A stretch of DNA of 39,290 bases from Bacteroidales bacterium (GTDB taxonomy: Bacteria; Bacteroidota; Bacteroidia; Bacteroidales; UBA12170), in contig JAGGUP010000123.1 in the NCBI GenBank assembly GCA_021158405.1, positions 1-39,290 of the forward strand. Reading direction: 5' to 3'. The stretch's first letter is position 1. The number at the start of each line of letters is the position of its first letter. Shown here piece by piece: positions 1 to 39,290 of the stretch. The position numbers and the translations under genes are program-made. The notes beneath the pieces were generated by a model, which saw only the letters and a list, made by a program, of their open reading frames with translations, was not told where the DNA came from and did no database searches.

Positions 1-797
1 AGAATGGGCAATAGCCCACCATTTTTTTTGATGGTTGACAGACCAAAAGACTCCATTGTAATGGCCAACAGATAGCCACTCATCCCCACTATAAAAACCA
101 AAAGAAAAGTGGTATTGAATGCGCCTCCAACACCAAAAATCAAAAAGAACAAAACAAAAAATGCAGGAAATAGTTTAAACTGTTTCTGTGCTTGATTTTG
201 ACAAGCTATTATCAAATCAGCAAAATGCAAATAATAAGCAATCTTTTTCCTTACCGGAGCATAGGAAACAAAGTTCAATTTCTTTTTTGCAGCATACCGA
301 TAAAGTTCCGTGGCGGATTCCGGATGAACACTCAGCTTGTCTGTATTTAAAGTTCCTACTTCAGTTTTTGTATAAAGCACCGACTCATTTAAAAAATCAA
401 AGGTCTTATTTGATGGCATTTGGACAGTACAAAGGCCATAATGACTTTGTTGTAAAGCAATCAGGCTTTCTTGCCAAACACTTCCCTTTGCTCTTTCTTG
501 ATGGCTTTCTTTCGGCTTTAAAATTTGCCGAAAAAAATCATTTGGATAATCTAAAGCAGGATTAAAAAACAAGAATTTGGCGGTAGAAATGGACTTGAGT
601 AACTGCGAAAAACTAACATCATCGTGATCTTCTACCGAAAAAACAGGAAATCCTAATAATAATATTTGCTTTTTATTTTTGTAAGAAATCAACAATACGT
701 CCATTTCATTTGCAGCTTGTAATTGATTAAGCTTGATTTTGAAGCTGTTTATATCAAAGTCTTTAGACGTATTTATTAGCAGAGTTATTTTTTCCAT
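1..797 (-). CDS. Membrane-associated protein of unknown function, cut by the left window edge
   Basis: An uninterrupted minus-strand frame runs from ATG at 797-795 for 265 codons and leaves the window at base 1, so the C-terminus is missing. The N-terminal two thirds are soluble and rich in Lys, Phe and Leu. From about residue 205 there is a very hydrophobic stretch (PAFFVLFFLIFGVGG, then LLVFIVGMSGYLLAI), which reads as two closely spaced membrane segments. I recognise no catalytic motif. The lone Cys residues and the order of an alternating N-terminal region followed by a membrane hairpin could fit a degenerate family 2 glycosyltransferase, but this is only a guess. It is transcribed divergently from topB. 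A shorter plus-strand frame overlaps it, but this frame is twice as long, runs off the edge and has the membrane pattern of a real protein. Confidence 0.7.
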   Translation of the reverse strand, partial: MEKITLLINTSKDFDINSFKIKLNQLQAANEMDVLLISYKNKKQILLLGFPVFSVEDHDDVSFSQLLKSISTAKFLFFNPALDYPNDFFRQILKPKESHQERAKGSVWQESLIALQQSHYGLCTVQMPSNKTFDFLNESVLYTKTEVGTLNTDKLSVHPESATELYRYAAKKKLNFVSYAPVRKKIAYYLHFADLIIACQNQAQKQFKLFPAFFVLFFLIFGVGGAFNTTFLLVFIVGMSGYLLAITMESFGLSTIKKNGGLLPI

Positions 798-877
798 TAT
801 CCAATTTTTTAACAAAGGAATGAAAAATTAAGCAATGCAGAATAATCAAATAATTCTCTTTTTCATTTCAAACGGTT

Positions 878-904
878 TTTGCAAGCAAAAGCTTTCTATT
901 TTTG
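878..904 (+). promoter_or_regulatory. Possible Bacteroidota promoter of topB
   Basis: TATTTTTG at 897-904 matches the TAnnTTTG -7 element, and TTTG at 878-881 could be the -33 element. The 15-base spacer is shorter than usual. It lies 16 bases before the chosen topB start, which argues against the upstream in-frame ATG at 879. Confidence 0.35.
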
Positions 905-920
905 TGTAAAATATATTTCT

Positions 921-2921
921 ATGATCCTTTGCGTTGCCGAAAAACCAAGTGTTGCCCAAGAGCTTGCCAAAGTGCTCGGAGCGCGCACTAGAAACGAAGG
1001 TTTTTTTGAAGGAAATGGATATGCTGTGAGCTGGACCTACGGCCATTTTTGTACCCTAAAAGCACCCCACGATTATGATAAACGTTTGCGTTCTTGGGAT
1101 TTAAATTGGCTTCCCATTATTCCCAATACTTTTGGAATAAAACTGGTAGAAAATGAAGGCTCTTTGCGCCAGTTCAATGTGATTAAAACGCTTATCCAAA
1201 GAGTCGATTGTGAGCAAATTATCAATTGTGGAGATGCTGCCCAAGAAGGAGAACTAATTCAACGTTGGGTATATCAGAAAGCCGGAAATAAAAAACCTGT
1301 CAAACGCTTGTGGATTTCATCGCTTACCGAAAGCGCAATCCGCGAAGGCTTCGCCAATTTAAAAGATTCAAAAGACTACGATCGGCTTTATTATGCCGGA
1401 AGTGCACGCGCAATTGGAGATTGGCTGTTGGGCATTAATGCCAGTCGGCTGTATACAGTAAAATACGGAACCGGAAAAAACGTCTTGTCGATAGGAAGAG
1501 TGCAAACACCAACATTAGCAATGATTGTAAATCGCTTTTTGGAAATAGAAAAATTCAATTCCGAAGCTTTTTGGGAGCTAAAAACGAACTATCGTAATGT
1601 TCAGTTTAATTATGATGGCGGACGATTTACAGAAAAAGAAAAAGCAGATGCTCTGCTTGATAAAATTAGCAGTCAGGTTTTTGAGATTGTTGATTTCTCA
1701 AAAAATCCGGGGAAAGAGTTTTCTCCCCGACTTTTCGATTTAACTTCCTTGCAAGTCGATTGCAATAAAAAACTAAACCTTTCGGCAGATGAAACACTTA
1801 AAATAGTTCAGACACTTTATGAACGGAAATTGGTGACCTATCCTCGTGTAGATACGACTTATCTTCCAGCGGATATGTATCCAAAAATTGACGGCATTTT
1901 AAACCAATTAAAAAGCTATTCGAAAGAAATACAGCCCATCTTTGAAAAAGGATTAACTCAGACCAAGCGTGTTTTCGACGATAGCAAAATTACAGATCAC
2001 CACGCGATTATTCCAACAGGAATACAAGCAGGTTCTTTAGGAAGAGATGAAAAAGCGGTTTATGAAGCAATCCTTTTTCGCTTCTTAGCTAATTTTTACC
2101 CCATCTGTGAAGTGTCTAATACGAAAGTTCAGGGAAAAGTTATTGAGTATTTGTTTAATGCCAGCGGTAAAGAAATTTTAATTCCGGGATGGCGTGTTCT
2201 TTATGACCTATCGGATGATAAGGAGGACGAAAAAGAAGAGGAAAAACAACAAAATCTTCCTTCTTTTGAATTAGGAGAATCAGGACCTCATCTGCCTGAA
2301 ATTATTGAGAAAAAAACACAGCCACCCAAATTATATACAGAAGCCACACTTTTGAGAGCCATGGAAACGGCCGGTAAACAAGTGGAAAATGAAGAGCTAC
2401 GTGAGCTTATGAAAGCAAATGGTATTGGGCGACCTTCTACAAGAGCAAATATTATTGAAACCTTGTTTAAGCGCAATTATGTCACGCGTAAGCGCAAATC
2501 TTTAATTCCAACGACAACAGGCGTCGAATTGATACAAACCATCGAATATGAGCTCCTAAAGTCGCCGGAACTCACCGGACAATGGGAGCAAAAACTAAGT
2601 TTGATAGAGCGCGGTCAATATGATCTTGCTTTATTTCTTGGCGAAATGAAAGAGATGGTGAGGCAATTGGTGCAAGATGTGAAATATAAACCTGTTAAAA
2701 AAAATATAGGAATAGAAGAAACTCAAGTCAAAGCGCCAAAGGAGAGAAAACCAAGAGCTAAAAAGGAAAAAATAAAAGAATCTATTGTCGTCTGTCCAAA
2801 ATGCAAAAAAGGAACTATTATAAAAGGAAAAACAGTCTATGGTTGCAGTGAATGGAAAAGCGGATGCGATTATCGTATTTCTTTTGAGGACTTTGAAAAA
2901 GGGAATATATTGATACGATGA
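921..2921 (+). CDS. topB: DNA topoisomerase III (type IA)
   Basis: Type IA topoisomerase that cuts and passes single DNA strands, helping to resolve replication and recombination intermediates. The 667-residue product begins with a Toprim domain (MILCVAEKPSVAQEL). The active-site segment TYPRVDTTYLP has the catalytic tyrosine near residue 307. The toprim glutamate and acidic motifs are in place, and ITDHHAIIPTG is typical of TopB. A C-terminal zinc-ribbon-like segment (CPKC, then C-x6-C near residue 650) is preceded by a Lys-rich linker. I chose ATG 921, because the open frame upstream adds 14 residues that overlap the probable promoter, while homologues start at MILCVAEKPS. The last codons and the TGA stop lie inside a REP-like palindrome (2908-2942), so the C-terminus may have been set by that insertion. 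Confidence 0.95.
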   Translation: MILCVAEKPSVAQELAKVLGARTRNEGFFEGNGYAVSWTYGHFCTLKAPHDYDKRLRSWDLNWLPIIPNTFGIKLVENEGSLRQFNVIKTLIQRVDCEQIINCGDAAQEGELIQRWVYQKAGNKKPVKRLWISSLTESAIREGFANLKDSKDYDRLYYAGSARAIGDWLLGINASRLYTVKYGTGKNVLSIGRVQTPTLAMIVNRFLEIEKFNSEAFWELKTNYRNVQFNYDGGRFTEKEKADALLDKISSQVFEIVDFSKNPGKEFSPRLFDLTSLQVDCNKKLNLSADETLKIVQTLYERKLVTYPRVDTTYLPADMYPKIDGILNQLKSYSKEIQPIFEKGLTQTKRVFDDSKITDHHAIIPTGIQAGSLGRDEKAVYEAILFRFLANFYPICEVSNTKVQGKVIEYLFNASGKEILIPGWRVLYDLSDDKEDEKEEEKQQNLPSFELGESGPHLPEIIEKKTQPPKLYTEATLLRAMETAGKQVENEELRELMKANGIGRPSTRANIIETLFKRNYVTRKRKSLIPTTTGVELIQTIEYELLKSPELTGQWEQKLSLIERGQYDLALFLGEMKEMVRQLVQDVKYKPVKKNIGIEETQVKAPKERKPRAKKEKIKESIVVCPKCKKGTIIKGKTVYGCSEWKSGCDYRISFEDFEKGNILIR

Positions 2922-2942
2922 CTCCGAGTCATCGTATCAATA
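2908..2942. repeat. REP-like palindrome, copy 1
   Basis: A 35-base palindrome. The arm is TATTGATACGATGACT, followed by CCG and the reverse complement of the arm. It covers the stop codon of topB and is base-for-base the same as the copy inside the transposase gene at 3571-3605. Confidence 0.9.
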
Positions 2943-2962
2943 AAATGCAAAACCTAAAAACG

Positions 2963-3184
2963 ATGAAAGAAATAAAACCTGATAACCAACAGCTTATAGA
3001 TTTGGTTACAATTAAAATGCCTTTTGGAAAATACCAAGGTCGATTAATAATCGATCTGCCGGAGCCGTATTTGGTTTGGTTTAAGCAAAAGGGTTTTCCC
3101 AAAGGAAAGCTAGGCGGTTTATTGGCTCTTTGTTACGAAATTAAACTAAATGGGTTGGAAGGGATGGTGAGGAAGATAAGGTAA
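2963..3184 (+). CDS. DUF3820 family protein
   Basis: A small cytoplasmic protein of about 73 residues. The segments MPFGKYQGRLIIDLPE and YLVWFKQKGFPKGKLG are the hallmark of the DUF3820 family, whose biochemical role is not established. Related segments are found in or near exonuclease-like proteins. The open frame reaches back to 2918, but those first codons are a translation of the REP palindrome (giving MTPSHRI). ATG at 2945 or 2963 is therefore more likely, and 2963 (MKEIKPDN) fits family members best. It follows topB closely and may be co-transcribed. No other domain is visible. Confidence 0.75.
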   Translation: MKEIKPDNQQLIDLVTIKMPFGKYQGRLIIDLPEPYLVWFKQKGFPKGKLGGLLALCYEIKLNGLEGMVRKIR

Positions 3185-3193
3185 TTATTCTCA

Positions 3194-3226
3194 AGTCAAA
3201 CGATGACTCGAAGTCATCTTTTGACT
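3194..3226. repeat. REP-like palindrome, variant copy 2
   Basis: Left arm AGTCAAACGATGACT, loop CGA, and a right arm that is complementary except for one position. It lies just after the DUF3820 stop. Compared with the other copies the outer arm reads AGTCAAA on one side and TTTGACT on the other, so both sides have changed together. Confidence 0.85.
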
Positions 3227-3259
3227 AAATGTATGACAAATTTTGCTATTTGTATATCC

Positions 3260-3292
3260 AGTGATACGATGACTCAAAGTCATCGTATCACT
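3260..3292. repeat. REP-like palindrome, copy 3
   Basis: Perfect 15-base arms AGTGATACGATGACT with a CAA loop, 30 bases before the transposase start. With the copies after the gene it brackets the transposase, the usual layout of a RAYT locus. Confidence 0.9.
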
Positions 3293-3322
3293 ATCTAAAA
3301 ATTACCTACTTAAAATTACACT

Positions 3323-3973
3323 ATGGATTTCGAAAAAGAATACATCTACCACATTTACAACCAAGGTAATAATCGATGTAAGATATTTTTTAATCGCGAA
3401 AATTATTTGTATTTTCTAAAGAAAATAAAAGAGCATATTTCTCCATATGCTGATATTCTATCTTGGTGTCTGATGCCTAACCATTTTCATCTGATGGTTT
3501 TTATAAAACCGGATAGTGAAACATTGAAAATATTAAGGGAAATAAGTGATACGATGACTACAGGTGGATTTATTGATACGATGACTCCGAGTCATCGTAT
3601 CAATAAACCAAAAAATACCTTAAACAATTCCATTGCTGTTATGTTAAGATCTTATACAAGAGCAATTAACAAACAAGAAAAACGAAGCGGATCTCTTTTT
3701 AAAGCACACACAAAAGCTGAATGTATTAATTGCTTCAAAGGAATAACACCTTCTTTTATTTTTAGTGACGGAATAACCATTTCAAAGTCGCAAAACCATG
3801 AGCATGAATATCCTTCTGTGTGTTTTCAGTATATTCATCAGAATCCTGTAAAGGCAAATTTAGTTTCAAAGGCATCAGATTGGGAATTTTCCTCGGCAAT
3901 GGACTATGCAGGTTTAAGAGATGGGCTTTTAGTGAATAAAAAATTAGCTGAAGAATATGGGTTGGTTTTATAG
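3323..3973 (+). CDS. REP-associated tyrosine transposase (RAYT, Y1/HUH family)
   Basis: A 216-residue HUH endonuclease of the IS200-like Y1 transposase superfamily. RAYTs cut and rejoin single-stranded REP hairpins and are thought to spread them. YIYHIYNQGNNR opens the fold, MPNHFHLMV supplies the HUH pair (His54, His56), and YIHQNPVKANLV near the end carries the probable catalytic Tyr170; WEFSSAMDYAGL is also typical of Bacteroidota members. Between the HUH strand and the helix NNSIAVMLRSYTRAINKQ there is an insert (about residues 76-97) that is a translation of one full and one half REP palindrome, in frame. The gene is bracketed by further palindromes. All key residues are intact, so it is probably functional. 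It carries no recognisable terminal inverted repeats and is likely a single-copy domesticated gene. Confidence 0.9.
   Translation: MDFEKEYIYHIYNQGNNRCKIFFNRENYLYFLKKIKEHISPYADILSWCLMPNHFHLMVFIKPDSETLKILREISDTMTTGGFIDTMTPSHRINKPKNTLNNSIAVMLRSYTRAINKQEKRSGSLFKAHTKAECINCFKGITPSFIFSDGITISKSQNHEHEYPSVCFQYIHQNPVKANLVSKASDWEFSSAMDYAGLRDGLLVNKKLAEEYGLVL
3544..3605. repeat. Half and full REP palindromes inside the transposase coding sequence
   Basis: AGTGATACGATGACT (half unit, from about 3544) is followed by a full 35-base palindrome at 3571-3605, identical to the one at the topB stop. The reading frame passes through without a stop and translates to a peptide containing DTMTPSHRIN. Confidence 0.9.
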
Positions 3974-3977
3974 ATCT

Positions 3978-4069
3978 ATAGTGATACGATGACTTGAGTC
4001 GCGGTTAAGTATAGTGATACGATGACTTGGAGTCATCGTATCACTATTCGGAGTCATCCTATCACTATC
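3978..4069. repeat. Cluster of REP-like units after the transposase
   Basis: There are three parts. A half unit ATAGTGATACGATGACT starts at about 3978. A complete palindrome lies at 4011-4047, with ATAGTGATACGATGACT arms around TGG. A right half with one change (CATCCTATCACT) lies at 4048-4069. Tandem complete and half units are typical of mosaic REP clusters. Confidence 0.85.
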
Positions 4070-4195
4070 TGAATTTTCTTTGTTTTATAATCAGTTTTTC
4101 TCATCTTTGGGCACAGAAAACAACAAATCATCGTTTTTTTTAGAACAAACCGATCATAATTTTATAAACAAATCAAAAACCAAACTCAATAATTA

Positions 4196-7100
4196 ATGAA
4201 AAATCTATCTCTAAAATTTCGTTTTAGTCTTCTACTTGTATGGACGATTATCTCGAGCATTTCTTTTGCTCAAAGTCTTACAATGGAGCAAATTAGCGGC
4301 CTCAAGGCGCGCAATATCGGCCCTGCCGGAATGAGTGGACGAGTTACAGCCATTGATGTAGTAACAGAAAATCCTTCCTTAATATTTGTTGGAACGGCTT
4401 CCGGTGGCGTCTGGAAATCAGAAAGTGGAGGTGTAAGCTGGGAACCTATTTTCGATAATCAGGACTTTGCTTCTGTTGGAGCACTTACCATCGATCAAAA
4501 TGCGACCGATATTATTTGGGTCGGAACAGGCGAAGGAAATCCCAGAAACAGTCAGAGCAGCGGCAATGGAATCTATAAAAGTATGGATGGCGGCAAAACC
4601 TGGAATAATATGGGTTTGCAAAACTCCCGCAATATTCATCGTATTATTATCGATCCTCGCGATTCTAAAACCATCTACGTCGGTGTGCAAGGCTCAGCTT
4701 GGGGACCAAGCGAAGAACGCGGATTATTTAAAACAACTGATGGTGGTAAAACCTGGAATAAAATTCTTTATATAAACACTAGAACGGGTGTGGGTGATCT
4801 TATTATCGATCCTTCCAATCCAAACAAATTATTTGTAAATATGTGGCAATTCGAACGTCAGCCTTGGTTTTTTAAATCCGGTGGCGAAGGTTCTGGCCTT
4901 TATGTTACTTACGATGGTGGTGAAAACTTTCAGCTTTTAAAAGAGAAAAACGGTTTACCAAAAGGAGAGCTTGGAAGAATAGGTTTAGGAATTTCTCCCA
5001 ATAATCCAAAAGTGGTTTATGCTTTGGTTGAATCCAAGCACAATGCGCTTTATCGTTCCGAAGATGGTGGTCATCAATTTAAAATGGTTGCCGATAAAAA
5101 TATTGGTGGTCGTCCTTTTTATTATGGCGAAATTCATATCGATCCTGAAAATGAAAATAGATTATACAATTTGCACTCACTGGTAGATGTTAGTAACGAT
5201 GGTGGCAAAACTTTTAAAACGATGATGCCTTATGCAAAAGCGCATCCCGATCATCACGCTTGGTATATACATCCTACAGATGGCAGTTTTATTATTGATG
5301 GAAACGATGGAGGATTAACTATGTCGCGCGATCGTGGCAAAACCTGGCGTTTTATTCGTAATCTGCCTTTGGCTCAATTTTATCATATCAATTACGATAT
5401 GGAAACACCTTATAATGTGTATGGAGGCATGCAAGACAATGGTTCTTGGCGCGGTCCAAGTCAAGTGTATAATGTGCAAGGAATTCAAAATGTCTATTGG
5501 CAGGAGCTTTCTTTTGGCGATGGTTTTGATGTAATTCCCGACCGAACCAATTCACGCTATGGTTTTACCATGAGCCAACAAGGTAATGTGATGCGCTATG
5601 ATTTAGAAACCGGTTTCAGTAAATTTGTTCAGCCTGTTCATCCGGATGGAATCGATTTACGTTTCAATTGGAATGCTGCCATTGCAGCCGATCCTTTTGA
5701 TGAAAAAGGCCTTTATTTTGGTAGTCAGTTTCTACATAAAAGCAGCGACAGAGGTGATACCTGGATAATTATTTCACCCGATCTGACCACAAATGATTCA
5801 ACAAAACAAAAATCGATGGAAAGTGGCGGATTGACTTTTGACGCTACGGGTGCTGAAAACTTTACCACCATCATTTCTATTGCGCCAAGTCCTTTAAATA
5901 AAAATGTAATTTGGGTAGGAACAGATGATGGAAATTTACAATTAACCACCGATGGAGGCAAAAATTGGGTGAACAAAATTGGAAATATCAAAGGTCTTCC
6001 TGCGGGTTCATGGATTCCACAAATACATCCTTCTACCTATAACGAAGGCGAAGCTTTTGTTGTGATAAATGATTATAGAAGAGACAATTGGGAACCCTAT
6101 ATTTTTCATACGAAAGATTTTGGTAAAAAATGGACCAACATTCTTAGTAAGGAAAAAGTGAAAGGATATGCTTTATCTTTTGTGCAAGATCCTGAAGCAG
6201 AGAATCTTTATTTTGTAGGCACCGAAAGTGGTTTATACCTCAGTATTGATGCCGGAAAAACATACAGTAAATTCACCAATAAATATCCTACCGTTTCTAC
6301 AATGGATATGCGTATTCATCCTCGCGAAAACGATTTAATTATTGGTACTTTTGGTCGAGCGGCTTATATTATTGACAATATTCAACCTTTGCGCGAACTT
6401 GCCAAAGAAGGTGTTGCTTTATTAGATAAACCGGTTTATCTTTTCCCAATTCCATCAGCAGAGATGAATGTGTTTAAACAGCCTCCCGGAATGCGTTTTG
6501 GCGCTGACGGATTGTTCTACGGAGAAAACAAGGCGCAAGGAGCGATGATCTCGTTTATAGCTAATCCTGTTGAAAAAGTAAAAGACAGCGTTTTGATTGA
6601 GGTTTTTGATGCCGGTGGCGAATTAATGACTAAGATTCGGAAAAGCCCAAAAACAGGAATCAATCGCTTTTACTGGAGATTCAACAAAAAAGGTGTTCGC
6701 TTTCCAAATCAAGCCAAGCCAAAGAACAATTTAAGAGAACCACGTGGCGGTTCTGTTTTGCCCGGCGATTATTTGGTTAAACTATCGTATAATGGACAAA
6801 CCGACTCGACTAAGGTAAATGTGGAATTCGATCATCGTTTGGAATACAGAATGGAAGATTTGCTGGCTCGTGAAGCTTTGCAAAAGGAGATGAACACCGA
6901 GATTGGAAAAGCAACTGCAGCGGCCGATAAAGTGCGCGATGCACTCGAAGTTGTACAAAGTCTTTCAAAGGTGATTAATCCTTTAAAAGGAGACGAAAAC
7001 AAGGAATTAAAAGACTTACATGAGAAAATATCCAAGCAATTAGATGCTTTTGCAGAATTGCTCGAACAACCTAAAGTACAGGGTATTTTCCGCGATAAAG

Positions 7101-7315
7101 ACGGACTTGTTAATGTAATTAGGCAGGCTTCTTGGGGTTTAATGGCTTATTCTGATGCTCCCGGATTGCGTGAAGAATTAGCAATGAAAAAAGCCAAAGA
7201 AGCGATTCAAAAATATGTTGGTGATATTGATGCTTTCTTTTCCGGCGATTGGGAAAATTACCAATCATTGGTAGGGTCTAATAATTTAAATTTCTTTTCT
7301 GCTTTTGAAAAGTAA
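4196..7315 (+). CDS. Secreted BNR/sortilin-like beta-propeller protein
   Basis: A 1039-residue exported protein. Residues 1-25 form a signal peptide ending in SFAQ. The mature part carries about eleven BNR/Asp-box motifs of the form S/T-x-D-x-G-x-x-W/F, such as SMDGGKTWNN, TTDGGKTWNK, SNDGGKTFKT, SRDRGKTWRF and TTDGGKNWVN. They build a VPS10/sortilin-type propeller up to about residue 720. A beta-rich domain follows (IEVFDAGGELMTKI), then a helical C-terminus. Such proteins are often labelled glycosyl hydrolase, but Asp boxes are structural and I see no sialidase catalytic set, so an enzymatic role is not supported. No C-terminal T9SS sorting domain is obvious. It stands alone, with a REP cluster upstream and a long gap downstream. 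Confidence 0.85.
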   Translation: MKNLSLKFRFSLLLVWTIISSISFAQSLTMEQISGLKARNIGPAGMSGRVTAIDVVTENPSLIFVGTASGGVWKSESGGVSWEPIFDNQDFASVGALTIDQNATDIIWVGTGEGNPRNSQSSGNGIYKSMDGGKTWNNMGLQNSRNIHRIIIDPRDSKTIYVGVQGSAWGPSEERGLFKTTDGGKTWNKILYINTRTGVGDLIIDPSNPNKLFVNMWQFERQPWFFKSGGEGSGLYVTYDGGENFQLLKEKNGLPKGELGRIGLGISPNNPKVVYALVESKHNALYRSEDGGHQFKMVADKNIGGRPFYYGEIHIDPENENRLYNLHSLVDVSNDGGKTFKTMMPYAKAHPDHHAWYIHPTDGSFIIDGNDGGLTMSRDRGKTWRFIRNLPLAQFYHINYDMETPYNVYGGMQDNGSWRGPSQVYNVQGIQNVYWQELSFGDGFDVIPDRTNSRYGFTMSQQGNVMRYDLETGFSKFVQPVHPDGIDLRFNWNAAIAADPFDEKGLYFGSQFLHKSSDRGDTWIIISPDLTTNDSTKQKSMESGGLTFDATGAENFTTIISIAPSPLNKNVIWVGTDDGNLQLTTDGGKNWVNKIGNIKGLPAGSWIPQIHPSTYNEGEAFVVINDYRRDNWEPYIFHTKDFGKKWTNILSKEKVKGYALSFVQDPEAENLYFVGTESGLYLSIDAGKTYSKFTNKYPTVSTMDMRIHPRENDLIIGTFGRAAYIIDNIQPLRELAKEGVALLDKPVYLFPIPSAEMNVFKQPPGMRFGADGLFYGENKAQGAMISFIANPVEKVKDSVLIEVFDAGGELMTKIRKSPKTGINRFYWRFNKKGVRFPNQAKPKNNLREPRGGSVLPGDYLVKLSYNGQTDSTKVNVEFDHRLEYRMEDLLAREALQKEMNTEIGKATAAADKVRDALEVVQSLSKVINPLKGDENKELKDLHEKISKQLDAFAELLEQPKVQGIFRDKDGLVNVIRQASWGLMAYSDAPGLREELAMKKAKEAIQKYVGDIDAFFSGDWENYQSLVGSNNLNFFSAFEK

Positions 7316-7656
7316 AACTTATCTTCAGAGAATGAATGTATTAGGGAAATTATAATTTTCTAAGAAGTGCATTTGTTCTCTGAGCTTTATAATCTTTAGG
7401 TCAAAAGTCTTAATGTCAAAAAGTCTCAACTTCCCTTCTTCTCTTTTTCCTTTGCCTTTGCGTGATGTTTTTCTCTCGCTATGCCGCGAAGTCGCCAAGA
7501 TTTTATTAGATTGTTCTTCAAAATTTTCTATGCGTCTTTATGCCTTTGCGTGATATTATTTCCTACCAATAGGAGAATGATTTCTCGACTTTCCTTAAAA
7601 CAAATCTAAATTTCATTTTGCTATAAAAAGCATCCAATTGAAAGTAAATTTTATTG
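7316..7656. other. Long intergenic stretch with an inverted repeat and a short direct repeat
   Basis: No gene is visible. Just after the BNR gene, TCAGAGAA (7325-7332) and TTCTCTGA (7376-7383) can pair, helped by AATG and CATT further in, which could give a 3' stem-loop. A direct repeat TGCCTTTGCGTGAT occurs at about 7453 and 7541, with CGCGAAGTCGCCAAG between. Phrases of this kind also occur, degenerate, at 37790-37890. Confidence 0.4.
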
Positions 7657-7664
7657 TAATTTTG
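7657..7664 (+). promoter_or_regulatory. Probable -7 element of the iorAB promoter
   Basis: TAATTTTG fits TAnnTTTG. TTG at 7638-7640 could be the -33 element with a 16-base spacer. Transcription would begin near 7672 and leave a leader of about 100 bases. Confidence 0.5.
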
Positions 7665-7671
7665 TACAAAA

Positions 7672-7774
7672 TCCTAAGGGGCTGGGATGCTCGATTGAGT
7701 AACTCTCGAGTAAACTAAAAAATGCCCACAAGAAATCTCAAAATAGTTTTGAGATCACGAAATAACCTTTACCA
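7672..7774 (+). promoter_or_regulatory. Structured 5' leader of iorAB
   Basis: Two elements can be drawn. First, GGGGC (7678-7682) may pair with GCCC (7724-7727) around an inner helix of CTCGA (7690-7694) with TCGAG (7706-7710). Second, a 9-base-pair hairpin ATCTCAAAA-TAG-TTTTGAGAT lies at 7735-7755, 19 bases before the start codon. There is no U-run after either, so control would act on translation or stability. I do not match it to a known riboswitch. Confidence 0.4.
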
Positions 7775-9406
7775 ATGCAAAAATTATTATTGTTAGGTGC
7801 TGAAGCCATCGCTCAGGGCGCTATTGATGGTGGTATGTCTGGTGTATATGCATACCCGGGAACTCCTTCCACCGAAATAACAGAATATGTTCAGCATTAC
7901 GAATTAGCAAAAGAAAGAAACATTCACAGCAAATGGTCGGCTAACGAAAAAACGGCTATGGAATCTGGTTTAGGGATGTCTTATGCAGGTAAAAGAGCTA
8001 TGGTATGTATGAAGCATGTAGGCTTAAATGTTGCTGCCGATGCTTTTATGAACTCAGCCATTACCGGAACAAATGGAGGTTTATTGGTAACAGTTGCCGA
8101 TGACCCTTCCATGCACTCATCTCAAAATGAGCAAGACTCTCGTTACTATGGAAAGTTTGCCCAGATTCCAATTTTGGAACCTTCGAGTCAGCAAGAAGCA
8201 TACGATATGGCTTATACCGGATTTCAAATGTCGGAAAGATTAGGTGTTCCTATTTTGATTAGGATAACCACTCGTTTAGCACATTCACGTGCTGCTATTG
8301 AAAGAAAACAGTTGCTCGATCAAAATGAAATTTCACTTCCTTCCAATCCTCATCAATTTGTATTACTCCCCAATTTTGCCAGAGTTCAATACAAAGGATT
8401 ATTGAATAGTTTTTCAGGATTTATTGAAGATTCTGAGACTTCGCCTTTTAACGAATATCGTGATGGATCAGATAAAACATTAGGAATTTTAACTTGTGGT
8501 TTGGCTTATAATTATTTGATGGAGAGCTTTCAAGACAAGCCATTCAATCACCCATTATTGAAAATTGGTCAATATCCAATGCCTCGCAAAAAGGTTGAAA
8601 AACTTTTAAACGAATGCGATGAGGTTTTAGTTTTGGAAGATGGATATCCTATGATCGAAGAGGTATTAAAAGGATATACAGCTAAAGAAAATATAAAAGG
8701 TCGTTTGGATGGTAGTATTCCTCGCGATGGCGAGCTGAACCCAAACATTGTTGCGCAAGCACTGGGTTTTGAAGAAAAGAAAAAAGAAACCTTGCTCAAC
8801 GATGCTGAATTGAAAGAAATGATTAAAGCTCGGCCACCTGCTATGTGTACCGGTTGTGGTCATATTGATGCTTATAATGCTTTGAATGAAGCTTTAAGTG
8901 AATATACAGTAGGTCGTGTTTTTTCAGATATTGGATGTTATACTTTAGGTGCATTGCCTCCTTTTAATGCGATAAATTCTTGCGTTGATATGGGAGCCAG
9001 CATCACAATGGCTAAAGGAGCTTCCGACGCGGGCATTGTTCCGGCCGTTGCCGTTATAGGTGATTCTACTTTTACCCACTCAGGAATGACCGGATTAATT
9101 GATGTGGTGAATGAGAAAGCGCCTATCACTATCCTGATCTCGGATAATTTTACTGCTGGAATGACTGGTGGACAAGACTCTGCTGCACTTGGTAAAATTG
9201 AGGATATCTGCGAAGGTATTGGAGTGGATCCGGCACATATTCGTGTATTTGTTCCGATGAAAAAAAATCATGATGAAATGGTAAGAATTATTCGTGAAGA
9301 ATTGTCTTTTGAAGGAGTGTCGGTAATTATTCCTCGTCGTCAATGTATTCAAACTATGCGTAATGTGGAGCTGAACAAAAGAATAACAGAATTAAATCTT
9401 CGCTAA
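7775..9406 (+). CDS. iorA: Indolepyruvate ferredoxin oxidoreductase, alpha subunit (short form)
   Basis: Catalytic, thiamine-diphosphate-binding subunit that oxidatively decarboxylates arylpyruvates (from Trp, Phe, Tyr) to aryl-acetyl-CoA with ferredoxin as acceptor. The N-terminal pyrimidine-binding domain begins GAEAIAQGAIDGGMSG with YPGTPSTEI. MCTGCGHIDAYNAL starts the second TPP domain near residue 357, and GDSTFTHSG at about 429 followed by SDN is the TPP/Mg motif. At 543 residues it stops after RRQCIQTMRN and lacks the C-terminal ferredoxin-like domain with two CxxCxxC motifs found in the longer archaeal form. iorB follows after 16 bases. The start has only this ATG in a sensible place behind the leader. 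Confidence 0.92.
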   Translation: MQKLLLLGAEAIAQGAIDGGMSGVYAYPGTPSTEITEYVQHYELAKERNIHSKWSANEKTAMESGLGMSYAGKRAMVCMKHVGLNVAADAFMNSAITGTNGGLLVTVADDPSMHSSQNEQDSRYYGKFAQIPILEPSSQQEAYDMAYTGFQMSERLGVPILIRITTRLAHSRAAIERKQLLDQNEISLPSNPHQFVLLPNFARVQYKGLLNSFSGFIEDSETSPFNEYRDGSDKTLGILTCGLAYNYLMESFQDKPFNHPLLKIGQYPMPRKKVEKLLNECDEVLVLEDGYPMIEEVLKGYTAKENIKGRLDGSIPRDGELNPNIVAQALGFEEKKKETLLNDAELKEMIKARPPAMCTGCGHIDAYNALNEALSEYTVGRVFSDIGCYTLGALPPFNAINSCVDMGASITMAKGASDAGIVPAVAVIGDSTFTHSGMTGLIDVVNEKAPITILISDNFTAGMTGGQDSAALGKIEDICEGIGVDPAHIRVFVPMKKNHDEMVRIIREELSFEGVSVIIPRRQCIQTMRNVELNKRITELNLR

Positions 9407-9422
9407 TCCTAAATTTAAAAAA

Positions 9423-10001
9423 ATGAAAACAGATATTATACTAGCAGGTGTTGGCGGACAAGGAATTTTATCCATTGCAGCCACTATAGGAATGGCTGCT
9501 CTTGCCAATAATTTACATATTAAACAAGCCGAAGTTCACGGAATGAGTCAAAGAGGTGGCGCTGTTCAATCGCATTTCCGATTGTCTTCTGATCCTATTT
9601 CTTCTGACCTTATTCCAAAAGGCAAAGCCGATATTATTCTTTCAGTAGAACCCATGGAAGCTCTACGTTATCTAGATTTTTTGAAATCCGATGGTTGGAT
9701 AGTAACTAATTCTACTCCTTTTGTAAACATTTCGAATTATCCTGAAATTGAAATTGTTTTGAATAAGCTTAAATCGAGGAAGAATACAATTATTCTGGAT
9801 GCAGATTCAATTGCAAAAGAACTAGGCTCCCCTCGCTCTTCAAATATTGTAATATTGGGTGCTGCAAGTCCTTTTATCGATTTGCCATTCGAATCTTTAG
9901 AAGCGGCACTACGCAAAATATTTTTACGCAAAGGCGAAAAAATCATCCAGGCTAATATTGAAGCTTTGAAAGCGGGAAAAGCATTTGCGGAAAAGCGATA
10001 A
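9423..10001 (+). CDS. iorB: Indolepyruvate ferredoxin oxidoreductase, beta subunit
   Basis: The 192-residue partner of IorA, from the gamma-type domain family of 2-oxoacid:acceptor oxidoreductases. IILAGVGGQGILSIA is the glycine-rich CoA/cofactor-binding start, and EVHGMSQRGGAVQSHFRL is diagnostic of the family. It begins 16 bases after iorA and ends just before a clear terminator, so the two form a two-gene operon. The length is normal and no Cys cluster is present, so neither subunit brings its own visible 4Fe-4S site. Confidence 0.93.
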   Translation: MKTDIILAGVGGQGILSIAATIGMAALANNLHIKQAEVHGMSQRGGAVQSHFRLSSDPISSDLIPKGKADIILSVEPMEALRYLDFLKSDGWIVTNSTPFVNISNYPEIEIVLNKLKSRKNTIILDADSIAKELGSPRSSNIVILGAASPFIDLPFESLEAALRKIFLRKGEKIIQANIEALKAGKAFAEKR

Positions 10002-10023
10002 ATTGAATAAATAAAGGAAAAGG

Positions 10024-10048
10024 CCTGCGCAATGTGTGCAGGTTTTTT
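10024..10048 (+). terminator. Rho-independent terminator of iorAB
   Basis: Stem CCTGCGC/GTGCAGG (7 pairs, one G-U) with a 5-base loop, followed by TTTTTT, 22 bases after the iorB stop. Confidence 0.8.
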
Positions 10049-10150
10049 CTTTGAATTGTCCATACATAATTGATATTAATCGTTTTCCATATTCATACAA
10101 TTCAAGAGCAATTAACACCTTATCTTAGTCGCTTCTAAGAAAATAGAAAA

Positions 10151-10819
10151 ATGAGTGATTTCATTACACTTTTAGAATTTGAATTTATACTGAATTCTAA
10201 CCCGAAAATTGCAAGCGGACAGAAGGCGTATATGAAAAATAAATTCGATTTCTTGGGACTTAGCTCTCCTATAAGACGAGAAATTCAAAAACCTTTCTTG
10301 CTTAAAATTTTTTTACCTCCTAAAAACGAGCTCGAAAATAGTGTAAGAACACTTTGGTTAGAACCGTATAGAGAATATCAATATTTTGCTCAAGAACTTG
10401 CTTTTATGTACAATAAACAAATACAGAAAAACGATATCGTATTATTCGAATTTATGGTTCTTCATAAATCGTGGTGGGACACGGTTGATTTTATTGCTGT
10501 TAAATTGATGGGCGACTATTTTAAACAGTTTCCAAATCAAAGAGATGTAAGAATAGAAAATTGGTTGCAATCAGGAAATATTTGGTTGCAGAGATCTGCC
10601 CTTCTTTATCAATTGAAATATAAGAAGGAATTAGATAATGATTTTTTAAGCTATATCATCAATCATTTACTTGGATCAAAAGAATTCTTTATCAACAAAG
10701 CTATAGGTTGGGTTTTGAGAGAATACAGTCGTGTAAATCCAGATTGGGTTCTGCAGTTTTGCGAAAAAACAACAATGAGTAATTTAAGTCGAAAAGAAGC
10801 CTTGCGTTTGATACTGTAA
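10151..10819 (+). CDS. AlkD-type DNA alkylation repair glycosylase
   Basis: Removes cationic N3- and N7-alkylpurines from DNA without flipping the base. The 222-residue protein is all-helical, as expected for the HEAT-like AlkD fold. The residues Trp109, Asp113 and Trp187 known to form the active cleft of Bacillus AlkD are found here at the same numbers, in HKSWWDTVDF and NKAIGWVLRE. The normal C-terminal segment NPDWVLQF and SRKEALRLI are present. It is a single-gene unit between the iorAB terminator and a convergent gene. The motif match is strong enough to expect activity. Confidence 0.9.
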   Translation: MSDFITLLEFEFILNSNPKIASGQKAYMKNKFDFLGLSSPIRREIQKPFLLKIFLPPKNELENSVRTLWLEPYREYQYFAQELAFMYNKQIQKNDIVLFEFMVLHKSWWDTVDFIAVKLMGDYFKQFPNQRDVRIENWLQSGNIWLQRSALLYQLKYKKELDNDFLSYIINHLLGSKEFFINKAIGWVLREYSRVNPDWVLQFCEKTTMSNLSRKEALRLIL

Positions 10820-10850
10820 AAGCATCAAACATTCATTTTGTAGCATAAAA

Positions 10851-10873
10851 AAAGGTACCAATGGGCGCCCTTT
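10851..10873. terminator. Possible bidirectional terminator between convergent genes
   Basis: AAAGG and CCTTT can pair around an inner GC-rich segment (GGTACC and GGGCGCCC, both self-complementary). The stem is imperfect, but it lies between the ends of the alkD-like gene and the convergent four-repeat gene. Confidence 0.3.
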
Positions 10874-10913
10874 CTTATTCAATAGTTTAGTTAATTATAT
10901 TTTTTATTTGAGG

Positions 10914-12647
10914 TTAGTCAATTAAATATACACTAATCCCATAATGTTCCTGATCTCTTGGTGGCGAAGCATTCCAGTCGCGATAGGAATGAGAACCATC
11001 GGTTTCGTAATAAACGGTATACTCGCCTTTTGGCAATAGAATTGTATCATCAAAGACTCTATTTTTTCTTGCTCCGCCAGCGGAATCGGTATTTCTATAG
11101 GTCATTTCCCAAACTACCTTTCCTGTTTCGTGGTTTCTTATCCAGCCCAGATCATCCAATCGACCTCCATCACCTTCGCCAATAGCATAAATCCTAATTT
11201 CGGAGTCTCTTTTTAGAGTAAAGCGTTCTTTCTTATATTCACGATCTCTTACGCGAATAATCTCGGCAAGGACATTCTCTTCAGAACTTGGAAATTCATC
11301 AAGCAATTCAAAGTATTTGCTATCATCAACAGCAATAATACTTAGTCCCCAAAGGTTTGGAATTAATGGTGGAGCTGCATTCCAATCACGATAAGAATGA
11401 GAACCGTCCGTAACGTAATAAGCAATATAATTTCCCTCTTCTAATTCAATTTCTTCGTTAATCATTCGGTTTTTCTTTCCGCCTCCAGCATAGCTAGAAT
11501 TTCTTTCTTTGAATTCCCAAACTTTTTCGTGGGTATCAGAATTTACAATCCAGCCATAGTCAGCCATATCGTAATCACCAGATCTTTCTCCAACGCAATA
11601 TACACGAAGTTTCATGTCTTTTTTAAGGCTAAAAGCTTGGCTTAAATATTCATTATCGCGAGCCATATTTAGCTCAAGAACAAAAGGGGTTTTATTTTCG
11701 CCGGCAAAAACTTTACTCTGGTTTTTCTTTGAAGTCCATAAGGAAATTCCCCAAGATTGAGGATCATTTGGAGGAAGCACATTCCACTTTTCGTAGGAGT
11801 GACTTCCGTCAGAAATAAAGTAGAGTGTATACTCTCCTTTTTCAAGGTCTATTTTTTCGGAAACCAATTTGTTTTTTCTTCCGCCGCCCGCATTTTTGAA
11901 TCGCGTATAGTCGTTGGGCCAAACTTTTTCAAGTGTATTATCATTTACAATCCAAGCAAAATCTAATTGCTCGTTGTCTAATTGTTCGCCAATTCCACGG
12001 ATATATAGTTCAACCTCGTTTTTTACGGTAAAACTCTTTTGTAAAAACTCATCGTCGCGGACTCTAATAAATGAAACAAGCGCATTTTTGGCAAAGTCAT
12101 CCATACTTTTATTTGCATCTCTTAGCTCGAAATATGTATCAGGTGCAGAAAGTGTCATTGAGAAGTTTGAATACCTTCTTTCATTTCGGATATCATCTCT
12201 TGAATCGCCATTTACAATTAGGTTGATGATATCTCCGAGGTTAAAGTCAATATTGTCGTAATCATCGTCAACTCCCGCCACATAATACACTTCATAGTCG
12301 CCGGCAGGCAATGTAATTTCTTTATCGAAAGTGAATTTGCCAGAATCGCGATACCTGAAAAATTTCTCATTTTCCTCTTCGAGTAAACTCCAAACAACTT
12401 CACGTGTTTTGCTGTCGATTATCCATCCGTAAAACATTAAATCGTGGCCTACTCTTTCATATAATCCTGCGGTACCTTCAATTTGAATAGTTGCCTCTTT
12501 GTTCAGATGAAACCCATCAGCATCAATTCTTCCAGTTCTTTGGTATCCAACTTCTATTTGCTGGTTGCTTTTCTGTGCGTAAACAGTTTCTCCCAATAGA
12601 AAAACAGATAGAAAAAACACAGGTAATAATAATTTGATCGTTTTCAT
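10914..12647 (-). CDS. Secreted protein with four copies of an unrecognised domain
   Basis: A 577-residue exported protein with a signal peptide ending near VYAQ (residue 25). The rest is four repeats of about 120-135 residues. Repeats 2-4 share an opening RVRD/ARD-x-E-Y/F, a middle W-I-V/R-N with KVW, then AGGG/A-x-KN, then E/KGEYTLYF and DGSHSYRDWNA-x-PP, ending in W/YGIS. Repeat 1 keeps the plan (FYGWIID, PAGDYEVYYV) but lacks the DGSHSYRDWN signature and has an Asp-rich segment DDDYDN instead. Alternating hydrophobic patterns suggest beta-sandwich domains, perhaps binding carbohydrate or metal through the Asp, His and Trp residues. I do not recognise the family, and no catalytic site or sorting domain is evident. 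It stands alone. Confidence 0.8.
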   Translation of the reverse strand: MKTIKLLLPVFFLSVFLLGETVYAQKSNQQIEVGYQRTGRIDADGFHLNKEATIQIEGTAGLYERVGHDLMFYGWIIDSKTREVVWSLLEEENEKFFRYRDSGKFTFDKEITLPAGDYEVYYVAGVDDDYDNIDFNLGDIINLIVNGDSRDDIRNERRYSNFSMTLSAPDTYFELRDANKSMDDFAKNALVSFIRVRDDEFLQKSFTVKNEVELYIRGIGEQLDNEQLDFAWIVNDNTLEKVWPNDYTRFKNAGGGRKNKLVSEKIDLEKGEYTLYFISDGSHSYEKWNVLPPNDPQSWGISLWTSKKNQSKVFAGENKTPFVLELNMARDNEYLSQAFSLKKDMKLRVYCVGERSGDYDMADYGWIVNSDTHEKVWEFKERNSSYAGGGKKNRMINEEIELEEGNYIAYYVTDGSHSYRDWNAAPPLIPNLWGLSIIAVDDSKYFELLDEFPSSEENVLAEIIRVRDREYKKERFTLKRDSEIRIYAIGEGDGGRLDDLGWIRNHETGKVVWEMTYRNTDSAGGARKNRVFDDTILLPKGEYTVYYETDGSHSYRDWNASPPRDQEHYGISVYLID

Positions 12648-12793
12648 GGAAAATGTTTTTAATTAATACGATAACGGAACTTCATTTCAGACGACAATAA
12701 AGCTGATGGGTTACATTAAATTGAAAAATCTACACGATTGCATTCAACGATGGGTCTTATTTTTTCAAACCTTGGATGATATTGAAACTATAG

Positions 12794-12836
12794 AAAAGCC
12801 ACTAATACACGAATCATTCGTGCATTAGTGGCTTTT
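12794..12836. terminator. Long stem-loop followed by a T-run
   Basis: Twenty-base arms (AAAAGCCACTAATACACGAA and its complement with one A/C mismatch) around a 3-base loop, followed by TT. It stands 25 bases before the ispE -33 box and well upstream of the divergent secreted-protein gene, so no gene clearly ends at it. It may be a repeat rather than a working terminator. Confidence 0.45.
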
Positions 12837-12860
12837 TTCATTTGAATCAAATTCTTTCGT

Positions 12861-12893
12861 TTTGCAAAGCTCTCAGATTAATCTGTATTTTTG
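12861..12893 (+). promoter_or_regulatory. Promoter of ispE
   Basis: TTTG at 12861-12864 and TATTTTTG at 12886-12893, separated by 21 bases, match the Bacteroidota -33/-7 pattern. An upstream TTG start in frame falls inside the -7 box, so ATG 12918 is the real start. Confidence 0.6.
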
Positions 12894-12917
12894 AACAACT
12901 TAAAACCACTGGAATTT

Positions 12918-13742
12918 ATGCTTTGGTTTCCTCATGCTAAAATCAATTTGGGTCTTGCCGTTTTAAACAAACGTAAAGATGGTTTTCATTCGATTGAAAG
13001 CCTTCTTCATCCTATAAAACTATTCGATATTTTGGAGATTATTGAAAATCAAAACAGCGATAATCTTGAAGATGAATTATTTCTCTCCGGCCTTTCTCTT
13101 GATATTTCCACAGAAGAAAACTTGGTTTGGAAAGCATTACAACTTTTGCGAAAACGATTTGATTTCCCTTCTGTAAAAATACATTTGCACAAGCAAATTC
13201 CCAGTGGTTCGGGTTTAGGTGGTGGAAGTTCTGATGCAGCTCATACACTATTTGCAATTAATCAACTTTTCAATCTACAAATAAGTAAGAATAGATTAGC
13301 CGAATTAGCTTCTGAAATTGGGAGTGATTGTCCGTTTTTTAATGAAAATAAATCTCAATATGTAAAAGGTAGAGGTGAATTATTGGAGTCATTTGAGCTA
13401 AACCAAAAACCGCTAAAACTCTTTTTGGTAATTCCTGATTTTTCCGTATCGACTCAAATGGTCTACTCCAAAATCAAACCAAAACCTAATCAAAAGCCAC
13501 CAATAGAAATCCTTAAGCAACCCATTAAGAATTGGAAAACTGATTTGAAAAATGATTTTGAAGAAGTTGTTTTCAAAGACTTTCCTTTGCTATCCGAATT
13601 GAAGGAAGAATTATATCGAAGAGCTGCGCTCTATGTTTCTATGAGTGGAAGTGGATCAGGAATTTATGCCTTGTTTTCCGATGAAATCAAAATACAATTA
13701 CCCGAAAACTATACCTCTTATTGGATGAATTTTCCCTACTAA
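12918..13742 (+). CDS. ispE: 4-diphosphocytidyl-2-C-methyl-D-erythritol kinase
   Basis: GHMP kinase of the non-mevalonate isoprenoid pathway; it phosphorylates CDP-methylerythritol. The 274 residues show all three GHMP motifs: HAKINLGLAV near the start, the ATP loop PSGSGLGGGSSDAA at about residues 95-108, and SMSGSGSGIYALF near the C-terminus. ATG 12918 gives the expected MLWFPHAKINLGL start behind a good promoter. The stop overlaps that of the convergent MATE gene by four bases (CTAA). Length and motifs are normal for a functional enzyme. Confidence 0.94.
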   Translation: MLWFPHAKINLGLAVLNKRKDGFHSIESLLHPIKLFDILEIIENQNSDNLEDELFLSGLSLDISTEENLVWKALQLLRKRFDFPSVKIHLHKQIPSGSGLGGGSSDAAHTLFAINQLFNLQISKNRLAELASEIGSDCPFFNENKSQYVKGRGELLESFELNQKPLKLFLVIPDFSVSTQMVYSKIKPKPNQKPPIEILKQPIKNWKTDLKNDFEEVVFKDFPLLSELKEELYRRAALYVSMSGSGSGIYALFSDEIKIQLPENYTSYWMNFPY

Positions 13743-15073
13743 ATCTTTTTCAAGCGCCAGTTTCCTTTGAGCAAATACCAATAACTTAGAAGACCAAGTC
13801 CTGACATATAGATATATTCCGAGATCCAGGCAACAGCTACATCGACATTTTTCAAAATGACTACCCAGTATAAAAAAGAAAGATAAAAAATCAGAGTGGT
13901 AATTTCTATTGCCAGGGCAGTCTTCGTATTGGCTGTCCCACTTACACCATTAAAAACAATCATTGAAATAGAATACACGAGGATAGCTCCACTAATAACA
14001 TAAAGAGAAGAAATAGAATCTGCAATCAGATTTGGGTTGTTTGTATATACACGAATTAATTGTTTCGGAATTAGCCAGATAAGAATAATAAATGGGATGA
14101 CACTTAGCAAACTTATTTTTACTATTCGATTGATAATACTCATAACATCATTAACAAAACCTTCCCCAATGGCATTGCTAATCAGGCTGGAAGTTGCAGT
14201 ACTTAAACCCATAATTGGAATAACCAAAACCATATAAATACTACGAATGATGTTGGAAACCGCCAAGGGTCGCTCTCCCATTTGTTCGATAATGGCAAAA
14301 AACGAAAACCAAGTTGCAATCGACAGAAAATACTGCAACATAATATAAGTAGATATGGATAAGGTATTTCGTATAATTACTAAATCGACTTTTGGAAAAC
14401 GAAACAATTGATATTTTTTTACATCAAGTTTAACGCGTGCATAAAAGATAAAAAAGACAAACGAAACTGCTTCGGCAATTACACTTGCGAGAGCAGCGCC
14501 TGCGATACCCATTTGAGGGAAACCATAATGACCAAAAATGAGTAAATAATCGAAAATAATATTCGTGATTGCCATAATCATAGCGCTGTATACCAAAGAT
14601 TTAGTTTTGGTAACACCTACAAAAAGAGCACGGAAGGCTAAATTTCCGAAAGCAAAAAAGATTCCCCAAACACGAACTTCAAGATAGGCTTTTGATGCTT
14701 GAAAAATATTATCTGAGGAAACAATCTGTTTCAAAACAAGAGCCCCCAAAAAATAGATAAAGATAAAAATGAGTATTCCCAACAGGAGGAAGAAATAGGA
14801 TGATTGATCAAAAATACTCCCAATTTGTTTGAATTTCTTTTCGCCATTGCGGCGAGCAATCATTATTTGAGTTCCGGTGCTAAAGCCAAAACCTAACATA
14901 AAAACGGCAATGTAAAACAATCCGGCGATAGCCGAAGCTCCAAGCTCAACCTCACCAACACGACCCAGAAAGGCGGTATCAATAACATTGATAATGTTTT
15001 GTGCGAGTAAACTTAATATAATCGGATAGGAAACCTGCCAAATTTTACCATACGATGGAACACCTTGTTTCAT
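13739..15073 (-). CDS. MATE family multidrug/Na+ or H+ antiporter
   Basis: A 444-residue inner-membrane protein with about twelve hydrophobic segments in two related halves, as in NorM-type MATE exporters. It starts YGKIWQVSYPIILSLLAQNIINVIDTAF in outline, with the family's typical FLGRVGEVELGASAIAG loop, and the second half opens around PLAVSNIIRSIYMVLVIP. Such pumps expel cationic drugs or metabolites in exchange for Na+ or H+; the substrate cannot be read from the sequence. It lies 41 bases downstream of the small membrane protein and probably belongs to the ECF sigma operon. Its stop overlaps that of ispE. Confidence 0.9.
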   Translation of the reverse strand: MKQGVPSYGKIWQVSYPIILSLLAQNIINVIDTAFLGRVGEVELGASAIAGLFYIAVFMLGFGFSTGTQIMIARRNGEKKFKQIGSIFDQSSYFFLLLGILIFIFIYFLGALVLKQIVSSDNIFQASKAYLEVRVWGIFFAFGNLAFRALFVGVTKTKSLVYSAMIMAITNIIFDYLLIFGHYGFPQMGIAGAALASVIAEAVSFVFFIFYARVKLDVKKYQLFRFPKVDLVIIRNTLSISTYIMLQYFLSIATWFSFFAIIEQMGERPLAVSNIIRSIYMVLVIPIMGLSTATSSLISNAIGEGFVNDVMSIINRIVKISLLSVIPFIILIWLIPKQLIRVYTNNPNLIADSISSLYVISGAILVYSISMIVFNGVSGTANTKTALAIEITTLIFYLSFLYWVVILKNVDVAVAWISEYIYMSGLGLLSYWYLLKGNWRLKKI

Positions 15074-15114
15074 TCCGCAAATTTAGGTTTTCCCTAGAAA
15101 GACAAGGTTTGATA

Positions 15115-15579
15115 TTAGAACATAAAACCGGTTTTCTGTAGAACGCGAAAATTTTTCCTTAAAAAATCATCAATGCCGAATAAAGAAAATGTAGCCAAAG
15201 CAATAATAAAGATAAGGGAGAAAGAGGATGTGCGTGAGAAAATACGGATAACATAATCTAAAAATACGGAGTTTATATTCTCTAATAAATAGCGAAGGAG
15301 GCCTTCTTCGGGTAACCAAACCGAAACATAAGGCCAGATGATATATATTACAACTAAATTGATAAGTGCAATCAGGCCAAAAATTAAAAAGGTTACATTT
15401 TTTCCAACAGCACTTATGCTTGGATTAGGAGTTAGGCTTTCTTTTTGCTGAATTACTGCCATTATATTAGCAGTAAAATTCATAGAAGGTGCCATAAGAT
15501 ACTCTTCGTTAAATAAGGATTTTAAAAACATATCCTTTTCAACCGCTTGATATCCCGTTATTTTTTCTTCTGTTTTCAT
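15115..15579 (-). CDS. Small two-helix membrane protein next to an ECF sigma factor
   Basis: A 154-residue protein. The N-terminal 60 residues are soluble and include EEYLMAPSMNFTANIMAVI, a phrase seen in small proteins encoded after ECF sigma factors in this phylum. Two membrane segments follow (FLIFGLIALINLVVIYII and SLIFIIALATFSLFGI), with a short basic tail. I see no zinc-binding anti-sigma motif (H-x3-C-x2-C). By position, 90 bases after the sigma gene, it may be the membrane-held partner that restrains it, but this is inference from context. Confidence 0.75.
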   Translation of the reverse strand: MKTEEKITGYQAVEKDMFLKSLFNEEYLMAPSMNFTANIMAVIQQKESLTPNPSISAVGKNVTFLIFGLIALINLVVIYIIWPYVSVWLPEEGLLRYLLENINSVFLDYVIRIFSRTSSFSLIFIIALATFSLFGIDDFLRKNFRVLQKTGFMF

Positions 15580-15669
15580 CTGTTTATAATTTTACCTTTC
15601 GGCCAGATGGAACTCGCAATAAAATCATCTTCCTATAATCAGAAGTCTTTATACTAGCTCGTTTCATCA

Positions 15670-16257
15670 CTACAAATTTATTGTTTTAATAACATCTTCG
15701 TTTTTTACTAATTCTTCTTGCATTTTAATATACAATCGCTTTCTAATACGATGCAATTTTACTTTTACGTTAGCTGCCGACAATCCTGTGATGCTGCTTA
15801 TTTCATTTACAGGTAATCCTTTTAAATAAAAGAGATTAATAATTAAATAGTCATCATCGGATAAAGTAAGTAAAGCAGTTTGAAGCATTTTTTGTTGATC
15901 TTCCATATCTACCGCATCCAAATCTTCACGTACATCATCTTCCGAATAATTCGAAATTACAAAATCATCAAGTGCATGAACTTCCAGCCTACGTTTGCGC
16001 GTCATTGAAATAGCTGCATTGTAAGCGATTCTATATAACCAGGTTGAGAATTTAGCTTCACCTCTAAATTTATCTAACTTATCAAAGGCTTTTAAGAACG
16101 TATCTTGAGCTAATTCCTCAGCTTCTTCGGCTTTTCTAACTATCTTATAGCAAATGGTGTAGACCATTGCCTTATGTTTTTCAACTAGCGGAGCATAAGC
16201 GCTGCTATTGCCTTTTAATACTTCCTTTATATAAAAACTGTCGTCTTTAAAAGCCAT
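15670..16257 (-). CDS. ECF (sigma-70 family group 4) RNA polymerase sigma factor
   Basis: A 195-residue sigma factor with region 2 (YAPLVEKHKAMVYTICYKIV, EAEELAQDTFLKAF, and the -10-binding helix FSTWLYRIAYNAAIS) and region 4 with its helix-turn-helix (LPVNEISSITGLSAANVKVK, LHRIRKRLY). It heads a probable operon with the two-helix protein and the MATE pump. Regulation by a membrane partner is usual for the class. On the minus strand, TTG followed after about 21 bases by TAACTTTA could be its own promoter in the 16.3-16.4 kb gap, but that match is weak. Confidence 0.92.
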   Translation of the reverse strand: MAFKDDSFYIKEVLKGNSSAYAPLVEKHKAMVYTICYKIVRKAEEAEELAQDTFLKAFDKLDKFRGEAKFSTWLYRIAYNAAISMTRKRRLEVHALDDFVISNYSEDDVREDLDAVDMEDQQKMLQTALLTLSDDDYLIINLFYLKGLPVNEISSITGLSAANVKVKLHRIRKRLYIKMQEELVKNEDVIKTINL

Positions 16258-16420
16258 TTCTTCTGGTTTTCATTTATAGGACGAATAAGAAAGCTTTCGG
16301 TTACAAAACGAAAACTTATAATTTAAGTTGTAAAGTTAAGAAGTGTTAATAGACAGAATCAATAAAAATAATGTAACTAGTCAGTGTAATAATACATCTA
16401 AAATGTTCAATGTGAAAAGT

Positions 16421-16598
16421 GATTAATAGCCCCGGCCTTTAGGCTAGGGGCATGATGTAAGACAATGGCCACAGATTTTTGAAAATTTTGTAAAATAAAA
16501 AAAACAAAATTTTCAAAAATCTTTCCCCGTAGCTTAACCATTTATCCCCAACTTGTGCCTTGGGCATCCATCTTGGAAAAGTCAGGGCTATTGATTGT
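16421..16598. repeat. Structured palindromic element of about 180 bases, possibly a small mobile element
   Basis: The gap 16258-16644 has no gene. It holds a nested structure. AATAGCCC (16425) and GGGCTATT (16585) form the outer inverted ends. A hairpin GCCCC-GCCT/AGGC-GGGGC lies at 16429-16451. A perfect 19-base inverted repeat AGATTTTTGAAAATTTTGT lies at 16473-16491 and 16504-16522. The GC hairpin with CCTTTAGG in its tip resembles the subterminal hairpins of IS200/IS605 elements, but no transposase is present. It lies between two minus-strand genes and could also stop transcription of the gene at 16645-17154. Confidence 0.55.
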
Positions 16599-16644
16599 CA
16601 TTATTTTGAAACATCTCTTTCCTCACTGATTAGTTACAAAATAA

Positions 16645-17154
16645 TTATTTATAAGGCCGCTCTAGAATAGCTTGAGCAATAATGCTTTGACATAAATCAA
16701 AAGCAGTAGAATCTGTAATCTCTGAACCTAAGTTATTGTTACCTATTGCATATTTTTTAATTTCATCCTTTTCTTCAACAGCAATAGATTGTTGCACATT
16801 GTCTGTCCCTGAATAGGTGTCTATTTTACTTTCAACAACAGGATTGGGTATAACATCTAAATAATCGAGTTCTTCGTAATCCTCTGTTTCCTTTTGATAA
16901 TGCTCAGAAACATCGATAGTTGTATTTTCATCGGTGTCTTCAGTAGTAGAATACGGGTTAATATTTGATAGAGGATTGGGAGATTCTTCTTGAAATAAAG
17001 ACCCAAAAACAGAACCAATCAAATTAGCCGATGGAGTTGTAGAAGGTCGTGAAGTCTTTTGAGATTCCGCTTTTGCTTTGTTTTTTTTTGTGGCAGAATA
17101 GATACCATATCCAATCCAAGCAATAATTAAGAGGCCATAAATTATATCATCCAT
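16645..17154 (-). CDS. Membrane-anchored acidic protein of unknown function
   Basis: A 169-residue protein with an N-terminal membrane helix (IIYGLLIIAWIGYGIYS), a basic stretch of Lys-rich residues after it, and a low-complexity acidic, Ser/Thr/Asp/Glu-rich middle (TTEDTDENTT, EDYEELDYLDV). The C-terminus LCQSIIAQAILERPYK looks like a short amphipathic helix and is probably the conserved part. The pattern of N-terminal anchor, disordered linker and short terminal motif suggests a tether or scaffold, but I do not recognise a family. It is flanked by long gaps. Confidence 0.65.
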   Translation of the reverse strand: MDDIIYGLLIIAWIGYGIYSATKKNKAKAESQKTSRPSTTPSANLIGSVFGSLFQEESPNPLSNINPYSTTEDTDENTTIDVSEHYQKETEDYEELDYLDVIPNPVVESKIDTYSGTDNVQQSIAVEEKDEIKKYAIGNNNLGSEITDSTAFDLCQSIIAQAILERPYK

Positions 17155-17442
17155 AATTGAAAATAAAGCGTAAAGTTACACAAAATAATGCGAAAAAGTG
17201 ATAATTTATTACTGAACTTATTTAAAGTCAAACAGCAAAACTGCGAGCGAACCCTTGGTGCCATTGACTTCAGCTATTTTTGATTCTGTAGTTAATGCTA
17301 TGCAATAAAAAATGAGATTCGTCACTGGACACCAGTGGTTTACTCTCGAAATCACTCTTTAACTTTAAACAAGTTCACTATCAGTTAGGAGCGAAGGAAG
17401 AGAAAAAACCGATAGTGAACATCAGGTTTTAAAATAGGCAAT
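17155..17442. other. Intergenic stretch with two inverted repeats
   Basis: No gene is visible. CACTGG-ACA-CCAGTG lies at 17323-17337. GTTCACTATC and GATAGTGAAC form 10-base arms about 28 bases apart at roughly 17370-17420, with a purine-rich loop. Their function is unknown. Confidence 0.4.
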
Positions 17443-17476
17443 AAAAAAACCTCAAAGCGAAGAATACTTTGAGGTT
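17443..17476 (-). terminator. Rho-independent terminator of the sulfur operon
   Basis: Read on the minus strand, AACCTCAAAG and CTTTGAGGTT form a 10-pair stem around 9 bases, followed by a run of seven T, 20 bases after the DsrE-like stop. This marks the end of the SQR-DUF1641-DsrC-DsrE transcript. Confidence 0.85.
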
Positions 17477-17496
17477 AAGGGAAATTTCTTAATTAT

Positions 17497-18000
17497 CTAA
17501 GTAAAAATAATTTGGGTGTTTTGCCCACCGGCCATTTCGTAAAATTGCCCAATAGTAATGATGTCTTTCACTTCATCTGAAAAGTCTTCTTTTTTCAGCT
17601 TAAACATTTCGACCGCAAGTTTACAAGCAAACACTTCGCCACCACCTGCAGTTATCATTTCTAAGAACTCGCTTGGAGGAGGCATATCCAATTTATCCAT
17701 TTCGCTTCGCATCATTGCAGAAACACCCGTTTCAACAAAAGGCAAAGCGCCTAATAATGTTGGAAAAGGTAAATCGCCCGGCATGCGCATTGCAGGATTT
17801 CCAACGGTTGCTGTATGCAATTTATCCATACGTTTTTTTAGTATTCCTTCCAATCCGAAAAAAGTAAAAAACACTTTGGTTTCGATGCCTTCCATTACTG
17901 CTCCATTGGCCATAACCAAAGTTGCATAAACATCCTCTAAATTTCCTTTAGCGCAGATAATCAATACTTTATCTAAAGGTTTTTGTTCTGTATTACTCAT
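17497..18000 (-). CDS. DsrE/DsrF-like sulfurtransferase-family protein
   Basis: A 167-residue cytoplasmic protein of the DsrE-like fold (the DsrE2/peroxiredoxin-like branch). KVLIICAKGNLEDVYATLVMA forms the first strand and helix, and Cys126 in GEVFACKLAVEMF is at the place of the sulfur-carrying cysteine in DsrE/TusD proteins; Cys16 is a second candidate. Proteins of this kind pass persulfide sulfur between partners. It is the last gene of the operon, 24 bases after the DsrC-like gene, and its coupling with DsrC and an SQR supports a role in sulfide or persulfide handling. Confidence 0.85.
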   Translation of the reverse strand: MSNTEQKPLDKVLIICAKGNLEDVYATLVMANGAVMEGIETKVFFTFFGLEGILKKRMDKLHTATVGNPAMRMPGDLPFPTLLGALPFVETGVSAMMRSEMDKLDMPPPSEFLEMITAGGGEVFACKLAVEMFKLKKEDFSDEVKDIITIGQFYEMAGGQNTQIIFT

Positions 18001-18024
18001 AACAATTCTTTTTATTTGTTTATA

Positions 18025-18336
18025 CTAAACGCAACTTGTTGGTTTTGAAATTCCGGCATATTTTGAAGATAATTTCAAAGGACCGCCCGGAAATAATTGA
18101 TACAATTGCTTTATATCTGCAATTCCTGATTTACCAACTTTACGAATGCTTAAGGCCTCACCGGCAGCGGTTTTTTCGCGTAAGTACTCAAGAATCTCAA
18201 AATGCTTGTCGGATAGCTCCAAACCTTCCTCTTTAGCCATTTCTATTGCAATTTCTTTAGTCCATTGAGAAGGATCGATTAAATATCCTTCTTCATTTAC
18301 ATTAATGCTTTTTCCAGCTATTGTTTTTTCTACCAT
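18025..18336 (-). CDS. DsrC/TusE-like sulfur carrier with a single C-terminal cysteine
   Basis: A 103-residue protein. WTKEIAIEMAKEEGLELSDK and LREKTAAGEALSIRK follow the DsrC/TusE/DsvC family, and the flexible tail ends AGISKPTSCV, with the penultimate Cys102 as the known sulfur-carrying residue. In DsrC of sulfate reducers a second cysteine lies 11 residues earlier; here that place is Ser91. The protein should therefore carry a persulfide on one cysteine, like TusE and RspA-type paralogues, rather than form the intramolecular trisulfide. No dsrAB is in view. It sits between DUF1641 and a DsrE-like gene and may have its own promoter. Confidence 0.9.
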   Translation of the reverse strand: MVEKTIAGKSINVNEEGYLIDPSQWTKEIAIEMAKEEGLELSDKHFEILEYLREKTAAGEALSIRKVGKSGIADIKQLYQLFPGGPLKLSSKYAGISKPTSCV

Positions 18337-18402
18337 TTTTTATTTTTTTTATTAATTATTTATTTATTGATATAAATTGCTCTAGTGATAATGTGTTAAT
18401 TT

Positions 18403-18434
18403 GAAAATTATGTGAAATGAACTATTATGTCAAA
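18403..18434 (-). promoter_or_regulatory. Possible internal promoter before the DsrC-like gene
   Basis: On the minus strand, TTTG (18434-18431), a 20-base spacer and TAATTTTC (18410-18403) resemble the -33/-7 pattern with one mismatch. The 133-base gap between DUF1641 and the DsrC-like gene makes a second promoter plausible. Confidence 0.35.
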
Positions 18435-18469
18435 TTATCTTTTTTTCAAATGAGCACAATCTTTAATTT

Positions 18470-19132
18470 CTATTGTTTTGCTGATAAATTTTTCAAAAAA
18501 GTGACCATAAATCCTAATCCTCGTTTCATTTCTGGCGTGTTCATTTCGCGCATCAATCTCCAGACTGAATATTCCTGAATATTTTCCGTTTCCATACTGC
18601 CATATATTCTAATGGCATTATCTATCGATTTTAACATATCAGGTTGAGTTATGCCTTTAACCGTTTCCAGCATCAGAACCACATTGTCAGCCAACATAAT
18701 AACATCCTCTTTACTGAAATGAGTTACAATATTGTCCAATATTTTTGTGGCGGCAGCAAAAAATTCAAAATAGCCTTTATCTTCAAACTCACCGAGTTTT
18801 TTCTGAAAATCGATAATGACTTCATTCGCAATTGGAGCTGCATCTTTCACAAAATCGTTAGCACTTTCGAAAAGTGAAATCACATTGTTAAAATTTTTGA
18901 CGTTTCGTAATAAGCTGACTCCCAATTCCTGAATTTCATTGGTGTCAATCTCTATCCCGCTTTTATCAAGAACCTCAACAGTACTATCGTAAACATCTTT
19001 CCCGATAATAGATGCATCGGCAATCAGGTCTTCTACAAGCTCAGAATTCAAATGCTGCTTGCTAACGTAGCCCAGCAGTATATCCATCTTTTGGTTGAGT
19101 TCATTTATCTGTATTTGTATTGAATTATCCAT
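18470..19132 (-). CDS. DUF1641 protein associated with SQR
   Basis: A 220-residue helical protein. The segment VWRLMREMNTPEMKRGLGFM followed by FLKNL is the conserved C-terminal signature of DUF1641, a family commonly found beside sulfide:quinone oxidoreductases or formate dehydrogenases with no established activity. The N-terminus (IQIQINELNQKMDILLGYVS) looks like a coiled coil. It starts 18 bases after the SQR-like gene, so the two are almost certainly co-translated. A role as accessory or adaptor of the flavoprotein is inference from that pairing. Confidence 0.85.
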   Translation of the reverse strand: MDNSIQIQINELNQKMDILLGYVSKQHLNSELVEDLIADASIIGKDVYDSTVEVLDKSGIEIDTNEIQELGVSLLRNVKNFNNVISLFESANDFVKDAAPIANEVIIDFQKKLGEFEDKGYFEFFAAATKILDNIVTHFSKEDVIMLADNVVLMLETVKGITQPDMLKSIDNAIRIYGSMETENIQEYSVWRLMREMNTPEMKRGLGFMVTFLKNLSAKQ

Positions 19133-19150
19133 TTTTATGAATCAATTAGG

Positions 19151-20383
19151 TTAAACACGTTTTTTACCAGCCATAGTCATCTCAGCTTCAATGGGCATTT
19201 CTTTGCCTTTAAGCAAGACGTGCCAATAAATCCAGCGAAACATTATTTTTCCATAATGATTTATTTTCGTGTTTTTTAAAAGTCCGAAAGGTCCTATTCC
19301 AGGCAAAGGGAAGGTTCCGGGAAGAGGTTCTGTATCATAATTAAAATCGATAAGAGCACCTTTTCCATAACCTGTTTCGATATAACAGTTGGCATGGCCA
19401 TCAAATTTGGCTAATAAGGGTCTCCCTTCAATAGCGCTCATTACATTTTCCATTAGAATTTCAGAAGCAAAGTGTGCAACGGAACCTGCTTTAGATGTTG
19501 GTATATTACTAGCATCGCCTAAAACAAATATGTTTTCAAATTTTTCGGAACGTAAAGTTTGTTTATCTGTGGGGACAAAATTCAAATCATCACCCATTCC
19601 GCTGCGCTCTATCATTTCTGAACCCATATTTACAGGCACAATTGTTAATACATCAAAATCAATTTCTCTTTCATCATAAGCAATGATTGTTTTTTTGTCA
19701 TTATCAACACGTTCTAAATAGAAATCGGATACAACATGGATATTTTTTTCTTCCAATAAGTCACCCAACATCTTAGAAGCCACAGGTTTAGTAAATGCGC
19801 CAGACATAGGAGTAACATAAGTTATGTCAACTTTATCGCGTATACCTTTTTTGGTAAAATAAGCTTCAGCTAAACACACAAACTCAATTGGGGCAACCGG
19901 ACATTTGTATGGAATCTCAGAAATGCACATGACAAGTTTTCCGCCTTCAAAATTTTTGAAATAGTTCTGCAAGGCAACAGCCCCTTCAATGGTATAAAAA
20001 TCAAAAATACTTTTATACCATAATTTATCTTTTAAACCAGGTGTTTCTTCGGGATGAGTTTGAGTTCCTGTTGCAATTATCAAATAATCATATTGCAAAA
20101 CACGACCTCCTTCGAGTAATACCTTATTTTCTTCCCCAACAATTTTATCAATTGCATTATAAATAACTTTAACACCAGAAGGGAAAAAATTACTTTTTGG
20201 CTTAATCACATCTTTCTTTGTATAAATATTGAAAGGAATAAACAAAAAACCGGGTTGGTAATAATGCGTTTTATACTGGTCTATAATTGTGATTTCCCAC
20301 TCTTCTACATCAAGCGTATTATACAATTTATTGGCCATCATAGTGCCTGCTGTTCCTGCTCCTAGTATTAAAAATTTCTTCAT
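19151..20383 (-). CDS. Sulfide:quinone oxidoreductase-like FAD protein
   Basis: A 410-residue flavoprotein of the SQR/NDH-2 group. LILGAGTAGTMMANKL (residues 5-20) binds the FAD adenosine, DYLIIATGTQ is the middle motif, and FVLGDASNIPTSKAG (about 287-300) is the second FAD site. Cys161 in YKCPVAPIE and Cys333 in ANCYIETGYG match the pair of redox cysteines that oxidise sulfide; Cys153 and Cys170 are extra. The C-terminus FRWIYWHVLLKG is amphipathic and aromatic, as expected for membrane attachment near quinone. It is first in the operon with DUF1641, DsrC and DsrE and is divergent from a Crp/Fnr gene, which points to redox-controlled sulfide detoxification or sulfur supply. Confidence 0.9.
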   Translation of the reverse strand: MKKFLILGAGTAGTMMANKLYNTLDVEEWEITIIDQYKTHYYQPGFLFIPFNIYTKKDVIKPKSNFFPSGVKVIYNAIDKIVGEENKVLLEGGRVLQYDYLIIATGTQTHPEETPGLKDKLWYKSIFDFYTIEGAVALQNYFKNFEGGKLVMCISEIPYKCPVAPIEFVCLAEAYFTKKGIRDKVDITYVTPMSGAFTKPVASKMLGDLLEEKNIHVVSDFYLERVDNDKKTIIAYDEREIDFDVLTIVPVNMGSEMIERSGMGDDLNFVPTDKQTLRSEKFENIFVLGDASNIPTSKAGSVAHFASEILMENVMSAIEGRPLLAKFDGHANCYIETGYGKGALIDFNYDTEPLPGTFPLPGIGPFGLLKNTKINHYGKIMFRWIYWHVLLKGKEMPIEAEMTMAGKKRV

Positions 20384-20441
20384 TCTTAAATTAATTTTTG
20401 TTGTTTTTTATATTAGCTTTGCTTTATTGTTATTTTTTTAA

Positions 20442-20449
20442 CAAAATTA
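20442..20449 (-). promoter_or_regulatory. Probable -7 element of the sulfur operon
   Basis: Read on the minus strand this is TAATTTTG, a match to TAnnTTTG. A TTG inside the palindrome at 20458-20471 could be the -33 element, though the 15-base spacer is short. Confidence 0.45.
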
Positions 20450-20457
20450 CTAACATT

Positions 20458-20471
20458 GTTATTGCAATAAC
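20458..20471. promoter_or_regulatory. Perfect 14-base palindrome over the SQR promoter
   Basis: GTTATTGCAATAAC is self-complementary and overlaps the presumed -33 region of the SQR-operon promoter, where a bound protein could block or contact polymerase. Confidence 0.4.
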
Positions 20472-20483
20472 TGTAACTACTTA

Positions 20484-20512
20484 TGATAATTATCAGAGAG
20501 TGATAATTATCA
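20484..20512. promoter_or_regulatory. Twin FNR-like operator
   Basis: TGATAATTATCA occurs twice, at 20484-20495 and 20501-20512, with centres 17 bases apart. Each is a perfect palindrome of the TGAT-N4-ATCA form bound by FNR-type regulators. They lie between the divergent SQR operon and the Crp/Fnr gene, so that gene's product is the natural candidate to bind here. Confidence 0.7.
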
Positions 20513-20532
20513 TATAGATTAAAGTATCTATT

Positions 20533-20540
20533 TATATTTG
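20533..20540 (+). promoter_or_regulatory. Probable -7 element of the Crp/Fnr gene
   Basis: TATATTTG fits TAnnTTTG but ends only five bases before ATG 20546, so a transcript from here would be almost leaderless. The second operator copy would then be centred about 40 bases before the transcript start, the usual place for a class II activator. Confidence 0.45.
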
Positions 20541-20545
20541 TTCTT

Positions 20546-21226
20546 ATGATTTGTAGCTGTGAATCCTGCGATTTAAAAACACTATTTTATGCTTCCATAG
20601 AGGCAGATGATTTAGAAAGATATTGCTCTACTCGGCAGGAAAGAAACATGAAAACAGGAGACCTTTTAATAAAACAAGGCGATACGATTAAAGATTTTAT
20701 CTATTTAAAGGAAGGTCTTGTAAAGCTGTACAGAAAATCGGAGCAAGGCCAAACACAAATAATAAGTTTTGGCAAACCCTATGATTTTGTGAGCTTGCTA
20801 TCGGTATTTTCTGATGAGAAATACAATTATTCTGTTTCTGCACTTGAGGACAGTGTTGCTTGTTTGTTTGATTTGAATGAAATAAAAGCATTAATTAAAA
20901 GCAATGGCGAATTTGCGCTGCATCTAATTCAAACTCAAAACCGAGCAAGCGATCGAATAATTATGAATTCGCTGGATTTACTTCAAAAAAGATTGTACGG
21001 ACGTGTAGCAAATGTGCTTTTATATTTTTCTGATGAGGTATATAAAAGCGACGAGTTTGAGCTTCCAATCTCCCGAAAAGAAATGGCTCAATTTATTGGA
21101 ATGAGTATTGAAAATGTAATTCGGGCAATTTCGGCCTTTCGCAAGGATAAAATAATTCAGGTATATGGTAAAGACCTTTCTATTTTGGACAAAAAACGCT
21201 TAAAACAAATGAACGATTTCAGTTAA
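20546..21226 (+). CDS. Crp/Fnr family regulator with an N-terminal cysteine cluster
   Basis: A 226-residue regulator. A cNMP-type beta-roll (DLLIKQGDTIKDFIYLKEG) is followed by the long dimer helix and a winged helix-turn-helix (SRKEMAQFIGMSIENVIRAISAF). Three cysteines at positions 3, 5 and 8 (CSCESC) precede KTLF, and Cys106 in LEDSVACLFD aligns with the fourth iron-sulfur ligand of E. coli FNR, so an oxygen-labile Fe-S cluster is possible; Cys27 is another. In the recognition helix Glu189 and Arg193 are kept, the pair that reads TGA in CRP and FNR, while the FNR serine is Ile192. The start at 20546 keeps the cysteine cluster. It is divergent from the sulfur operon and probably controls it and itself. 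Confidence 0.88.
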   Translation: MICSCESCDLKTLFYASIEADDLERYCSTRQERNMKTGDLLIKQGDTIKDFIYLKEGLVKLYRKSEQGQTQIISFGKPYDFVSLLSVFSDEKYNYSVSALEDSVACLFDLNEIKALIKSNGEFALHLIQTQNRASDRIIMNSLDLLQKRLYGRVANVLLYFSDEVYKSDEFELPISRKEMAQFIGMSIENVIRAISAFRKDKIIQVYGKDLSILDKKRLKQMNDFS

Positions 21227-21256
21227 TTTTATCGCTAATTTTTTTATCGCTAATTT
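21227..21256 (+). repeat. 15-base tandem duplication before purH
   Basis: TTTTATCGCTAATTT occurs twice in direct tandem directly after the Crp/Fnr stop. The first unit takes in bases right behind the stop codon. It looks like a recent local duplication. Confidence 0.7.
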
Positions 21257-21279
21257 TTCTCTTTACTCTCTTTATTTTT

Positions 21280-22839
21280 ATGACCTTTGCAAATACATTG
21301 AATCTTAAAACCCCCAACGATTTGAAACCGATAAAAAACGCTTTGATTTCAGTCTTTCACAAGGACGGGTTGTTACCTATTCTGAGTGCGCTTAAAAAGT
21401 TTGATATCAATATTATTACTACCGGAGGCACCTATAAATTTATTAAAGAAGCAGGATTTGAAGCTCAAACTATTGAATCTCTAACGGATTATCCTTCTAT
21501 TTTTGGTGGTCGTGTAAAAACGCTTCACCCAATTGTTTTTGGCGGTATTCTGTATCGCCGCGATTTGGAAAACGATCAAAAACAAGCGATAGACTTTAAT
21601 ATTCCGCCCATCGATTTGGTTATAGTAGATTTATATCCTTTTGAAAAAACACTAGAGCAGACCAATGAGGAGGCCGAGATAATTGAAAAAATTGATATTG
21701 GTGGAATTTCATTGATCAGGGCGGCCGCAAAAAACTTTAAAGATGTTTTGACCGTTTCTTCGATTAATCAGTATGCCGATTTAGTCTATGTTCTGGAAGA
21801 AAATAAAGGTCAAAGTTCTCTGGAAGATCGCAAACGCTTTGCAATGAAAGCTTTCAATGTTTCTTCTCATTATGACACTTCTATTTTTTCTTATTTTAAT
21901 CGAGAGATTAAGGAGGATGTATTCAAGTCGAGTATACAGCAATCAACCGTATTGCGTTATGGGGAAAATCCACATCAAAAAGGAGTTTTTTATGGCGATA
22001 TGGAAAAGGTTTTCGAGCAGTTGCACGGAAAAGCAATCTCTTATAATAATCTGATCGATCTAGATGGTGGAATTGCACTTATAAAAGAATTTAAAGAGCC
22101 TACTTTTGCTATTTTAAAACATACCAATGCCTGTGGATTAGCTACAGATACAAAAATGGTAAATGCTTGGAAAAAAGCCTTAGCAGGGGATCCTATTTCG
22201 GCCTTTGGCGGTGTTTTGATTACGAATACCACCATCGATTTGGAAACAGCTGAAGAGATTAATAAACTCTTCTTTGAAATTATTCTGGCACCTGATTTTG
22301 AAAAAAATGCACTTGAAATCTTAAAAACTAAAAAAAATAGAATAATTTTACAAGCTAAATCCTTCGATTTTCAAACTTTACAATTTAAAACAGCACTCAA
22401 CGGTGTAATTGCTCAAGATAAAGATTTGGAAACGGAAGATTTATATGATTGGGAAGAAGTAACTGAAATAAAAACTTCAGACCGAGTCGCAAACGACTTA
22501 GTATTTGCTAATAAAATAGTAAAACATACTAAATCGAATGCAATAGTTCTTGTAAAAGACGGACAATTGATAGGAAGTGGAACTGGACAAACTTCGCGAA
22601 TAGATGCTTTGAAGCATGCAATTCAAAAAGCCAAAGACTTTGGATTGGACTTACATGGTGCTGTAATGGCATCGGATGCTTTTTTTCCTTTTGCCGATTC
22701 GGTTGAATTTGCAGAAAAAGAAGGAATTAAAGCGGTTATTCAGCCCGGAGGTTCTATACGCGATAAGGAATCAATTGATTTTTGCAATAGCACGAATATG
22801 GCTATGGTATTTACTGGCATTCGTCATTTTAAACATTAA
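21280..22839 (+). CDS. purH: Bifunctional AICAR transformylase/IMP cyclohydrolase
   Basis: Catalyses the last two steps of purine synthesis, formylation of AICAR and ring closure to IMP. The 519 residues show the N-terminal cyclohydrolase (ALISVFHKDGL, TTGGTYKFIKEAG, GGRVKTLHPIVFGG) and the C-terminal transformylase (RYGENPHQKGVFY, LKHTNACGLA with the catalytic Lys-His, GSGTGQTSRIDA, AVIQPGGSIRDKE). The length is normal. It lies 25 bases upstream of mreB and may be transcribed with it. ATG 21280 gives a slightly longer N-terminus than usual; no later in-frame ATG is close. Confidence 0.96.
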   Translation: MTFANTLNLKTPNDLKPIKNALISVFHKDGLLPILSALKKFDINIITTGGTYKFIKEAGFEAQTIESLTDYPSIFGGRVKTLHPIVFGGILYRRDLENDQKQAIDFNIPPIDLVIVDLYPFEKTLEQTNEEAEIIEKIDIGGISLIRAAAKNFKDVLTVSSINQYADLVYVLEENKGQSSLEDRKRFAMKAFNVSSHYDTSIFSYFNREIKEDVFKSSIQQSTVLRYGENPHQKGVFYGDMEKVFEQLHGKAISYNNLIDLDGGIALIKEFKEPTFAILKHTNACGLATDTKMVNAWKKALAGDPISAFGGVLITNTTIDLETAEEINKLFFEIILAPDFEKNALEILKTKKNRIILQAKSFDFQTLQFKTALNGVIAQDKDLETEDLYDWEEVTEIKTSDRVANDLVFANKIVKHTKSNAIVLVKDGQLIGSGTGQTSRIDALKHAIQKAKDFGLDLHGAVMASDAFFPFADSVEFAEKEGIKAVIQPGGSIRDKESIDFCNSTNMAMVFTGIRHFKH

Positions 22840-22864
22840 TTAAATATAGAGATTCAGATAAACT

Positions 22865-23887
22865 ATGGGACTTTTCTCGTTTTTAACACAAGAGGTAGCA
22901 ATTGACTTAGGCACAGCTAATACGGTCATTATTTATAACGATAAGGTAGTGGTTGATGAGCCTTCAATCATTGCATTGGAACGCAATACAGGTAAAATTA
23001 TCGCGGTTGGAAAAAAAGCAATGATGATGCATGGGAAAACCCATGAAAACATCAAAACCATTCGTCCTTTACGTGATGGAGTTATTGCGGATTTTCAGTC
23101 GGCAGAATTTATGATTCGGGAATTGATCAAGATGATCAATGTTCCGAGATCGATATTTCCACCTCAATTAAAAATGGTAATTTGTATCCCTTCCGGAATT
23201 ACAGAAGTGGAAGAGCGTGCAGTAAAAGATTCAGCTGAACAAGCGGGAGCGAAAGAAGTGAAACTGATTCATGAGCCTATGGCTGCTGCTATTGGAATTG
23301 GAATTGATGTTATGGAGCCCACGGGAAATATGATTATCGATATTGGAGGTGGAACCAGCGAAATTGCCGTTATTGCACTTGGAGGAATCGTAAATAACAA
23401 ATCTATCCGTACGGCAGGAGACGATTTTAATATGGATATTGTCGATTATATGCGTCGCCAGCATAATATAAGTATTGGAGAAAGAACGGCTGAAAATATT
23501 AAAATTGAAGTGGGAGCAGCTATGGTTGATATAGAAAATCCACCAGAGGACTATGCTGTTCATGGACGCGATATGTTAACTGGAATTCCTAAAGAAATTA
23601 TGGTAAACTATGCCGAGATTGCACAATGTTTAGATAAATCCATTTCTAAAATTGAAACAGCAGTTCTGCATGGTTTGGAAATGACACCACCGGAATTATC
23701 AGCCGATATTTTTCGCACAGGAATCTATTTAGCCGGCGGAGGCTCTATGTTGCGTGGACTTGATAGAAGGCTCCATTTAAAGACTAAACTTCCTATTCAT
23801 GTGGCGGAAGATCCTTTGAGAGCTGTTGCTCGTGGAACCGGAATTGCGCTAAAGAATTTCGATAAGTTCACTTTTTTAATCAAATAA
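22865..23887 (+). CDS. mreB: Rod shape-determining actin homologue MreB
   Basis: A 340-residue actin-like ATPase that polymerises under the inner membrane and guides side-wall synthesis. VAIDLGTANTVIIY is the phosphate-1 motif, IDIGGGTSEIAVIALGG the phosphate-2 motif and GIYLAGGGSMLRGLD the adenosine motif. A short hydrophobic N-terminus (MGLFSFL) suits membrane contact. It starts the mreBCD run, with mreC 21 bases downstream. Length and motifs are standard, and its presence implies a rod-shaped cell at some stage. Confidence 0.97.
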   Translation: MGLFSFLTQEVAIDLGTANTVIIYNDKVVVDEPSIIALERNTGKIIAVGKKAMMMHGKTHENIKTIRPLRDGVIADFQSAEFMIRELIKMINVPRSIFPPQLKMVICIPSGITEVEERAVKDSAEQAGAKEVKLIHEPMAAAIGIGIDVMEPTGNMIIDIGGGTSEIAVIALGGIVNNKSIRTAGDDFNMDIVDYMRRQHNISIGERTAENIKIEVGAAMVDIENPPEDYAVHGRDMLTGIPKEIMVNYAEIAQCLDKSISKIETAVLHGLEMTPPELSADIFRTGIYLAGGGSMLRGLDRRLHLKTKLPIHVAEDPLRAVARGTGIALKNFDKFTFLIK

Positions 23888-23908
23888 TACTGAGATAATA
23901 TACGCAAA

Positions 23909-24769
23909 ATGAGATACTTGCTTCATTTTTTATGGAAGAATTCTGCGTTTATATTGTTTCTCATTTTGGAATTGATTTCACTGGTTTTTGTTGTTAACGG
24001 AAACAGACACCAGTCGGCTGTTTTTTCTACAGTTGCCAATCAATATGGAGGGAAAATATTTACCACCTATTCTAATTTCCGCAATTACTTCCATCTGAAA
24101 GATGCTAATGATCAGTTAGCGTATGAAAATGCTTTTTTAAAAGAAAAACTTCAAAAAGCATTATTTGAAATGGATAGCACCAATTTTCAATCGTTTGACA
24201 GTATTGATAGCACAATGTTTATTCAATCAGATTCTTTAAAACCACTTTTTGATTATATCCCGGCCAAGATTATCAGCAATTCTACCAACAGGCAAAAAAA
24301 TTACTTGATGTTAAACAAAGGTCGCAAACATGGTGTTAGGAAAAATATGGGTATTATTGGTCCGAACGGGATTGTTGGAGTTGTTTTTGAAACTTCTGAA
24401 GATTATTCAAGTGGAATTAGCTTGTTGAATATTAAGCAAAGCGTAAGTGTAAAACTAAAACATAATAACGAATTAGGCATTTTAATTTGGGATGGAATTT
24501 CTCCTCTGTTTGGTCAATTGGATGCCATTGAAAATTACGTTCCTATTTCTGTAGGCGACACGATAATTACGAGTGGATTTTCTCATATTTTTCCTGGTAA
24601 CGAATCTATTGGAACGGTAGCTGAATTTCGGGAAATGCCAGGGAATACCATCTGGTATATTAAAGTTAAATTTAGTACCGATTTCAAAAAGCTTTTTTGG
24701 GTAAATATTGCCCGAAACTTGAATTACGAACAACAAAAGGCTTTAGAAGCTGTTGAATTAGAAAATTGA
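23909..24769 (+). CDS. mreC: Rod shape-determining protein MreC
   Basis: A 286-residue periplasmic protein with one N-terminal membrane helix (SAFILFLILELISLVFVV), a coiled coil around residues 65-90 (NDQLAYENAFLKEKLQ), and the MreC beta domain (AKIISNSTNRQKNYLMLNKG, GIIGPNGIVGVV, IWDG, GDTIITSGFSHIFPG). It links MreB to the wall-synthesis enzymes. It follows mreB by 21 bases and its stop almost touches the mreD start. Confidence 0.95.
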   Translation: MRYLLHFLWKNSAFILFLILELISLVFVVNGNRHQSAVFSTVANQYGGKIFTTYSNFRNYFHLKDANDQLAYENAFLKEKLQKALFEMDSTNFQSFDSIDSTMFIQSDSLKPLFDYIPAKIISNSTNRQKNYLMLNKGRKHGVRKNMGIIGPNGIVGVVFETSEDYSSGISLLNIKQSVSVKLKHNNELGILIWDGISPLFGQLDAIENYVPISVGDTIITSGFSHIFPGNESIGTVAEFREMPGNTIWYIKVKFSTDFKKLFWVNIARNLNYEQQKALEAVELEN

Positions 24770-24774
24770 TAGGT

Positions 24775-25278
24775 ATGTTAATTAGAAACATAATTCGTTT
24801 TTTTGTAGTGTTGATATTGCAACTGTTGGTTTTTAATAATATCCAATTTAGTGGCTATATTAACCCCTTTTTCTATGTGTTGTTTATCTTGCTTTTACCA
24901 TTTGAAACTCCTCGTTGGTTAATGCTTGTTTCTGCATTTTTATTAGGCTTGACTGTTGATGTATTTGGTCATACTTATGGGATGCATGCGGCGGCAAGTG
25001 TCTTTATTGCTTTTATAAGACCGAATGTGGTTCGGTTCATCTATTCTAAAAAAGAGTATGAAGCAGGAGTGTTACCCGGAGTTGCACATTTGGGCTTTTC
25101 GTGGTTTTTATCTTATGCTTCCATCTTGATTTTTATACATCATTTTATTTATTTCTATTTGGAAGTTTTTAAGTTAAATGATTTCATGACTACCTTTTAT
25201 CGTGTGATCTATAGTAGTATTGCAACTTTAATTGTTATTATTGCAGAACAATTTCTATTTTATAAACGACGAAAATAA
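24775..25278 (+). CDS. mreD: Rod shape-determining protein MreD
   Basis: A polytopic inner-membrane protein of about 167 residues with five or six hydrophobic segments (RFFVVLILQLLVFNNIQF, PFFYVLFILLLPFETPRWL, and the typical GLTVDVFGHTYGMHAAASVF). It is the third component of the elongation complex. A TTG start three codons earlier overlaps the mreC stop, but ATG 24775 is the better start, five bases after that stop. Confidence 0.93.
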   Translation: MLIRNIIRFFVVLILQLLVFNNIQFSGYINPFFYVLFILLLPFETPRWLMLVSAFLLGLTVDVFGHTYGMHAAASVFIAFIRPNVVRFIYSKKEYEAGVLPGVAHLGFSWFLSYASILIFIHHFIYFYLEVFKLNDFMTTFYRVIYSSIATLIVIIAEQFLFYKRRK

Positions 25279-25288
25279 TTAGCCTAAA

Positions 25289-26410
25289 ATGAAAAATTTC
25301 AAAATCACTATATTGGCATTTATATCCATGTTATTTGTAACGGCTTGTAACAGTGGAATGGGTGCTAAAGATTTTACCATTCATGTTAAAATGGGTGGAC
25401 TACCTGAGGGGAAAGAACTGCTTTTGCAAGAGCGTGGCGAAACCGGATATGAAGTTATTGACACGGCTAAAGTTAAGGGAAACGAATATGTTTTTAAAGG
25501 AACTTTGGGACAACCCAAACTGGTTTATTTAACGAGTTCTGTTTTTCGTGGAGCGATTCCTGTTTTTGTGGAAGCCGGTGATATACAAGTCACTGCTCAC
25601 GTGGACAGCTTGGCTAAAGCAAAGATTATGGGTTCAGATGCCCACGATTTTTATGCTAAAATTAACGAAAAATTAGCTGATTTAGATAAAATCTGGCAAG
25701 ATTTTTATTACGGTCCTTATCGTGCGATGTCAAAGGATGAACAAGCATCAAACGAAGGCCAAGTCAATTTGCTTTATGATTCAGCTCAAACCTTAAAAGC
25801 ACATTTTTTAGAAACGGAATTGCTTAATAATGGCTCTCAACCTGCAACGCCTGTGATTGCTTTGAGTAATATTGACGATATGGATATTGTTGCCTCACAA
25901 GCTATATATGACAATTTAAGTCCAGAAGTTTTAAATTCAACTGATGCAAAGCGGATGTCTGACAGGATCTCTATTATCAAACGTTCCGCCATAGGACAGC
26001 CCCTTATCGATTTTACTATGAATGATACTTTAGGGAATCCGATTACGCTATCAGAATATGCGAATGGGAAATATGTATTGATCGATTTCTGGGCAGCCTG
26101 GTGTTCCCCTTGTCGCAGAGAGAATCCAAACGTAGTTGCTAATTTTAAAAAATATAGCGATAAAGGCTTTACTGTTTTTGGTGTTTCATTCGATCAAAAA
26201 AAGGAAAATTGGATAAAAGCCATTAAAGACGACGGATTGCTTTGGCAACAAGTTTCTGATTTACAAGGCTGGGCTAATGCAGCAGGGAAATTGTATGGAA
26301 TTCAATCTATACCTCAAAATATTTTACTCGATCCAAACGGGATTATTTTTGATAAAAACCTAAGAGGTCCCGCTTTGGGCGAAAAGCTTGAAGAGTTACT
26401 AGGAAAATAA
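25289..26410 (+). CDS. TlpA-like thiol-disulfide oxidoreductase lipoprotein with DUF4369-type N-terminus
   Basis: A 373-residue exported lipoprotein (lipobox LFVTACNSG, Cys20). The N-terminal beta-rich domain (GLPEGKELLLQERGE, DTAKVKGNEYVFKG, PVFVEAGDIQVTAHV) is the DUF4369 type, a helical linker follows, and residues 235-373 are a thioredoxin fold with FWAAWCSPCRRENPN (Cys272, Cys275) and the cis-Pro region SIPQNILLDPNG. It probably reduces or isomerises disulfides, or serves haem protein maturation, at the periplasmic side. It lies 10 bases after mreD and ends at a strong terminator, so it shares the mre transcript, where pbp2 and rodA often lie in related genomes. Confidence 0.92.
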   Translation: MKNFKITILAFISMLFVTACNSGMGAKDFTIHVKMGGLPEGKELLLQERGETGYEVIDTAKVKGNEYVFKGTLGQPKLVYLTSSVFRGAIPVFVEAGDIQVTAHVDSLAKAKIMGSDAHDFYAKINEKLADLDKIWQDFYYGPYRAMSKDEQASNEGQVNLLYDSAQTLKAHFLETELLNNGSQPATPVIALSNIDDMDIVASQAIYDNLSPEVLNSTDAKRMSDRISIIKRSAIGQPLIDFTMNDTLGNPITLSEYANGKYVLIDFWAAWCSPCRRENPNVVANFKKYSDKGFTVFGVSFDQKKENWIKAIKDDGLLWQQVSDLQGWANAAGKLYGIQSIPQNILLDPNGIIFDKNLRGPALGEKLEELLGK

Positions 26411-26426
26411 ATAGCTAAAAAAGAAT

Positions 26427-26465
26427 AAAAGCTTAGGATTGATTTTTCATTCCTAAGCTTTTTTA
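26427..26465 (+). terminator. Rho-independent terminator of the mre-tlpA operon
   Basis: Perfect 12-base arms AAAAGCTTAGGA and TCCTAAGCTTTT around a 12-base loop, followed by TTT, 16 bases after the TlpA-like stop. Confidence 0.85.
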
Positions 26466-26478
26466 TTTACATCGACCA

Positions 26479-26973
26479 ATGAATGACAGAAGTATAGTAT
26501 TTGATTATTTAAAACAACGTTCAATAGAATTTGAAATAATTGAACACCCTGCTGCGCCAACTATTTCGGAAGCCATGAAATATTGGAAAGATATAGAAGC
26601 TACACATTGTAAAAATCTGTTTTTTAGAAATCACAAAGGAAATAAGCATTATCTGGTCATTTTTGATGCACAACAACAATTGGCCATTCATGATTTAGAA
26701 AAGCGATTACAACAAGGTAAACTTTCTTTTGCTTCAGAAAAAAGAATGGCCAAATATTTAGCTATACAAGCGGGATCAGTCTCTCCTTTTGGACTGATAA
26801 ATGATAAAGAGAACCATGTTCATCTTTTTTTGGATTCTCAGCTACTAAAAGCGCAGAAAATTAGTTTTCATCCAAATGATAATACGGCATCAATCGTGCT
26901 TTCGTTCTCCGATTTTTTGAGGTATTTGGAATCTATTGGAAATAGTTTTGAGTTTATCGAATTATATGAATAA
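26479..26973 (+). CDS. YbaK/ProX-type aminoacyl-tRNA deacylase
   Basis: A 164-residue trans-editing enzyme that hydrolyses mischarged Ala- or Cys-tRNA(Pro). EHPAAPTISEAM, the catalytic-lysine segment HCKNLFFRN, and GSVSPFGLIND with the glycine-rich substrate loop are the family's motifs, in the order seen in ProX/PrdX. It stands alone between the mre-operon terminator and the convergent queA. The aminoacyl specificity cannot be read directly; Ala-tRNA(Pro) is the commoner case for this branch. Confidence 0.88.
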   Translation: MNDRSIVFDYLKQRSIEFEIIEHPAAPTISEAMKYWKDIEATHCKNLFFRNHKGNKHYLVIFDAQQQLAIHDLEKRLQQGKLSFASEKRMAKYLAIQAGSVSPFGLINDKENHVHLFLDSQLLKAQKISFHPNDNTASIVLSFSDFLRYLESIGNSFEFIELYE

Positions 26974-26974
26974 A

Positions 26975-27006
26975 AAAGGCTGCATTCATTTAAGAAAGCA
27001 ACCTTT
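26975..27006. terminator. Possible bidirectional terminator between the deacylase gene and queA
   Basis: AAAGG-TGC and GCA-CCTTT arms pair with one C/A mismatch around a loop of about 14 bases. Read on the minus strand it is followed by TTTTTA, so it may mainly serve queA. Confidence 0.45.
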
Positions 27007-27028
27007 AGATGTGTTTTATATTCTAGTT

Positions 27029-28075
27029 TTATAGAATTAACATGGCATCTCCATAAGTGAAGAAGCTGTATTTTTCTTTAATAGCAACTTTATAAGCATC
27101 CATAATAAAATCATAACCTCCAAAGGCGGCTGCCATCATCAACATTGATGAATAAGGCAAATGCAAATTAGTTATCATAGCATTGGCGATTTTAAAATCG
27201 TATTGTGGGAAAATAAAGCGATTTGTCCAACCATCGAAAGGTTTTACATGTCCTGAAATGGAAGTAGAGGATTCCATGGCCTTCATTACCGTAGTTCCCA
27301 CTGCACAAACGCGATGCTTTCCATCGATCGATTTATTAATTATATCTGCGGCTTCCTGACTGATAAATAATTCTTCCGAATCCATTTTATGTTTTGTAAG
27401 ATCCTCAACCTCAATGGCACGAAAATTACCTAGTCCGGCATGCAGTGTGATTTCCGAAAAATTAATACCTTGAAGTTCAAGGCGTTTTAATATTTCGCGA
27501 CTAAAATGCAGTCCTGCAGTTGGAGCAACAACAGCCCCTTCGTATTTTGCATAAATAGTTTGATAACGCTCATCATCAATAGGCTCAATAGGGCGTTCAT
27601 GCACTTTTGGTAAAGGAGTTTCACCTAAGCGTTTTAATGTGTTTTTAAATTCCTCATAAGGTCCGTCAAATAAAAAGCGTAAGGTGCGGCCACGAGAGGT
27701 TGTGTTGTCAATTACTTCGGCTACAAGCTCATCGTTCCCAAAATATAATTTATTTCCGATACGGATTTTTCTGGCAGGATCCACTAACACGTCCCATAAG
27801 CGCGATTCGCGATTCAATTCGCGTAATAAAAAAACTTCGATTTTAGCACCTGTTTTTTCTTTCTCACCATGTAAGCGAGCAGGAAATACTTTTGTGTTAT
27901 TCAAAGTAAACACGTCACCATCACTAAAGTATTCGAGAATATCTTTAAAATTACGATGTTCGATTTTTTTGGTATCACGATGTAAAACCATCAAACGTGA
28001 TTCGTCACGATTTTCGATTGGATAGTTAGCAATTAATTCGTCGGGTAAATTAAACTTGAATTTTGATAGTTTCAT
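27029..28075 (-). CDS. queA: S-adenosylmethionine:tRNA ribosyltransferase-isomerase
   Basis: Transfers and isomerises the ribosyl group of SAM onto preQ1-modified tRNA to give epoxyqueuosine. The 348 residues start with [25 protein letters not shown] and contain [30 protein letters not shown]-type sequence (here [17 protein letters not shown]) and [12 protein letters not shown], all typical of QueA. The length is normal. It is a single minus-strand unit; no preQ1 riboswitch is seen in the 150 bases upstream. The other queuosine genes are not in this window. Confidence 0.95.
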
Positions 28076-28231
28076 ATATGGCTGTCTAATAAAACACTTT
28101 GTTTACGTTTGCTCTCTTTTTTATGAAAGATGCGCTCATTTTAAACGGGGTGCAAAAGTAATGTATTTTTGGTCTCGTGTCAAGACTTAAATGATTTATT
28201 TTAAAGTTGTTCCATCTACTGCTATTTTTAA

Positions 28232-28594
28232 CTAGGAGTCAAAATCATTGCGCTTTACAATCATTACTTTATTATCGCCTAGTTTTAAGTAGCCGTATTC
28301 GTAACAAAAAAAGTAGACATGCCCTTTCTTTGTTGTATAAGTAGAAGTATAATAATCGTAATTAAACCCTGCATTTGTAAAAGAAATAGTGGAGACAATT
28401 TTCTTATTTATCTGGCCACTAATATTTTCTAAAAGTTTTCTGTTTCTGCGTAAAATTCCGTTAATGCGACGAATGTGATTTTCGGAACCGGCATTTTTTT
28501 CATTGTTATAAGCATTTCGACATTGATCTGAACAAAATTTTTTATCAATACGGCCATTTATTGATTCATGGCAAAACAAACATAAACGTTCCAT
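28232..28594 (-). CDS. Small zinc-finger protein of unknown function
   Basis: A protein of 120 residues. It opens MERLCLFCHESINGRIDKKF followed by CSDQCRNAYNNEKN, a C-x2-C plus C-x3-C treble-clef or zinc-ribbon pair as in short DUF2116-like proteins. The rest (HIRRINGILRRNRKLLENI, then beta-rich YYTSTYTTKKGHVYFFCYEYGYLKL) is found in small Bacteroidota proteins I cannot name. The open frame extends 19 residues upstream, but the Met at 28594 directly before the zinc site is the better start. DNA or RNA binding is a reasonable guess. Confidence 0.75.
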   Translation of the reverse strand: MERLCLFCHESINGRIDKKFCSDQCRNAYNNEKNAGSENHIRRINGILRRNRKLLENISGQINKKIVSTISFTNAGFNYDYYTSTYTTKKGHVYFFCYEYGYLKLGDNKVMIVKRNDFDS

Positions 28595-28677
28595 GGGAAG
28601 AAAATTTAAGGTGAAGAATAATTCTTTTAAAGTAAAAACCCGAAGATACAAAATTCTAAGGCCAAGTTTCCATTTTT

Positions 28678-28812
28678 TTAAATCAGTGAGCTATGATTTT
28701 GTTTTTCAAAATCATTTAGCCGAACTGATCCCGAGCGTTTACATTGAGCGACCTGTACTGAGCACAGTCGAAGTAAGCCGAAATGTAGCGAGGGATCTTA
28801 TGGGTTTTATTA
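28678..28812. repeat. Dispersed intergenic repeat, copy A
   Basis: The gap 28595-29035 holds no convincing gene. Its core matches 34745-34860: TTAAATCAGTGAG, then a hairpin ATGATTTTG-T5-CAAAATCAT (28693-28715), TTTAGCCGAACT, TTGAGC, AGTCGAA, GAGGGATCT and GTTTTATTAA. Copy A carries about 25 extra bases in the middle (containing GAGCACAGTCGAAG). A short plus-strand frame across it is a by-product. Confidence 0.8.
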
Positions 28813-29010
28813 AATCATTGAGTTCTTCCGGCCATGCCGGAATCGGTTCCCCGCATCTTGATGTGCATTAAAAAATTAAGATTCTATTGAGATACCTCGT
28901 CAGCTTGCTGCAAGGAGTTTCATTTGAAATGTTTCTCTCACCAAAAACACGGTTTTTATTTTGATTCGATAGAAATAGGGTGCTTTCATAATTTATAAGT
29001 GTTCTATTTG

Positions 29011-29018
29011 TATTTTTG
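29011..29018 (+). promoter_or_regulatory. Probable -7 element of hutH
   Basis: TATTTTTG fits TAnnTTTG and lies 17 bases before the start codon. No clear -33 TTTG is seen at the usual distance. Confidence 0.45.
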
Positions 29019-29035
29019 CAGGAATTAAAAAATAA

Positions 29036-30538
29036 ATGATGAACATTCATTATATCTCCAATCAGGAACTTGATATCGATACGGTAAAAATAATTCTTCA
29101 TGAAAATTATCAACTGGCTCTTTCAGAAGAATCTAAACGAAATATAACAAGTTGCCGAGATTACCTTGATGCCAAAATGAGCGAAAGTGAAGAACCTATT
29201 TATGGTATTAATACGGGTTTTGGTTCTTTATACGATCGCACTATTTCTAAGAATAATTTAGGTATTCTGCAAAAAAACCTAGTGATGTCGCATGCCTGTG
29301 GAACAGGAGAGGAAGTTCCGTTGGATGTGGTTAAGCTGATGATTTTTCTTAAAGTTCAATCGCTGTCCTATGGTAATTCAGGTGTACAATTATATACGGT
29401 TGAGCGTTTAATAGAGTTTTACAATAAAGACATATTACCACAAATATTTCAGTTGGGAAGTCTGGGTGCCAGTGGCGATTTGGCTCCTCTCGCTCATTTG
29501 GCCTTACCCTTAATTGGAATGGGAAAAGTGTATTTTGAAGGGGAGTTATATGAAGCGGAAGACATAAATAAAAAATTTGGTTGGGAACCCATTGTTCTTC
29601 AGTCTAAAGAAGGCTTGGCTCTTTTAAACGGAACTCAATTTATGGCTGCCTATGGAACTTATTTGCTTATAGAAGCGAAAAAATATATTTTTTTAGCTGA
29701 TTTTATTGGAGCTATCTCTCTTGATGCCTACGATGGCAGAATAGAACCTTTTCATCCAAAAGTGCATGAAATAAGACCACATAAAGGGCAAATAGACACA
29801 GCAAAAAATATTCGCGATATCCTGGAAGGAAGTGAGATTATTAATCAAACCAAGGTTCATGTTCAAGATCCGTATTCCTTCCGATGTATACCACAAGTGC
29901 ATGGAGCAACCAAAGATGCCTTGGATTATGTTCAAAAAGTGTTTGAAACAGAAATAAACTCGGCAACGGATAATCCAAATATTTTTCCAGAAGATGATCT
30001 GATTATTTCTGCAGGTAATTTTCATGGCCAACCTTTGGCAATTGCTTTGGATTTTTTTAGCATTGCTATGGCCGAATTGGGAAATATTTCTGAACGTCGA
30101 ATTTTTAGATTGATTTCAGGAAAAAGAGATCTCCCATCTTTCTTGGTTAAAGAGCCGGGTTTAAATAGTGGCTTTATGATTCCACAGTATACAGCGGCCT
30201 CTATAGTTAGTCAGAATAAACAATTGGCTGTTCCTGCTTCCACCGATAGTATTAGTTCATCTCAAGGACAAGAAGACCATGTGAGTATGGGCGCGAATGC
30301 GGCAACCAAGGCCTACAGAGTAATGGAAAACATCAAACGCATTCTTGCTATTGAATTATTTAATGGAGCTCAGGCGCTTGATTTTAGGCGTCCGTTGAAA
30401 TCTTCACCTGTAGTGGAAGATTTTATTGTTGCTTTTAGGCGGAATGTGGAGTTTGTTACTACAGACAAATTGATGCACAATGAAATTGAAAAGAGCATTG
30501 CCTTTCTGGAAAATTCGGATGTAGAAGATGAGGATTAA
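29036..30538 (+). CDS. hutH: Histidine ammonia-lyase (aromatic amino acid lyase family)
   Basis: Removes ammonia from histidine to give urocanate. The 500-residue protein has Tyr56 in IYGINTGFG, the self-processing Ala145-Ser146-Gly147 of the MIO group in GSLGASGDLAPL, NGTQFM, DPYSFRCIPQVHGA, and STDSISSSQGQEDHVSMG. Ser85-His86 in VMSHACGTG is the pair found in histidine-specific enzymes (Phe-Leu in plant PAL, His-Leu in TAL), so histidine is the likely substrate. No hutU, hutI or hutG is adjacent. The Rieske-like lipoprotein gene follows after four bases and may be co-transcribed. Confidence 0.9.
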   Translation: MMNIHYISNQELDIDTVKIILHENYQLALSEESKRNITSCRDYLDAKMSESEEPIYGINTGFGSLYDRTISKNNLGILQKNLVMSHACGTGEEVPLDVVKLMIFLKVQSLSYGNSGVQLYTVERLIEFYNKDILPQIFQLGSLGASGDLAPLAHLALPLIGMGKVYFEGELYEAEDINKKFGWEPIVLQSKEGLALLNGTQFMAAYGTYLLIEAKKYIFLADFIGAISLDAYDGRIEPFHPKVHEIRPHKGQIDTAKNIRDILEGSEIINQTKVHVQDPYSFRCIPQVHGATKDALDYVQKVFETEINSATDNPNIFPEDDLIISAGNFHGQPLAIALDFFSIAMAELGNISERRIFRLISGKRDLPSFLVKEPGLNSGFMIPQYTAASIVSQNKQLAVPASTDSISSSQGQEDHVSMGANAATKAYRVMENIKRILAIELFNGAQALDFRRPLKSSPVVEDFIVAFRRNVEFVTTDKLMHNEIEKSIAFLENSDVEDED

Positions 30539-30542
30539 TTAG

Positions 30543-30989
30543 ATGAAAACAAAAACGCTTTTGGTTTCTTTATTCATGGTTTTGTTTTTGGTCACTTGCC
30601 AAAAAGAGGCGTATACTCCTTTGCCTCATGTAGATGTTAATATTCAGATTTTCCCAAATTCAATACAGTATCTATCTCTTAATTCTATTGGTGGTTATGA
30701 ATATTTAACAGCGAATCCTCCAAGTCGGGGAATTATTGTGTACAGAATTGATCAAAGCAGTTTTGTTGCTTTTGAACGTACCTGTCCCTATGATCCTGAA
30801 GGTTGTTGTGAGGGAACTCAATGTTCCAGACTCGTCGTGGATGATGAAAGTCCATTTCTGATTTCCGACCCTTGTTGTGGCTCTCTTTATTTGATTTTGG
30901 ATGGAAGTAATGTGAGCGGACCTTCGCAATATCCTTTGAAACAATATCATACTTCTTTCGACGGAATATCTTTGCGTATTTACGACTAA
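30543..30989 (+). CDS. Rieske-like lipoprotein lacking the canonical histidines
   Basis: A 148-residue exported lipoprotein (lipobox FLVTCQKE, Cys20). The mature part has the layout of a small Rieske-like domain: IIVYRIDQSSFVAFERTCPY, then CCEGTQCSRL, and DPCCGSLYLILDGS. In true Rieske proteins the two clusters are C-x-H and C-x2-H; here CPY and CCGS stand in their place, so the His ligands appear to be lost. Six cysteines could form disulfides or an all-Cys metal site. It starts four bases after hutH and its stop overlaps that of the next, convergent gene by four bases. Confidence 0.7.
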   Translation: MKTKTLLVSLFMVLFLVTCQKEAYTPLPHVDVNIQIFPNSIQYLSLNSIGGYEYLTANPPSRGIIVYRIDQSSFVAFERTCPYDPEGCCEGTQCSRLVVDDESPFLISDPCCGSLYLILDGSNVSGPSQYPLKQYHTSFDGISLRIYD

Positions 30990-33811
30990 ATTTTGATACT
31001 GCTCAAAAAGCCAAAATAAGGCGAACGGTCTTCGATCAAATAAACACTTCGTAATCCTATTTCAAAAGGAATGAATGAGCGTAAAAAATGCATTTCGAAA
31101 AGAAGGTCATTTCCTATGGAACGATAGTGTTCTTGGTCTCCAACAAGATTTTTTGTTTCATCATAAAATACAGCAAGCGTTATCCGTTTTAAGTAAACCA
31201 AAGAACTTAAATTAAAATCAGGATAAGTCAAAGGTAATTTATAATCCACCCTATAACTAAATACTTTCTTAAAATTTAAACCGCTATAACCTCTTGAAAA
31301 ACCAATTTGATCGCTATAGAAATCGGCATCTCCAATTCTTTCCTGAAAGGCCAGATAGAGTCTTAATCCTTGGTGTTTGATCAACCCCGGGAAGTAAAAC
31401 AAGGAACTAAATGTAAATAAATCGCCACTTTCATCAAAAGGGGTTTGGCGATACATAATAGAAAGGCTTTGTCCCCATTTTGGATAAACAGCTTGTTTTG
31501 CTGAATGTTGATAATTAGAAAACGATAGCGAATAATCCACCACTTTATAATTACTCTTTAAAAGCTCAACATCCGTATCCACCACATCCAATTGCTTGTA
31601 TTCAAAATTAATTTGTGGTTGGATGCGTTGATGCCAATTTCCGGAAGAAAAAAACAGCGGTATATAAACACTAGTGCGAATATTCGTTTCGTTATAGCCT
31701 ATTTTAAATGTGCTGTCATGTTCTGTGTTATGCATCAATCCTTCGCGATAACCATATTCTGTGCGTAAACTAAAAGCAGGATACCAACCTAAATAAGTGG
31801 CGTCTGTAAAATAGGTTCCTTCCTGATTGTTTAAATCATATTCATAACCCAAACTCAGAAAAAAGGTCGAGAGTTTGTTTTGGGAACTCACTGAAATTCC
31901 AGGATTAAAACCATAATTATCCATCGATACTGTAAATGGTCCCCAACTATGAGGATTAAGCAAATGACCAAGTTTACTGTACTTTTTAACTTCGTATTTA
32001 GTTTGCGGGATCGCCTCACTTAAAAGCAAGGTGTCTTCTTGTTGATGTAAAATATCGGCAAGTGGATAATTGGTATTTTCAACTTCCTCCAGAGGCTTCC
32101 ATAGTTCTGAATCGAGCTTTTTAACAGCGATTTGATTGCCATTGGCCGTATATTCCATATAGGCTAATTGACCTTTCCACACTTGCGGCGCATGAGCTCC
32201 AAAAGCAGAAGACGTGACTTGAAAAACAGCTTTATTTGGCAGATGTAAGGCGTAAATATTGCTTATTCCTGAATAGGCACCTTGAAAAAGAACGTATTCA
32301 TTCCAATAAATTGGTTGGCGAATATCTACGCTGCTAAAAGGTAATAAATAGGTATATTTCCCTGATGAAACATCAAATTCGATTAAGCTTTTCCCTTTTT
32401 CATTCAAACTAACGGCCACTATTTTTTCTCCCTTATCAGACCAAGTAGGATAACTCATAAAATCGTTGGTTTCGGTAGTGTAAATTCGCTCTTTCTGTCC
32501 TCCTAACAATTCAATTACAGCTAAACGATGCTCATAATTGACCGTCGATTCTGCCACAACTATTTTGTTTGCATCACGATTTAAAGCCGGAGCAAAATAG
32601 CGTTGTCTTGAAGTAATCAGTCGCTTTTCTTTTGAAGCTAAAGAATAGGTATAAATTTTAGTAAATGATTGGTAAGTCCAACGTGGATCGAAATCATATT
32701 CAGCCCAACAAATCAATCCATTTTTAACGGATAATGTTTCAGGAAAGTAAGATCCGGGAGTTATTATTTTTTCTTCTAATCCGGAAGTGTCAATTGAAAC
32801 GATACGCCCCACATCTTCAAAGTCTTTTTTTATAGCAATTACTTTATTATCAGTAATAAAGGAAGGATTTAGATAATCAATATAGGAAGTAGAATGAGTT
32901 AATAAGTGAAAAGGCGTCTTCATTATTTTCGAATCCTGTTGTTTCCAAATGGAATCTAAATCGCTCAGTGCTAATTTATAAAATTGCTCTTTGTTTAATC
33001 CCGTTTGGGTTTTAATGCTATTTGAAAAAGGTGTTATAGAATAGGGTTTTTTTGCCACATTGTTTAGCGCATTATTCCATAAATCCGCTCCGTATTTTGC
33101 ACGGCCGTAGCCAACCAAATAATATCCCAAATGATAATGTGTTGGAGTATACACTTTATAGGATCCGTGAACGGCTTTATCGTAAGAATAAGCCCCTTTT
33201 TGCAAAAGTTGCGCACGTAATTCCATTTCAAAAGCGGGTTGCCGTCCTCTTCCTGATTTACTTAAAGCTGTTTCCATAACCACTGCATCGCCTTCAATAA
33301 ACCACCAGGGAACATACAAACCATAAACGCCGACTGTAATTTGTTGGCCAAACAAAGCATATAAAATACGGGTTAATCCTTGATGCATTTTATCTATTTG
33401 AACCACATGACGGTATTCGTGCAAAGCCAATTGTTGAAACCATTCTTGTGCATAAATATCTTGAGGCGGTTGAGTAAAAAATTCTATTCTTCGGGGAGCC
33501 CAACCCACCTCAGCATTACTAACAATTGTTCTGTTATAAAGTAAAACGGATATTTTAGGCGGATGATTCTGCAATGTTTTGCCGTCTAAAACCCGTGCAT
33601 ATTCTAAGACATTCGCAACGTAATTGGCTTGATTTTCGAAGCCTTCAGTAAAAATGATCTGAAAATAATTGCTGTTTATCTGCTTCCATTTAAGGTTTGC
33701 GGGACTTTGCCCGCCAGCATAATATTGAGCTTTTATCAAATTTGGCAACAAGCTAAATAAAAGAATCAATGAAAAAAACAGGTGCGGTTTTATGCGAAAT
33801 TTAAAGGTCAT
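30986..33811 (-). CDS. Secreted gluzincin-like peptidase with propeller and outer-membrane barrel
   Basis: A 941-residue exported protein. After a signal peptide (ending IKAQ near residue 29) comes a peptidase-MA-like domain with LALHEYRHVVQ (His131, Glu132, His135) and, 37 residues on, WWFIEGDAV with a third ligand Glu173, the HExxH...E set of gluzincin zinc peptidases. Residues 320-620 resemble a TolB-type beta-propeller (DANKIVVAEST, YPTWSDKGEKIVAVS). The C-terminal third has the aromatic beta pattern of an outer-membrane barrel, ending IKI. It may process or bind exported proteins at the cell surface; the substrate is unknown. Its stop overlaps that of the Rieske-like gene. Confidence 0.82.
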   Translation of the reverse strand: MTFKFRIKPHLFFSLILLFSLLPNLIKAQYYAGGQSPANLKWKQINSNYFQIIFTEGFENQANYVANVLEYARVLDGKTLQNHPPKISVLLYNRTIVSNAEVGWAPRRIEFFTQPPQDIYAQEWFQQLALHEYRHVVQIDKMHQGLTRILYALFGQQITVGVYGLYVPWWFIEGDAVVMETALSKSGRGRQPAFEMELRAQLLQKGAYSYDKAVHGSYKVYTPTHYHLGYYLVGYGRAKYGADLWNNALNNVAKKPYSITPFSNSIKTQTGLNKEQFYKLALSDLDSIWKQQDSKIMKTPFHLLTHSTSYIDYLNPSFITDNKVIAIKKDFEDVGRIVSIDTSGLEEKIITPGSYFPETLSVKNGLICWAEYDFDPRWTYQSFTKIYTYSLASKEKRLITSRQRYFAPALNRDANKIVVAESTVNYEHRLAVIELLGGQKERIYTTETNDFMSYPTWSDKGEKIVAVSLNEKGKSLIEFDVSSGKYTYLLPFSSVDIRQPIYWNEYVLFQGAYSGISNIYALHLPNKAVFQVTSSAFGAHAPQVWKGQLAYMEYTANGNQIAVKKLDSELWKPLEEVENTNYPLADILHQQEDTLLLSEAIPQTKYEVKKYSKLGHLLNPHSWGPFTVSMDNYGFNPGISVSSQNKLSTFFLSLGYEYDLNNQEGTYFTDATYLGWYPAFSLRTEYGYREGLMHNTEHDSTFKIGYNETNIRTSVYIPLFFSSGNWHQRIQPQINFEYKQLDVVDTDVELLKSNYKVVDYSLSFSNYQHSAKQAVYPKWGQSLSIMYRQTPFDESGDLFTFSSLFYFPGLIKHQGLRLYLAFQERIGDADFYSDQIGFSRGYSGLNFKKVFSYRVDYKLPLTYPDFNLSSLVYLKRITLAVFYDETKNLVGDQEHYRSIGNDLLFEMHFLRSFIPFEIGLRSVYLIEDRSPYFGFLSSIKI

Positions 33812-34006
33812 ACAGTCAGTTTCTTAAACTACGAAAGTAAGCAAAATAGCGAGAAACTAATCATCCTTGTGCTGTGGCTATCGATTAAAATAGATTACTT
33901 TTACTTTTTATTCCTGATAGTTTTAATTTCCACTTTCTAATACTTGATTGAATAGAAAAAAATATTATAATCAACACATTATCAAGATTTAAACAATTAT
34001 TTCACT

Positions 34007-34756
34007 ATGATTAAGATATCCGTTGTAATTATTACCATGAATGAGGAAAGGAATATTGGCAGATGCCTTGCTTCGGTCGATGGAGTTGCGGATGAAATTG
34101 TAATTTTAGATTCCGGATCAACGGATAGAACGGAAGAATTATGTAAGAATGCAGGAGCGCGATTTTATTTTCAAGCATTCAAAGGTCATATTGAACAGAA
34201 AAATCTCGCTTTGGAAAAGGCAAGTCACCCTTATGTTTTATCTTTGGATGCTGACGAAGCGCTTTCTGATGAACTCAAACAATCGATTCTGGAAACAAAG
34301 CAGAATTGGGCTTTTGATGGATATATAATGAATCGCTTAACGAATTATTGTGGGACTTGGATAAAGCACAGTGCTTGGTATCCCGATTCTAAATTGCGAC
34401 TTTTTAATAGGGAAAAAGGGCAATGGGGAGGAATCAATCCTCATGACAAATTTATTTTAGAGCCAAAAACGAAAACGGCTCATTTAAAAGGAGATCTTTT
34501 GCATTATTCCTATTATTCTATTCAAGAGCATAGCGATCGAACGGAACACTATGCGGAAATTGCTGCACAGGCTCTTTATCAACAAGGAAAAAAAGTGTCA
34601 TTTGTGCATCGATATTCTAGTTCTTTGGTAAAATTTTTGCGGACTTACTTTTTGTATCTAGGTTTTTTAGATGGAGCAAACGGGTGGATTATTTGTAAAA
34701 TAACTGCTTGGGGAACTTATCTTAAATATAAGAAACTATACGATTTAAATCAGTGA
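34007..34756 (+). CDS. Family 2 glycosyltransferase, WaaE/KdtX-like
   Basis: A 249-residue cytoplasmic enzyme of the GT2 fold that probably adds a sugar to the inner core of lipopolysaccharide or another surface glycan. ISVVIITMNEERNIGRCLAS opens the nucleotide-binding domain, DEIVILDSGSTDRT follows, and SLDADEALSDEL holds the D-x-D metal site. TWIKHSAWYPDSKLRLFNRE and the amphipathic C-terminal region (LVKFLRTYFLYLGFLDG) are typical of the WaaE group. The last codons and the TGA stop lie in the start of a dispersed repeat. It stands alone; no other LPS gene is near. Confidence 0.88.
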   Translation: MIKISVVIITMNEERNIGRCLASVDGVADEIVILDSGSTDRTEELCKNAGARFYFQAFKGHIEQKNLALEKASHPYVLSLDADEALSDELKQSILETKQNWAFDGYIMNRLTNYCGTWIKHSAWYPDSKLRLFNREKGQWGGINPHDKFILEPKTKTAHLKGDLLHYSYYSIQEHSDRTEHYAEIAAQALYQQGKKVSFVHRYSSSLVKFLRTYFLYLGFLDGANGWIICKITAWGTYLKYKKLYDLNQ

Positions 34757-34860
34757 GACAATGATTTTGTTTTTCAAAATCCTTTAGCCGAACTAATTCT
34801 GAGTGTTTATATTGAGCCTAGTCGAAATATAGTCGAGGGATCTCATGAGTTTTATTAAGC
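34745..34860. repeat. Dispersed intergenic repeat, copy B
   Basis: A shorter relative of 28678-28812, with the same hairpin core (ATGATTTTG-T5-CAAAATC, 34761-34781), then TTTAGCCGAACT, AGTCGAAATATAGTCGAGGG and GTTTTATTAA. It begins within the last codons of the glycosyltransferase gene and supplies its TGA stop. Confidence 0.8.
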
Positions 34861-34980
34861 AAACAAGGTAAAATCAAATAATGGATTAAATGTAAATAAA
34901 ATAGCTAAATAGATTCTTTTGCTAAGAATCATTGTTTAAGCTTTGAAAAAAAATATGCATTTTTGCTAAAAAATTAAGAT

Positions 34981-35784
34981 ATGACGCTTTCATTTATCGA
35001 TTGGAATGTTGCTCCGCAAATTTTTACATTAGGAACTTGGGAAGTTAGATGGTATGGACTTTTATTCGCCTCCTCATTCTTTTTTGGGTATATCCTGATG
35101 GGAAAGTTTTTTAAGATGGCAAAATTGTCTGAAAATGCGCTAGACCGAATTGCTACCTATATGCTTATAGGAACTGTTCTTGGCGCTCGATTAGGTCATA
35201 TTTTCTTTTACGAACCTGCCTATTATTTAGCTCAACCTATTAAAATGCTTTATATCTGGGAAGGTGGATTGGCAAGCCATGGTGCCGCTGTTGGTATATT
35301 AACGGCATTGGGCATTTTTGCTTATCGCGAAAAGCTGAATTATTTTTGGGTAACCGATCGCATTGCTATTGTAGTGGCTTTAGCTGGATTTTTTATTCGT
35401 ATGGGAAATTTGATGAACTCCGAAATATTTGGTCACGTAACAGATTTGCCATGGGGATTTAAATTTTATCGTGCATTTCCACCCGGAACGGAAGTGCTCC
35501 CGCATCATCCAACACAAATTTACGAAGGTCTTTCTTATCTACTCATTTTTGCGTATTTGATTTGGTTTTTCTATAAAAAAGCAGGGAAACCAGCTACGGC
35601 TTATCTGACTGGTGTTTTTATGATTAGCATTTGGGGCATGCGTTTTCTGATTGAATTTTTAAAAGAAAATCAAGTCGCTTTTGAAGCCAATATGACTTTA
35701 AATATGGGTCAATGGCTGAGTATTCCGCTTGTTCTGTTTGGAGTTTATTTGGTTTATTATAGCAAGAAACAACACACGAAATAA
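34981..35784 (+). CDS. lgt: Prolipoprotein diacylglyceryl transferase
   Basis: Inner-membrane enzyme that puts diacylglycerol on the lipobox cysteine, as needed by the lipoproteins encoded elsewhere in this window. The 267 residues show seven membrane segments and the signatures VRWYGLLFASSF, GARLGHIFFYEPAYY, WEGGLASHGAAVG (catalytic-region His), RMGNLMNSEIFG and HHPTQIYEGLSYLL. Length and order are normal. It lies between a dispersed repeat and a lone REP-like palindrome and is a single-gene unit. Confidence 0.95.
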   Translation: MTLSFIDWNVAPQIFTLGTWEVRWYGLLFASSFFFGYILMGKFFKMAKLSENALDRIATYMLIGTVLGARLGHIFFYEPAYYLAQPIKMLYIWEGGLASHGAAVGILTALGIFAYREKLNYFWVTDRIAIVVALAGFFIRMGNLMNSEIFGHVTDLPWGFKFYRAFPPGTEVLPHHPTQIYEGLSYLLIFAYLIWFFYKKAGKPATAYLTGVFMISIWGMRFLIEFLKENQVAFEANMTLNMGQWLSIPLVLFGVYLVYYSKKQHTK

Positions 35785-35811
35785 AATAATTTCAGATTTA
35801 TTTTTATGGAA

Positions 35812-35844
35812 AGTCATACGATGACTCAAAGTCATCGTATGACT
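35812..35844. repeat. Lone REP-like palindrome, distant copy
   Basis: Perfect 15-base arms AGTCATACGATGACT around CAA, 28 bases after the lgt stop and about 32 kb from the RAYT gene. Compared with the 3260 copy, one G-C pair in the outer arm is exchanged (AGTG/CACT against AGTC/GACT), so pairing is kept. Confidence 0.9.
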
Positions 35845-35898
35845 ACATGCATTTTATAAAATAATACAATGCATGCATAGGGAATTGTAAATTATTTC

Positions 35899-35906
35899 TA
35901 TATTTG
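35899..35906 (+). promoter_or_regulatory. Probable -7 element of the acyl-CoA dehydrogenase gene
   Basis: TATATTTG fits TAnnTTTG and ends 27 bases before the start codon. No convincing -33 box is visible. Confidence 0.45.
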
Positions 35907-35933
35907 AGCATCCAAATTAAATAAAACAAGATT

Positions 35934-37628
35934 ATGATATTACTCAACCCAAAAAACAGAAAACGTTTTTATCCGGACAAACGCTCGGAAGAGATTATGG
36001 CAAAAACAGTTGCTTTTTTCGAAAACAAAGGAAAAGCAAGCCTTAAAAAAGATGATCAGGAACGTACTTGGTATCAAGAATTTATCGACTTTATTGGTAA
36101 AGAAGAAATTTTTGCCGACTTGCTTACTCCAGCAAAATATGGAGGAGAGCATACGCGCTGGGATATGTGGCGCATACAAGAGTTCAACGAAATTATTGGC
36201 TTTTACGGATTGCCTTATTGGTATGTATGGCAAGTGACTATTTTAGGCTTAGGCCCAATTTGGATGTCGGACAACGAAAAAGCCAAAGAAAAAGCGGCTG
36301 AATTATTACGTTCAGGTTCAATTTTTGCCTTTGGTTTATCAGAAAAAGACCATGGCGCTGATGTGTATTCAACAAGTATGCGTTTATCAAAACAAGCAGA
36401 TGGTTCCTATTTAGCTAATGGTTCCAAATATTATATTGGCAATGCCAATAAAGCTGATATGGTTTCTACTTTTGGTAAACTAGACAATGATGAATACGTG
36501 TTTTTTGCTGCCAATTACCAACATCCTAAATACGATTTGGTAAAGAATACCGTAAACAGTCAAAATTATGTTGGAGAATACGCTTTACATGATTATCCTG
36601 TAAGTGCAGATGATGTATTGGCAACCGGACAACAAGCCTGGGACAATGCTTTAAATACAGTAAACGTAGGAAAATACAATTTAGGCTGGGCTTCAATAGG
36701 AATGTGTACTCATGCTTTTTACGAAGCTATTAATCATGCATCAAAACGAAGCCTTTATGGCATGTTTGTTACTGATTTTCCTCACGTTAAACGTTTATTT
36801 ACGGATGCCTATACGAGATTAGTCGCAATGAAACTGTATGCTTCTCGCACCGCTGATTATATGCGCTCGGCCTCCTTGGAAGACCGTAGATATATGCTTT
36901 ACGATCCAATCATGAAGATGAAAGTGACTACGCAAGGCGAAGAAGTCATTAATTTGATGTGGGATGTGATTGCGGCTAAAGGCTTTGAAAAAGATACTTT
37001 CTTTGAAATGGCCGCCCGCGATATTCGTGCTTTGCCTAAATTGGAAGGTACTGTTCATGTAAATATTGCACTTATCATTAAGTTCCTACAAAATTTCCTT
37101 TTTGTTCCAAAAGAATATTCTGATGTCCCTCAGAGAAGTGATGCAGCTGATGATAAGTTCTTATTCAACCAGGGACCAACACGGGGTTTAGGAAAGATCC
37201 AATTCCACGATTTTAATAAAGCTTTTGATTTATATGATTTACCAAACATTGCTATTTTCCGCAAGCAAGTAAATTTGTTTAAAGAAACGTTAATGAGAGC
37301 TCCTGCTACTCCTGAGCAAACCAAAAATGTAGATGTAATGCTTACTATTGGCGAAATGTTTACTTTGGTTCCTTATGCTCAACTCATTTTAGAGAATGCT
37401 AAAATCATGAAAATCGATGAAGTTTTAATTGATCAAATTTTTGATTTTATTATTCGCGATTTTAGCAAGTTTGCTTTAGAAATGTACAATAAGCAAAGCA
37501 GTACAGAAAAGCAAATGGAATACTGTATGCGCATGATTCAAAAGCCTGTCGTTGATGCAGTAAGAACAAAAACTATTTGGAAAGATTATGTGTATGCTAA
37601 TCTTGATGCTTACGAGATGAATCCATAG
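35934..37628 (+). CDS. Acyl-CoA dehydrogenase family protein
   Basis: A 564-residue flavoenzyme of the acyl-CoA dehydrogenase superfamily, about 180 residues longer than the classical 380-residue enzymes because of a C-terminal helical extension. FAFGLSEKDHGADVYSTSMRL is the FAD/substrate strand, GSKYYIGNANKADMVSTFG the beta domain, and FPHVKRLFTDAYTRLVAMK lies in the helical core. Glu371 in LPKLEGTVHVN is in the place of a catalytic base, the LEGT motif. It probably takes part in fatty or branched/aryl acyl-CoA oxidation, which would fit downstream of IorAB products, but the substrate is not readable. It is a single-gene unit with hairpins after its stop. Confidence 0.88.
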   Translation: MILLNPKNRKRFYPDKRSEEIMAKTVAFFENKGKASLKKDDQERTWYQEFIDFIGKEEIFADLLTPAKYGGEHTRWDMWRIQEFNEIIGFYGLPYWYVWQVTILGLGPIWMSDNEKAKEKAAELLRSGSIFAFGLSEKDHGADVYSTSMRLSKQADGSYLANGSKYYIGNANKADMVSTFGKLDNDEYVFFAANYQHPKYDLVKNTVNSQNYVGEYALHDYPVSADDVLATGQQAWDNALNTVNVGKYNLGWASIGMCTHAFYEAINHASKRSLYGMFVTDFPHVKRLFTDAYTRLVAMKLYASRTADYMRSASLEDRRYMLYDPIMKMKVTTQGEEVINLMWDVIAAKGFEKDTFFEMAARDIRALPKLEGTVHVNIALIIKFLQNFLFVPKEYSDVPQRSDAADDKFLFNQGPTRGLGKIQFHDFNKAFDLYDLPNIAIFRKQVNLFKETLMRAPATPEQTKNVDVMLTIGEMFTLVPYAQLILENAKIMKIDEVLIDQIFDFIIRDFSKFALEMYNKQSSTEKQMEYCMRMIQKPVVDAVRTKTIWKDYVYANLDAYEMNP

Positions 37629-37634
37629 GATAGT

Positions 37635-37661
37635 GAGGGTTTCACTTTGAGTGAAGCCCTC
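37635..37661. repeat. TTCACT-N3-AGTGAA hairpin, copy 1
   Basis: GAGGGTTTCACT and AGTGAAGCCCTC pair in 12 steps (one T-G) around TTG, six bases after the dehydrogenase stop. Two further copies follow in the same gap. Its centre, ACT-N3-AGT, is shared with the RAYT palindromes. Confidence 0.7.
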
Positions 37662-37676
37662 AATTAGTTCAAAATA

Positions 37677-37712
37677 AAAGCTCTTGAATATAATTTTCAA
37701 GGGCTTTCTTTT
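37677..37712 (+). terminator. Rho-independent terminator of the acyl-CoA dehydrogenase gene
   Basis: AAAGCTCTTGAA and TTCAAGGGCTTT pair in 12 steps with one T-G, followed by CTTTTT. Confidence 0.75.
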
Positions 37713-37740
37713 TCTGTCGCTTCGAATGTAAAATTAGTCG

Positions 37741-37763
37741 GGGTTTCACTTGGAGTGAGGCTC
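37741..37763. repeat. TTTCACT-N3-AGTGAGG hairpin, copy 2
   Basis: GGGTTTCACT and AGTGAGGCTC pair around TGG with three G-T wobbles. After it, 37790-37890 holds degenerate TTCTTTGTG, GGCGATGG and GTCGCTAAGG phrases like those at 7450-7550; no gene is visible there. Confidence 0.6.
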
Positions 37764-37902
37764 TGACTTTGACGCTTGGGTCGTGATTTTTCTTTGTGTT
37801 CTTGGCGTTATTCTTGGCGATGGTTGCGTATAAGTTTATTTAACCGCTATGGTCGCTAAGGTTTACGCAAAGGTCCTATGGATTATTCTTTGCGCTTAAA
37901 TT

Positions 37903-37934
37903 AAAAAGCCCCTGAAAAATAATTTCAAAGGACT
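37903..37934 (-). terminator. Probable terminator of the C69 dipeptidase gene
   Basis: Read on the minus strand, AGTCCTTTGAAA and TTTCAGGGGCT pair with G-U pairs and one bulge and are followed by TTTTT, about 55 bases after the stop. Confidence 0.5.
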
Positions 37935-37956
37935 TCAAGGCAAGTTTAGTCAGCGC

Positions 37957-37971
37957 TTCACTTAAAGTGAA
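37957..37971. repeat. TTCACT-N3-AGTGAA hairpin, copy 3
   Basis: TTCACT and AGTGAA pair around TAA; the outer arms no longer match. It lies just before the end of the dipeptidase gene. Confidence 0.5.
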
Positions 37972-37988
37972 ACCCTTACTTACACTTT

Positions 37989-39290
37989 TTAATGCCCGCC
38001 TTCTTCTTTTGGCATTTTTAATTTATCACCATGATCTTTAACAATAATTCTTAAAAATTCTTTGCTATAACCAGGTTGTTTCACTTTTGGATTTTGCTCA
38101 CCGACAACTGCTGTTTTAATATTTCCATCCATATATTTCATAAATAAATACTGGTAAAAATCTTTCCAGGCATAAGTAATTTTATCTGCTTCGGTACAAG
38201 AATAATTAGTCAAGTATTCGACAGCCATTTTTGGATCTTTTTCTAATAGAACCAGCGCTCTTTTGTCAATTTCCGGAGTAATCGTTACAAAGCTATCTTC
38301 AAACATTTTTTGTTTTGCTTCAATTTCAGGATGAATGACATTGTAACGAGTATATGCAAAATTAGTCACTTGATTAAACGCCCAGAAAGCTGCATCATCA
38401 CTCCAAACCATCATTTTACCATTTCCTCTTTCAAAAGTACGAGGTGCTTTGGTAATGCTGGAATACATTGGAATATAAACAGAACTTGCGGCATCATCAA
38501 CGCCAAACCAAAAAATTCCACCAATTTCATTTGGTAACCAAGAACGAGATTGAGCTACAAAAGAAAAACCGGTTTGCTGAGTTGCAGTTACACGTTCGTT
38601 GCAATAAGTTTCTCCATCAACTTCCCAAGTTAATCCTCTCCAACGATAAGGCACGGCATAAGGTCCTGCTCCAGCATCTTTGCTCATATCCAATTCTGTT
38701 CCTTCAAGGTGATTACGCATAAAATGCATCATATCCTGAACACTGATTTTGCGATCTGGTTTTACCCAAAGAGGCATTCTGTTGGTGGCATAACCATCTA
38801 CGTTTTTATCTCCATTGGCTAATTTATCGCCATGTTCGATATTCCCTTTGGCATATTCCCAATAATCGCTTCCATTGTCAATAACTTGATCAAACATAGA
38901 CCAAACGCGGATTTCGCAAAAACGAGCACCACTAAAATCAACTGGAGCATAAGTTTCAGAAAAGCTAAAGTTTTTGTCTTTTCCTGTATACCATTTCATT
39001 TCACGAGCAAAATCAATTACATCGTAAGCATAAACTGTAGTCACTTCAGGGTTGAATATTTGATCTAATTCTTTAGAGTTGATAGAAGTTTTATCATCAG
39101 ATTTTGGGAAAGTTCCAATACGAGCTTGGTTAGCATGTCCACTAATGTAACCATCAGGAATCATGCGAGCTACCCAAACAGCTCCTTTTTCAACAGTTCC
39201 TTTGCTTATCATTTCCATAATCCAAACTTCGTTTGCATCGGAAATAGAAAAAGATTCTCCAGAACTGTAATAGCCATATTCGGCCATTAA
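37989..39290 (-). CDS. Family C69 (PepD-like) dipeptidase, cut by the right window edge
   Basis: The frame runs through the edge (codon 39290-39288 is Leu), so the N-terminus, including the catalytic cysteine usually at residue 1 of the mature enzyme, is not in view. What is seen (434 codons) contains YGYYSSGESFSISD with EVWIMEMISKG, VARMIPDGYISGHANQARIG, RFCEIRVWSMFDQ, FVAQSRSWLPNEIGGIFWFG and the C-terminal AFWAFNQVTNFAYTRY, as in secreted or cytoplasmic C69 dipeptidases. It hydrolyses small peptides, feeding amino-acid fermentation. A Met at 39287 is internal, not the start. Confidence 0.9.
   Translation of the reverse strand, partial: LMAEYGYYSSGESFSISDANEVWIMEMISKGTVEKGAVWVARMIPDGYISGHANQARIGTFPKSDDKTSINSKELDQIFNPEVTTVYAYDVIDFAREMKWYTGKDKNFSFSETYAPVDFSGARFCEIRVWSMFDQVIDNGSDYWEYAKGNIEHGDKLANGDKNVDGYATNRMPLWVKPDRKISVQDMMHFMRNHLEGTELDMSKDAGAGPYAVPYRWRGLTWEVDGETYCNERVTATQQTGFSFVAQSRSWLPNEIGGIFWFGVDDAASSVYIPMYSSITKAPRTFERGNGKMMVWSDDAAFWAFNQVTNFAYTRYNVIHPEIEAKQKMFEDSFVTITPEIDKRALVLLEKDPKMAVEYLTNYSCTEADKITYAWKDFYQYLFMKYMDGNIKTAVVGEQNPKVKQPGYSKEFLRIIVKDHGDKLKMPKEEGGH

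Follow-up and report, generated by a model that had tools for sequence, protein, structure and literature searches.

A REP-like palindrome carried in frame within a RAYT transposase gene and its likeness to the repeat copies around it

A RAYT gene from a Bacteroidales bacterium contains, in frame and between its HUH and Y motifs, a full 33-bp palindrome that is identical to a repeat copy at the 3′ end of topB. Across homologous genes the corresponding loop usually holds a palindrome in one codon phase, more palindromic than its peptide needs and often matching the repeat copies of its own locus better than those around the nearest relative. We consider it probable, at roughly two chances in three, that the palindrome within the gene has long resided there as the third unit of a REPtron, kept REP-like by the same process, whichever it is, that makes the outside copies resemble one another, filtered by the reading frame and accommodated in a permissive loop. 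Exchange between units would be the cause of the likeness, a step that we infer.

The RAYT gene and its in-frame palindrome

The window, the whole stretch of 39,290 nucleotides that was analyzed, is contig G000:C163 of a draft genome that totals 2.94 Mb and is split into 187 contigs. The features around the RAYT gene are as follows.

2909–2941, no strand: 33-bp palindrome identical to the in-gene unit, at the topB 3′ end
3194–3226, no strand: imperfect relative of the palindrome, upstream of the RAYT gene
3260–3292, no strand: upstream flanking palindrome AGT..CAA..ACT
3323–3973, + strand: ORF of a RAYT/TnpA-REP-like Y1 transposase, 216 aa, stop-free across the insert
3479–3490, + strand: HUH motif NHFH, residues 53–56; N53, H54, and F55 invariant and H56 nearly so in 76 aligned sequences
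3545–3559, + strand: in-frame half unit AGTGATACGATGACT, codons S75–T79
3572–3604, + strand: in-frame full 33-bp perfect palindrome ATTGATACGATGACTCCGAGTCATCGTATCAAT, codons I84–N94, peptide IDTMTPSHRIN
3830–3847, + strand: Y motif YIHQNP, residues 170–175; Y170 invariant in the 76-sequence alignment
3980–3994, no strand: downstream half unit
4011–4047, no strand: downstream flanking palindrome; a partial unit then extends to about 4066

The ORF at 3323–3973 matched the Pfam family PF01797 (Y1_Tnp) at E = 1.8e-5 and scored 51.4 bits against NCBIfam NF047646 (REP_Tyr_transpos), which is under the cut-off of 80 for that model. The best PDB match to its fold model was 4er8 (E 1.8e-6), the RAYT–REP hairpin complex of E. 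coli TnpA-REP, a system in which we know of no in-gene REP; YIHQNP of the window protein aligns with YIYINP of 4er8, and Y170 is presumably the catalytic tyrosine. The protein has the HUH plus Y-motif single-tyrosine transposase fold by which RAYT/TnpA-REP proteins are recognized, and on both sides of its gene lie palindromes of a kind dispersed through the window genome, another mark of such genes. The first-pass annotation had described a half unit and a full unit at 3544–3605 that are read through in frame without a stop, the full unit being identical to the topB-end copy, and direct reading of the sequence bears this out, with the coordinates right to within a base or two. Its further claims, that the insert lies in a loop after the HUH strand and before the following helix and that the catalytic residues are kept, also hold: both NHFH and YIHQNP are intact, and the fold model, in which confidence is at least 90 for 146 of 216 residues, places the insert in a low-confidence stretch (ten-residue means of 52–70 over residues 61–100) between strand 54–61, which is the HUH strand, and the long helix 100–118. 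A weak helix at residues 66–77 is drawn within this stretch, and the loop that contains the in-gene unit is probably disordered.

Together with its neighboring bases, the in-gene unit forms a 19-bp perfect inverted repeat at 3569–3607. The loop has a palindrome score of 19 compared with a best score of 10 in 100 shuffles of the loop, and these shuffles and the genome copies rule out a chance palindrome. As RNA, positions 3535–3620 are predicted to form a hairpin inside the ORF (−28 kcal/mol, z = −5.45). The sequence GATACGATGACTNNNAGTCATCGTATC is present in 13 exact full copies in the window genome and its reversed control in none; half-unit matches with at most one mismatch number 57 (32 + 25 by strand), compared with 4 + 7 for the reversed control. 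Contexts were read for all 13 exact full copies, with the single half-unit matches on contigs C12, C21, and C28 outside this reading. Within these own-genome stretches the RAYT unit is the only full copy clearly inside an ORF of at least 80 aa; the full copies at L153 and L155 touch ORF ends, and L159 and L163 each have one half-unit match, with one mismatch, within an ORF. The topB-end palindrome supplies the topB stop codon TGA (2919–2921) and overlaps the start of an 89-codon frame.

Several copies in this genome have paired changes on both arms (CATACG..CGTATG, AATACG..CGTATT, and GATACAATG..CATTGTATC), and some, such as that at L153, have changes on one arm. The in-gene unit of the window belongs to the sub-type ATT..CCG..AAT, as do the topB-end copy and one on contig C4. 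The AGT..ACT sub-type is found in the two nearest flanks of the window gene (3260–3292 and 4011–4047) and in the in-gene unit of its nearest homologue, L064. Elsewhere in the window, one more full palindrome is found at 35812–35844 between listed ORFs, about 32 kb from the RAYT gene; its outer change, AGTCATACG..CGTATGACT, is paired. One palindrome of a different type, GAGGGTTTCACT..AGTGAAGCCCTC, lies at 37635–37661. The latter type, which is found in-gene in other RAYTs, has 2 copies within two mismatches in the window genome.

Palindromes in the loop of homologous genes

Homologues were taken as the best 80 of 445 relatives from one scan, which with the window gave 81 loci. Among these best 80 of 445 relatives and the window, a palindrome with a score of at least 9 was found in 60 of 75 readable loops, a prevalence that is inflated because the query itself included the palindrome peptide and, of the six seed patterns, one lay in or beside that peptide. 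The six loci that were unread in the 75-loop count (L076, L077, L078, L092, L107, and L115) had a short ORF or were missed by the motif expression; separate loop scoring gave palindrome scores of 10–15 for L076, L077, L107, and L115. Fifty-eight of the 75 loops are more palindromic than all 100 synonymous recodings of their own peptide, which rules out that the palindrome is driven by the peptide. Furthermore, the palindrome center falls at mid-codon, in one phase, in 58 of 60 loops, despite another frame being open in 38 of the 60, and this points to a long-resident unit that has been rewritten in place. The suggestion in the first-pass annotation of a hot, tolerated self-insertion thus survives in part: the palindrome is of the gene's own type and the loop tolerates it, but the single codon phase speaks against recent events.

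In 54 aligned 33-mers, 14 of 15 stem positions have a Watson-Crick pair in 50–54 sequences, and the pair types vary across the stems, hardly so at positions 1, 2, 5, and 15. The exception is stem position 7, with a Watson-Crick pair in 33 of 54 sequences and a mismatch in 20 (C/A in 13, T/G in 7). This recurrent mismatch resembles the stem irregularity of E. coli REPs and could mark strand or orientation; in the portion of the literature available to us, such an irregularity is described for E. coli REPs, which carry GTAG, unlike the window palindrome.

Nine family loci outside the main set could also be scored (L008, L010, L012, L034, L181, L182, L194, L196, and L198), of which five reach at least 9. 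The palindromes of L008 and L196 are in a phase other than the main one, and therefore re-insertion or frame change also happens. This extra sample did not count L183, L187, L191, L192, L193, L195, L197, and L199, which are without both motifs, or the remote loci L184–L186 and L188–L190. One of the remote loci, L185, carries a palindrome of another kind. Within the main set, 15 of the 75 loops, all of them in open ORFs, fall short of a score of 9; some of these appear decayed and others empty. Eight of these 15 loci have a palindrome scoring at least 12 within 250 bp of the gene (L080, L088, L097, L104, L114, L131, L139, and L142). In-gene units therefore seem to be dispensable, if those low-score genes are active. 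A class-wide sample added little: at E 1e-40, 6 of 395 genomes had a match, counting the one from which the window comes. In a near-relative sample, 26 of 60 genomes had a match at E 0.001, many of these being partial or remote.

A few loci have additional features. L127 and L140 have, between the post-loop helix and the Y motif, peptides such as SQGFTWSEAMT and SQTFTLSEGLT, which may point to another in-gene unit located in a second loop. In the L111 loop, the peptide ETKITGHA and variants of it are tandemly repeated four to five times after the palindrome. The RAYT frames of L094, L099, L118, L127, and L140 are far longer than the 200 codons that are usual, in many cases extending to where the stored locus ends, and look as if fused to a downstream frame; these overrunning frames have 669–862 codons in one count, and the open frames 669–1050 aa in another.

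Match between in-gene units and the copies outside the gene

For 62 palindromes out of 78 loops, we asked for an 11-mer shared with the gene's own flanks. Such an 11-mer was present for 41 of the 62, compared with 8.8 on average and 18 at most over 2000 permutations and with 504 matches in 3782 foreign pairings; no own-flank 11-mer match was found for the other 21 of 62. When full units were compared in the 56 palindrome rows of a 76-row tree, in which bootstrap support was not settled, a match was present in the gene's own flank for 39 of 56 in-gene units and in that of the nearest relative for 19 of 56, with discordant cases split 25 to 5. This comparison weakens mere shared ancestry as the source of the match. 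The first-pass annotation had proposed a comparison of homologues as a check; across them the loop varies and often matches the palindromes of each locus.

Further full copies of the own type were counted within 2 kb of the gene for the 60 palindromes of the 75-loop set. They are present at 43 of 60 loci, 80 copies in total, and no further full copy was found within 2 kb at 17 of 60; the count took the gene as at most 780 bp, and in run-on frames (e.g., L094, L099, L118, and L127) a downstream unit may count as in-gene. Fifty-eight of the 80 copies are no more than 100 bp from the gene, and only 7 of 80 are in another ORF of at least 100 aa, though 179460 of 214106 flank bases are ORF.

A panel of 16 genomes by four palindrome types was then used for genome-wide matching. 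Among nine panel genomes whose RAYT carries the type in question, seven have exact copies of it besides the in-gene one (12 in G000, 5 in G060, 21 in G063, 2 in G064, 4 in G065, 1 in G066, and 1 in G068), and no exact copy of the own type beyond the in-gene unit was found in the other two of the nine, G061 and G069. Off-type pairings gave exact copies in 3 cases out of 55: G069 had two copies, and G070 and G071 had one apiece. If up to two mismatches are permitted, the types match 6, 5, 10, and 9 of 16 genomes, with reversed controls at 0 throughout, and related types are therefore more widely shared.

One homologue has a palindrome of the window type in its gene and a different type in its genome, the observation that the first-pass annotation had named as counting against its idea; the proposed match therefore holds often but not strictly. 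This counter-example is L070, whose genome (G061) has 8 copies of the AACACCGTGACT type, one of which is the unit upstream of the RAYT gene. L070 and L082 are sister RAYTs (tree support 97/82). In L082 all three units, those on either side of the gene and the one within it, share the arms AGTAACACCGTGACT. L070 has upstream AGCAACACCGTGACT, a near relative of AGTAACACCGTGACT, inside the window type, and downstream the window-type variant AGTGGTACGATGACT. The state of L070 looks like a change caught part-way. In L088 the in-gene sequence differs from its flanks, and in L080 and L142 flanking palindromes are present with no strong palindrome in the gene.

At 42 loci, each in-gene unit was also compared with the best of the copies in its own flanks. 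The proportion of differing sites is 7.1% in the arms and 29.4% in the central triplet, with up to 8 of 30 arm mismatches accepted in a flank copy. The triplet is identical at 16 of 42 loci and differs at 9 of the 14 loci with identical arms. Because the triplet differs more than the arms, recent whole-unit copying can explain some loci, such as that of the window, but not the majority. That the arms are kept alike more than the center fits ongoing recognition of the arms; the same picture would be expected if the triplet were mutating or being replaced faster.

Origin of the in-gene unit and relation to known systems

The long-resident unit that we favor would belong to a REPtron whose RAYT family occurs mainly in Bacteroidota and which in the fullest cases has three units: one just before the gene, one just after it, and one in-gene. 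The in-gene unit would be old in the family and still REP-like, its arms paired and like the outside copies, with the triplet and the rest of the loop drifting. The RAYT would cut and join single-stranded REP hairpins, and exchange or conversion between neighboring units would rewrite the in-gene unit along with the population, accompanied by hairpin-templated correction of one arm by the other. The reading frame may act as a filter that retains 33-bp units with a three-base center that are stop-free in frame. Several points count against this explanation: the arm constraint could stem from selection on the gene, the in-gene units of L070 and L088 mismatch most of their outside copies, a part of the palindromes has no match in the own flanks or no further full copy within 2 kb, foreign pairings and related types also match, and L008 and L196 have another phase. 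A regulatory device, in which the RAYT binds or cuts the in-gene hairpin in its mRNA or in replication single-stranded DNA and so exerts negative feedback or cis-restriction that limits repeat spread, is possible but in our judgment improbable, and it is compatible with a resident unit, as the two do not exclude each other. It would account for the strong predicted RNA hairpin, the scarcity of repeat copies within other genes, the excess of palindromicity over synonymous recodings, and the arms that stay like outside copies while the triplet drifts, but it sits poorly with the low-scoring loops in open ORFs, among them those of L080 and L142 with their strong flanking palindromes. We know of no RNA binding by RAYTs. 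A stronger version, that the palindrome is a maintained functional site through which the RAYT recognizes its own gene or mRNA by a built-in copy of its substrate, with substrate changes written into the gene and enzyme, seed repeat, and feedback site co-transferred horizontally, appears a shade more doubtful than the device itself.

As improbable as the regulatory device is a pure passenger, namely a permissive loop near dense flanking repeats that is repeatedly struck by insertions and unconstrained afterwards. It agrees with the low-confidence loop of the fold model, with the gain of additional half units or tandem repeats seen in the window, L069, and L111, with a different codon phase in L141, L008, and L196, and with the decayed or absent units at some loci, but not with the single phase where other frames were open or with the conservation of the arms relative to the triplet. 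It is unlikely, at what we would call very long odds, that the encoded peptide is itself the functional part, through DNA contact or protein interaction. A T-x-S pattern is frequent and the phase is shared, but the pattern is explained by the DNA core, which is ACT-NNN-AGT; moreover, other phases (L141 and L196) yield unrelated peptides, the loops are more palindromic than a peptide requires, and model confidence at the loop is low. Directly after the loop comes a helix that may be equivalent to the DNA-binding helix proposed for RAYTs in the available part of PMC8266576, a correspondence that we propose, but the subclass 2.4 model in the portion of PMC6006769 available to us puts this region away from DNA.

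In-gene REPs are not a new discovery. According to the part of Quentin et al. 2018 (PMC6006769) available to us, TnpA-REP subclass 2.4, which holds RAYT group 4 and occurs in Cyanobacteria, Bacteroidetes, and other phyla, has REPs both flanking the gene and inserted within its reading frame, as a rule after the HuH and before the Y motif, with variable length and sequence, and the in-gene REP is called unique to this subclass. The phenomenon is therefore known, and the window RAYT shares with subclass 2.4 the in-frame REP between the HuH and Y motifs and an HUH motif, NHFH, that fits NH[IFV]H. It differs in three listed features and for this reason was not filed there: the Y motif is YIHQNP in the window protein and the family consensus rather than YIxNNP; there is no W at residues 57–169 of the window protein or in the consensus stretch that would hold the WQ motif, if that motif lies between HuH and Y as we infer; and the feet are AGTGAT or ATTGAT in most copies here rather than GT[AG]G / C[TC]AC, a comparison with the double-foot REP of a subclass that also has a canonical long REP type. 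Subclass 2.6, which holds RAYT group 5 and in the same part of PMC6006769 is mostly from Bacteroidetes with non-canonical palindromes, resembles the window RAYT in host group, in its palindromes, and in a Y motif, YIH[QN]NP, that YIHQNP fits, but its HUH motif is NH[LIV]H, and F55 of NHFH is invariant in the 76 rows. With the main trait of subclass 2.4 and the Y motif of subclass 2.6, the window family is perhaps a separate subgroup, as judged by the motifs listed for the two. In-frame palindromic repeats in protein genes are also described, in the available part of PMC3733652, for Rickettsia palindromic elements and for REPs inside ORFs. The Rickettsia elements are inserted in many unrelated genes, unlike the full unit here, which lies clearly inside the RAYT alone among ORFs of at least 80 aa in the own-genome stretches read.

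What is added to the known phenomenon is the codon phase, palindromicity beyond the need of the peptide, the match to own copies beyond that to the nearest relative, the rarity in other genes, and the turnover. Phase, own-copy match, and turnover are absent from the subclass 2.4 account in the portion of PMC6006769 available to us, and the literature searched, supplements aside, yielded no functional study of an in-gene REP unit. The finding bears on what keeps RAYTs and REPs matched to each other. An enzyme gene that includes a copy of the substrate, one that synonymous changes can break, offers a direct way to ask whether a REP acts on its own transposase, and natural cases of turnover, such as L070 compared with its sister L082, provide genes in which the in-gene and outside units disagree.
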